Assembly (NCBI GenBank): GCA_015956445.1
Contig: WIUZ02000006.1
Location: 930,001-994,000 of the forward strand
Direction: 5' to 3'
From: Thelephora terrestris
Taxonomy: Eukaryota > Basidiomycota > Agaricomycetes > Thelephorales > Thelephoraceae
Length of the DNA: 64,000 bases
Every line of letters begins with the position of its first letter. Position 1 is the stretch's first letter. Below are positions 1-64,000 of this stretch, piece by piece. A program made the translations under genes and the position numbers. A model generated the notes under the pieces. The model was given only the letters and a program-made list of their open reading frames with translations, did not search any database and was not told where the DNA came from.

Positions 1-1921
1 CGAACATTATACCCCAGTTTGCCAAGTAGAGGACGGACATTCCGAGGAAGACAGCCATCAGTATCCGTTGCTCCTTGCGGACAGAGATCCATCCCTAGGA
101 TCCACATATTAGCACTAGATGTCAGGTGTCGTGCAGGATCTTACCAGTGCGAGCCACGGAACCAAGAGCTTGAGTCACTGTTAGGTACAGTTTATCATTG
201 ATTCGGATAAGAACTTACGACGAGGATCAAGACGGTGACCACTTCGCATCCCACCTTTTGCTTCGTTATATGCGAAATCACACCGTTGATCAACTGATCT
301 AACCAGAGTCCAGCGGAAGCGGCGATGAAGAAAAAGGCAAGTTGGATGGTGATAGAGAGGATTAAGACCGCCCTGTATTGCGTGCGGATCGGCATGGAAG
401 CACCCATACGCTTGAATGTTCTCCAGCCAAAGGCCTACACAACAGGTAAAAGAAGGAAGGGCAAGAGAATCAAGCGGATAAGTACCTTTGTCAGCCTCCA
501 GGAGAGGACGATTGCAATCAGTAGAGCGAAGGCATTCAAGGCGAGGCTAGCAATCTCTGCCGCCCTTCTGGGACCCCAGTACCCAGGCAAGAGGTTGACT
601 CCACACGCGCCGTCAGTGATTAAAAGGGAGAAACTGGTCTGGAATTGGTTGGTATGGACAATTTGGAAGGCACCCCAACCTGTTTGCCGTATCAGCAAGG
701 TTGTGCAGCACTGTTCACCAGTGGCTAACTCACCAGTGGCGACCATGTGCGTGAGGAGGGACGCAATGATGTGTGGGATGGATTCGTTGAGAATCTTGAT
801 ACAACTACGGTGAGTAGATTGCAAGACTTTGGTGAGAGAAACCTTACAGCGACGATGGACATCCCAAGTACCCAAAATTGGAAAGCAATGAAAACAATGT
901 CTAGGAAGACGTTGAATACCGCAGTACCGGGTTGAACGAGCTCAACTTTTCTCACCTTCTCGTTTGGTGTCGTCCAATCTATCACGATGCGTCAGAAACA
1001 TTGTGGGTCGTTGTAAGCATAGAACTCACGCCGCTGCCGGCCAGTTGAGGGAGATCAGGCACTTGGGGTCGAGGACTACACTGGAGTTGGTATCACCCGA
1101 CTTTCTAATCTGCACAACGGTCGACCCTTGAGGAATACCTCCAGAGCCCTGAACTTGATCAGACACGGAATGGTGAATTGTACCCGCTGATGAACGTACC
1201 TTTGAGCGACGGTCCAAGATCACGACCGAGGTTTCGATAGGTTCATCACCGGTTCCGCTTCCAACCAGATTGACCACCCTGGTAGATACAGTCGGGAGAG
1301 GATCTCCGGGACTCGTGTGCGAAGGTGTGGTCAACAAAGAGGAACTTGAGCGAGAGAGGGTAACACTCTTGGGTGTGGCGGTAGGGGTCGAGAAGGTGGT
1401 GTCAGGTGGCAGGCTCGGATACGAAGGGAGGGAAGAAGTTGTTGAATATGCGGGAGTGGTCGAAGATGTCGATGGAAGCGGGACGGATTGAATCGGTTCA
1501 GTTGCGGTTCCGTTCCAGACCAATTGACAAGAACTGTGGGACAGAGCGTCCTCGACGGTATCGCATACTTGAAGGCTGTTCCCGAAAGTCAGCAGTATCC
1601 CTTCAACTTTGGCGTTCCCCTGCGCGACAGCATCCCATAAGAAGGTGGCGGCTTTAGCGTTTGTCTAAGCGGAGATCAGCGTGGGGACAAAGTGCGACGA
1701 GTAACACAAACGCACCGAGAACGCATGCCCTTGCAAAGCGACCTGGATTACACAATGCACAACGGAGAAGATGAAGTAGCAGATGGTTAACTTGGACAAT
1801 GCAACTCGTGCAACCTAACAGCAGGTCCGTCAGAGAGTCTTGTTAAGCACGCCACAGGTCATGGACTAACGAAGAGATTGTATTTTTCGGAAACAAAGCG
1901 TGGCGAGGTGATTGAACGCAT
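1..1921 (-). CDS. Unrecognised multi-pass membrane protein, 3' end beyond window
   Basis: Runs off the left edge. The model starts at the ATG at 1919-1921, and a GT..AG intron of about 56 nt joins phase 0 to a hydrophobic segment (about 1740-1800, KLTICYFIFSVVHCVIQVAL). Another intron ends near 1667 and opens a soluble, cysteine-containing part (GNAKVEGILLTFGNSLQVC) followed by a Ser/Thr/Pro-rich stretch at 1026-1523. Below 985 come several membrane segments (e.g. AEIASLALNAFALLIAIVLSW and LILSITIQLAFFFIAASAGL) and, after an intron near 97-147, ISVRKEQRILMAVFLGMS. The layout suggests a signal anchor, an exposed N-terminal domain and a polytopic C-terminal half. I do not recognise the family. 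A CT-rich tract at 2000-2090 lies just upstream on the coding strand, as is common for fungal promoters. Confidence 0.6.
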
Positions 1922-2215
1922 ATTAGGGAAAGAAAGTTGCTACCTGGGGAGTTGAGATATTGTACACCGCCGTTTGCGCCAGACGAGATGGAGAAACCTA
2001 CCTGGCTGAACAAAGGAAGGGAGGAAAGAAAATAAAGGTGCCACTGGGGCGAAGAAGGGAAGGAGATGAAGGAAAGGAAAGAAGGGGGAACCTGCAATCG
2101 CAAGGTCCAAGCGGACGCATTTCGTTTACGACGTTCTGGCTTTCGCCGATGCGACGGTTGCCTGACGACAGTCTTGATTCGACGGCGGCTGATTAGAATC
2201 TAAGTACACAAAGGG

Positions 2216-5200
2216 CTAGACATGGTACCAATGCTGCTCCCCGAGTAACAACACGACCGAGAGCTCCTCGCCGTTATCCAGAGGTCCCACCAGCTTCGGC
2301 CCCAGCAGCCCTCTTCGCTCGATCACTCTGTGGCGTTGCAAATACTGTATGACTTCCTCCAGTTCTTGACGATCGTATACATTCTGCATCCTCCACCGAA
2401 GTTCGGCCTGCCATGGAGTCAGTTATTTCGGCCACTCTCCTGCTTTCTACCCACACACACCTGGGTAACCGCCGGCCTGGAGACGATCACTCCCATGGTC
2501 GCCCTCAATCCCGCCTCCCATATCTCAGGTACCTGAGAACCGTTGATATCGGTCCATCTCCTGGGCTTTACCATAACCGGGGGCTTAGGTGCGATGAGAC
2601 TCCATGTCTGGAGGTAAGCTGACGACACCAGTACGACGGTCAAGTATCCCGTCCAAAAGAAAAGGGAGGTGCGATGTGAGGTCACTTTGTTAATCGCACT
2701 GTACACGTCCACGAGACCCGGTTGCTGTTGGCAACCCTACGAACATAGACGGAGTCAAATTCATCACGGACTATGGATGTTTCCAGGGCTTACCGGAATA
2801 TCTTTCTTCTCTATTCCGTGAGGACCTGCATCGTTCAGCGACGAAACAATCCCCAGAACACAAGCCTTCTCCGCCTCATCCAGGTAATCAGTGAGCCTCT
2901 CGATCTCGCCATCAAGGCAAGCTTGACAGTCCACCAAACCTGGCGAGTTCATGGCACAACACGCGGTTCTTCTATCTCTGGTAAATCCATGTTCCGCAAC
3001 GGGAGAAGTGGCAGGGGATGGTGATGGAGGTTCCCCTGATGCTTCCATGTGGATGGAAGACCACGACAGACCGTGACTTCGGATCTGGAGACCCGTCTCG
3101 AGTTCGACGTCGTCTGGGTTGGATTTGAACAAGCGCACCCCAAGTGGAACGAAATTCACTGACCAGCTTTCTTACTGTTGTACTCGACCGAAGTTCGCGA
3201 CTCCTTCGCTTGGGTAGTGTCAATCCTGAAGTCGATCTTCCCGCCTCTCGGTTCAAAGTTAATTGGCTGCATCGAGAGTGACGCCTACCTTGTTTTCTGA
3301 TACAAGTTCAATGAGCGCCGCCATGTCTCCATCAGAGGCGAGTAATGGCCACTCCCTCCACTCGATCTCTTCCTCGTCCTCTTCGATCCATAGCTCCTCC
3401 AGAGAAGACGCGTCACGGAAGGTTTCACGAGGCATTGGCCCCTTGAGTAGTGCTTGATTTCTAAGACGGAGCCTAAGCATCAGAATGACCTTAAAAGAGG
3501 TCGGGATACGTACTGGTCAGATATCTTGAGAGGGCGGCCAGGTTTTGGCTTCTTCGGATCTCGGACGGTCTTCGAGAACACACTCCTCTCGAGCAAGCTC
3601 TCCGCCACCGAAGATACCGCGTTGTCGCCGAACCTTTGTAATAATTGGGTCGCCGTCTCGACGCTATATCTTTCATACGGGGTGCCAACAACGATCTGGC
3701 CGCCAGCTTAGTAGGGTTCACACTTGCGAGGCAACCTATCGTGACGTACCTTGACAGCGGCTTCCGTGACATACATCTCGTCGGATTCGTACAGGGCTTC
3801 CACGGACGGGTTTATCTCATCCGCGAGCATGGATTTTGCCAGAAGCTGTTTCTCTCGCTTGTCCTCGGTCACGGCGTTCCACATGAAATCCCAGGCCGAG
3901 GTCACCGACTGGCTCTCCTTGATATCCAAAAGCAATAACTGTTCGGCACTCGACGGGAGGGCTAGGCTCTCACTCCCGATTCCCCTGCGCGATGCGATGA
4001 ATGAATTACACTAGGCGGAAAAGCTTGAAAGAACTCACAGGGATGATTTTTCGATGTGAGTACGGAGAAATGTCAAATGGGCGACAAGGTCAAAATCCGT
4101 GACACTCTTGGGATTTGGATCAGGTAGCTGAGGTGTTCCCCGATGACGCATCCAAAGGTTATGCCAAGCGTCCTCCAACCGCTGAAGGTACGTCTTCAAC
4201 GGTCGAGAGTCCTTCGTTAGGTTATCGATTCTCTGTCGTACGGAGTTCTGGTTCAGTACAGGAAACACCTGAGTGATTGCGCCCCAATCCATTCGTTGCC
4301 CAGACCGACAACGCGCTTTGATGATGACGGACGCATCTTTCGCGAGTTCGTCAAATTCAGGGTTCCATTTAAATCTATTCCGCCTTTTCTTTGACTCTTC
4401 TGCATGTGGACTTTCAGGAAGAGTCTTTAATGAGCACTAGCGCGTTTGGCTGACCTGACTTATCCTTGCGTCTCCGCACAGGCGCTTCCGAAAGGCTCTG
4501 TATCTTATTCTGCTCGCTCAAGAGTTGAGCTATGCTCTTCTCCGTCGCAGAACCGGAGGGAAAGGGAACAGCAGCGGGCCCTTTCGGCCGAGGTCGATTC
4601 GCAAGGTGCAGGGATTGATTAGTGGCCTCCTCTTGAATGGCCGTAACGATTTTCTTCTCCCACTGCTTCTCGTCCACCACCGACGGAGCTTTGAGAAACT
4701 CGGTCCGGACGCGCTGAACCCGTGGCGGAAGAGGTTTTCCAACCAACGCAGGATGTGAATCCGCTAAGAGTTGATCCCAGAGTTTGATTCGTTTGTCTTT
4801 CCCCCTGGCAGCTTTCTGGGCGACCAAGGCGCGCTTTTCGCTTTGGGACTTTTCCTCTTTCCTCCTCCTCCTCTGAAGCTGCTGAGCCCGTCGATCGAGA
4901 GCCGTAGCGTAAAACCGCTTGATGACGCTTTGGGGAGCAAGGGTGACCCAGGAGAGATGAGCGAGTCGTTTCTTAGTTTCTTCGTCATCTGAGAGAGGCG
5001 GATCGTCGAGGGAATGGTTGAGGAAACTCTCCTGATGAGAGGAAATATAGTAGGTCGCAAGCCATCCAGCATCGCGTCGGAGCGAGTTTCTGATGACAAG
5101 GTTGGGTTGATCCTCTGGCGGAACCTCCCCATTATGGACCTCCTCTACAGAACTCGTACCCAGGCTGACTTCCTTCAGGTTTTTCCAAAAGTCCTCACCC

Positions 5201-8200
5201 TCCGCGGCGGTCCGGAGTGGGAAGGTCTTCCAAAACGGTGGAGGGTTTTCAGATGATGCCCAGTGATGGATGGGTGCCGACGCTCGAATGTGCCAGTACT
5301 TGGGCGCGAGAACTGCTGCTGATGTGCTCCAAGACGCCTGGGGAACGACATCGAAACTGGATGGGTGAGCTCCGTTCTCCTCGCATGTTAAGAACGGCGT
5401 GTCTGACTGCGATTGTTGTAATGGAGTTATGAGTCTCAGGTCTCTGAGAATGGAAAGCAGCTCCATCAACCGATTGCGACTCCTAGAGGCCCCGACTCCG
5501 AGAGCTGAAAGGATGTTCTCTGGGACGTCCCACAGAGCGGGAGAAGAGCCGCTCTCCGGGTACACGAGATCATCCAAACATTCGATAGGGGGACGGATAG
5601 AGATTAATGCGCAATAATCCGCGATCGTGATGTCTCGCAGAAAGTAATCGAGATGGAGGACCCTAGCGTCACTCGAGATGATATTGGGTGAGTCCCTATC
5701 CCTAGATTCGAAAGATTGAACGGAAAGTAGATGCAGCTTCCTGGCCCTTGCGATCTTGCCCACGATAAACCCGTACATCTGAGGAACGCTGTTACCATGA
5801 GGGTCCGCGATGATACTTTCCCTGATAGCAGCGTCTTCAGAGTCGGCAGCGCCAATGGACTTCGTCAGTGGATGATTGCTATGAGGAGGGTGAGGGGGCA
5901 GGTCGTGAGATTGCTTTGGCTTTTTCGGTGCTTGGGCTGTCGATCGATTGGGGTTCCCTTGGTTCAGTGTGGACAAGAACGCCTGGACCTTTTCTTCCTC
6001 CAAATGAGAAAGGAAAGCGATTGTGATTTTCCGAGTCGTGAAGATTGGTGTAACGAGGGTCGTCTTGAGTATTTTGATTCGGCCATCCCTCTCAAGATTG
6101 GAAAACGTCGCATTTATCGTCTTCCGATCCACTCGAGTCCCTGGAGGCGCACTCGCCGGCTCTCGGGCTTCAGCCAACGTTCCAAGAAGGGTAACGTGAG
6201 CATCGGCAAACTCTTTGACGTTGACTACGGCGATTCCCCCAAATTCCTGGACCACCCGATAGAACTCGTTGTCTCGACGGGCATGAGACATGTTGGGTTT
6301 CCTTTGTACTACGAGAGGTTTTTCCGTGCTTGTTGTTGCCAGTGGTTTGGTAAGAACGTCCGTCAAATCCTGAATTCTTTTAGTAGATTGCATTGATACC
6401 GGTCACGAGCGACACACCCTGGCAGCGCCCTGCTGATTCTCTTGGATTTGTTCTCGAGATCCAGGAGAAGGTAACTGCAGTGCGGGCAGCGGCGGTGGTT
6501 GCGAATCGCCAGCAGGATGCAGTGTACCAACTCCATCCACCTGTTGGACCTGCTGTTCGGGGGCTTCTGGACGTGATAGCACGGGTAGCCCGGCCTCACC
6601 GCGAGGGATCTCCGGCACAACCTCTTGAGAGGAGGCGGAAAGGAAGACCGTCGACAGGGGCTGTTCTCTACCATCCTGTGTTTCCTGCTCCCCCGCGGTC
6701 GCTGGGGTACGGTTTTTCGGCGGTCTGCCGCGCTTCTTCGGGGTAGGTGTGGTGGGAGGCTCGCCTTCCGGCTTCCTCTTTGGAGGGCGCCCACGTTTTC
6801 TTGGGGCAGGTTCCGCGGCTGGCGAACCTTGACTCGCTTCAACAACTTCGTTCCCACCAGAAGCAGCAGTCTTTGCCCTTTTCGAAGAAGGCGATTGATC
6901 ATCTTCTCCGATGTCCTCCCTCTTTCGTTTGCTGGTCCCAGGCTGGTCCTTCCTCGGTCGACCCCTCTTGACAGTCCCATCGGGAAGAATGGGATTTTTT
7001 GGAGGTTTGCGCTTCTTCTTCGTCGTTTCTTCCCGGGCGTCCGTATCCTGATGTTGATGCAATTGATCCAGCGTATCGTAAAATAACTCTGAAGACATGT
7101 CGGTGAACCCTCCTGTATTTGTTAAATCGACAGAGAGCTCGTGTTCGGCTTCGTTGATGTTTTCCTGATTCAAAAGTGCTTTGTAGCCCTTGAAGGTGAA
7201 CCAACGATGTCGGCGCTCTCGACCGTAGGTCTCGTCCATTGCCATGACTCCGAAATCAAGCATGTTGGGGTTGGGACGGGACTTTTCAAATCCTTGTAAA
7301 ACATGCTCCACGATACGGGGGTCAAATCGGTCCAATAGATCCGAAATTTCCTGAAAACCTGGCATTAGTTCGATCTCCAGCGTGATGGAAGAGGCCAATC
7401 ACAGTGCGAGTCATTCCCTTGTGGCCGGCCTTGTCGAGCGCTTCGAGGATCTGCCACTGAATTGTTCTATTGGCCTTCACGAACCGTTCATCTTGTTGGC
7501 GGTCAGCTCCAGGAGACAATTCGATGACAGTTCCCACATGGAATACCTTGTCCTTTGTCCAGTTGCGTATCAGGGCCAGCCTGTGCAGAAGCCCCTTCTC
7601 GCTCTGATTCTACGCCGTCTTCGGCATCGGCCTCGACCAAACGAATGCACTGTGTGGAAGCTTTCCCAGTAGACGAGTTCGTGAGGGTGACTTTCTCGAT
7701 CACACCGAGGTTGATCAATTCGTTTAATCGTCCACTGAAAAACCGACGTTCGCTTTTGGTGGGGCTCTTGAATCCCTTTGGTTTTATGAATATGGTGCAC
7801 AAAAGCGAAGATAGAGAGACTCACAAGAGTCAGGATCAGATCTTTGGCGACATGCGTATGGTCAGGGGAGTTGAGAAGCAGCTTGGTAACCCGACTGCGA
7901 AGCACTTTAAGGTCCGCAAGGTGGAACGCGCCGATCGTTCCAAAAGCGAGAGAGCCTTTGGTTTCGGTCGTCCGTTCCCCGGTTTTGATAGTGGGGGCGT
8001 CGCCCTGCTTGTTACCTTCCTCACGGATACGCCTCCACATCGGGCTGGAATCATAGAAGTGTTTAAGAACGCAAAAGTTCCCTCCGACACCCGCGCGAGT
8101 CAGCTTGACCCTGTGATAGATCAGAAGTGGGAATTCCTCCGACGGGAAATCTGCCGTACACAAGGTCCATTTCCTGGAGCTGCTTGATCAAGTAGGCACA

Positions 8201-8924
8201 ATTCTTCGAATCGTAGCCGGTCTTGTTGCTCAGATCGATCGTACTTACGCCCTTTTCCCTAGCGCGTGCGATGAGTTGCAAGACCGTGTAGACCATCGGA
8301 GATAACGTTGAAGACTGCAGGGACGTCAACAATGCACACGAGAACAAGTCGCTCCGGACATACTTTCGCATGAGGTCCAGCGAGGGTGACCCTCAAGACT
8401 TCACTATCTACGGCAACCCTAAGACGTTCTCCATACGACTGTTTGAGTTGACTGAACGGCTGAGATTTGCTGTTTGCGACATGCTCGAGAGAGGCAACCT
8501 GGTCAGCCTCGGCGGTCTCCCGGGCCTTACCGGAACCCTTCTTACTTCCACGTGGTGGGGGAGCGATATAGACCTCGGAATGGTCACCAGGAGGCAAAAG
8601 TCCGACATATACACTCGGCTCCTGAAGAATTATCGGCCACGCGAACGCAAAAAACGGGTCATCGACGCCCTGATCACAGGTGAATTTGTAGAAGGCGTCG
8701 ATAAGAGTCTCAAGGCGGGAAATGTCACATCCTAAGATTCCCAAAGGAGTTGAGTAAGACCAGAGGTATCATCGGTTGATCAAAAAATAAAAGGGGCAAC
8801 AGCGAGAGTCGAACCCGCACGGCCTGCACATGATGGGGGGAATGAGGAGGGCGGAGGCGAATGGCTCACCCAGGTCTCCTTCAAACGACAATTCGCGAAC
8901 GATGTATTGCACCAAGTCGTCCAT
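2216..8924 (-). CDS. TFC3: TFIIIC B-block-binding subunit, Tfc3/tau138-like
   Basis: Largest TFIIIC subunit, which in the family binds the B box of tRNA genes and recruits TFIIIB and RNA polymerase III. The start at 8922-8924 (MDDLVQYIVRELSFEGDL) splices over a 138-nt intron (8732-8869) to GCDISRLETLIDAFYKFTC. A B-block winged helix lies at about 8220-8300 (TVLQLIARAREKGVSTIDLS). A second winged helix is near 7420-7490. Three AT-hook cores follow (KRGRPRK about 6960, RKRGRPPKRK about 6790, KKRGRPPKN about 6720). A further winged-helix region is at 6100-6300 (NEFYRVVQEFGGIAVVNVK), and the extended C-terminal part at 4035-4292 contains MDWGAITQVFPVLNQNSVRQ. The last exon ends EQHWYHV-stop at 2216. 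Many short introns. The protein is about 2,000 residues, longer than the yeast protein. Family assignment is firm; internal exon borders are approximate. Confidence 0.85.
8732..8869 (-). other. Unusually long first intron of the TFC3-like gene
   Basis: 138-nt intron with donor GTGAGC (8864-8869) and acceptor CTTAG (8732-8736), joining ...GDL to GCDISRL with a split glycine codon. Most introns in the window are 47-70 nt, so this one is about twice the usual length. The extra sequence carries the B-box/T-run element described separately. Confidence 0.8.
8782..8829 (-). promoter_or_regulatory. tRNA 3'-half-like B box with T-run terminator inside intron
   Basis: On the minus strand, GGTTCGACTCT (8805-8815) matches the pol III B box GGTTCGANTC. 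It sits in a proper T-arm: GCGGG and CTCGC pair (four Watson-Crick pairs plus one G-T) around the loop TTCGACT. A 7-nt acceptor-like strand TGTTGCC follows, then CCC and a T-run (TTTTATTTTTT, 8782-8792) like a pol III terminator. I could find no matching 5' acceptor strand (GGCAACA), D-arm or good A box upstream, so this is not a complete tRNA gene. It may be a tRNA fossil, part of a SINE, or an 'extra TFIIIC' site. Confidence 0.6.
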
Positions 8925-9403
8925 TGGCTGCAGTCAGGACGAATAAATGGTGATGTGAACGGAGCAGCGGGAAAATCCTGGTTCCTCGGGGAACCGACCA
9001 AGCACTCTTCGTGTGTAGGGACGTTACAAGACAGCTATAGAGACTATATATATGCCGTCAGGAGAGAAGCGACGTTCCCGGAGCGTGCCCTGGATTTTGA
9101 GGTCCAAGTTCGTCGAACGCTCAGTTCAGGAATGATTTCCGTATTTGATTATCGGAGAGAGGACAGAGAAGTGGTAAACGACGGTGTGCGTGATTGACGA
9201 GGCCTACCGCGGACTACCGCGGACCATAGAGTCTACGTCTTTTGTAGAATAAAATAGGGATTTCTAAACTAGTTTGTGGTAGAAACCGTTCTACCGAAAA
9301 AATACCAAACTACCGCCAAAGTCTATCTCTATCCATAAAGCCTCCGGGAAAGGGTCAAAGAGGTAACGGTCCAAACCAGAAGGAACAGAAAGAACGGGCC
9401 ATT
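8925..9403. other. Intergenic region between PRELI gene end and TFC3 start
   Basis: No coding frame of note. It should hold the TFC3-like promoter and the 3' flank of the PRELI gene. The part at 9200-9320 contains repeated CTACCG words and a small hairpin (see findings). Confidence 0.6.
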
Positions 9404-10067
9404 CTATGACAGGGCCCCCTGCTGTTTGTTCACCGCCCACATCGTACTCAACACATCCGTGAACGCAGCCCTCCCCAAGTGAGCGTTTTGCTTGAAGCGT
9501 TCCGCCATGAAGTTTTCAAGTTTGTCCGCCGCTGTCCGCCACATATTCATCCGCGTTTGAATCTCTGCGGACTGGGCAAATGTTGTTCGCCCGTCTGAGG
9601 AAGGGGTATACTGTATCCGCTCCAGGCATGTCGCGAATTGCGACAGCGATAGGTTGACCGAGGTTACAGATGCCGTTTGCGTAGACGGATCGATGAACGA
9701 AATTTCTCTCACGAAAGCATCTTCTGAACCGCCAAAGAGCTAGAGCGGCAGACATTGGAGAGGTACTCCGGAAAAGGCCGCATGAAGCTCACCTTGACGA
9801 TCCACATTGGCGCTTTCTGCTTACACCCAATTATCCGCTCCGTCCGGATGATCCCAGTCTTCGAGTCGACAGAACGGTCGACCGTATCAATTGTCTTGAC
9901 ATGGGAGCAATGCGGGTGTGGGTATTTGTGCCACATCCCGATGACGACGTGGGCCCATGAGTGACTGAGCACAGAACCAATCAGGTTCAGCGTCTTTGTC
10001 ATACGACCAAGAACGCAACTGGGGAGAAAACTCACTCGTAAATAAATGATGTTGAGATGAAATGCAT
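9404..10067 (-). CDS. PRELI/MSF1-domain mitochondrial lipid-transfer protein (Ups family)
   Basis: Three exons: 10067-10036, 9964-9793 and 9739-9404, with introns of 71 and 53 nt. They encode 179 residues, the usual size for Ups1/2/3 and Slowmo proteins. The start MHFISTSFIYDHSWAHVV matches the family N-terminus, in which a beta strand leads into HxW. It continues with HKYPHPHCSHVKTIDTVDRS and with RTERIIGCKQKAP, the 'TERL' region. The family moves phosphatidic acid or phosphatidylserine across the mitochondrial intermembrane space with Mdm35. Which Ups paralogue this is cannot be told by eye. The tail ends MWAVNKQQGALS. Confidence 0.85.
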
Positions 10068-10345
10068 CGTGAGAGAAGGTTTCGTGAGGGAGGGATTAGG
10101 GATTAGAGATAAAATCTAAGAGGGTGGGGGTCTATGAACAACCGCGACCGGAGAGCGGCGGGAATTCTTTGTTTCGGCTCGGCACTTTCCGCGTAACTCC
10201 AAGACCCGCTCCCATGAAATTTTCAAATTCCCTCGAACCCTCCGTAAAGCGGGATGTCATGTGCATGACTTGCACAGTGAACACACCTAATGTAGGTACT
10301 CTAGGGGAGATAAGGCATAATAAAGATACACAATCCACACCCAAA

Positions 10346-13182
10346 TTACATCGCGCCATCACGTACGGCCTCCTCCAGCTCGGCGAGCCTCGCTTTCATC
10401 TTGGGGACCTCCTGCAACTTGGTCTCCAATGTCTGCTTCTCCTCCTGCATAGCCAGACGTTTCTCGGCGTCGAGCTTTGTGCTGGCGGCTTTGTCAGAGG
10501 ATGCGTTAGAAGGAAATCGACGTAAACTTACAATACATAACCCCCTTGACCGTCGTAATGTAGGATCATATGGTGATACTTCCATAGCGATGGCCGATGG
10601 GACACCGTAAGGAGCGTGATCCCCAGTCTGGTGGCGTTATCCATCATCATCCCCTCCATGTCTGGAGGAACCAATGATGTGGCCTCGTCCAAGATAGCGT
10701 ACTGTGCCCTGTTCAGCGGGTTCGCCCGGGCTGAACTTGAACACACTCACTTTGGGATTGTGATAGAAAAGGCGGGCCCAAGCCATCTTTTGTTTATCTC
10801 CACCACTCAGACTGTCACGCCACTCACGGACAGCATCCCAACCACCCTCTCTCTCCACGACGCCGTCCATCTGGACTAACGATAGTATCCGAAGCAGATC
10901 ACCATCCGTGGTACCGCCTGAGATAGTTCATTGAGCTCCGGCAGAGTCAAGCGAACGAAGACTCACGATTTTCCATCTCTGCCTTGGAGTGAGGGTAAAT
11001 CACTTGGTCCCTCAGTGTACCCAGACACAGATACGGCCGTTGAGGGATGAGAAGGAAGTCTTTAGGTGGCGGCTTGTGGACGACGCCGCCGTACACAGTC
11101 CAGAGACCCCCCAGGATCCTAAACAGACTACTCTTTCCGCAGCCATTAGGCCCCACGATCAAGAGGTGTTGCTTTGAGAAGTGGATGTCAGAAGCCAATC
11201 TCGTATGTCGGCCCAACCAACTCACTCCACGTTTTACGTGAAAGCTCAGACTTCGCACCAACACATCGCCATTTGGGGTCACAATGGGAACACCTTCGAA
11301 CTTGATCTCTTCTGATTCAAAGACCTTGCCACGAGACTGCAACACTGGGAAGAGTTCGTGAGTGAGAAAGCCCCTGACGGGGATTGCGCAAGCTTACACT
11401 TGACGTTCTCCTCTTGCGAGGCACTTGCAATTAATGACTTCTTGAAGTTTCCCGTCCGGATATCGGACATGGTATCCATGAGTTCCGAAACTCGAGCGGT
11501 ATAACCGGCAAGATCTTGTAGATCTTTCCAGGAGTATAAAACCCGACCCATAGCATCTAGAGACAGTGAGACTTAATTTTCTGCCCTGAAAGGTAAGCGT
11601 ATACCCGATCCAGACAGCAACAACCTCCTGTTCGTCACGAACCCTGTACGGCGTAAGAACGAGTCATCTGCCTATAATACTAGAATTACCCTGTGTCCTG
11701 ATCCCAAGGTCGCTGCTAGAGACTCCTGGAAGTTTGAAGAAGGTTGGGATGGCACAGATGCCCAACTTAATTGATGTGAGCGGAAATGGCCAAAGCAGTG
11801 AACCGGATACACCCACGCCGAATGAGCCCCAGAGCCATTTTACAATCCACTAACCCTCCGTTAACGCTTTTCCGCTTTGCTAACCAACGGGCTCACCTCC
11901 TCAAAGCACCCATGCCACCAACGCGCTTTTAACACGTAATTCTCGTGCTTCATAATACCACCATACTCTCTTTCCAAAAGGAGCTTCTCTGTCTCCTCGC
12001 CTTCAAGGAACGCAATCTCCTCGGCAAACTCGTTTAATCTTGAATGTGTGTGTCTAAAAGAACCCACGAGTTGAGCGGACATAGCGGTATGTGCTCCGAA
12101 TGATGGGCTCAAAGCTCGTACTATTTGACAATGGTCAGTACGTCTAGGTGGATAAAGGCCAAGCCACTTACGTAGCACTGTCGAGCCTTGCATGAGTACA
12201 GTCAACACAAACAGTCCCTCGGCTCCAACATTCTGGGACAATTGGTAATTGTAGATGAACATATCGAGTACTGGCTTCGCGACATTTGCATATATCGCCG
12301 CAAGAGAACTAGAGAATTGTTGGATATCGTGTGTGATCATTCTGTAGAACGAGGTCAGTGGCTGGTTGGAATCGCATGCGATTCAACATAACTGGTCAGG
12401 GTTCTTGATCCGGTCGTCGAGGTTGGCTGGATACAGGCATGAGATCGACTTCGCTCGTTAATTCAAGGACTCACAAATCTTGTAGTACATCTTATCACCT
12501 GCACCATCGTCTCCAAGGTATTGGCCGATGACCGCTTGAGTTAGCCTTGTACGATAAGCCAGAGCGAGCTTGCTCTGGATGTAACTCAACCAGCTATTCG
12601 TCCACGTCGCCGGAATCGCAACCAGCAGCCATCGCAATATGTTGAAGAAAAATTCCAGCGGCCGGGCACGAACGAGCGAAGCGACGATCCTATGCTAGGT
12701 TGTGAACTCTTGCAGTACGGCTCGGGGTTGGCAAACTCACTTCCCGTCGAGACCGGCAACATACAACGAGATGGCAGTCCGGAAAATGAGCAGACTAGAA
12801 TGCATGCACAGAAGTAAGGCTTCCTTTGACTTGATACCTGGAATCACAATTCTGAGAATTTTGGACAACCGCTTATAGAAGACATCATCGACCTGTTCAA
12901 TCGCGGGGTTGGTAACAGATACATTCTCGACCATGTCGTGTAACGCACCGCTACCCTCTGCGGTTTCCCGTCTCGTTTCCCTCCTTTTCTCGAGCTCACG
13001 GAAGCTCCGCGACGGGAAGATGGCCCAGATCCTGTGGCGATATGGACTATGGCTACCAGGACGTAGACAAGGAACGCAACCCTGAGGCCGCGTTGAAAAT
13101 AGGGTCGATTGGCAGCGTAGAACTTGACAAGATTCTTCCATTGTTCCTTCTCTCGTGACCTCAACGAGGAAAATACGACCAT
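10346..13182 (-). CDS. Peroxisomal ABCD half-transporter for fatty acyl-CoA (Pxa1/Pxa2-like)
   Basis: ABC half-transporter with N-terminal membrane domain and C-terminal nucleotide-binding domain. The start at 13182 reads [20 protein letters not shown], then a hydrophobic helix. The ALD-type segment [20 protein letters not shown] is at about 12800 and the cytoplasmic loop with NPDQ is near 12400. Walker A is [10 protein letters not shown] (about 11140), the signature [19 protein letters not shown] (about 10780), Walker [10 protein letters not shown] (about 10690) and the H-loop TVSHR (about 10600). It ends in a coiled coil ([20 protein letters not shown]), as in human ABCD1. Long/very-long-chain fatty acid import into peroxisomes follows from the family. 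Around ten short introns. The start lies 134 bp from the stop of the upstream HAD gene on the same strand. I cannot say which of the two yeast subunits it matches. Confidence 0.85.
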
Positions 13183-13316
13183 GGAGATCGATAGGTTGCG
13201 GTCGAGGCAGAATGAGCGATGCGGGGTGGTCTCACTCGGGAACAGCCCGATCATTCTTAGTTCGATTGCATGTGATTGTTGTGCTACAAGCGATGTGATG
13301 TCCGTGGCACTCCGGT

Positions 13317-14461
13317 CTACTCCCAGTGGCCGTCTGCTTTCGCTTGCCGAACCCACTCGACGACCTCATCCCAACTCTCAGTCCTGTGGATTCGGAGTCC
13401 AGGTTGGGGCAACTCGAACTCATCGTCCTTCCACCACTCGCGTCCATTCTCCACCCTGTTCTTCTCTTCATGGCTAAGCTCTTCGTCCTCGCTCTTGACA
13501 TGTGTTATACGCCGGTTCCAGTTGTATTTTCCGTACAACAGGACGGTGACGGGATGCGGACCGCCCGCGGCCTTGAACGCATTCTCCGCAGAGTCGTCGA
13601 TCAAGACCTTCGCGTTGATTTCCCTACAGACCTGAATAAAACACGGTTGAAACAGCTCATCTTCTTGCGCTTGACTTGAGATACGCACATCGGCTTTGGA
13701 CAGCTTGGTAAGCAATTCATGCCCCTCCTCAAATATCACTTCTTGAGATTGTCCGGTGCAGATCACTGTTTCGAATATACCTGGAGGACGGCGCATTATG
13801 AAAAAATAATCCCGAGAAGGAGGGAGCCTACCAGGGAAATGGCGGTCTATCCAGATTAGGCTGCGTTCCCGCTCTTCGCTGGATCTGGCTGTTATTACGA
13901 CAAGCTTAAAGCCCATCTCTTTGAGTTTCTTTACACCATCCAGAGCGTCCGGTATTGGCAAGGCATTGTCGAGTCGGTCCGTTTTGTAGTACTCCTTTAC
14001 TTTAACCTGCAAGGGTGTCGGCTCAATGCAGAGTCAATGAAGCTTCAGGAGAGATAATACAGCGGTCTCCTTAGGTGATCCCCAACCGGGATTCTGTGGA
14101 TAGATCAGCCACGGACATTTGGAACCGAGGGTTCACCTACGCGCCAGTAATAGTAATCTAGAGACGGTGGTTAATCTACGTTGGTTAACCAGAACCACTG
14201 CTTACAGAAAAAATGGGACAGGTTCATGTTTGTCCCGTATGTATCATTGTGAACTGAAATGCAACCAGGGTTAAGAGGGTCGAGTTATTGGGTTCTCGAT
14301 GCGCATACACTCAGAAACGGTCTGATTTGTTGCACTCAGGACATCATCTGCCCGGCAGATGAGCAGAATATCACGTCAGTGCGATGCTACCAACCAAGAT
14401 CGCAAGCGATGATAGGTTCCTTGAGGTTTTTGAGATCATGTAAAACGGACCCAGCAGACAT
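13317..14461 (-). CDS. HAD-superfamily 5'-nucleotidase-like protein
   Basis: HAD fold, probably acting on a phosphomonoester; the substrate is unknown. The nucleophile motif appears only after splicing: exon 1 ends IIACDL plus G, and the 47-nt intron 14348-14394 is followed by AT of the Asp codon, giving DLDDVLSATNQTVSEFHN. Further short introns lead to NMNLSHFFYYYYWRNPGWG, then VKVKEYYKTD. HAD motif II is KLVVITARSSEERE (about 13890), and the later acidic motif is INAKVLIDDSAENAF. The family pattern (DxDD, then a Tyr-rich NPxWG segment) resembles fungal NT5C-like proteins. The start is taken at MSAGSVLHDLKNLKEP (14461); an in-frame ATG at 14593 would add 44 less conserved-looking residues. 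The stop is at 13317. Confidence 0.75.
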
Positions 14462-15346
14462 TGTTGGCTTCCAATTGCTGCGATTTTCACGGTACTTGGA
14501 GGTGATAGCTGGTGCAGGTGATGGACAAGATGAAAATTTCGAGCACGCACAAGCGCGCCGGATGGCGGTCTCGGAGCTTCCTTCTTCAGTCATAACTCAG
14601 CCGGTGCCTTGATCAGTCCAATATACACAAGGAGTGGAAGTATTAATTGAAAATTCTCCCAGTAAGAACATTCGTTGATCAGGGTTATTACAACAGACAA
14701 CTGCGGCACAGTAAGTGCCGAGGGTGAGGTATAAGTAATCTCGCAGGTCGCAGGGGCGAACGAAAGCAAATTAGAAGGTGAAAGGCGTTATACTCTGTAG
14801 GGGATCGCGCGGGATATATGCCTACTAGTGTCAGGCAAGTCAATCCCCCTTAGATTTGGAGCAAGTGCATGATGCATGAGACCCAAGTGGCATAAGGCAA
14901 GTTCAAGTGTTCGGCGGCTGCAAACGGGGCGATCCACATCCCAGTATAACTGCAGCCAGCACAAACGTCTGACACACCCCGTGGATATGCTTAGTAGGAG
15001 CTCTGGCATGAAAGCCAGTGAATGGAGAGTGCAGATTGGGCAAGTAACCTCCGGGGTTGGAGCAAGCTGGCAAAGCAAGCCAGTGCGGGTGACCTCGGAT
15101 CCGCGGACGGGTGCCAGGGAATTCTGTCCAAGAAAAATCGAGCGGCCGGCGGAGCCTGAGGGGAACATCATGTGCACGGCGATTCTGTGAGACAACAGAC
15201 AACCAACGCGTATTACGCGATTCGTGTCGCTTTTTTGTCTCGGCCAACGTCGCGACCCTTACATATCAGAGCATATCAGACGGGCGTAAATTACAGCCTA
15301 GTTCCCACGCCACCGACGTGTTTCCCGACCTCCGCCTCCGAAGACA
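14462..15346. other. Intergenic region between divergent HAD and MCM3 genes
   Basis: About 0.9 kb with no convincing coding exon apart from a possible longer N-terminus of the HAD gene up to 14593. It holds the promoters of both genes. The MCM3-proximal 150 bp carry ACGCGT and several CGCGA words. Confidence 0.6.
15206..15211. promoter_or_regulatory. ACGCGT (MluI cell-cycle box) upstream of MCM3
   Basis: The palindrome ACGCGT lies 136 bp before the MCM3 ATG, with ACGCGA and GTCGCGAC words close by. In ascomycete yeasts this is the MBF site that drives G1/S genes, including MCM genes. Its use in this species is inferred. The same hexamer occurs at a few places inside genes of this window, so the site alone is weak evidence. 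Confidence 0.45.
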
Positions 15347-18042
<2,696 letters not shown>

Positions 18043-18442
18043 TTCGGCTTTTCGTTCTCTCACTCGATTTCACGCTTGTCTTCCCGCTCTTGCGACCACG
18101 GCCGCTTAGTGGCGCCCCACTGTTCATCATCACGGAAGTATTCTTCGCATACTTCCGCTCCGTTGAAGTCTCGTATCGGTCGGAACAGAGTCGTATCCTT
18201 ACATCCATTCCGCTTATTCGAGAATTGTTGTAGCCATGCTTCACGTACCAATCTATCACAGCGCATATATGTATCATCCCGCATCGATGTACATTCTCCA
18301 AGCTTTATCAATCTTCGCAATCAGCTGTGCAATTCAAGGATCAACTAACCGAATCGCTAGCACTATCCAAAGCTCATGGTTACCAGCCCCTTACACGCTG
18401 TACATCGTTCTCCGGAACACCTCATCCATTGCTTCTCCCCTT
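18043..18442. other. Convergent 3' flanks of MCM3 and TIP20
   Basis: No coding exon seen. This should be the overlapping or adjacent 3' untranslated regions of the two convergent genes. Confidence 0.55.
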
Positions 18443-21400
18443 TCACGAGCCCGCTCGAGTTCGAAGGACGATTTGGACCTCGTCTCTCCTCAACTCGGAG
18501 AATCCCATAACCTCGAGGATCCCTCGCTCCCAATCTTCGTCCGTGGTCGTTCCGAAAGTGAGGCCTTTGATCCTCTCCCACTCGGGTCCTTGTAGGGCCA
18601 ACAATCTCCCAGCCTGAACTAGACGCCTCCAAGGGCCTTCCACCAGCCTAGAAACACCCCTCCCGCCACCTCCGCTCAAAGATGCTCTAGAAGTCTCCAG
18701 CCAGACCTCACACTCCGTGGCGACAGCCCTTCCCTCCTTCAGTCCAATCATCCCTATCCCCCTCTGCAGAACCATCTTCTCCAAAATGACGTTGGAAATC
18801 CTCCCGGCGATCTTCCGATAGAGATCCGCCAACACCCTCGTCGACAGACTAGACTGGAAATACGCGAGATACGAGGATAAAAGTGAGACTGGTGACATGA
18901 GGGTAGATGGTATCTCGATTTCGTAGTTGCCGCGAAGGTGAGATTCGACAGCGGGATCTTCGTGGATCCCCGATGAATGACTGCATTTCGATATTTCGTC
19001 CGGGTTTCACGATGATTGTTCACGGAGCGAAAAAAAAATAGGTGAAAAGAGGGCATCAAACGGACATGAATTAGCGTTCATCCGGCATTGAGACACGCTC
19101 CGTCCGGAACTTTGAACACACCTGAAGAAATGGCCCTTCAACTCAATCTCAACCTCCCCACACACGTGCTGCAAGACCATATCCTCCGCCCGCTCCGCCA
19201 AAGCGTCGTAATCTTCGATCAATTTGTCAAAGATCGAACCCTTGTCAGATTTTGCGCCGCGTGCAGGTGGTGGAGGGATGGGCATCAATTTGTCCTCATC
19301 AGCTCTTACTCTGAGATTGGAATTGTTGATGATATCCTGCCACAACTCCAAGAAGAACTGCCGGGGGCGCGATGAGAAATGAACACCGATGGACTGAATG
19401 CTTGACTTACCACTTCGTCACCCCAGCCTTGCATAGCTTTCACAACGTACTTGGTACTAACGAATGCCTTGCACAGCTTCTGGGCACCAGCGACACCCGT
19501 AGTCTCTCTCTTCACGCTATTTTCCCCTCCAGATCGGGAAGGGTCCCGACTAATGGCACCCGGCACGACACGCACAAACGATGCAGACACTGACTCGAAC
19601 CCATCCAAAAAAGACGATATCCTCAACCGATACAGGTCCAAAATCGGAAGCTGGACCGTAGTCAAAAAGTCCAAGCGTTGACCAACGTCAGGCAAGGCAG
19701 AATAACGATCTATATTTGCGATAGACCTTTGTTAGGGCAAAATCAAATATTGTAAATATTTGTCTGACCTGTGACTTGTTCGAATAAAGCTTTGATTCTT
19801 CTGGCAGAATTTGTAGGTCTCAAGTCATGTTCCTGACCCGATTCGTCCCCTTGATCGTCGACCATTCGCCAAGGATCACCTGAGGTCAGTGAAGTATGGT
19901 ACTGATCCAGGGCGACTAGAGAAGGCCAGGTGACCAAAAAAAAAAAAGCAACAATAGAGATAAGGAAGGTTATATGCAAAAGGGGGGACGGTCATCAGAA
20001 AATCTTGAGAGCAAAAACTTTCTATCCAGAGGGAGGTCTCGTACATTGTTTCTCGCCGTGGAGCCATGCGGTGAACCAGCCGGATTTTCCCAAGACGGTA
20101 TCGCTAACACCTTTCCATTCACTCTTTCCCTGAGTGATTTCAGCGGTAGTCCCAGAAAGGTCAAAGCCCTCCTCCCGGAGGGCTGCATCAAAGGAGATGG
20201 ATTGATATATCGTGTGAGCAAGAACCGGTGGGTGAGGGAGCAGTGATGGCATAGATCGTTTTAGTTTTCGAGTTACCACGGGCAGAAGCAGGAGCACGAA
20301 TTCTCTCTACGCCACTTTGTCATTCTCGATCCGCTGATCAGAACGTTCAGAAAACAAACATACCCATGCGTTGATGTTTTTGTGTTTCGTCGAATTCAAA
20401 AGTCGCTGGACTACAGATTCGATGAACGGGCGTTGGTCGTGGACGACGTTCAGAATATGGGTAAAGTACCACTCGGGCTAAGTGATTGATCATCAACATC
20501 CCTCAGAAGGTCGGGCAGCGAGGGGGCAAACCTTGTCCAGCTGATTTGTGGGTCGTTGGCCCTCAAAATGAAACTTGAATCTGAGAGCGATAGGATGAAC
20601 CAGGGCTTGTATAGAATATAGTCCCTCGGCTCTCGGTACGCCTAACTGCTCGCCTCTAGGCATTCGGCGCATTAATGAAGAGCAAGTCTACCGGGGAGTC
20701 GACTCACAGGTCCTGTAGTTTGAGTAGATCGAGAAAGATGCATTCAAATGCTTTCCTGTCCTCGACGCGCGCACCCGGGTAGTCCACCTTCACTGGCCAA
20801 CCAAGCTTTTCAGACACGGTCGTCATCGACCTAGGCAATACGTTCACAAGTAGACACACGCCCGAGGTATGCCAAATACTCACATAAATAAACCGGTCTT
20901 GATGTCTGCCCACGTGCGATCGCGTACGTTCTGCAGGAACAGAACGAGATGCAACGGTTGTTGACCCAACGAGTGATCAACAACAGCGCATTTTTCGACC
21001 AGCTGAGAAACAAATGTCTGCAAGAGACCATAATCGGACACGGATGAATGCGAAGAGAAGTTCTGTGCTTGTCGGATGGCGGCTTCGCTGTATCCAAAAG
21101 GCGTGAGCTCAGGAAGGCTCGAACCGTCGAGCAGTCCGTACCTGAGATAAAGGGCACGGTGTATCACCTGAACGTAGCTCTTTACGGATTCGAGCTCTTT
21201 GAGATTCCTTTGAAGGGTCTCAAGTTCCTCCAAGAGCGTAGGTTGTCGGTCCGGACCAGACATGGAAGACACGAGTTCGTTAGACAGATACGATAGCTCA
21301 TCCGAAAGCGAATCTCTGATGAGCCCCAATTCCTGGACTGTCTCGAGGTACCCATTAGCATCGCGTAGAGTTTGCGCAGTGATAGAGTCGACTAGGTCTT

Positions 21401-21648
21401 GCGAGGAAGCTAGCTGAGCTACGACGCCTCAATAAGTACCTGGGCTCAGAAAGAAGCGCGAAACCATCGACCTGGGTCCTCAACTGTTCCGCTTCGGAAG
21501 CGGACCGTTGCACGAGTTGTTCCAGGTCATCCGCATCCTGAAGCTGATCAAAAGTGGGAAACTGATCGTTGAGCCATTGGAGGGTTATCGCCTGAGCGTG
21601 CTCGACGGAGGGTGGCTGCATCAACGCTTTGATTTCGGCCGCAGACAT
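18443..21648 (-). CDS. TIP20: Tip20/RINT1 tethering-complex subunit
   Basis: Subunit of the Dsl1/NRZ complex that tethers COPI vesicles at the ER. The start at 21648 is MSAAEIKALMQPPSVEHAQA. An intron (donor GTCGATGG, acceptor CTCAG near 21415) joins the coiled coil EQLRTQ to LASSQDLVDSITAQTLRDA. The RINT1/TIP20 domain follows: SVKSYVQVIHRALYLRYGLL, LRFKFHFEGQRPTNQLDKPE, WYFTHILNVVHDQRPFIESV, then LLPHPPVLAHTIYQSISFDA (about 20220). C-terminal helices include RKIAGRISNVILEKMVLQRG and WRRLVQAGRLLALQGPEWER. Several introns, for instance near 19100 and 19370. Family match is strong along the whole length; exact splice sites between 19000 and 20700 are only partly resolved. It diverges from the carbonic anhydrase gene with a 224-bp gap. 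Confidence 0.85.
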
Positions 21649-21872
21649 ATTCCGGCGAGTGTAGACGTGGGGGATCGGATGAACAGAGGATGCGATCATT
21701 GACCTGACCACTGAGGTTCGCGCGCTCGATCTGGGCCCAGAAGTCACGTGTGCTGACGCGGGAAGAATTCGTTGGGTCAAAAACTACGCGAAGGTGTTTT
21801 TTTGAACTCGAAGCTTTCTGGGGGGTGGAATGCCGGTGAAACAGCAGCGGCAACAGTTTGTCATATCCTAGG

Positions 21873-22803
21873 ATGCTTTCCGCTAGCAAACCGCTCCAAC
21901 GGCGACCCTGGTTCCTGACTACTCTCCCTCGCAATCTTCAGCGATCATCGCGCAATAACACGCACTTCACTCCATGTCTCCCCAAAAGCCCAATACTGCC
22001 AAGCAGCAGACCACTCAGCACCAACCCCCCACCTCCGCTGCTAGAACCAAAGACGATGTCCACCCACGCACATACTCAGTTTGAGGAGGGCAATTCGGGT
22101 TATGTGACCTACTTCAAGGATAAGGGAAAGTTGGCAATTCCTCCGGCCAAGCACCTCGCAATAGGTTCGTGTTGATTCGCGAGTGAAGTGCGTGTCTCGA
22201 GACTGACTTGAAGCATTTAGTGACTTGTATGGACGCTCGTATTGAGTGCGTCGACCATCTAATTTTGAGGGCTCTCGTCCGTCGCTGAGGAAAACCACAT
22301 CACAGCGTCGTGGCTCAACTCGGGCTCAAAGAAGGTGATGCTCACATCATCCGAAATGCCGGTGGTTCCGCGTAAGTGTCATAGCACTCGAAGCCAACTA
22401 CTCGTCGTGACGCAGCGCAGAAAGGACTCGGTCAGATCGTTGATCATCTCCCAACGCTTGCTGGGCACTCGCGAGATCGCAGTGTTCCACCACACCAACT
22501 GTGGCATGCAGACGTTCACGACCCCCCAGCTTAGGGAGAAACTCAAGGCTTCTGCAGAAGAAAGCAACTCGGAGAAAGTCGGGGCAGCTGCTGACGCGAT
22601 CCAGTTCCTGGAGTTCTCAGACCTCGACAAGTCCGTAAAGGAAGAAGTGGAATTCGTCAAAACCCATCCGCTGATCCTGAAGGAGACCGAGGTCACAGGT
22701 TGGGTTTACCACGTCGAATCCGGCAAGGTGTGTGGCGTCGAGTCCAACGTTTCTCGTCAGGGTCTATCTGACAAGGTTTTGGCAGGTCCGTCGCGTGGTC
22801 TAA
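21873..22803 (+). CDS. Beta-class carbonic anhydrase with mitochondrial-type presequence
   Basis: Interconverts CO2 and bicarbonate. The zinc-site motifs are CMDARID (Cys, Asp, Arg) and HHTNCG (His, Cys); RNAGGSA is the conserved loop. The short protein and final WVYHVESGKVRRVV fit the small 'class D' fungal/actinobacterial type. Introns: after LAIG (GTTCG..TTTAG), within DARI-D (GTGCGT..CACAG), after GGSA, and 22728-22785; the last exon is six codons with TAA at 22801-22803. The first ATG (21873) begins an Arg/Ser-rich presequence (MLSASKPLQRRPWFLTTLPR). A second in-frame ATG at 22056 (MSTHAHTQFEEGNSGYVTYF) begins at the usual start of cytosolic homologues, so two products are possible. Confidence 0.9.
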
Positions 22804-23306
22804 GCTTTGGCCCTGGAATTTTGTATCATCAAATCGATCGTGATCATCATGGGGACGTACGGAATAAACGGTTTAATCTTCCCTTGACTCGTATGAACGA
22901 TTGTACAAGCTTGCATGAAGAATTGAACGCTGCGTTTGGAGTGCAGTAGCCTACGCTACTCCCAAACGGGCGAGTTCCACCAGGGAGCGCTGTTCGTTGT
23001 GGCTACTGCATTCAATCTGCACCGCTACCGTAGCACAGCGGACGAGCGCCGTGACCACCGTTGCGGCCATCACATTCTATCTGTGATCTCCCCCGGCGCT
23101 AGCGTAGTTCACCCAACGAGCGCCCGTATAGTTGTGGCCATTTTCAGCCGTTTTCGCACGCCACTAGACCGCAGATCGACCCAGCAAGCAATTGGGGACA
23201 TGGATCCGACGTCATGCATTCATCTTCATGGCCTCCTCCGAGGATCTGAGGGAAAGAATAGTAGTATCGTGCTCAAGATGATGCGACCATGCGTGAAGTC
23301 TGAGCG
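22804..23306. other. Intergenic region with inverted repeats
   Basis: No coding exon recognised. It includes an imperfect hairpin at 22933-22968 and the inverted pair GGCGCT..AGCGCC around 23094-23128. Confidence 0.5.
22933..22968. repeat. Imperfect hairpin
   Basis: CGTTTGG (22933-22939) pairs with CCAAACG (22962-22968), and AGTAGC (22945-22950) pairs with GCTACT (22955-22960), around a 4-nt loop, with five unpaired bases in the left arm. It lies about 130 bp beyond the carbonic anhydrase stop. Function unknown. Confidence 0.5.
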
Positions 23307-23520
23307 CTAAGTACCAACCCTCGAATGGAAGATCCGTTGAGCCATTCTAGCGAGCCGCTGGTTGGTATGCGGATCTTCGTGCAACATCTCGAGAGCATTG
23401 GCAGTGTGCTCACAGTGGGGTTTGAGAAGAGATGGAACGAATGGCTCGAGGAGTCCCACAATGTACTTGGACAATACGTCGTCCTGTAATTCACGAGCGA
23501 CTACAAGAGATGAGAGAGAT
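23307..23520 (-). CDS. Unassigned coding-like exon
   Basis: A minus-strand frame preceded by a CT-rich CTTGTAG acceptor (about 23502) reads VARELQDDVLSKYIVGLLEP and then FVPSLLKPHCEHTANALEML and HTNQRLARMAQRIFHSR, with a stop at 23307. The composition is protein-like (helical, amphipathic) but I do not recognise it. It may be the last exon of a small gene beginning near 23590 (ATG CTG ACG GAC before a GT), or a distal exon of the secreted-protein gene upstream. Kept because the frame looks real, at low confidence. Confidence 0.3.
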
Positions 23521-23907
23521 GTACAATGGGAGCGAGGCTACAAGCATAAGAAGGGAATAAAGTAGTAAAGGAGGGAATACGTCCGTCAGCATGCGGTGAG
23601 TTGCTGAACGTCAGAGTTGGTTATGAGAGAGAGGGAAAGAAGAGACAGAGAGAGGGGAACGGAAAGTGAGTTTGATTAACACTGAACGTTGAAAGGATGA
23701 TCGACGGGGTTGGAGGATCCGCCATTGCGGGGTTCGAGACACAAAGGCGACGGGCGTAGCGCTTGGAACGAATTGGAATGAAACCACGTCATCAAACGGG
23801 TCAAAAATGGTGTGAGTGGGTCCTAGTGGGAGGATCAGGACCAGGTTGGAGAGAGATAGGGCGAGGAAACTGACCAAGAGAGTTGACCAGCCTGGTCGGT
23901 GGGCCGT

Positions 23908-24100
23908 TCAATAATCTTTGTTTTGTCTCCGCCAGTCCTTGTTGGTGTCTTCGATTTGGTTCGGCTGTTGAAGATGTGAGAAGAGAGGAAGGAGTAGGAT
24001 AGAGAGGTGTACATACCGGGTGAGACGGGACTGGGGCAGCGAAAGAAGAGAGGGCGAGGGAGATGAGGAGGAGAGCGGAAGTGAGCTTGAGACCGAACAT
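23908..24100 (-). CDS. Small secreted protein (hypothetical)
   Basis: Starts at ATG 24098-24100 with a classic signal peptide, MFGLKLTSALLLISLALSSF, and an AAPVPSHP end that fits signal peptidase or Kex-like processing. The intron 23964-24016 (GTATGT..CAACAG) joins to PNQIEDTNKDWRRQNKDY and a stop at 23908, giving about 47 residues. A different acceptor or further introns could extend it: another open frame reads NRRHQQGLAETKQRLLNGPP and, after GTCAG..CTAG, GPTHTIFDPFDDVVSF down to about 23670. The strong TATA box and CT-rich leader suggest a well-expressed gene. No family recognised; exon structure past the signal peptide is uncertain. Confidence 0.45.
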
Positions 24101-24180
24101 GGTGAGGAAGGCGAGGGAAGGGAAGGGATTGGAGGAAGAACGAGATTGTGTGGGGAGGAGAACAGAAAAGAGCGAGATGG

Positions 24181-24187
24181 TTTTATA
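24181..24187 (-). promoter_or_regulatory. TATA box of the small secreted protein gene
   Basis: TATAAAA on the minus strand, 81 nt before the ATG. It is followed by a pyrimidine-rich leader (CTCTTTTCTGTTCTCCTCC and similar), a layout common in highly expressed fungal genes. Confidence 0.6.
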
Positions 24188-24191
24188 AGGA

Positions 24192-27100
24192 GTGAATCAA
24201 GGTTACTTATGAGCAGCACGGCAACTGAACGGCAGATCGTTGGTTCATTGATTGGATACGAACTCCCACCCGCTGTTTACAATACGCAAATAGCGGCCGC
24301 TTATTCCAATCCCACAATGTTTTACCTCATTTCACATTCCAGTGCCTGGGCCTGAACACAAGAATCTCTCGGCCATCCCCATCAGGTCAAATCCTCCCAT
24401 TCGCTCGAGCCTCGCCCTCCCACCGAGACCGAGATCGCACCGTGGCCCGAGCTAAATCTCTCGCTCGCCCCTCTCACCGCCTCGCCTACGCCACAAGTGC
24501 GCGCTGTTTGAGGCCAAGGCACCGCCTACCGTCTCGCGAATCGTCCGGACCCGGATAGTTCTTGGTTTTGTCTTGAGTTTCACCAGTTGATGCTGGATTC
24601 GCCAAATTCCAATTCGCCCTGAACCCCAGTGCCTCGTGAAATTGCGCTTTTCGTCGAAAACCGGCGCAGCATAACCTGCCATCCTTCCAGCAGCTGTCCC
24701 GCCGACATCCGACGGCATTCCTTATTGAGACGGGCATACTACTTCTCAGATTGTATCACAGCATCCCTCGCGAACAAGGTCGACCAAGAGATCCCCAACC
24801 GCCTCGTTTCCCTCTTGTCGGCTCTGCCCAGGATTTCTCAGCGCCATCCTTCATCGATTCATCTACTCCCCCCCTCCGGTATTCGTTAACGCACAAACTG
24901 CGCGAAAGCTTCTTGATCCCTGCGCACTGACAGCATGCGAGCCTTTCCGCTACGAACTACCGGGGCCCACCTAATACCGCACTAAACTTCCCGGTTGACC
25001 TGTTGTCTCCTTTCACCACCACATATTACTGCTGCTATAGTACCCTGCTTCCGAGCTCGCTACGGCAACGATGATGAGAACGAGAGGCAGCGATCGAGAC
25101 AACCTTTCATTCCCGTTGCCCATTCCAACAGTGCGCCTAAAATTTCGATCACGACCGTCATCCGTCAACAGCGTCAACCACCGATCGCTCTACGTGTATA
25201 CAAATGGGCCTTCAACCGGCCCGGGACTAGTGCACTGCAGCACAACGCATGTGCGCCCAAGAAGCCTCCGCTGACGCTCTCCTTCTGACATTCGGTCCCC
25301 GACGTCCCATGGTGGCTGACAGCTCCTTTCCCACATCACCGGTACCGGGGAGCGCCTCGAAAAGGAACAAACCCTATTTCTGTTTATGTAAAACCCAGAG
25401 ATTTTCCGGGATTCAAGGCACAGATACCGGGAAACCTGATCGCACGTGGTCATATCGAGGTGGGGTTCCTTCGTTGGCACTCACATATGGGACTGCGCCT
25501 CGAGGGTGCCAATAAATCTGGCAGATTTTTCACATCAGCACCGCGTCTTGCCCTGAGGCTGACATGGCTTACTGGTAAGGAGGCGGCCTTGTGGTCAGTC
25601 TGGGGAAATGTTGGCTGTAAAGCCCAGCTTTCGGACCTGTTGGCCGGCCGGAAGCCTTCGCTGCACCCTCTCCCAGTCTGTGTATCATGAGGGTGTGCGT
25701 TTCGGGTTTTCTATATCGCTGCCTTTGCTTTTTTCCCCTTGGGACCCGCCGATCTCCGCATTTCTTCAATCAGGGACGCCGGGTTTCCGCTTTTCCTTTC
25801 AATCTCACCTTCCTCGCACTGCAGTAAGTACTATGCTTTATACATGCAAGTGCCATCGTCGCCGACGAACTTACGCCGCTCCCGTCGCCGTCGCCGTCAT
25901 CCGGACAGTGCGAGGAGTAAGCGTTTTGAAACTCCAGTGGAGCGGGTGCAGTCGCTTCCACATTTGGAGGCGTAACTGTGTCAGATTACGATAATCCAGG
26001 CTTGTTGCTAACGATGGGGCGTTCGGTCGGTCATCTTCATCTCGTCAGCGGTTACAACAATAACTCGGATTTGATGTCAACATCTTGATCTTGAAATTAC
26101 CACAGCTCACCCTAGCTCACCCTTCCCCCACCCTCTTCTCGCTTTCGGATACACCGACTCCCCCTCCAAAGCACAACTATTTGGGCTACGCTAAATTCAT
26201 AACCCCCTTGGAGTTCATAGAGCTTCGAGAATGGTGCGTCCTCGTCCACATGAAGGGAATAACGTTGGGGGAATTGATATCGTATCAGTGCTTTTGGTTT
26301 CCCCGGGTGGAGTGAGCGCCTGGTACTTAAGGCGCACACGGGTTTACGAGATGCTTGTCCAATGTTCGATAAGCGGCATACGGCAGATGGCATGCCGGTG
26401 AACTTGGTAAAAAATACAACGACTAAAGTTCAGCGCTCCTCCAAATCGACCGGGATCCAGTTGATTCGTGTCGCCTTTCGGGTAGGCGCAGAGCAAAAGT
26501 TCAGTAACAGGTCGGATTCAGTTATTCCAAGTCCAGATATTCACCGTATTCAAGGGCACAGTATTGAACACCAGTGAACATCGTAAACAGTTCCGGCCAC
26601 CCCTTCAAGTCAATTGTCCAGCCGAGCGTCAGAGTTCTTGAAGGCTCCCGCAAAACGATTAAACCTCGTGCATCGCGAGGCGCCTGGCTATAGAGAATCA
26701 CCTGGTCCTAGTATATGTATCAATCAAGCGCATACCAAATCTCTATGGTCTGCGGAGCGCGTTGGATATCCTGGTCACTACAATCACTCCATCGGAGAGC
26801 GCGAGGTTACGACAAGCATACACTCTTTCTCAATAGAGTGTATATACCACATTGCAAACCCCAAGTCTGTGATTCCCTCCTGCCAATCGGGTGCTTTCGT
26901 CCGGCATCATAGATTTACCACAGTGGCTTTATCGCGTTGAACCGCTGCCTCGTATGCACCACCCACCTTCCCCTTTCGGTCCCCCCCTCGTTTTCCGTTA
27001 TCCGCACATCATTTGTAGGGCTCCACCGTGCCTTGGAGTATCTATACACACATTGCGTAAGATGGCACAGCAGACCGAGGACCCAGGAACGGAAACCCTG

Positions 27101-27464
27101 GCCAAAGACTATTCCTGGACGACGATCAGGGGTTGCACAAGGGCACGATGGACGTGCCCTACATTCGCTTACAATCATTCCGCGTTGACCCTCTCTCCAC
27201 CTCCTGTTACCTGTGTTACGAGGGCGCAATACAGAAAGGCTCATGTACCTCGTCGGGTCGCTTTCGATCGGTTTCGCATTGTTTTTCGGAGACATCTCCC
27301 AGGTCCTCCCACAATTTTTATGAAAAGGTCGTGCGAGTGTACGTGGGCGGGTTGAATGGAATAGACCGGTAACGTATATCCAGGAGTACAATCGTAGGCG
27401 TGATACATGTGATATTAGTCCTACAGAGTGGAGAGACCGGAGATAGGAACTGTTCAGTAAGCGC
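24192..27464. other. 3.3-kb stretch without a supportable gene
   Basis: Open frames here are short (under 160 codons), overlap in several frames, and show no motif or splice pattern I trust. Visible features are CT-rich + strand tracts (24360-24480, 26085-26165, 26950-27000) and a short (GTCGCC) repeat at about 25882-25896. I see no transposon protein, terminal repeat or tRNA. It may hold untranslated leader, a non-coding RNA, or decayed sequence. Confidence 0.5.
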
Positions 27465-29568
27465 CTAGAACGCACAAAAAAGGGTGCTCACCCAAAGTTT
27501 TATGAGGCCGTCCCACGACGCGGTGATAACTTTCGACTGTATAAAAGAATACGGCGAACGTTAATGAGAAAAAGGTGCGGTTCACATCAACACCATCTGA
27601 GAGCGGACGGAGCCAACTCACCGTCTCATGAGGCAACCATTCATGCGCAATCACAACCTTCGAATGTGTCTTGAGCCTCGACTTTATTCTCCCAGTCTTC
27701 CACTCCCAGAAAATCATGTTACCCTCTCCGTCGCCGCTGCTGATCCATTTCCCGTCTGGCGAGAATCCGAGTTGGCACGCGTAGCCCGCGATCGAGTGCC
27801 CGGCGAACCGCTTGTTCCTCGCCTGACGGAAGTTATCCGTGCTGTAGACGAGAATCTGGTTGTCCAGTGACTGGGCAGCAAAATATTTCTCTGCGAAAAG
27901 GAAAAAAAAATTGAAAACCATGTTTCAGGAACGGTGCCCGCGAGGAAAAGTAGCGAAGGGGACATGTCATGGGACGTACTGCTTGGATGAATTGTCACTG
28001 CGGGCATAGAGTGCATGTATGGCTCGGCGATGTATTTAATCGTGACAGGGATGTCGAAATCCCAGGCGCGAATGGTCTTGTCATCAGAAGTCGTTACGAA
28101 CCTCCTATTCTCGTCCACAAAAGTGATAGTGTTCACCGGACCCAAGTGTTGATCATATTCTTGCGTGATGTCGCCTGTCCTTATGTCGTACTGGAACGAC
28201 GGTCGTCAATCGCACAATGAGGACAGCGTTGATGATAGAACTGCTCACCTGCACAATCTTCTTGTCCGACATTCCCGCTAGGAAGATATTTTGCTTGTCG
28301 TCATCGGGATGGAACCGAACAACGTACGGAATCTTTCCGTTGCTAAAGCGGTTGAGGCACTGACCGGTCTCTGTATCCCAGAGTTTCATCTGCCGGTCAT
28401 ATCCACAAGACAAGAATTGGCGGCCGTCGTTCGAGAACGTAAGGTCCTTGACAGCCTTTACGTGTCCATGGAACGTTCGCAGGCAGTTCCCGTGAGTGTA
28501 AATGTCCCATAGCTGGGGAAATCAATCCAGAGTTCTAGAACGCCAATCAGGTGGCTCTACTTACTTTGATCTTGGTGTCCATCGAACCGCTGAGGAAGAT
28601 ATGGCCGGTGTTTGGGAGCAGCCGAATGACAGAAACGCCTTGCGTGTGACCAGTCCAGGTGTGTACACACACCTTCGGAAGGAAACTTTCCTGTGACCCG
28701 GCCTCTGATTGAAGCTGGGGGGCTTCTACGATTGGAGGGTGCATGTATGTACGGCCCTGGTAGTCCGTCATAGACTTGCCATGGAACACCGTACTCTCCT
28801 GGCCAGGAGCACCCCGCTTTGGTTTTCCTTTCCTGCGCACGATCTGCTCTTCTTCAGATTCTTCTTCCGACTCCTCTTCCTCGCCATCTGCCCCAACAGG
28901 TGTCTCCTTAGCGTCATCACCCTCCCAAGAAGCCCACGGCCCAACGTATGCGTCTCCGCCTTCCACGACTTCAAGGTTTCCAGCCGCCTTGCGTTTCCGC
29001 TTCAGCGCTTTCTTTTGCGATCGCGATATTTTCATTGAGCCGAAGGTGTCGAACCCGTTGGCCCGGGCAGCTTCGATGGACCCAACGATCGCAGGTGCAT
29101 TGGGGTCAACGGAAGGGTTGGCGGAGTAGCCGAAGATGGAATGGGTCAGATGCTGTTGACGGAACGCGTAATCTGACATTGATTGTTCCTCCACGTGTCC
29201 AGCAAGCGCGTTTTGGTTCACAAACCTGTTTCGGTCGCCGTATGGGTTCTCCGGCCCTTGTGTTGGCAGCATCATATCGTCATATGTGATGTTGACGTTC
29301 ATCTGCGTATCAGTGGGTCTGGTGATAAGCGAGGTTTGCTTCAATGGGTCCTGTCGAGAAACATTTGAGAATCCGAGGGTTAAGATATGTCATAGGTGTT
29401 GCGCACTTCTGAGAGCACATCTGGAGCAGAATGTGGAATAACCGACGTCGGTTTTGGTGGTTCCACGCGTGGTTTCTTTGAGGCAGGGAGTGAAGTGAGT
29501 CCGAAGGCGTCATTGGTGGGTGACGCCGGGCCCTCGTCCTCGCTGGAGTAGTGTTGGACGAGAGACAT
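27465..29568 (-). CDS. PRP17: Pre-mRNA splicing factor Prp17/CDC40 (WD40)
   Basis: Second-step splicing factor with a C-terminal WD40 propeller. The start [14 protein letters not shown] (29568) is typical. An intron is followed by [40 protein letters not shown], the Lys-rich [14 protein letters not shown], an acidic Glu-rich tract (about 28860), and the Prp17 hallmark [13 protein letters not shown] (about 28760). Repeats follow: [80 protein letters not shown] and [13 protein letters not shown]. The last repeat runs on as VSTLFCAF-stop. At least five introns. Divergent from the MYB gene, with 134 bp between the ATGs. Confidence 0.93.
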
Positions 29569-29702
29569 AGCGAGTTGAGAACGACGAGCGGTCGTGAGAG
29601 TCGGAGTCGATCTGACAAGATGCTGTGTATTACTTAAGCGCTCTAAAAACGCCCTGGATCCTCTCGTTCCGTGTTCTCATCATCCCCACGGTTCCATATG
29701 TC

Positions 29703-31888
29703 ATGTTGGACAAAGTCGTCGGAAGGCCCTGGAGTACAGAAGAAGACAATCTCTTGATCCAGGCAGTCGCTATTCATGGCCAGAATGATAATTGGAAGCA
29801 AGTCGCCACCGCAGTTCCTGGTAGAACTAACAAAGCTTGTCGCAAGGTGCGCCACAAGCAGTCTGGCCCCCCTACGTTTACGATTGATCACGTATCCCAC
29901 TATTCTAATAGCGATGGCTTCACTCTCTATGCCCCACTGTAAAAAAGACCGCCTGGACACGTGAAGAGGACGAGCTTTTGTTATCCTTGTACGCGATACA
30001 CTCAACCAAATGGTCCGTCATCGCGAGGCACATCCCTGGTAGAACGGACGATGCCTGTTCTAAAAGGTATCGCGAGGCCTTGGATCCCTCTTTGAAGAAG
30101 GGAGACTGGTCCCCTGAGGAAGATTTCCACCTCCTTCAGGCCTACAAGAGGCTAGGGGGCCGGTGGGGGCAGATTGGTGCAGAACTATGTAGGAGTGGTT
30201 TGGGCTGCCGCAACAGGTACGCCAATAATACCTGATACGTTTCTAGTGTGTGATATCTATGCACGCAGATGGAGATTGCTGAACAGGAAAAACATGACTT
30301 CAGATCCCTCGCTTGAACAATCGACCTCGAATCTACCAGGGACCTCTACGGGGTGGGCAGAGATCTCGTTGCTGCCCCAGAATATCTGGCACAACTCGCA
30401 GGCTATGAGGTTCTCTGGGTCCGGACACATACCGACCACCGTCCAATGCACTGATCGTCCGATGGGCGTCTCGTCGTCCTCGGCGCCGATGTTTCAATAT
30501 GCTTCATCGTCCTTATGCTGCGCCTTATCTCCGTCCGATTCGTCCCCGAACCCAACCACAATGCACCTCCAGCCGAATGGTGCTCCCCGGTATTTGATAG
30601 GAAACTGTTGCAGACCTGCAATGGATCATGGGAGTACTCCGATGGAAATAGATTACGACAGCGTCAACCAGGATCACCATCCGGCTGATCCTGCCCGAGA
30701 GTCCATTTCTTCTGTCGCCGATGTCCCGCCGAATTCTACGGGGACTCAATGTTCGGTTGGTTGGTCTGTTCCTCAGAATCCCGCGAACGAGCTCTCATCG
30801 GAGGACTTGTCAATTCCGAATAACGCGCACTCACATGCTGATCTTCCGAACCCCGGTTTCCAAGTTCCCTGCGTTGCTTCGACACTTCCAGCTTCTATCC
30901 CGCCGATGTCATCGGTTCAAGGTGTGACCGAAGTAGATCATGCACCCGGGTCCGCCATCCCGGAGACTCTAGTCCTGGAGGAAGCCACGGCGCCCCTCCC
31001 TCCCTCGAATTCAGACCCTCCGAATTCCACAAAGTCAAAGCGGGGGAGACCAGGGACAAACTACAAGTTGTCTTCATCCTTGCCAGTGACCCTCGAGTAA
31101 GCTGTGCGAGGTCTGGTGCTCAATTTTCACGCATCTGACCTTACGATGAAGTAAAACCCTTGCCTATGCATGTGGCCATGAGGACTGCTGGCCCTCAGAT
31201 ACACCGACGGGGTCCGTTTCTTTCGCAACATCGAAAGAACTATCAGATCATAGCAAAAATGACCACAATGAATCTATGGGGGGCACAAAGCCATACCGAT
31301 GTGCGTTAGACCGATGTGGGAAGGGTTGGAAAGTCAGTGATCTCATCGTCACCCTAATCATTGGCTAATCTTATCATCCTTCACGGCCTTATCTTTCCGC
31401 CGAACGTTGACCGTCGAATCCTCGTCTTGGTGCTTAGAGCATAAATGGGTTGCAATACCACCTTCAAGTGTAGCTCACCCTCTTTGATATCAATCCCCCA
31501 TTGGATGACCCAAACTAACTTTCCCCCCTCAGATCTAAGGCCCACTTCAGTCAAGCCCTCCTCGATCAGTTTTCACGAGAGCAGAAGAACAAGTTAGAGC
31601 GGTCTAAGAACAGCTCCTCCATTTCTGGTGGTGATGCCGTAGGAGAAGATCAGGGAACCAAACGTAAAAAGCACCCTTGTCCACACGATGGGTGCCCAAA
31701 TATCTACCGCCAGAAAAGCGGCCTCCGCTATCATCTATCACATGTGAGCTCAAGTGATAAGATCTCCAGTTCACCTTAGCTAAAGTACACTGCTGAAGGG
31801 TCATCAAAGCGTACATCCCGTTCAACTGCAGGTGATCCCACCTGCTCTGGCGCAGAAAATAAATGAGCGAACGTGCACATCTGAGTAA
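29703..31888 (+). CDS. Three-repeat MYB protein with C-terminal C2H2 zinc fingers
   Basis: Likely DNA-binding regulator. MYB/SANT repeats: R1 GRPWSTEEDNLLIQAVAIHG..NWKQVATAVPGRTNKACRK; after an intron, RWLHSLCPTVKKTAWTREED and ..KWSVIARHIPGRTDDACSKR (R2); then GDWSPEEDFHLLQAYKRLGG..GCRNR, completed after an intron by WRLLNRK (R3). A Ser/Pro-rich linker runs to about 31090. A C2H2-like half reads KPYRCALDRCGKGWK (31283-31330). A second finger reads HPCPHDGCPNIYRQKSGLRY plus HLSH (31670-31744), then GHQSVHPVQLQVIPPALAQK and a stop at 31888. The finger resembles the Sfp1-type fungal finger. The splice joining the halves of the first finger was not resolved. The start is the first ATG in the R1 frame. 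Confidence 0.75.
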
Positions 31889-32026
31889 TCACTGTCTCCA
31901 TCGCAAATGCAATCCGCATAATGTACCGTAAATCTTATAGGGGGGTTTGGTGCTAGAAATAATCGAGCAAAGTCCCATAAACAAGAGTAGCAAGTCGATC
32001 CCAGAACATGATTTTATTATCATGGG

Positions 32027-33275
32027 TCAGCGTCCGCCAGCAGCGCCTCCTGCACCAAACTGACTGGCTCTGAGACGGATACGAATTCATGAATTAACGA
32101 ATCGGTCCAGGGTGTGCACAAGACACTCACAAGTCGCGTAGACCTGGGTCAGACATAAGCTCGGCCATCGAAGGCATACCGCCTCCGGACTGCACGCGAT
32201 TCATCTGGGAAGGCCGGGCCCAAGGAAGTGAGGTCACCTCAAAAAAGGATTATCCGGACGACGAGTGACCTACCATGTTTGCGACCGAAGGGTTCTGCAT
32301 CAACCTCTCCAACCCGCCGTTAGCCATCATTGATTGAGCCATTTGGGCCATCATCGGGTTGTTCAGCAGGCCACTAAGATCAGGGGCTCCCCCTCCCCCT
32401 GGGCCACCACCTGTCACGCCACGGAGCATTTCAGCCATTCCACCAAGGTCCATTCCATTAGATCCTGCCCCGGGTTGAGCGGGCGGCGTCGACTGGGTTT
32501 CACCGGGCGGCTCAGATTCCTTCAGTCTTGCTTCCGCATTATTCAGGGCAGAAGTCAGGCTCGGGTTCCCTGGCTCGACATCGAGACCGCGTTGGAAAGC
32601 AGCTGAAGCCTCCTTGAAATCTCCCAGAGAGTAGTGAGCGTGGCTGACAAAAGCATAGAACCTTCAGCGTTTTTTCGAGGAGATGCTAGCGGTGGGACTT
32701 ACCCCAGACGGTGGTATGCCTTCACGTATGATGGTTCTACTTCGATCGCCTTTTCAGCATCTCCAACGGCCAGCAAGTGGTCTCCCTTGCTCGAGTAAGC
32801 CGCAGCACGATTAGAAAAGTAGACGGGATTCGTAGAATCGAGGTTGATAGCTTCAGTATAGGACTGAATGGCTTCATCATACTTCTTTCCGGACATGAGA
32901 GTGTTCCCCTTCTGCTTGAGTTTTTCGGCACTCGCTTTATCTTCTGCAGTAGGACCGGCTGGTTTTGGTTGCGAAGAAGATGAAGCTACCTTGTCTCTCG
33001 TCTTCAAAAACAGGCCAAAGACAGATTCCAGTGTAGTAGGCTTGATTGAAAGCCTCTCTGACTGCTCTTTATCGGAAGGATCGACACCGAAAGCTTCGCC
33101 GATGCATTGAACTGTGGGGGAGAGCCGCGGTCAGTTTACCTATCGAATGCGATAACAGATGTTGCAACGCACTTGCAACCTCGAGACCCTCCTTATCATC
33201 CTGCTTCACCGTTCCGTCCTCGAGTGATTTGTTGAGGAATTCGATAATCGCATATACCAGCTTTTGCTGCGACAT
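32027..33275 (-). CDS. SGT2: SGT2/SGTA co-chaperone (TPR, glutamine-rich)
   Basis: Cytosolic co-chaperone that hands tail-anchored proteins to the GET pathway. The start MSQQKLVYAIIEFLNKSLED is the N-terminal dimerisation domain, which binds Get4/5; the next exon continues IQCIGEAFGVDPSDKEQSER. Three TPRs follow: EKLKQKGNTLMSGKKYDEAI, NPVYFSNRAAAYSSKGDHLL and YVKAYHRLG joined by a splice to a HYSLGDFKEASAAFQRGLDV segment. The C-terminal Met/Gly-rich region (MAEMLRGVTGGGPGGGG; NNPMMAQMAQSMMANGGLER) is the substrate-binding part and ends SQFGAGGAAGGR. About 340 residues, the family size. It is divergent from PRP19, with 105 bp between the ATGs. Confidence 0.93.
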
Positions 33276-33380
33276 TATGCTGATGGTACGTATCGATGAG
33301 TGACCGCGCGTCAAGCGGTTAGCCGAAGTGAGCCGAAGTGATTCCCTTCGCCTTGACCTTGACCAGTCTCCTCCCCCAAA
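33276..33380. promoter_or_regulatory. 105-bp bidirectional promoter, SGT2 and PRP19
   Basis: The whole gap between two divergent start codons. It contains the tandem AGCCGAAGTG AGCCGAAGTG and a CCTTGACCTTGACC repeat. No TATA box. Both genes must initiate within or very near this interval. Confidence 0.6.
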
Positions 33381-35004
33381 ATGTTCTTCTGTGGAATCTC
33401 TGGCGAGCCTCCTCAAGATCCTGTCGTGTCCTCGAAGTCTGGACACGTTTATGAACGTCGTCTCATTCAAAAATACATCACAGAGAATGGCACCGACCCT
33501 TTGACGGGCGAAAAGTTGGAGGAGAACGACCTCATTACCATCAAAGCCAGTACGTGTATTTCTCCAAGTTTCCCATCCATACCGAGACTGAACGTCTTGC
33601 CAAGACCCAAATACTGCTCCTCCACGTCCTCCAAGCCATTCCTCTATTCCTGCTCTGCTGCAAACCCTCCAAAATGAATGGGACGCGCTCGTTCTCGAGA
33701 CTTTCACCATGAAGCAACAGTACAACTCCATTCGACAGGAGTTGAGTTACGCGTTGTATGCTCAGGATGCTGCCACTCGCGTCGTTGCTCGTGTAATCAA
33801 GGAACGTGATGCGGCCCGAGAGTTCGTACCTTATTTTCCCTCCCCTCGAGCGTTGTGCTAACCCATTTCGTGCAGAGCTCTTGCTAACGTCCAAGCTTCC
33901 ATGGGGGTTGCTTCCAATGCCGGTGGTCCAGACGTTGATATGGCCGACGCCGGGGAAGATGCTGGTGGTCTTCCAGCACCGGTTATGCAACAGATCGACG
34001 AGACATACCAGGCCCTTTCGTCCGTTCGTAAGAAACGGAAGCCTCCCGCAGATTATACGACTCCCGCCCAAGTGAAGACTTTTACCGCCAAACACACCAT
34101 CCCATCCCTCCATTCTTCGTCCGCATCTGGCATCAACTCGCTTGCTCTGTCGAAGCTGAACCCCGACCAGTTCCTCACAGGGGGGAACGACAAGATCGTA
34201 CAACTATACGACAGGGGAACTGATAAAGTTTTAGCCACACTGAAGGGACACACGAAGAAGGTTAACCACGTCACCCTGCGCGAGCGCGAGGGTGAGCCTA
34301 CCCTCCTCATCTCTGGAAGTGCGGATAAGGCGTCCAAGATTTGGGCCCACGACTCTGCCTCAGGGGAATACATTCCGAAAACCACCATTCGGACCCACAA
34401 GGGGGAAATTTCTGGTGTCGCAGTTCATCCCACATCCACGCTGCTTGCCATTTCTTCCACAGACAAAACCTGGTCGTTGCACGACTTGACGAACTTTGAA
34501 CCAATTTTCCGTTCATCTGAGGGCGACGACTCGTTCACTTCCATGTCCGTTCATCCAGACGGTACCCTGATCGGTTTAGGAACACCCACATCGACGATCC
34601 AGATATTCGACGTGCGAACCGGCGCGGTCGCTGCCTCTCTTACGCCGGAGAACACCACCCCATTCACTGTGAACACTCTCAGCTTTTCGGAAAATGGTTA
34701 TCATCTCGTCGCGCCAAACTCCACCTCATCCGTGGCCGTTTGGGATCTTCGTAAACCCAAGATTGCGCACACCATCTCCCTGGGAGATTCGTTCAAGATC
34801 AACAAGGTTCTGTACGACTATAGCGCGCAGCTATTTGGGGTGACGGGTAACGAAGGAGCAAGAATCTACGCGTACAAGTCTTGGGAGGAACTTGTTCGGT
34901 TCGAGGAAGCAGGCGAAGTTGTCGATCTTGTATATGGTGAGCAGGGTCGGGAGATCTGGGGAGTCAGTGGCAGAGACGTCAGGATCTGGGGTTTGCCTGC
35001 TTAG
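33381..35004 (+). CDS. PRP19: Pre-mRNA-processing factor 19 (U-box ubiquitin ligase)
   Basis: Core of the NineTeen complex, an E3 ubiquitin ligase needed for spliceosome activation. Exons 33381-33549, 33605-33821 and 33876-35004 (introns 55 and 54 nt). The U-box is [42 protein letters not shown] Pro-rich linker ([20 protein letters not shown]) leads into the coiled-coil tetramerisation segment ([40 protein letters not shown]). Seven WD40 blades run from about 34100 to the stop (e.g. [40 protein letters not shown]), ending [11 protein letters not shown]. Length about 503 residues, as expected. It sits about 3.8 kb from PRP17, a functional partner in splicing. Confidence 0.96.
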
Positions 35005-35475
35005 ACACGCCTTGAATATGTCAATGCTGTTAGTTACCGTCCCTCGCTAAGTTTGTAGCACGAAGAAGTCCGTTCAATTTTGAAGCGGTCGTCAACTTAT
35101 CAAGAACCACCCTGAGGAGTTCGAAATCCCATCACTTCCAGTTCATGTAAAAATATGAGATTGCGGGATACCCAGAAGGTTTTGATGTACAAGTTACAAT
35201 ACAGCGGCCAAATTGTGAAGAAATGATATGAAAGTGCGCGCGAACATCAAAGCGTGAAGACAAACAACAAGTACGCGAGATGAGGGAGTGGAGGTCATGT
35301 ACAACCCGGAGAAAAGCCGAACGAAGCGAAGGGCTACCTGGTTATCTGTACATATGAAAACAGCCCGGTGTAGATCAAGAGAAAAGGGGATAACGCAATG
35401 TGTGTAAGTGAATGTATAAGTCAAAGTTTGATAGTCCATCGAAACCATTGTGCTCAGCCGATCGGATGTGGTGTT
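35005..35475. other. Convergent 3' flanks of PRP19 and OPT gene
   Basis: 471 bp with no coding exon seen between two converging stop codons. Confidence 0.55.
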
Positions 35476-38208
35476 CTACTGCCATGTCTTTGGCCCGAAG
35501 GACTGGCCGTTTTGGACAGTCTTCAACGGCGTGTAATTGAAGTCTGCCGTATTGAGGTAAACGGTGTTACCCCACCAGTTCAACTGCTGGCCGCCACCAG
35601 GGTAGACAACAGTGAAGAAGATGACGACGCCCGCAATGGCGACACCGAAATCGAGAGCGAGCGAAAGGATGTAGTTGTATCGCATCCACCACATGAAGCG
35701 GTAACGACGGAGGTAGAATTGGAAGATGAATCCGACCAAAGCCGACGAAGAGAAGTTGATGCCAGTGCCAGGGGGCATGCCGGTAGGACCGACCCAGAAG
35801 ACGGGGATGTTGACGTAGCGGAAGAGAGATCGTGGGTACTTGCGAGCGAGGAAGTAGAAGGGGATGGGGGAAACGGCGCCAATAAACAGAAACCAAATAG
35901 CGGCGTAGTACCTGCAAGAAAATTTAGTTAATCGGAGCGTTGGGAGAGGCAGAGAGACCTACATTTGGCCAGGTCCAAACAAACGAGACGGTCCAACACC
36001 GCCATACAGCAGTGAAGCTTCTGCAAAGACGGTTGATGATGGGCAGATGAACCCGTTCTTCTGGCCCTGGTGGCAAACACCCTCAATGTGGGTGAGGGCC
36101 CAGCGTTGGACGACGACAACAACGAAGCATGAAACCACGGAGGCGGTGGCCTGAGCGATGAACATGACTCTGGGCGGAACCTTCATATAGTGACCGAGTT
36201 TCAAGTGACCAGAAAAGTCGAGGGCCTGCTTCGACACGATGGTCCCATAAACCTTAAAGATCATGACGGCAATAGGCCTGCCGGGAATCACGTAGCCAGC
36301 GATGAGCTCGCTGAAGACGTTGAGGGTCAATTGCTGATTGGTGATTGCAAGGAGGATGCCGAGGGGGAGGACGAAAGCGAAACCAAGGATGATGGCGAGG
36401 ATATACGCCCAGAATGGCATCGTCGTCTCGTAGGCCTCAATGGCGACCGCTCCAAGGACGAAGGAAAAGACGAAGACAGCGACAAACCACCAGTGAGGGA
36501 TGGTTTGGTAGCGGGACATCAGGCGGGAGTGAATGTCCTTCTCGTCCTTGATCGAAGTGCGGAGTTGCCTCATGATGTCGCGCCCGTACCACAAGTAGGT
36601 GTGAGTGACGACTGCGGTGAGAGCGGCCAAGCTTAGGCAATAGTTCATGATGAATGCCGCGGAGAGAAACACGGGGGAGTAGTTGCGATACTTCTCCACA
36701 TCGAACAGACCGTTCGTGACCACCTGGGTGATGTCGAATGGAGTCCCAGTGTTCGTGTAAGTTGCGGGGGAGTTGACTGGGAAGTAGGCGGTGTTCCATG
36801 TATTCGTGAAGTAGATGATCGGGACGATGATCCAGAACCAGAACAGGAACGAAACGGTGGTGTTCACTTGGGCCCACCACTGAAGAGGCGGTCAGGGGCG
36901 TTCTCCCGTATACAGATAGAATAACACTTACAGGGATGACCAAAGGACTCCCGAAATACGAAATCATCGCCCAGTCGAAGGTGAGGAATCCCATTCCCAA
37001 GCCGGAAACGTAGCCGAAGAGGCTATTGACAGCGACGTTGTTTGGGGCGATCCAGCATGCCCAGGTGAACCAAGACAATGCTGTAAAGATATAGCCGGGG
37101 AACCAATACCAGACGAAGCTGGCGGCAGCCGCAATGGCGAAGAAACGCTGGCGGGACATGTGCTTCTTGTCCCTGGTGGAATAGGATTTGTGCAGGGTGT
37201 TGAACAACGCAGAGTTAACGAGCGCTCCAGGCCAGATCATGCTCGATGGCCACACGAGGAACCTCATGAACATTCCCGCGAAGGCATATCCCATGAGCTG
37301 GGAGGAAATGCAGATCATTATTTCGTAGCCGAATCCGAAGTTCTTCCCATAGAAAAGTTCTTGAGACAATAGAAGATCGGTTGCGTAGGCACCAATTTCG
37401 ACGACTTTTGCCATCACGGTGATAACAGTGTGTTCCTTGGCGTTGAACGGGCCGGGGTTTAAGGTCCAGACGTAACCGAAGGTGTTGAATCGGGTTGTTG
37501 GGAGGACCCATTCGAAGAATCGGCCAATGGGGAGGGAAAGCAGCTGTACAACAACACCGGACATGAAAATGGAGGGATCTGCGCTAAAAGTCAAAATTTT
37601 ACTTAGCACCTGAAGCTGTGTTACTTACAACGCAAGCTAAACAACTGGTTGAACGCCGGGAGGGCGGCCGAGAAAAATATTCCGATTGCCCACCTAGTGG
37701 CCAGAGTTAACGGATGACGAAACCAGGTCGTTTGATGTTACTTACATCCTGATGGTACTGACCGGCATTGTCGGATCGTCCAGGTTTGAAACAGCAGCAC
37801 GGACTTCAGGGTATGGGGATTCTCTGACTCTTGTGATCAGCAAGGCTCGATGACCAAAGTTGAAAAGGAGACATACTCTACTTCATCATCATCGACATAC
37901 TTCAATTTGGAGGCTGAGTGCTCTTTGGAAGAGCCGTAGTGGGAGTCTCCATCAAAATCTGAAGTCGAATAAGCAGAGCCTCTTCGGTGTTTACTCTCAA
38001 GCTCGAAGGAGTCGGTGCTCGATGCAGTCGGTGAAGGAAGTCCGTTAACATCATAGTTGGGATCATTCCAGTGTTCCTCCAGGAGAGAGTCGATGTCCCG
38101 AGGGACGTCGGGGTGGGTCATGCGTTTGCTTTTAGCAGTAGAGGTGGTTGGGAGAGGGGAAACCTCTGGAGACTCGATCTCGATGGTCAGGTTCTTGCGG
38201 ACAACCAT
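35476..38208 (-). CDS. Oligopeptide transporter, OPT family
   Basis: Proton-coupled small peptide (tetra/pentapeptide or glutathione-type) importer of the plasma membrane. The start MVVRKNLTIEIESPEVSPLP begins a hydrophilic N-terminal tail of about 130 residues. The family signature NPGPFNAKEH is at about 37450, followed by many membrane helices (e.g. YEIMICISSQLMGYAFAGMF; FIAQATASVVSCFVVVVVQR). Other OPT landmarks are WPSSMIWPGALVNSALFNTL, FLTFDWAMISYFGSPLVIP, VYGTIVSKQALDFSGHLKLG and YVNIPVFWVGPTGMPPGTGI. The end is NGQSFGPKTWQ. Introns lie near 35912-35960, 36880-36930, 37590-37630, 37690-37745 and 37840-37880. About 800 residues. Substrate not predictable. Confidence 0.93.
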
Positions 38209-39931
38209 GATTGATTGATGAGTGGGCGGCAAGGGAGGATGACCTGCAGCTTCAGCCCTAGGCTAGCTGGGAAGGGGGGCGGGGGCGGAGAGGGCGGATG
38301 AGGAATGATTTTCGGTGGATGGACCTTTTTGTGCATTGTGGACCCGCAACTTTGTATCAAAACACCGGCGAGACAACGATTGGTCCAAGCTCCTGAGCTA
38401 TTGTCTGTAGAAAATGCGACGTAAAAATTGTGGAAACCGACTTAGAATGAATAAGGGTTGATGTCCGTCCGTATGGAAACATCGCCCTTGAAGGCTAGGA
38501 CAAAAACGAAACTTTGCTAGGTCCAGGAACTTGATGCGAAAACAAAGTTTGCGAGCCGGAAGACGAAAAACGTGGGCTGCTTATTGTCTTCGCTCGGCCT
38601 AGTCGCGAAGATGACAATAAGTGGGCGTCGGACAACAAAAGACCGGCAGACGCCCGATCATCCCGTAGATCACATGTTCACGTGGCTTGTCTTATCTGGG
38701 AGCACAATGATTCCCACGATGGTTCCATTCGCGAAAAGCTGACCTGGTTTCGCTTCTGCATAACCAACTAGAAGTGACGACTACGCAACACACTGGGGGA
38801 GAGATTCCCTGAGGATGAATTGTGTTGCTCATGATTAAAGCGACAGCTACTGCAACCGCTCTGCATAACGAAAGACGTCGGATATGAACTCGACACGCAG
38901 GCGCCTCCACGGTCTCGGTTCGCTTATCTCTTCCCAGCGCTTTCAGTTCTCAGGACGAACACTATCCCCATTGGAGTTGTTTCGTCGTGTTTTACTACGG
39001 ATCTCGGGCACTTAATCATCGAGATACCAGCTGATTCCTTGCAAATACCATTGTCCCCTAGGTCTAGAACAGGGATTCCCGGTGTTAACCAAGATATATT
39101 GAATGCCGAGGATTGAGCCCAGCTGGCTTTGCACGTACTAGCCAGAAGAGGCGCGGTCGCGATCCCTACCCAGAAAGGCACCTCGAGTGGGGAACCTGGA
39201 AGGCCCTTGGGCCGGTAATCAAACCAAGACCACACTTCACCTTTCCGAAATTCAGATTGCACTCCATGACCATCCAGTACCCGGTTATTCTACAAGCTAT
39301 CCGGAGCTCGTCGAGGCTGATCCTCAAGGCCTCTATCTCGGTCAGAATCTCACATCCGGGACCTACCGTACGTCTCGTGAGAGACACCCGTCTGGTAACG
39401 CAACGCAAATGTCCCTACTGAAGACCCACCAGAGTCCTTCAGTGTTGACAACCTTCTGGCTCGTAGACCAAACCATCACCGGTAGGGATACAGTATTCTC
39501 CTCTCAGGTAGCCACACTCTTGCGCCGTTAATCCATTCGCTGTTTTTGTTCCATCCCTCCGTTGGCATATTCCAACTTCACCCAGTATTTGCTATCTTAT
39601 TTCGCGCACCAAGGTCACAAACACCAGGAACACGTTTGATATTTCAAGGACGCGGGATTCCTCAAGTGACGCGGGTATTGAGATAGTCGACATCACGAAT
39701 ACTCGTACACATTGTCTCCATAATAGTTGTGGCAGACGAAAATCAAGCAAAAGGATGTGGGTTGCCCAGCACTCACAGCGCTTGCAGAATTGCTCAAGCC
39801 ATCTGTGCCTCGGGAGTTTCCACCGTTGATCGAGGTGTCGTGCACATCGAGCGCTAAGTTGCGACGTCAGCGAAGTTTCGTTTCTTTTCTTCAAGCCTGT
39901 GGCTTGGTCAATCCGCCGAATACTGGATGCG
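38209..39931. other. 1.7-kb gene-free stretch between OPT and ALG10
   Basis: Divergent promoter space of the OPT and ALG10 genes. Short open frames at 38924-39262 (-) and 39187-39531 (+) overlap on opposite strands and carry no recognisable motif. A hairpin lies at 38580-38621. No RNA gene seen. Confidence 0.5.
38580..38621. repeat. Hairpin-forming inverted repeat
   Basis: CTTATTGTC plus TTCGC (38580-38593) pairs with GCGAA plus GACAATAAG (38605-38621), with a three-base bulge (GAT) and an 11-nt loop. It is 14 bp of stem in all, about 370 bp upstream of the OPT start. It could be a binding site, a foldback, or chance. Confidence 0.5.
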
Positions 39932-41723
39932 ATGGAGCACTCTTCGCTATACCATGTTGTGTTCTGCGTGGTCGGTATTATGGTGTTGAAGGAAGTCAAC
40001 GGTATTGTCACCAAACCTTACATGGTGTGTGTCCTTCTGTTGACCGCTTTGATCCTACGCCGAGCTTGTCATGCACAGGATGAACCGTTCCACGTACCCC
40101 AGGCCCAAGCGTACTGCAACGGCGAATGGGCCACTTGGGATCCAAAGATAACTACCCCTCCTGGATTGTATGTATCACCCAATCCATCCCGTTGGTGTCA
40201 TTGACTTGTACCTTACAGATATGTGTTGAGCGTCGCCTTGAAACATTTGATTACCTTCAAATGCAACTTATCCGTCCTACGATTAACACCGTTGCTAACA
40301 CTACTGGCACTTCCATTTGCTCTGACGCGTCTACTTTGTTACCATAAACGTTTGCGGCCTCCCGGCTCGTTCTTCACCCCAACTGCGGAGGCTGTGGTCC
40401 TCTCTGCGTTCCCTGTCGTGTGGTTCTTTGGGTTCCTGTACTACACCGACGTTCCCAGTGCCCTCTTCACCATGACCTCGATAATCTCTGCCACGGAATC
40501 GAGACACTGGACTGCCGCGCTCGTAAGTCGCAAGAGCGCATATACGAGGTCAGGGTCAATAATCCGCAAGTTTGGCAGCTCGGGTTGATCAGTTGCACAT
40601 TCCGCCAAACCAATATCGTTTGGCTATTTTATGGGTACATTTCGAGTCAGCTGACGTTCCTTCGGTTCCGTCGGGACGGAGTCAGGCTACCTGACCCTCC
40701 TGCACTTGCGGCGTCCCCAGGTGAGTAGGACCTTGCCCTAACCCAGAACCTTTCTTCCCAGTCACACTTAATGATACACAGACGATTTCATAAAGATTGC
40801 CTTGAGTGCTCCCAAGATCATCCTAGATATACTTCCTTCCTCTGTGCCGTACTTTGTCGATGCCTTGCTCTTTGCGCTCTTCGTCAGATGGAACGGGGGG
40901 ATCGTCTTGGGTCAGAAGTTCGCACGTTCATATCAGAAGATCTCAGCTGATACAGAATCCAGGCGATAAGACAAATCACACTCCAGCTTTTCACGTTCCC
41001 CAGATCTATTACTTTGTCGCGTTTTCCACCATCATGGGATGGCCGGCTCTCATTTCTGGGAAAGAAGGTCTAAGACCTTTGATCCACGGTGTTATCGCGA
41101 GGATGTGGGGCAGTAAAAGGTCTGCTTCTGGGCCTCCTTTTGCGTCACGGTGCTCACCCCCTCATCCAGGCGTAGTGCTGTGACGCTGGCCTTCTTCTTC
41201 CTGATGGCATTTACTGTCCATCGTTATACGTGAGTCTATCTAACTACGCAGACGATGATGATAGGCTACCCAAATCAGCAGCGTTCATCATCCATTCCTG
41301 CTGTCTGATAATCGGCACTATACGTTTTATATCTGGCGGAGGATTTTCATGTTACACCCCGTGATGCCATACCTCCTGATTCCCGGCTATCTAGCGTGTG
41401 GATGGGCTTGGTTCCTCCGAGTTGGTGTGTCAGAACCTCAACCCTGATTACTCCTCAAAGCGGCTAAAGGTGAAGCAGGTACCGATCAAACTCTGTCGCA
41501 GGCCTTGCTTCTTCCTGTATGCGTCCTGCCGGTGCTCCTTCCAACACCTCTGTTAGAGCCTCGGTATTTCCTCATTCCGTATCTTTTACTGAGAGCGCAG
41601 GTAGCGGATGTTCCAGGGTGGGGTGTGGCTTTAGAGGCGGCGTGGTATACCATCATCAATGCTGTTACAATGTGGGTCTTTCTGTACTGCGAAAGAGAAG
41701 GAGAGATTAGGTTCATGTGGTAG
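39932..41723 (+). CDS. ALG10: Dol-P-Glc:Glc2Man9GlcNAc2 alpha-1,2-glucosyltransferase
   Basis: ER-membrane enzyme adding the last glucose to the dolichol-linked N-glycan precursor. The start [20 protein letters not shown] gives a first membrane helix. An intron after KPYM (GTGTGT..CACAG) leads to the catalytic luminal loop [20 protein letters not shown], then [10 protein letters not shown], the ALG10 signature with the essential Asp-Glu. A further intron gives [20 protein letters not shown]. Later landmarks: [60 protein letters not shown] (across an intron), [20 protein letters not shown] and [16 protein letters not shown]. It ends GEIRFMW at 41723. About ten hydrophobic segments and about six introns. 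The next gene starts 193 bp downstream in the same direction. Confidence 0.92.
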
Positions 41724-41916
41724 TGTCACCTCTGGTCACGTGTCTTGAATAAAGTGTCCTTCGGCGTCTTCCGAGAGTCCGATCAAACATTTGGGACTGC
41801 AGGTCTCATACCCGCAACAACGTCCACCACGGTTGTCCGAAGGGCCCAACCAGTAAGTATGAGCTCGCCCTCCGCTTATCTAGAGACTGAAAACCGTGGT
41901 AGCTGCTTCCAGCACA

Positions 41917-43944
41917 ATGCCGACGGCCGAACCAACGATCTCCAGTGGCGCCTCGCGCCCTACGAAACCACCTATGAAAATCAAACACTCTATCACCCTC
42001 TCTTCGGTTGGGAAAGCTTTGGCAGATGTCATGAACAAAGATAGCGCGAAGAACGGCACTCTAGAGAAACAAACTAGGAAGTCCAAGGAACCAAAGGACG
42101 CAACTGTTACTCGGTTGGGCTCAAGAACAAGAGCGTCGATCGACGTCGTCCCGTCATCCGAAAGAAGAGCTTCGCTGGACACGGTGCCTGTTGCTTTTCG
42201 CACTCGGGGGGCTTTGAAAGCTGCTTTCGGTCATTCGGAGAACAAGCCTTCGCAGGCGGAGAGCTTCAACGCATCCAACGTCTCGTTATCCAGGGTATCG
42301 AGTCTCAAACCCAAGCCCACAGGGACTTCATTGCCCAAATACCGACCCAGTTCAACTGAACCATTCTCGAAGAACCCTTCACTATCCAAAGTCGCCGTCA
42401 CCAGAAAGTCTGGGAGCACCTCTTCTGACAAGAGTTCACCCTCACCATCGCCAGCACCCTCAGAACTCCCGCGTCGCTCTATCAGCCCCCACAAGCGTTT
42501 GATTAAACATAATCGCGCGGCCTCCGAGACGCCCCAATCGACCACAAAGAAAGAGGCCACATTCTCTGCAACCAAGACGAAAGCCAAAGTATCTCCAAAC
42601 AAGACCCCGTCTGGTCCACCTTCCTCCAAATCCGCCAACCCCTCTGCTGCCTTATCCCCTTCCCAACCAGCCACACGACCCCCCTCTTCTACGTCTGCTC
42701 ACAATCCCACCCCCACACCGACGAAGTTGCGAAAGTTTGCGGGCTTTGGATTCGATTCCTCGTCGAAACAACAACCCCCTGTCCATGTCACGTTACAGAC
42801 ATCTCCTATTGCCAAGGATTCCAGCCAGGATACCACTGCCAGCAGCTCAGAGAATGCGTCGACTTCCCGCCAAACCCCCTTAACTCCGCCTTTTGAGGGA
42901 GACAGTTACGACAGCATCGATGTAGAGTTCATGCTCGGGGCCTCCACGTCTCCTTCAGCTCCAACACCAGCCATCCCCCGGATTCGGGAACCTCGTAAAA
43001 GAGATGAACCCACCACTCCTACCCGATCCAACAATTTGCCCACTCGAGCAGATCTCTCCTACTTATCCCCCCTACCCAACGGTAGCCCACCGTCACTCAG
43101 ACCGAAACAGAAGAAACCCGGCAATGATCGGGGTTCGCTCTTGTCCTGGGACCAATTGGCCGCAGCAAACAACTCTGTAGACGATGCCGGGGACATTTCG
43201 CATATGCTTTCCGAGATTCCTGCCCCATTCATGCCGGGAGTTCTCTCACCGGCCCCGAGCACCATCATGGAACTTCCGGACAGTCCTGGCCTCAGCACAG
43301 TTTCTCTCTCCCCAGTCGGTTACACCTCGATCTCGCGAGTTTTGTTGCCAGACGTCACACCCTCGCCTGCCCCTCTGCGCCTCGAGATGGAACGGTCCAG
43401 TTCTTCTGTGGCGTCCGAGAGTGCAACGAATACGATGTTGCGACTTCAATTAGCACAACAGGAGCACATGGCAAGGGAGAGGCTGGATCGTATCCAGAGC
43501 CTTGAGAAACAGCTACATTACGAGAGAGAAGCTCACGAGAAATCCGCTCGAGAGCTCGCTCAACAGGTTACAGAAGTCGACACTGGACTCCGGGCTCATA
43601 TCGAAGCGACGGAACGCAAGATAGCCGAACGCGACGCACAGATCCTTTCGCTACAGGGGCAGCTGAAACAGCTGAACGGCTCGAAAAGGCACGAGCTTGA
43701 CCGGGCGGTGGAACAAACGAAGGCCCAAACTACGACGGCGTACTCGAACAATCTGCAGATGGTTCACATGAAGTGGGAGGCGGCAGCTGCCGGTCAGCAA
43801 GCCGCAAGTTCGTGGTCGACTGTCGCTTCTCTCTTCGGTGGCCACCTTGGACTTATCAAAGCAAACAGAGAGGCGTTGGCGACTCTCCTTTCAGGGCTGG
43901 ATCACACCCTTGATTCTTTGCGAGCGCAAGCGCACGCCTGTTGA
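41917..43944 (+). CDS. Unrecognised Ser/Pro-rich coiled-coil protein
   Basis: A single uninterrupted frame of 675 residues, unusual here because most neighbours have several introns. The start is the ATG at 41917 (MPTAEPTISSGASRPTKPPM). Residues 1 to about 490 are low in structure and rich in Ser, Pro, Thr and Lys, with many SP/TP sites (e.g. SRQTPLTPPF, SPSPAPSELP), which suggests proline-directed phosphorylation. Residues about 490-610 form a likely coiled coil (QLAQQEHMARERLDRIQSLE; IAERDAQILSLQGQLKQLNG). The conserved-looking C-terminus reads SWSTVASLFGGHLGLIKANR, then LATLLSGLDHTLDSLRA. A cytoskeletal or cell-cycle scaffold is possible from composition and from the neighbouring SPC105/kinesin pair, but no family is recognised. 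Confidence 0.7.
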   Translation: MPTAEPTISSGASRPTKPPMKIKHSITLSSVGKALADVMNKDSAKNGTLEKQTRKSKEPKDATVTRLGSRTRASIDVVPSSERRASLDTVPVAFRTRGALKAAFGHSENKPSQAESFNASNVSLSRVSSLKPKPTGTSLPKYRPSSTEPFSKNPSLSKVAVTRKSGSTSSDKSSPSPSPAPSELPRRSISPHKRLIKHNRAASETPQSTTKKEATFSATKTKAKVSPNKTPSGPPSSKSANPSAALSPSQPATRPPSSTSAHNPTPTPTKLRKFAGFGFDSSSKQQPPVHVTLQTSPIAKDSSQDTTASSSENASTSRQTPLTPPFEGDSYDSIDVEFMLGASTSPSAPTPAIPRIREPRKRDEPTTPTRSNNLPTRADLSYLSPLPNGSPPSLRPKQKKPGNDRGSLLSWDQLAAANNSVDDAGDISHMLSEIPAPFMPGVLSPAPSTIMELPDSPGLSTVSLSPVGYTSISRVLLPDVTPSPAPLRLEMERSSSSVASESATNTMLRLQLAQQEHMARERLDRIQSLEKQLHYEREAHEKSARELAQQVTEVDTGLRAHIEATERKIAERDAQILSLQGQLKQLNGSKRHELDRAVEQTKAQTTTAYSNNLQMVHMKWEAAAAGQQAASSWSTVASLFGGHLGLIKANREALATLLSGLDHTLDSLRAQAHAC

Positions 43945-44221
43945 TTTGGCCCATCTCTTATACACCTGTTCGTGTCCTATCTTCTTTGGTTCTTGGTTCG
44001 TGTTTATAACCACCCTCACATTCTCTCCCTTCTCTGCCATTATTATTTTTCATGCAGTTTAGCATTTTCATGCCATCTTGCCATCTCGTGCATGTACTCA
44101 GACCCCGCTGAGGTCACCCGGTCCGTGTCCACTTCAGCTTGTCCGTACACTTCGTGTTCTATTATACCTGTGCAGTACCTATGTAGATAAAGTCATAATG
44201 ACATCATGATTGTAACGACGA
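43945..44221. other. Convergent 3' flanks
   Basis: 277 bp between the stops of the coiled-coil gene and SPC105. T-rich, no coding exon. Confidence 0.5.
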
Positions 44222-47200
44222 TCATGACCTAGGGAGGGCAGCGTCGATGGCATCCAGGAGGCATCCATGTTGTTGGTCTGGGGTTACCTGGGTGAGGTAT
44301 TCGATTACAGACACACGAATGTTCTCCCGGCTACGGAACGGGTGTAAGCGTGGGGACAGTAGGCGCGCGGGATAAAACACGCACTGGAAAGGTCCCATCA
44401 ACACCTCTACCTCACATTTTGTCCTCGTCAAGGCGATCGGCCAGTGTGCGAAAACTCCAAAATCAAACAAGAAATTTATCAGAATCTTTGATCGCATCGC
44501 CAGGTCTACGACTCTTATGGTTGCTTTGAAGGAAGGTACTGTAGCGAGGACATCGCTGGTACTGGACGTGGAAGCATTCAAATCGTCGGCGGTGCCATCT
44601 TGGGGTATGATCTCTATCGCAACGGGGTATTTTGTCTCGATGACGTTGAGTTGCGTTCGAAGTTGAACGATGGATGTCCAGTAGTCGCTCAAGAAAGTCA
44701 CGATCTGCACTCCCGTTATTTTAGCGGTCCCTCTCTGAATCAGGGCGCCAGAAGGCTACTCACTTCGCGGTTTGTCGTTGCATCTCCCATGTTGCGAACC
44801 CACTTCACAGCTGTCTGTAGGGTGAGGTCGCTAAGGGCGGGGAAAGGGTCCTGCCTCTTTCCCGAGAGCGGCAACCGGTCTATTGTGACCCTCGACACAA
44901 TGGGGACGAAGTTGACACAGGGCACCAAGACCGAAAACCTCCCAGCGTAGAGGAACTGGGCCATCCCAGCGCCGATCTTTGTCGCCTTCCATAGGTGGAG
45001 ATCCTGAAGACCCTCGAGTCTGTCTGATGAGGGTATTTCAAGATTCATTGGGATGGGAAGGCAACCACTAAGGCGTACCTTTAAGCCTGAAGACCTCCTC
45101 TTTGGTGCTGTTGTTCTGGATCTGAATAATCCTTTCGCACTCTGCGATGGCGTTCTGTGCCCCCCTTTTCTCTTCATCGAGCTCCGCGGACCGCATATTC
45201 AGCCTCTCGAGTTTAGCAGTTGCCTCAGACACATCCGCTCGGAACACATCGAGCTCGGCGCTGAACGAAGAAGGGTCACGCGCCATGGAGAACTGGGCAA
45301 GGCTGAATCTTACCTTTGTTCTGCTAGCGATGTCTTCAACTCGTTCAAGTATTCTTGGTCACAACTCTCGATCTCTGCAACCTCTTCCTCGTCCTTCTTC
45401 AACTCTGCCATCACCTCCTCATATTCCCGTCGTAGGGTCGCAAGGAGTTCATGACTCTCCTGGTTGATTCGTTCGATGAAGTTCGCATCCTGGGAAGATA
45501 CATAGGTCATAACAACTTCATCGCCGCGTGAAGGGGCGACTTACTGCCGCGAGTTGATTGAACCCTGCCTCTGCGGATACGAGAAGTTCGTTGACCCAGT
45601 GGAACTTCCAGTCGTACCACTGAGATCGCACTTGTGCCTTCTCGTTTACCCTTAACAAGTTCAGATGAGGCTACATACCAAAGCCATCAAGATGAGGGGA
45701 GGTTTCGAATTGCAAAGGCAGGGAGCTCACAATCAGGGCTTCCTTGAATGAGTCGTCACTCTCCACAAACTCCCTAAACAAATCGGGAGTGTCCTTCTTG
45801 ACATCCTCTTCCGCCTTCTGGTAAAATTCCTTGAGGGATTCGATACGTTCTTGCAAATCCTTCGAGACCTCGTCGTACAGGATCCAGTGAGGTAAGTCTA
45901 CAAACATCGCCACGACATAGTCTGCAAGAGGTATGTCCTGGGCGTGATCAGATGTTGACGAAGAAGCCAAGAGGGATCGGTGAATGGATGATCTCCGCGG
46001 CGCCACAAGGTGTTCCATAAACTCCGTCCCGGTCATGGCAAGAAATTGCTCGATCGAAATATGAATCTGTAACGCGTGAGCACTAGCCCAGGCACACCAT
46101 CGAGCTTGAGGCCTACCTGCTCAGCGGATTCTGGGTTACTAGCTTGTGTAACTTCGTCTCTCCACCGACCGGTTGCATCGTCGTCCTCGGGAGGAGTGGC
46201 CCGAATATCCGGTTGTTCCTCTTCCAACTCTAGCGCATCTTCCTCAAAGGATGCCACAGGGCTTTTGGCCCTGGGTGGGGGGGAAGGCGATTTCGACGGA
46301 GGTAATGGGACGGGCTCTGGGGATTTGTCGTCCTGCTCGAGCTCCATGTCCTCCTCATCTTGAGGTTCCTGTGCAACAGTAGAGACGGGAGGTTGGGTTA
46401 CTAGCTCCTCTCTTGTAGGGGGGAGGGTGCTTGCTTCCTTTGATGGGCTCGGAAGATCTCCTGGTGCGCTCTTCCTCCCTTTGACCGGAGCGGGCAGACG
46501 CGTACCGAAAGCAATCGTCGTGGATCCGGTATTACCAGATTTCTGACCATGGGTGAATGAAGCAGAGGTTCTTCTGAGACCAGAAACAGAAGATGTGCGG
46601 CCTCGGGTCGGTAAACCAGGTTTCCGCGGGCTGGAGGTGAGTCCAGCTTTCTTTCCGGGGTTGGAAGGTGTCGGTATCGTGCCCTTGGAAGGCGATTCTT
46701 CAGGGGGAGCAGAGAGAGCACGCGGTGTGGAAGGGGCCGTGAGATGCGAGATAGCCGGTCTCTTCCCAGGAGTAGGGCGTTCCTCAATTGGCTTTTCGGT
46801 TTCAGTGACAGGTCGCTTCTGGGGACGAGCACCTGTGATCGCAGCCGAAGCTGTTGTTGAAGCATCTGGCTTGGCTGCGGGCTTCTGCAGAGAGAACACT
46901 AATTGTTTCTCCAGTTGTCGCGGTTTGAATACATTACTAGCATTGAACGATGTTGCTTTTGGGGTTTCTGTGGTCGGAGGTTTGAACACGGGTTGGATGG
47001 ACGGGATGGAGGTGGGTTTTTGGAATATAGGCAGGGGCTTTGTAGAAACGGAGGGGGAGAGCTGGGAAAGGTCAGGATGGTCCGGTGGGGAGTGATTTTC
47101 CGATGGCAATGTAACAGGCAGTCTGATCTGCTCGTCCGTACCGTGGGTCTGACTGCTACTATAGTTGGAGGTAGATGCTTGGCTCGGATCGGTGAAAGTG

Positions 47201-48294
47201 CCAGAACTGGCACGACGAAGCATGCTAGTGATATCCATCGTCTTGTCCGCATTTGGGAAATCAGCAGGGTCCTGGGTGAAACTGTCGCTCTCCGTGCTGG
47301 CAAAGCTGTTGTCTCCCCCCGCCAGGCCGTCACCGGCAAGCCCGAGCGAATCTCTGACGACCATTAAACGTGAAATAGCGTCTTCCAGCTCAATGTGTTC
47401 AGGATCTCCGTCTTCCGAGATTGAATCATTAGCCCCTGCATGCGTCACAGCTCGCAAAGCGTGCCATTCATCCGGGGGTGGTTCGGGTTTTCGTAGAGGT
47501 TCACCAAGGGGTACGGTAAAATCCAGGTGCGAACGATCGTCCTCACTCCCCCCAACCTCCGAAACACTCTTATCCTGCTCTGTCTCCTCTGGGGGCACCA
47601 GTGACCGCCTGTGCATGGAGGACCGCCGTCTGGAAGCAATAGACTGTCGGCGGATAATCTCCGTCATGTCCATGTCGTCTTCATCGCCCGCTTCCTCGTC
47701 GGAACCATCCCAGACTTCATCTGCCAGTTTGAGCTCGTCAGTCAAAGTAATGATTTTCGTCGTATCGAGCTCCATGGACTCCTCTCCGGCGCCAATATCA
47801 GTGCCAAAAGAGCGTCTCAAAGAGCCCCTGCGTCCAGAGCGGAATTTATTGGCCCCGGGATACGCATTCTCGTCGTTGACAACGGGTGGCGGTTGGCTGG
47901 TTTCTTCTTCTGGGTCTTGCTCAGGAGAGCTCGTAACCGACCCTTCAGAGTTTCTGTGGTCTTTATCGAATAAACGAACCTGAGACTTTTCGGCAAACGA
48001 TACGCGACGTTGAACCATCGTGAGATCCATGGCTTGAGTAACATCTTCTGGGGCGACAGAGGGTCGTTTGAGGATGGATTTCCGGGGTTTCTGGAATAAT
48101 CAAGTGAGGGAAATTTTGGGAAATAAAATTGGGTTACATACCAGTGAACGTCGAGACCTCGACAAGGGACTAAGCTTGTCCCCTGGAGCGATACTGTACG
48201 CTCGCCGCCGGCCACTCTTGGACTTTAAGTCGCTCATATTCAAGACGGCGATGGACCTACGCCTGGCCGGCGAGATTTTAGGCGAAGAGACCAT
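44222..48294 (-). CDS. SPC105: Outer-kinetochore scaffold Spc105/KNL1/Spc7
   Basis: KMN-network scaffold that recruits PP1 and Bub kinases. The start at 48294 is MVSSPKISPARRRSIAVLNM; after exon 1 (…LSPLSRSRRSL) an intron leads to KPRKSILKRPS, a SILK PP1 motif, then RRVSFAEKSQVRLF, the RVSF PP1 motif. MELT-like repeats are few: MELDTTK (about 47770), MDMTEI (about 47670) and MDITSM (about 47240). A long disordered Ser/Pro/Glu-rich middle follows. The C-terminal Spc7 part has coiled coils (YDEVSKDLQERIESLKEFYQ; SHELLATLRREYEEVMAELK; ATAKLERLNMRSAELDEEKR) and the RWD region from about 45010 to 44250 (LWKATKIGAGMAQFLYAGRF; KILINFLFDFGVFAHWPIAL). Stop at 44222. Several introns in the last third. 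Shares a 162-bp promoter with kinesin-6. Confidence 0.9.
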
Positions 48295-48456
48295 GTTTGA
48301 AGAACCAAGAGGGGAGAAGAAGATGAGCTCAATGCTCAATCACTAATGAACAAGCGGTGGCGCAGGCAGTCGCGGAACAAACAGAACGTGATCTGGAACG
48401 CGTCGCGTCGTGATTGACACGCCGCCACACGAAAACGCTCGAGGCGAGTACATAAT
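48295..48456. promoter_or_regulatory. 162-bp bidirectional promoter, SPC105 and kinesin-6, with MCB and SCB-like sites
   Basis: The gap between two divergent mitotic genes. It contains ACGCGT (48398-48403), directly followed by CGCGTCG, and CACGAAA (48428-48434, SCB-like) 24 bp away. In yeasts these are the MBF and SBF sites of G1/S genes. TATA is absent. Function in this species is inferred. Confidence 0.5.
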
Positions 48457-51400
48457 ATGACCTCGCGCTTACCGAAGCCCGCAACGATGACGACGAGAGC
48501 GACACGTTCAAAGACGACTACCCCCGCCGACCCGACTCCGGCGATGGCTACCCGCACAACCCGAACGGCCGCGATGAAGCCCAGAGGGCCGCCAGCACCA
48601 GTGAAGAAGACTACCACACGAAAAGTTACCCAGACTGCGACCAAGGACAGCGAAGGTCCCTCCAACCCTGATTCTACGACAACGAAGAAAGCACCCGCTG
48701 CTGCCTCGAAACCAACCAACGGTTCGCAACCAGTTGTCATTCCCCCTGATCATGACGTCGAACCAGTAAAGGTCAATGTCCTCCAGATTAGATTGACCCT
48801 GTATCTTAAAGCTTGGCTCTCACTTAGGCATTCCTCCGTATTCGCCCCCAAATAAACGATGATACTCCATCCGATAAACCATATCTCGAACAACTGTCAG
48901 ACACATCGGTGCGGATGTTGGACCTGGCAGGTCCTGCAACTAACCCATCGCGATATCGCCTTTCGACCGTACCACAAACCTCCACCTATTCCTTCTCCCA
49001 CGTTTTCCCACCTGCCACCCTCCAATCCCTCTTCTTCACCAAGACAACGTTACCGCTCGTTCAGGACCTTCTCCAGGGTCAGAATGCCCTGCTGTTCACC
49101 TACGGTGTTACAAATTCAGGAAAGACCTATACCGTACAAGGAGGCAGTGACCCTTCTTCGGCAGGCATTTTGCCCAGGACGCTCGACGTAATATTCAACA
49201 GTGTTGGTCGTTTACAGAGCGATAGCAAGGTCAGTCACATGGATTTTACCTCTATGCCCCTCACAGATCCAATGATTTAGTACGGCCCAGTTCGTCTGCA
49301 AGGTGTAGAAGCCGCAGACCCTACATCGGACGCCAATAAAATCCAATCGTTAGCCAAACTTCGACAAGACCCAATGCTCGCCCAGGTCCTGGAGGATGAG
49401 CTAGAGGGCGAAGACTTGGATACGGCAGTGGATTCCACGGTTCTCAGGGTCGACAAGAACTACACCTACTCAATATGGCTCTCTTATGCAGAAGTTTACA
49501 ACGAAAAGGTCTACGATTTGCTTGCAGACACCTCGCCCGTTAAAGGGGGTACCAAGGCTGGCCCTTCAACCCTTCTTTTGGCACGAAAGGCATTAACCAT
49601 CAAACCAAGCCCACCGTCTGACTGGGAAGGGTCGCAGAACGCCGGTAAATATGTCGCTGGGCTCCGCCAGATCAGAGTCCACTCCGCCGCTCAAGCGAAG
49701 GAGATGTTGAAGCTCGGTCAGCTACATCGCAAGGTGTTTGGGACTTTGGCGAACAGTCAAAGCAGTAGGAGTCATGCTCTCGTCACGGTCAAGCTTCTGC
49801 GTTGCCATCGAGGAGACTACCATGTATGTCGATGTGTTCGTTAATCGTAGACTCCAAGGCCAATCTCGATTACTCCAGGATCCTTCAAACGTACAGACTT
49901 CGAGGCTCACGTTGGTAGATCTAGCAGGCTCAGAACGTACGAAAAATACGCAGACGTCGGGGGACCGACTCAGAGAGGCGGGGTCCATTAACAAGTCACT
50001 GATGGTTCTTGGCCAGTGTATGGAGGTCATGCGAGCTAACCAGAAACGGCTGGCCCAAAGCCTGGCCAATGCAGGGCGTGTCGATACGCGGGATGTAAAG
50101 AAGACCCTGGCTGTTGTACCATTCAGGCACAGCAAACTTACCGAGATCCTGATGGACTATTTCGTCGGAGATGGTCGAGTGGTAAATGCACGTCTTCTTG
50201 TCTTCTTATCCGCGGAACTCACTAAAAGCCTCAGGTCATGATCGTTAATGTGAACCCGTACGACACCGGTTTCGACGAGAATTCACATGTCATGAAGTTT
50301 GCCGCATTAGCTCGTGAGGTTACGACAACTCGGAAACCTGCACCACCAGCTAAAAAGGGGTCTTCCGCTGTCACCTCCCGGCCAAGTGAGCAGTATCGCC
50401 GAAAGGTCACCATATCAATGGGTAAGCCAGGACGCCAAAGTGAGGCTCTGCTTGAGGTCTTGGAAGGTGAGGATTCACGAAAAGCCGTTCCCGGTAACCT
50501 GCTCAGCACTTGCTACAGAGGACGAAGAGGCGGGCGACCCCGAAGATACCGATGATGACCTTGAATTGAACAAGGCGTTTGTCAGCGCCTTGTTCGATGA
50601 AATTGATGACCTCCGCATGCAGGTACGCATTTGATACACTTTGTTCCCTCCCTCTATTCATCAGGTTGCGCCAGCTATTTGAAGCAGAAATGCGTTGTGC
50701 CATTACTGAGGCAGAAACCCGTGAAGAAGTCATGGAAGATATGGAGCAAAGGATGAGGAATATGGAGAAGATGTACCTGAAGCGCATCACCGATGAAGTT
50801 GAGATGAATGAGAGGAAGATGGACGCCAAAATCGATATGTTGCACCAGACTGGCCTCCTGGATAGTGAGGAAACATCAGAGGAGGAGGAATACGTGAGTT
50901 ATACTTCAGCGCAGTGCATTCCTGCTCTTGCTCACTGCGCCGTAGAGTGAGAAAGAGAATCACGCTCCCGACTACATGTCCCAAGACGATGAGTTTGAGT
51001 ACGAGGAAACAGCTTCATCCCCTTTGGACGGCAAGTCTGCCCTGGACAGATCACAACACTTCCCTCCAAGTGCGAAAAGAACGCAATGGAAAGCCGCCAA
51101 AGATGACATGGATGTGACGATGGATATGTCACTCGATGGTCCTCCCGAGATGGACGTCGACGAGGAGGAAGAGGACCTCCCACCACCAAGGCTAGTGCAA
51201 CAGAGACAACTCTCCCGAGCGCCATCTCCTATCTTCGAAGCCGATGTGGAACAAACACGTGCCAGCTCTAGTCAGGCTCGGGCTAAGGGCAAGGCCAAAG
51301 CCCAACCAGCACCGGCCAAGGCTGCGCGCAACACGCGTTCCTCCAAGGTCCAGGACCAAGAATCTGAAGACTCAATGTCGTCAGATTCCCCAGAAGCCCA

Positions 51401-51529
51401 GCCAACTCGGATGGTTGCGGCGGCTACAAAAAAGAAACGGTCAGTTGCCGATTAAATTGACCGCAGAGACTGCCCTCTATGATCGTGCTCATTTGTTCTT
51501 TCAGCGTCCTCAATACGAAGAGAAAGTAG
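48457..51529 (+). CDS. Kinesin-6 family motor (KIF20/KIF23/Klp9-like)
   Basis: Plus-end motor; the kinesin-6 family bundles spindle-midzone microtubules. Exon 1 encodes a basic Thr/Ala/Pro-rich N-terminus (MTSRLPKPATMTTRATRSKT) and ends VEPVK. The intron 48772-48827 joins AFLRIRPQINDDTPSDKPYL. The P-loop is GVTNSGKTYT, the kinesin-6 variant of GQTGSGKT. Switch I is NSQSSRSHALVTV and switch II is LVDLAGSERTKN. SIWLSYAEVYNEKVYDLLAD and the long acidic insert before it (about 49290-49440) are also kinesin-6 traits. RHSKLTEILMDYFVGDGRVV and VNVNPYDTGFDENSHVMKFA close the motor. A coiled coil (MEDMEQRMRNMEKMYLKRIT) and an acidic, basic-ended tail follow. The last exon 51505-51529 finishes VLNTKRK with TAG. 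About seven introns. Confidence 0.9.
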
Positions 51530-51948
51530 CGCAAGACGCACGCGAGGATTGAAACCGCTCACCATACGTACCATGCCCAAGTAGAATACGCATTTCTGCG
51601 CCTGTTGCAGTCATACCCTCTATACTGTATTGATCGTCACCATCCGAGATGCTGACATCCTTAGAGTGCCTGGGGTTAGACCATCGGAGTCGACCGGGTG
51701 GGGACCCCGTGGTACTCATCTCGCACAGTCGCGGCTCTGGTGAACTCGCGCATATACGACCGATGAGTAGGAACACACTGACGAAACACCCTTTTTCCTG
51801 AGAAACTAGTCCTTGAATTTTCCCCACAAGTAAGTGGGTGCAAAGCAAGATTGATTCGATCAGTTCACGACGCGGCGTTGTTGCTAATTACTGGACACCT
51901 TCGAGTTGCGCCCTCCATCGGCAAGGGAGGAACACATTAATTACCGCC
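51530..51948. other. Intergenic region between kinesin-6 and MTQ2
   Basis: 419 bp; a minus-strand frame at 51510-51848 shows no recognisable content. It should hold the kinesin 3' end and the MTQ2 promoter. Confidence 0.5.
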
Positions 51949-52927
51949 ATGATCCCAACGCCGGATCTGTCTCACCTCACACGGAAAGACTATGATTTAG
52001 TCTACGAACCAGCGGGTACGACACAGTCACGAACATGTCCCATCCAAAGAGCTGGGTCTGAAATCTTCGTATTCCCTTCCAACGGATAGAAGATACTTTC
52101 ATCCTCCTTGATGCCCTAGAACAGGACGCGGAGGAGCTGAAGAGGCTACGACCGTCCCTCTGCCTCGAAGTAGGGTGGGTGAAGCAAACGCTCGGCGCTC
52201 AATCCCTGATTGGAGAACCACTGGTCAGCTAGACCTGGTTCAGGCTGCGTATCTGCGTTCTTGGCCTCGATATTGGGAGACTCCTCTCGTACGTCCCCAA
52301 AATTCTCGCATGGGGACCATGATTGTGCCTATTTACACCTTCCGTTAGTTTATCTCGCAACGGATATCAACCCGCACGCATGTCGATGTACGATTGCCAC
52401 TGCACGGAAAAATAAGGTGCTCGATCCTCTCCGATCCCAGTGGCACCGCTCATTTATGTTGTCTAGTCTGAAGTGGACACGATACATACCTCCTTGACAC
52501 GCCCATTGTCATCTCGGCTACGCAATTCCGTCGATCTACTAATTTTCAATCCTCCATACGTTCCCACTGAATCGACAGAATCCCAGGAGGGTCAAAAACA
52601 CGGTCAGATATCCGGCTCATGGGCCGGTGGATTCGATGGAATGGAAGTCACCAACACATTACTCGACGAATCCAAGGTCGGGAATGATCTCCATCATCGG
52701 CTGTACAACTCCGACCATAGTCTTTGATCGTTCTTGCCTCTCTGTAGACCCTCCTATCCGCGAACGGAAGGTTCTACCTCGTCGCAATCAAGCAGAACAA
52801 CATCCCAGATATCTCACAGAAACTGTCGGAATGCGGAATGACTACCGAAACAGTTTTACAACGACGGGCGGGCAGGGAACACTTGTTCGTGTTGCGGATA
52901 TCGAGGAATAGTACAGATCACGAATAG
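51949..52927 (+). CDS. MTQ2: eRF1 glutamine methyltransferase catalytic subunit Mtq2 (HemK-like)
   Basis: Class I SAM methyltransferase that, with Trm112, methylates the GGQ glutamine of release factor eRF1. The start is MIPTPDLSHLTRKDYDLVYE. Intron 1 (GTACG..GGATAG) completes PAEDTFILLDALEQDAEELK. SAM motif I CLEVGPGSGCVSAFLASILG is restored across intron 2 (GTGGGT..AGCTAG). Motif II YLATDINPHACRCTIATARK follows another intron. The catalytic NPPY motif is in VDLLIFNPPYVPTESTES, then GSWAGGFDGMEVTNTLLDES. The end reads GRFYLVAIKQNNIPDISQKL in the exon after 52740, finishing RISRNSTDHE at 52927. About 230 residues, the family size. Exon edges around 52440-52510 and 52680-52760 are approximate. 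Confidence 0.85.
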
Positions 52928-53155
52928 AAAAAAGTAGTACGGGAAATCGTCGGAAGGAATGCGCCATTGATATGTGAAGTCATACAGGTAATGGAAGATA
53001 AAGGCGAAAAGTGGACAAGGAGAGTACAGGAATAGCATGCTATACAGCGTATTATTAAATCGTCCTCACGAGTGCTTGGCCAAGATGAATGAATGGGTAA
53101 AACAGGGGAAGTCAGGGAAAGCCGAAAATGACGCCGCAGACGGTCTCATATTCGT

Positions 53156-56100
53156 CTAAAAATCGTCGGCACCGGCTCCGGGGCGCTTTCCTCGCAAACT
53201 GAACCTAGAAGGTGAACTCATAGCCTTGGTACTCGTGGCGTCGGCGAGAGAGTGGAATGAGCCTCCATGTGGAAGGTTGTGTTGGTCATTCTGGCTGAAG
53301 TCTAAGCGGACCTTCAACAACCCTTGTCCATCGGTGAGCTGGAGGAGGACTTCTGAGGAGTAGATGCCGTTTGCGGGGTTGAGATGGCGCCAAATCTGAC
53401 GAACCGTATGAGATATGGAGAAACTTGATGAAAGGAAACGCTCACGTCGATCTCCCCGGCACCGAGCGACTTGTCCCTGCCAATAGTCTTATGATCATGT
53501 ATCCATGCCTGGATCTTGGAGGGGATGGAGGTGTTGACCACAAAAGCGCATTGTTCATTCCTAGAGCCAGGGGCGTTCAGAGAAAGAAACGGATGTGCCA
53601 GAAACGCATTACCAGCTACACTCAGAACTCGTTGACTTGGGACGGTGAGAGGTCTTGTGTTCTTTATCACCAGACTTCAAGATCACATAAGGCTTGAGAG
53701 CTTCTCCGCTTGGGTTGTAATCCTTGGCTTCGAGAACCGTGACCTTCACGACACCAGGCTCTGTGAGATGTCCATTCCCTTGCCCGCCAGCGCCAGAGAT
53801 ACCCTGGCCAGGGGCAGAGAAGACATCCTCGCCCATACCAATGCCGCTGGCACCAATCGGCTTGGAAGCCTGACCGGGTGCCATTTCCGGAACATCGATG
53901 ATACTCCCATCCTCCGAGCTATGATTTCCACCATTTCCGCTTCGTCCAAATGCACGCGTAACACCGTGAAAGACGCCCTTCCCAGCTTGAAGCGGCAAAG
54001 AACCGACCTGAGTCATAGCCCTTCCGGCACTGGAGAAGGTCGAAGTCTTTGCGCGAGATTTCACGATGATCTCCGGTTGGAAGTTCAAGTGCAAACGAAT
54101 CCAACCCTTGTCTCCGTGCTTTTCGTGAGTTAAAGAGATGGTCTGGTCCACGCCTTGGAAAGGCTCGATCGCTAAAAGGTCGATCCTGGCGGTTCCCAAG
54201 CTTTTGGCTTGTTCAATTTGATTCCAGTCGAAAACTTCAAGCTGGAAGTTTGCCGCAACGCGAGAGGGCTGAAGTTCTTGCCGTTAGCGAAGAGGTAGCC
54301 CGCATGCCCAGAGGCCACACTCACGACCGTGACAGCGAACGTCTCGTTCCATTCAGGACGAAGTGTTTTCTTTTTCGTCTGAGACTTGAACACCTTCTGG
54401 CCGTCGAGGGTGAAAACAACATAGGGATCAGATTTACCTAATTTAACGACATGGGTCAGAGTTGGCCGCTTTGGATAAAGAAAACATACCGCTTCGATCC
54501 GCGCCAGGAATTTCTCCGCCGTCGAGTAACTGAACCTGGAGAACACCCTGATCTAAAGGGACTTAGTGAAATGTGGTGAGGGACAAACATTTCGCTTACT
54601 GTTGATGCTCTCCCTTGGTTCTAGTTTGAGTGGAACAGGAATATAGCGGGCCTCCAACTCAACAGTTGAGTGCCCATCTTGATGAGACAGTGTTCGCTTA
54701 ACGGTGCCATCCTGTTAAGCGTATCAGGCAATGTCCCGTATAGACCGCAGAGACATGAAACACACCATGGCTTCCTGGAGAAACTTCTTCGCGTCCTCCT
54801 TCCATTCGGCGATAATGTCATCCTTCGTTCCCTCATCAGCTTCGTTGAGCCTTAGCCAGACGCGACCAAAGTCCAACTCTTTGATAAACCCTTCACCAGT
54901 GTAGTCCCAAGTGACGTTGCGGCTACGAGCCATGGAGGTGGTAAACGCGGGCCAGTACGCATCATCTAGCAACACCTCGAGACGGGCCTTCTTAATCAGC
55001 TGAGCAGTGGTGATGTTAAACACAATAATTCCGGATTCTAAATCCACCGTTAGATGGTTGATAACGACCAAAATCATTTGCGCTTACGATGCTGCATCAG
55101 CTCCGCCTTAGACATCACAACACCCTTTCCTGAGCTGTTCTTATCCACGCTCTCAGGTGGTGACTCGATGGACAAGTTGTCCTCGGACTCGTCGCCTGTC
55201 GTGTTCTTCGAGTCCGTAGATTCCGCGTTCTTTACATGATTCTCCTTCCTCTTCGCACCAACCGGTACACGAGTCGTGATACCCGCAGGAATAGCTTCGT
55301 GCTCAACATCCGAAGACGAGACTGAACCTCCATCTCCTTTGGTGGCATCGCCGTTGACAGCTTGTCCCATCTGATTGCTGTTAGTGCTGAATTTGAAGTC
55401 CTTGAGGGCAAGAGCTGGGACGAATTCTGCCTCATAGTGGAGTTGCCCTTTAAAGATACCCTTCTCAAACTTGAGGTGCGCGGCCTCGGCCTTCTTGCCA
55501 GTTGACTTATAGGGATACTCGTCGGATTCCGCCTCTACAGCGAGTTCGTTCAGGCGTAGCTCAACGTATCCCAGAGTGCGATCCTTGGTGAGATGCTGGT
55601 AGTCCATGCATTCCAAAAACAGTGTTTCCTTCAGGGAGTGAACTGCAACGGAGTGAGCGGTCATGTCGTGGCAGATAGGTAGTTTCTTACCAGGGACGTA
55701 GACGATCTGGTCCCAAACGGGGTTTAGGTCTGAGCAAAAACCTAAGTGTCTTGACCTCTGGTAGCGGATTAAACCTACTGTTGTTGACAACCTCAGTTCG
55801 AGCTTCGATCACGTCGTTGATGAGGACTCGGATGTATGGGTCACTCTACTGAAACCATGAGGACTGTAACGACTCGTCACCATCGAATTGGACGAACCTT
55901 GCCACCCAAAGCAGCTTCGACGTTCCTGCAGTTACGATCAGACGGAGGAGATGCATCGGGGAAGATTCCGCTCACTTGACATCTGTTGCCTTCTTCAGCC
56001 ACAAACGAACAACACCGATGGGTGGCACATATTGGTCCACCCCGTGCAAGCTCAACTCAAGCGGCTTCCACTCAGTGGACAACCTCATCCTGCCAGACTT

Positions 56101-58424
56101 GCATCCACTCAATGGCCACCAGTCCTTCCCGACATCCTCCTTAGCACGGAGCAAGTCGGTAAGCCTCACGGACATGTAGCCCACTACTGGATCCTTCAGG
56201 AAGTCTCTATCGTCGATAACTTTGATCGTGACTACCGATGTCTTTTTATCAGTGCACAAGAATTCCGTGGCAGTCTCCCACACGGGATCGTTGGTGTGTC
56301 TGAGGCGGTTAGAAGTATGAGTTGGAGTAGATTGGCCGCCTATGTAGACCTTGACGAATGGGTTGAGATCGCCTGACATTGACTTGCTGTGATCGAGGTC
56401 TTTAGCCTGATGAAGGACCAAGCGCACTATGCCAACGTCTGCAAGAAAATACTTAGTGCCGTCTGAGGAGAGACATCTAGAAACTTACTGGTGTCCGGGA
56501 GCTTCTGAACGGTTCCTTCACTGGTCTTGGAAAGGGAGATAACGGGGAAGAAGTTGACATCGAATCGGAGTTCACCACGATCATGACCATCCTTCAAGAT
56601 AGGGCGTTTGATATCCTCCTGAGTAGCGTCATGCTCAAGGACCTCGAGGCCAAAGGATGCCGAACCAAGCATAGTGTCGGGTCGGTGGTCGTTAAAGTCC
56701 ATGACGTTCAGAATGAGAGATTCGTGGAGCGATTGCACAAGCAAGAATTTGGTTTCCGACCAAGTAGGATTATAACTGAAATCATGTCAGCTTAGAATAC
56801 ATTGCCACACAAATGACTATCACTGACGTGTTGAGCTTGTGCTTGGTCCTAGAAAGCGCAGATCTGTTGTTAAGCGAAAGGCTGACGTATGGATCCGGGG
56901 TACCACCTCCAAGCTTCGCGCCCTTGATATCACGTGCGGAGTGGACGACGACCTGTAGAACTCCGATAGCGGTGTCGAGGGGGACACCAGAAAGAATCTG
57001 CTCAAGATTGAGGGTGAAGTAGTGAGGGTCATACATCATCGGTGACAAGGTGCCATGGACCATGTTTCGAATGAACGCAGAAAGTCCAGGTACCTACCAC
57101 GATGTGAGTGTATGCGCATCGTGACCGGTTTGGGTGTGCTTACATTCCCGATATCGAAGCCAAAATGGTCTCCTCCAATCGGTTTCAAGACGTAATCAAA
57201 CGTGGGGGGTTCCAGGAACGAGAGGTCGACGAGCTGGACGTGGGGGAAGTTGGTCATGAGTTTCATTCGAACACGCATCTGCCCGGAGAAGCTAAGGTCC
57301 TCCAGCAACATGGGCATTCCTGCGGCCGCGAGGCCTCTGCCGACACGAACGGCAAGGACGATCTTAGGGTTGACTTTCTTCCCGACCTCTTTTGGGGTCA
57401 TATCGGAAACGTCGTTGGGGGTAAACGAAACGGCCCAGTCCATCATGACAATTTCCTCCTCTGTTTTGGGGAATGTGCGGACACGGTCGATACGAAACGC
57501 TTTATTGCCGAGAGTGAAGGTAGTGAGGCGAAGGGAATCGAGGAAGGGTGGACAATTGGCCGATAGGAGTTGGTCTACGGTGGAGATGACGGTGGCAGAG
57601 AGGACTGGCTCATAGATAATCCAAAATCTCTGGAGGAAATGGTTTAACCACTCAGCACTTTCGTGTTCGGAGGCGAGCCTGGTTGCGACGAGTCCACGCT
57701 GAATGTCGTCACGGGCCCGACTTCTCACACGAGCCATAGAAGTGGAGTAGTACGTGGCGCAGACGGCGAGCAGGACGATCAACCAACCCCAGCCAAAGCG
57801 GAATAAGGTCAAAAAGTGAGTGGTAAAAACGGCCTGGATGTACGATTGGTTGAGTATTTTTTATGGAAAGGCGGAAAAGTAATACACACAAAGAAGATAA
57901 GACCGGCGTTGTGATACCATTCGCCATAGTACTGTTCCTTAAGAAAGGCGGAAAGGACTGCAAGATCTTTGGCGTCTCCTACTGGACCAGGGGAATCGAG
58001 ACCACCTGCTGCTCGCCATCCAACCTTGTACCAATCCGGTATCACGTACGGACCGGCGTCTATTGATCCAGGTGTCTTCGCGGGTTGCACGGTTGTGGCA
58101 ACATCGTCTGGATGAGCTTCGACATCATGTATAGTTATCGTAGGGATAACGTCCGAGTTTCCGGAATCGACAGCGAGTTCTGGCAACAGGTACAGGAGGT
58201 GATTATTCAAGCCAATTCGGGTCTAAATACCTAGGAGACGAACCTTTCGCAGGGTCGAGGCCCTTAGACCTGACATCGTCGAGTTGGTGGCGCGCTTTTC
58301 CTGCAATGGCGGCTTTTTGTTCGGGAGTTGCATCTGGATCGAAAGAGTGAACTGCGACACCCTTGCCTTGGTCATTTGAGAGTTTCTGGTTTGCCTGGGC
58401 CTCTTGTAGATGGTTGGAGGCCAT
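53156..58424 (-). CDS. Tricalbin-type ER-plasma membrane tether (SMP and C2 domains)
   Basis: Extended-synaptotagmin/tricalbin, which tethers cortical ER to the plasma membrane and transfers lipids. The start is MASNHLQEAQANQKLSNDQG. A hairpin membrane anchor lies near 57900 and 57750 (YHNAGLIFFVC..; FGWGWLIVLLAVCATYYSTS). The SMP domain spans about 57650-57030 (ESAEWLNHFLQRFWIIYEPV; PTFDYVLKPIGGDHFGFDIG; FIRNMVHGTLSPMMYDP). C2 domains: GVLQVVVHSARDIKGAKLGG..TPDPYVSLSL (56960); VRLVLHQAKDLDHSKSMSGD..NPFVKVYIGG (56400); a third with LNPVWDQIVYVPV (55720); GKSDPYVVFTLDGQKVFKSQ (54430); and VVKVTVLEAKDYNPSGEALK (53740). It ends SPSRFSLRGKRPGAGADDF. About 1,480 residues and a dozen introns. Five C2 domains is within the fungal range. 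Confidence 0.9.
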
Positions 58425-59357
58425 GGAGGTTGCCAGGGAGGAGGGGGGGAATAAGTGAAGGAGGGAACGTGTGGGGGATTAGGGAGGGGTATAAATTTAG
58501 TCTTGGGTCTGGTTATATGTGGAAGGGTGAGGGACGTGATGTCACGGATTAGAAGTCACTCGATCCACGTCCGTCATGGTGACGGATGGTGTTGCTGAAG
58601 CCATCGGGTAACTAGTATCCAATAATCCACCAGTCCCATTCAACTTCGGATTTCCATTTTTTATCTACAACATCCAAAAACGTAACACAAAACCCGCAAA
58701 ACCTATAGGAGATAGAAGGGAAGTGGGACGACGCGCTGCGGGCCCGACGTGGAAAACGCCACTACGTGCTGGGAACGGCTAGACATTCATCTTGGACAAC
58801 ATCTGCGCACGAGACCAATCTGCGGATAAGTATAGCCCGGTCACAGCCCTCGGATTTTCTGCGCAATGCGGATGAGCGCCATTCGGGCTGCCTACCACTG
58901 CCTTCTACGCACTTCCAAACTTGAAGACGACACCTGTGTATGGCTACAAACGTTTGGTCCCTGCCCTAAGCGCCTGATCACCTTAGCCCACTGACAGCAC
59001 GCGAGATAACGTCCGGCGCCCCCATCAAACCCCAATGGGATTCTTAGTCAACGTGGTGATCAGGAGGAAGTCCATTGAAAACATGAGGCGAGCTCCAAGT
59101 CGCCACGTCACTCCGCCGCCAACTGTGTCTCTTCATGGACGTCCCGATGTACGATCCAGTCCACCCCAGGTGATCGTTGTGCTGCTAAGGATTGTCAACC
59201 CGAAGCTAAAAAGTGACGTTTTCCGTGCATCATACGTGAGTTTCCGAGATAAATGACTCTTCCTCTTCCCATCCAACAACGGCACCAAAGTCCTGGAGCC
59301 TGGTCTCCCGAAAAGCAACGCTAATCTCAAGCATGTTGCACGAGGATGTAGAAAAAG
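58425..59357. other. Upstream region of the tricalbin gene
   Basis: About 0.9 kb, no coding exon recognised. A TATA-like GGTATAAATTTAG (58487-58499) lies about 65 bp upstream of the tricalbin ATG but reads TATAAAT on the opposite strand, so its role is unclear. Confidence 0.5.
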
Positions 59358-59439
59358 AGGTCCTACCCGGGTTCGAACCGGGGTTACGGGAATTTTGACT
59401 TGTCAGAATCCCGTGTGATAACCACTACACTATAGAACC
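59358..59439 (-). tRNA. tRNA-Gln (anticodon CUG) with a ~10-nt intron
   Basis: Full cloverleaf on the minus strand. Acceptor GGTTCTA pairs with TAGGACC (one T-G); discriminator T. The D-arm TAGTGTAGTGGTTATCACA carries a good A box and closely resembles yeast tRNA-Gln. Anticodon stem CGGGA/TCCCG; loop TTCTGA..T holds CTG. The extra CAAGTCAAAA after the base 3' of the anticodon is in the canonical intron site (37/38). T-arm CCCGG TTCGAAC CCGGG contains the B box GGTTCGAACC. A T-run (CTTTTTC, 59351-59357) follows as terminator. Confidence 0.93.
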
Positions 59440-60174
59440 ATGGCACTTCCGCCCAGTATCATCAGCCTCCTTGACGGTATCAGCCGGGGTGCTCATCTGG
59501 CAAGATCCATCAAAAGGCTCGCTCGCAATCATTCTTCAACACCACCACTTCTTACCCTTTTGATGCTCTCGCCCTTTGGATCCTTGCTTGCGATTCTACG
59601 GTGTTAATCCCAGGGTCAAGAATGGTTTGCCTACATCGCTGTCGATAACCTGAATCACTTCACCGTACGGAATGCGGACCGGCCCATAGCAGGAAGTGGT
59701 CGTCACACAGAACCTGGAGCTGCGCAAACCTCAGCGGCTCGCCACGATGCATTGCACGCGATGTCCTCATGCTATCTTCAAGGTTAACTCCGTCATTTTC
59801 CTTCTCCTACTACAAATCGATCAAATCTGCAACAGTCGATCGCGAATTCGCCAGCGTCAAGTTCATAAGACCTGACAGCCTTGAATGGATCCGCCTTCGT
59901 TCGTGTAGCAACCCCAGTGAAGGGTTTGGCGTCATGATAAGTGTGTCAAATTCTATTCAACTGGGAGTCCGATGACTCGCCCTTTGGTTAGTACAGAGTC
60001 GATCCGATCTGTGGAGGAATTTCAACACACAACATATTGACTACCCCAACTCTTCACTCTGCACGCCGCACGGCTCATAGGGCAATGTTTGAATTTTTTG
60101 CCTTTCTCTGCAACCGTCTTTGTCTATCGCTCAGCTTCCCTCTCCTGTGAAGAGGATACCCTGTTTCTACACTC
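59440..60174. other. Intergenic region between tRNA-Gln and GH17 gene
   Basis: 735 bp; short frames only (e.g. 59769-59975), none supportable. Contains the GH17 promoter. Confidence 0.5.
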
Positions 60175-61523
60175 ATGATGCTACAAAAGGTCCTCTGTTC
60201 TACCCTGGCTTGGTTCGTACTCTCGCAGTCTAGAGTTGTGGCGCAAGAATACTCTTGGCTCTTGTTCAACAACACACTCCTCATGCCCGCCTCTGGGCCG
60301 AAGCTTACCGCTAGCGCAGATGTGCCGTGTTTCCCTGCCCTCGGTTTCAAGATGCCCGCCAATGTGCCCAGCTCTCTCGACGGGTGGTGGTGCGACAGTA
60401 GCACCGAATACGCGTTTGTTGGGTTCAGCTACGAGATTACGCAGTGTAAGACTGGCCCATCTCCCCTCTTAGTTCACCGGCTGAAATTCCAGCTATGTAG
60501 GTCAGAGCAGGAGCCAATTGAACTCGGAGTTCGCTGATATTCGTCAACGATTCAGAGGGCGCTACATTCGCTTATACGGGGCTTGCGATAAGGCCAATTA
60601 CTAGTAAGCTATCCAGTACTTCGCCTCGTTCGGTGTTTGATATCGCAGCAGCAATGATATCATTGAAGCGGCTTGGGAGAATGGCCTGGGAGTTCACGCG
60701 CTGATATGGTTTGGCTGGACCGACCCAAACATCTGGAAGATCCGCCGCGACAGCATCTTCAGGTCTTTGCTTTCCAATCCAAAAGCCAAATTTATCACCC
60801 GTGTCCTGCAATTCGGTTCAGAACCGTTGTACGATTGGGCATTGGATCCCGCGCAATTGGCAGAGCAGATCAAGGCGGCTAAAGTTACTCTGGCGGGCCT
60901 CAACATCCCGGTGACTATCAGCGAAATGGCGTACGGGTTTCAGAAACACAATGGTGCAGCAGACATACTCGCTGTGATCGATGTTATTGATGCGCATATC
61001 TTGCCATTCTTCGCGAGCGATGCGTCAACTGGTGAGCAAATTGGCTATTGGTTCACCGGACAGGGGTAAAGCTATTACACTCTAGGTGACCAGGCTTGGA
61101 AGAATGTTCAGAATGACCTCGATTGGTTCGTTCGGCGCGTTGGAGGGAGGAAGATTTGGTTCAGCCAGGTAGGCAGGGAACGAGTGTTACGCGGAAGTCT
61201 TGCTCCTTACGGATGTCAATCACAAAGAACGGATGGCCGTCTGTCACGTACCCAGGAGTTGAACCAAACAGCCCGAAAGCTGTTGCTAGCATTGCCGAAG
61301 AATCCGTGGGCGCATCTCTCTGACGTTCATTTCGTTCACTCACGCGCCTCGATAGAAATATTACGCCCTTCTGGACTCCAAGTGTTCGTATTTGAAAACA
61401 GTCCCTGGAGGTGGTGTCGGCTGGTTCGCTCATCTGTACTCGGACTACCAAGAGCCTGGGTATGGAATACTGGATGTCAACATGGAGCCTAAGTTCGACT
61501 TCGCTCCGAGGACATCGTGCTGA
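60175..61523 (+). CDS. Secreted glycoside hydrolase family 17-like protein
   Basis: Probably acts on cell-wall beta-1,3-glucan. Tandem ATGs at 60175 and 60178 begin a signal peptide (MMLQKVLCSTLAWFVLSQSR VVAQ). LDGWWCDSSTEYAFVGFSYE and, across an intron (TGT codon split at the GTAAGA donor), ITQCQSRSQLNSEFADIRQR then RGRYIRLYGACD match the basidiomycete GH17 group. The TIM-barrel continues GVHALIWFGWTDPNIWKIRR, VLQFGSEPLYDWALDPAQLA, with a candidate acid Glu in VTISEMAYGFQ. After introns come NDLDWFVRRVGGRKIWFSQ, NGWPSVTYPGVEPNSPKAVA, and GWFAHLYSDYQEPGYGILDV, ending APRTSC at 61523. About 350 residues and six to seven introns. Which residue is the nucleophile was not assigned. Confidence 0.85.
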
Positions 61524-61649
61524 ATTGCTAATGATATGATACATGTATTGTGGACGCGGGTTTTGGTTGAGACTAGTTGTGGTCCGCTCCATTGTCTCGG
61601 ACTACACGACGTTCTTGGTGGAAACCGGTTTAAACCTTGAGTAGATATG

Positions 61650-62105
61650 TCAGGCGTCCGAAAGGGGAGGCAATGATGGAAAGAGACGCACCCTGTCAGA
61701 TTTGTTTCCGGCTTCTGCTGTTGCCTGGTTAAACTTCTGTCGAGTACTCTCTGCCGCTTGCTTCGTCGACTTGGAAGCTTCATCCACCTTTTCTTTGGCC
61801 ATTCCTTGGGCGTCCTCGGTCGCGTCGGTTGCCTTGCGTTTTGCAGACCCGAGGCTTTGTTTGGTGGAATCCATCACCTTCTCGCCGCTGTCAATTGCAC
61901 CGGCGAGACCTTTCCCGACCGACTTATTGACCTGTCAACAACTCTGTCAGCGAAACGGTCTGCAAATGGGCCACATTCTAACCTTGCCCGCGACGTCTGT
62001 AACCTTTTCTGTCACCGACTTCCCGACGACGGGGGAAGCATGTAATTGGCGTGCAGCGATGACACTGCGGTAGATGGTCGACTTCGTGAGTGTGCTTCGA
62101 AACAT
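61650..62105 (-). CDS. Mitochondrial LEA-like stress protein
   Basis: Starts MFRSTLTKSTIYRSVIAARQ with LHASPVV, a presequence with the usual RxLHxSP processing site. After TEKVTDVAGK an intron (about 61933-61985) leads to VNKSVGKGLAGAIDSGEKVM, then STKQSLGSAKRKATDATEDA, GMAKEKVDEASKSTKQAAES and TRQKFNQATAEAGNKSD. These are 11-residue Ala/Lys/Thr/Glu periodic amphipathic repeats as in group 3 LEA proteins, thought to protect membranes and proteins during drying or freezing. The model stops at 61650 (RVRLFPSLPPLSDA); a GTGCGT donor just after GNKSDR may splice to a different tail. About 130 residues. Confidence 0.75.
62066..62072. other. Presequence cleavage-site codons region (LEA-like protein)
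   Basis: Part of the coding stretch for the Arg-containing processing motif of the LEA-like protein. Listed only to mark where the predicted matrix cleavage lies, roughly 20 residues from the start. Approximate. Confidence 0.25.
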
Positions 62106-62165
62106 TGTTGTGTCTGAGTGTGTAGTGGATGGTGAGCTGTAAAAAGAATGAGGACGATATTGGGG

Positions 62166-62172
62166 TTTTATA
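62166..62172 (-). promoter_or_regulatory. TATA box of the LEA-like gene
   Basis: TATAAAA on the minus strand, about 61 nt before the ATG at 62105. A CCCCT (62221-62225; AGGGG on the coding strand), the core of the yeast stress-response element, lies 50 bp further upstream. The stress link is inference. Confidence 0.5.
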
Positions 62173-63167
62173 GGCATGTCATATGACGTAGTGGTGACAT
62201 CAATGACGCGGGGTGTTTCGCCCCTTTACCGTAAAGTTGTCTCCAGCCCGCCGCGCCACAACACCAACTTGATCAAGCGCCCGCGATTTGTTGCCACAGA
62301 CGGAAACTGTGATCGTGATCGGACCCTGGACGGATCGTCAGCTTTGCGTCAGACACTCACAACGGATCAAATACCGTTCCAACCGTCTATTTCTTCCAGT
62401 CGACAGAATGAAAAGCTGACCTCCTGACCCCACAATTCCAAAGATTATTGCGAGGCCCGTTCTCGTCACTCGCTGGGAGGCCAGCTGCGAGTAGTCCGTT
62501 GTTCAAACTTGCGAGCTCCTCAAGTGCACCTGGGACAGGCCGGTCAATGTGCAGGCCAGCGAGTCCTTTGGTCTACACTGTGTCGACGCTCTGGTCTACT
62601 TCAGGGACGGACGGTCTGAAGTTCCAGACTTGCGGGGACATGGGCCAGTAACTCATGGTGATGGAACAGCCACCCGACATTGCTCGGTCATCGACCTTGA
62701 AGCTTGAAGCATCACCAAATTGTTTATGGATTATCCTCCAAACCAGGCTCTAAGTGTACTTCATTTCGTCTAGACTGTTTTTTCCCTCGCAAGTGACCCA
62801 TTTGGTCCTACCTCTCACGGTATGAAACCCGCCAATCCATACCACCAGCCTATGACCGTACTCATTTTACGTCCGTGCTCTTTGCAGACCTACCAGTGGG
62901 TCCAGAGCGGTGTTCTCGTACCGTACTGGTTATTCATACCTTGGAGATGATCCGCTGTGTCGCCGTCTCGACTCACCAGGGAGGTAGGAGAGTACTACGG
63001 TTTATGAGTGTATCCAACAACCGGTCTACGCTCGCGACCAGGACCAGGGTACACCTTGTTTTCGAAGTTCGGACCAGATGGCATTATCAGAAAGAACAAT
63101 AAAATTCTGAATGGTGATGGGGTGAGTGAGGACAAAAAGTCTACTTATGAAGGGGGACATGGGCGGC
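62173..63167. other. Gene-free stretch upstream of the LEA-like gene
   Basis: About 1 kb; short open frames only, no motif recognised. Holds the LEA-like promoter and the 3' flank of the carrier gene. Confidence 0.5.
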
Positions 63168-64000
63168 CTAGAGTTCTGCCCATCCAGAGTCGTCGTCAAA
63201 GCCGCCGTTCGTGACACCAAGCAAAAACACTAAAAAACTCGCAGAGAGTCTCATCCCAAACCCGCGGTAAAGCTGTTCGATGCCCCTACTCCTCCACCAG
63301 CTCTCTCTCATCACTACGACATCTTTATCTTTGCCCTCACCCTTCCACCGTTCGGGTAAATTGGAACGCTCCTCCGTAATGATGTGCCAGAATGCATCCA
63401 CGACGCCGTTGTAAGGGAGCGGTCGCTGTTCGACGCAGGCTTTGATGGGTTTGGCGATTCCCCGAGTCTGCACTTGTAACCGGCGCCGGATCGTCTCGAA
63501 CGGCATCACGATAACCAAGCCCGCGCAAGTCCCGACGAGCTCTGCGACAGCCCAAGCAAATGGACTTGAATCGATGTTCCCGTGGAGGCCCAGTACACTG
63601 GTAGCGATGTACGGCGGGAGTGTCAGGGACACAAACGACCGGAGGCCATTATCCAAGATGGCCGGAATCAAGAGATGCGGGTGGAGATAAATGCCTTTCA
63701 GCCCTCCTTCATCGCGGAGGATTTGCGAGAGCGCATCTAAGGGACCGGTGTAGGATTGGTGCCTTGGCAGGAAAGACTGAACAATCAGTCGAGTTCGCAC
63801 CAAGTCGAGGGGCGAAAGAAGAAGACCGGTCAGAAGGTGAGAGGCGACTGGTAGGAGAATGGAGGAAGACTTGGAGGGAGATGGGGTGAATATTGACTGG
63901 AGGAGATTTTGAATTATCGGTTGGAGGGTTGACGAAAGAACATCATTAACGCAAGACGTGAGCAGCCCTGGCAGGAAACGGGGTCACGGTGGGACAGTAA
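63168..64000 (-). CDS. Ugo1-like mitochondrial carrier-fold protein, 5' end beyond window
   Basis: The visible part begins after an acceptor (CCAG near 63969) with LLTSCVNDVLSSTLQPIIQN. It continues LLLSPLDLVRTRLIVQSFLP, a degenerate mitochondrial carrier signature (P-x-D-x-x-R-x-R), SYTGPLDALSQILRDEGGLK, GIYLHPHLLIPAILDNGLRS, and a second repeat VMPFETIRRRLQVQTRG (PFETIRRR in place of PxD/ExxK/RxR). The end is FLVFLLGVTNGGFDDDSGWA EL at 63168. This pattern fits the outer-membrane carrier-fold proteins related to Ugo1, which act in mitochondrial fusion, more than a metabolite carrier. The first exons are outside the window. Confidence 0.75.

Follow-up and report, generated by a model that had tools for sequence, protein, structure and literature searches.

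In yeast, TFC6 is reportedly autoregulated through the site ETC6, a finding credited to Kleinschmidt in 2011. ETC6 is a TFIIIC site carried by the TFC6 promoter, and GWTCRANNC is given as the B-box consensus (passages of PMC4228148). The human TFIIIC structure has been described as showing high-affinity anchoring to the B box, and changing C56 or G57 has been reported to reduce the affinity of yeast TFIIIC 370-fold or 56-fold, respectively (passages of PMC11811891). In mammals, a MIR element in intron 1 of Polr3e lowers the expression of its host gene, and this effect has been proposed as a possible feedback (passages of PMC5358760); it is also supported by passages of PMC10896340. When the Polr3e MIR was placed in a reporter, expression was cut in the antisense orientation only, the sense orientation having no measurable effect, and sense units with Pol II accumulation are described at other loci (passages of PMC5358760). 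Additionally, old tRNA genes gave rise to ZOD1 and YGR033C, two loci of yeast at which Pol III factors have been found; weak Pol III transcription and occupancy data have been reported for ZOD1, which is an ancient gene for tRNA-Ile (passages of PMC5356446).

Yeast TFC3 carries a single intron (passages of PMC514540). An alternative 3′ splice site of this intron accounts for 27% of the spliced products, which are degraded by NMD; its use is unchanged by starvation, rapamycin or LiCl, and both spliced forms decrease upon heat shock (passages of PMC3983031). Among the matches listed from the open-licence literature, which do not prove absence, none was found to describe a TFC3 intron that carries a B box.

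Here, we analysed a window of 64,000 nucleotides from Thelephora terrestris (contig WIUZ02000006.1, positions 930,001 to 994,000), in which an initial annotation had placed a B box with a T-arm and a T-run inside intron 1 of a TFIIIC gene. All positions refer to this window.

The TFC3/GTF3C1-like gene and its first intron

Domain matches support the assignment of the host as a TFC3/GTF3C1-like gene on the minus strand, the product of which would be a B-block-binding TFIIIC subunit, in agreement with the initial annotation. The predicted product matches Pfam family PF04182 (B-block_TFIIIC) with an E-value of 3.3e-10 and 40.3 bits (cut-off 22), while a match to eWH_GTF3C1, at 23.9 bits, falls under the curated cut-off of 30, and yeast tau138 gives a weak match (E 0.005). 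A PDB search with the N-terminal 175 amino acids of the product returned no match, and one with the 662-aa ORF returned a single weak and unrelated match (E 0.89). One scan of viral contigs for relatives of the host protein gave ten pattern matches, none of which was a relative. Of six ORFs from what appears to be the C-terminal part of the gene, three match DUF6581, a family of unknown function, one of them just under the cut-off; these ORFs lie at 3260-4436 on the minus strand, and the domain may be a part of TFC3 in such fungi. Upstream, TFC3 is adjoined on the same strand by a PRELI-family gene (Pfam PF04707; 9404-10095, minus).

The features of the 5′ end of the gene are the following:

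8912..8923, minus: best A-box-like match, TGGACGACTTGG, overlapping the start codon
8870..8924, minus: coding part of exon 1, 55 nt from the ATG at 8924, MDDLVQYIVRELSFEGDL and the first base of the codon that follows
8732..8869, minus: intron 1, 138 nt, GTGAGC...CTTAG (GT..AG), with exons 1 and 2 joined in frame
8824..8826, minus: alternative 3′ splice site, CAG of GTGCAG, which would shorten the intron to 46 nt and bring in an early stop
8802..8818, minus: T-arm-like hairpin GCGGG-TTCGACT-CTCGC, five pairs, one of them G-U
8805..8815, minus: B box GGTTCGACTCT, no mismatches to GGTTCGANTCY
8795..8801, minus: acceptor-like strand TGTTGCC, 7 nt, followed by CC and then by the T-run
8782..8792, minus: T-run TTTTATTTTTT, Pol III terminator-like

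The coordinates given to intron 1 in the initial annotation, 8869..8732 on the minus strand, are exact, and when the intron is spliced out, MDDLVQYIVRELSFEGDL-G continues in frame to CDISRLETLIDAFYKF. Its description as over-long is fair, given 138 nt against 49 and 49 nt for introns 2 and 3 of our partial gene model, the two introns compared. YAG occurs twice in intron 1, once ending at intron position 46 and once at 138. The first delimits a nested, complete-looking intron of 46 nt (GTGAGC...GTGCAG, 8824-8869, minus), the use of which would shift the TFC3 frame and lead to a stop 13 codons past the split glycine codon. This YAG ends right before the GCCGT leading into the T-arm, that is, five bases ahead of it.

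The intron 1 element and the search for a tRNA gene

The components that had been described, a lone B box in a T-arm, a 7-nt strand and a T-run, are all present on the minus strand of intron 1; thus, the element is in the sense orientation with respect to its host. Two features of a type II Pol III unit, the B box and the T-run terminator, are present. The T-arm and the acceptor strand presumably resemble those of yeast serine tRNA. The B box is the only perfect GGTTCGANTCY site in the window and keeps both C56 and G57. It also fits the B-box consensus GWTCRANNC, which occurs 51 times in the window, this site included, so that a match to it predicts little. The T-run TTTTATTTTTT is the window's sole exact instance of T4AT6 or T6AT4; two long T tracts starting at 19948 and 19040 (minus, within 19030-19948) equal or exceed it in T-richness.

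No credible A box above chance was found near the element. Of 5000 random places, 22% scored as high as the best match, TGGACGACTTGG, or higher, on a crude scale that is itself weak, because the genuine A box of the tRNA-Arg gene described below scores no higher, with the same value of 7. The distance from TGGACGACTTGG to the B box is 108 nt from start to start, beyond the 31-93 nt described for yeast tRNA genes (passages of PMC5356446), and its position is, by eye, unsuited to an acceptor stem.

ARAGORN with default settings and Rfam at the gathering score found a single tRNA gene in the window, a tRNA-Arg(TCT) of 83 nt at 59357-59439 on the minus strand, which by eye has a short intron beside the anticodon. 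Within 8401-9300, ARAGORN found nothing either when introns of up to 1000 nt were allowed or in mitochondrial mode. With a lowered threshold and without introns, it gave three candidates, none of them on the intron 1 T-arm; with introns, at 60% or 30% of the threshold, one of five candidates used this T-arm. This relaxed candidate is a tRNA-Met(cat) at 8879..8793, with a 16-nt intron, 71 bases once the intron is removed and a score of 86.7; it forms five of the seven acceptor pairs, counting one G-U, and survives to 85% of the threshold. As a control, we kept the T-arm and shuffled the upstream sequence (minus strand, from 9100 down to the T-arm) 300 times, and 230 of the shuffles reached 85% of the threshold or more (150 equal, 80 better). 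Since most of the shuffles equal or outdo the real sequence, the 5′ half is no better than chance, and a hidden intron-containing tRNA-Met(cat) gene at 8879..8793 was rejected as a chance construct. The statement of the initial annotation that no tRNA 5′ half is present is thus borne out by the default ARAGORN and Rfam searches as well as by this control.

Between 400 nt upstream and 300 nt downstream of the T-loop, no partner pairs with all seven bases of the acceptor-like strand TGTTGCC, while six of the seven, counting G-U, can be paired at 15 places. A permuted tRNA gene was likewise considered, and neither a complete 7-nt partner nor an A-box match was present downstream.

In a further control, the 48-nt 3′ end of the tRNA-Arg gene, submitted to Rfam by itself, scored 14.9 bits as tRNA (E 0.34) along 35 nt. 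The matching 48 nt of the element scored 6.6 bits as a tmRNA T-arm (E 0.16) along 17 nt, in an output that omits two overlapping clan matches with lower scores, one of which may be tRNA. The E-values of the two are alike, and it is the extent of the match, 35 against 17 nt, that differs. The tRNA likeness that can be demonstrated thus goes no further than the T-arm, the T-run and their spacing. Further Rfam matches to AniS (E 6.3, well under the gathering score), snoU82P (E 9.6) and, on the T-run, XIST_A_REPEAT (E 0.97) were taken as chance.

The claim that the B box lies inside a folded T-arm held for short fragments and failed for longer ones. Fragments of 25 nt (-6.2 kcal/mol, z -0.59) and 46 nt (z -0.68) adopt the hairpin when folded in isolation, but it is absent from the fold of a 91-nt stretch and from that of the whole intron (z +0.62), for which 147 of 200 shuffles folded as well or better. 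Folding therefore lends little support to the element, no tested length being notably more stable than shuffled sequences.

The chance expectation was obtained from 5000 dinucleotide-preserving shuffles of the window. Perfect GGTTCGANTCY sites occurred at a mean of 0.46 per shuffled window, against the one observed, so the B box alone is unsurprising; T-arms of five base pairs occurred at a mean of 1.41, against five in the window. A T-arm followed by TTTT is found twice in the window, in the intron 1 element and in the genuine tRNA-Arg gene, and at least one such combination arose in 165 of the 5000 shuffles. When the full B-box letters were required as well, the window held one combination and at least one was seen in 8/5000 shuffles, a figure that overstates the case, since this strict criterion was fixed after the site had been seen. 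In an initial set of 300 shuffles, the looser criterion gave a count of 7, and a somewhat wider form of the strict one gave 2.

Remnant, coincidence or regulatory site

We tentatively favour a remnant resembling a tRNA 3′ end as the origin of the element, as the likeliest single reading though at less than even odds. The element would be a decayed tRNA-derived sequence that now lies passively within the long intron 1, to be removed by splicing; both its descent from a tRNA and its lack of a present regulatory role are what we infer. The order and spacing of its parts (a 5-bp T-arm, 7 nt, 2 nt and a T-run) copy the 3′ end of a tRNA gene, the combination of T-arm and TTTT is shared in the window with the genuine tRNA-Arg gene alone, and the strict combination is rare among shuffles. 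A recognisable 5′ half is lacking under default ARAGORN settings and under Rfam, the relaxed ARAGORN candidate is no better than shuffles, and the excess length of intron 1 over introns 2 and 3 fits added sequence. The sense orientation, together with the lack of an A box above chance, argues against an active interfering Pol III unit. However, the demonstrable likeness stops at the 17-nt T-arm, the spacing and the T-run, Rfam recognises 35 nt of the tRNA-Arg 3′ end as tRNA but reports 17 nt of the element as a tmRNA T-arm, and the looser combination does arise by chance. Duplications of at least 6 nt flanking the element were absent from the sequence compared, some 80 nt on one side and 110 nt on the other, and the window holds no other copy of at least 24 nt. 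Within this scope, a SINE or repeat origin seems improbable. The fossil that the initial annotation had offered as an alternative is at least as likely as the feedback site that it was set against. A bacterial or viral tRNA was also discarded as the source, the exact 22-mer being absent from viral and prokaryote contigs, which is a narrow exact test in non-fungal collections and likewise lends the remnant no support. Somewhat less probable, in our judgement, is pure coincidence, that is, an ordinary long intron in which a B-box-like hairpin and a T-run have met by chance. The shuffle means for the B box and for the 5-bp T-arm, and the 165 shuffles with a T-arm and TTTT, are consistent with such a meeting, as are a hairpin not notably more stable than shuffled sequence, an Rfam match limited to the T-arm and an upstream region that fits a tRNA no better than shuffles do; the full-letter combination speaks against it, with the reservation already made on that criterion.

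Both the remnant and the coincidence rank above a functional site, these rankings being judgements rather than computed values. A lone TFIIIC site at which the complex, bound in the first intron of the gene that encodes its B-box-binding subunit, lowered Pol II passage or splicing and so exerted negative feedback seems unlikely. The feedback proposed in the initial annotation is plausible by the precedents of ETC6 at TFC6 and of the MIR in intron 1 of Polr3e, and the B box, with its C56 and G57 and its fit to GWTCRANNC, is of the kind that it would use; the origin of ZOD1 and YGR033C is a further point in its favour (passages of PMC5356446). The proposal is weakened by the abundance of GWTCRANNC in the window, by an A-box search that gave no match above chance and by the orientation, as the Polr3e reporter responded to the antisense element only and the intron 1 element and its host are both on the minus strand, unlike the antisense arrangement of a Polr3e-MIR-like interfering unit. 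The sense orientation weakens feedback without excluding it, because sense units with Pol II accumulation are known elsewhere (passages of PMC5358760). Occupancy of the element by TFIIIC with no effect on the gene is possible, the bases needed by the tau-B module being present. Moreover, a remnant and a function are compatible, because ZOD1 and YGR033C themselves derive from tRNA genes (passages of PMC5356446).

Two readings that involve the GTGCAG site appear far less probable still. According to one, alternative 3′ splicing at intron position 46, and not TFIIIC, would be the working feature of the intron, yielding a frameshifted message that would be a target of NMD. The 46-nt version is close in length to introns 2 and 3, GTGCAG is the only YAG of intron 1 besides the main one, and yeast TFC3 offers the precedent of a non-productive alternative 3′ splice site, although the yeast site lies downstream of the main site and the one described here upstream (passages of PMC3983031); the T-arm, too, would be left unexplained. 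According to the other, which is just as improbable, TFC3 would be under direct feedback by TFIIIC: the lone sense B box with its terminator, perhaps together with the weak A-box-like sequence at the start codon, would recruit TFIIIC to its own gene and shift splicing towards the adjacent non-productive site.

Comparison with known Pol III-type elements

If the element were a remnant or a coincidence, it would be an ordinary tRNA-like scrap in an intron. If it were functional, ETC6 at TFC6 and the MIR of Polr3e would be joined by a further case in which an embedded element of Pol III type lets the Pol III machinery control a gene of its own, here the gene for the very subunit that reads B boxes.

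The element shares with ZOD1 the possibility of an old tRNA sequence, which in ZOD1 keeps the Pol III machinery bound; in contrast to the tRNA-Ile ancestry and the occupancy of ZOD1, the descent of the intron 1 element is suggested by its T-arm and T-run. It resembles the Polr3e MIR in being of Pol III type and in occupying intron 1 of a gene that encodes part of the Pol III machinery. In the MIR, however, 25-26 bp separate the A box from the B box, and the MIR is antisense to its host, conserved among mammals and occupied by Pol III, whereas the element described here is a lone B box in the sense orientation, known from its sequence. In being a lone B-box-type site at the gene for a TFIIIC subunit, it resembles ETC6, whose host gene encodes a subunit that helps B-box binding. 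ETC6 differs in being a promoter site that has been studied in vivo, while the T. terrestris site, read from the genome sequence, lies in an intron of the gene for another subunit.
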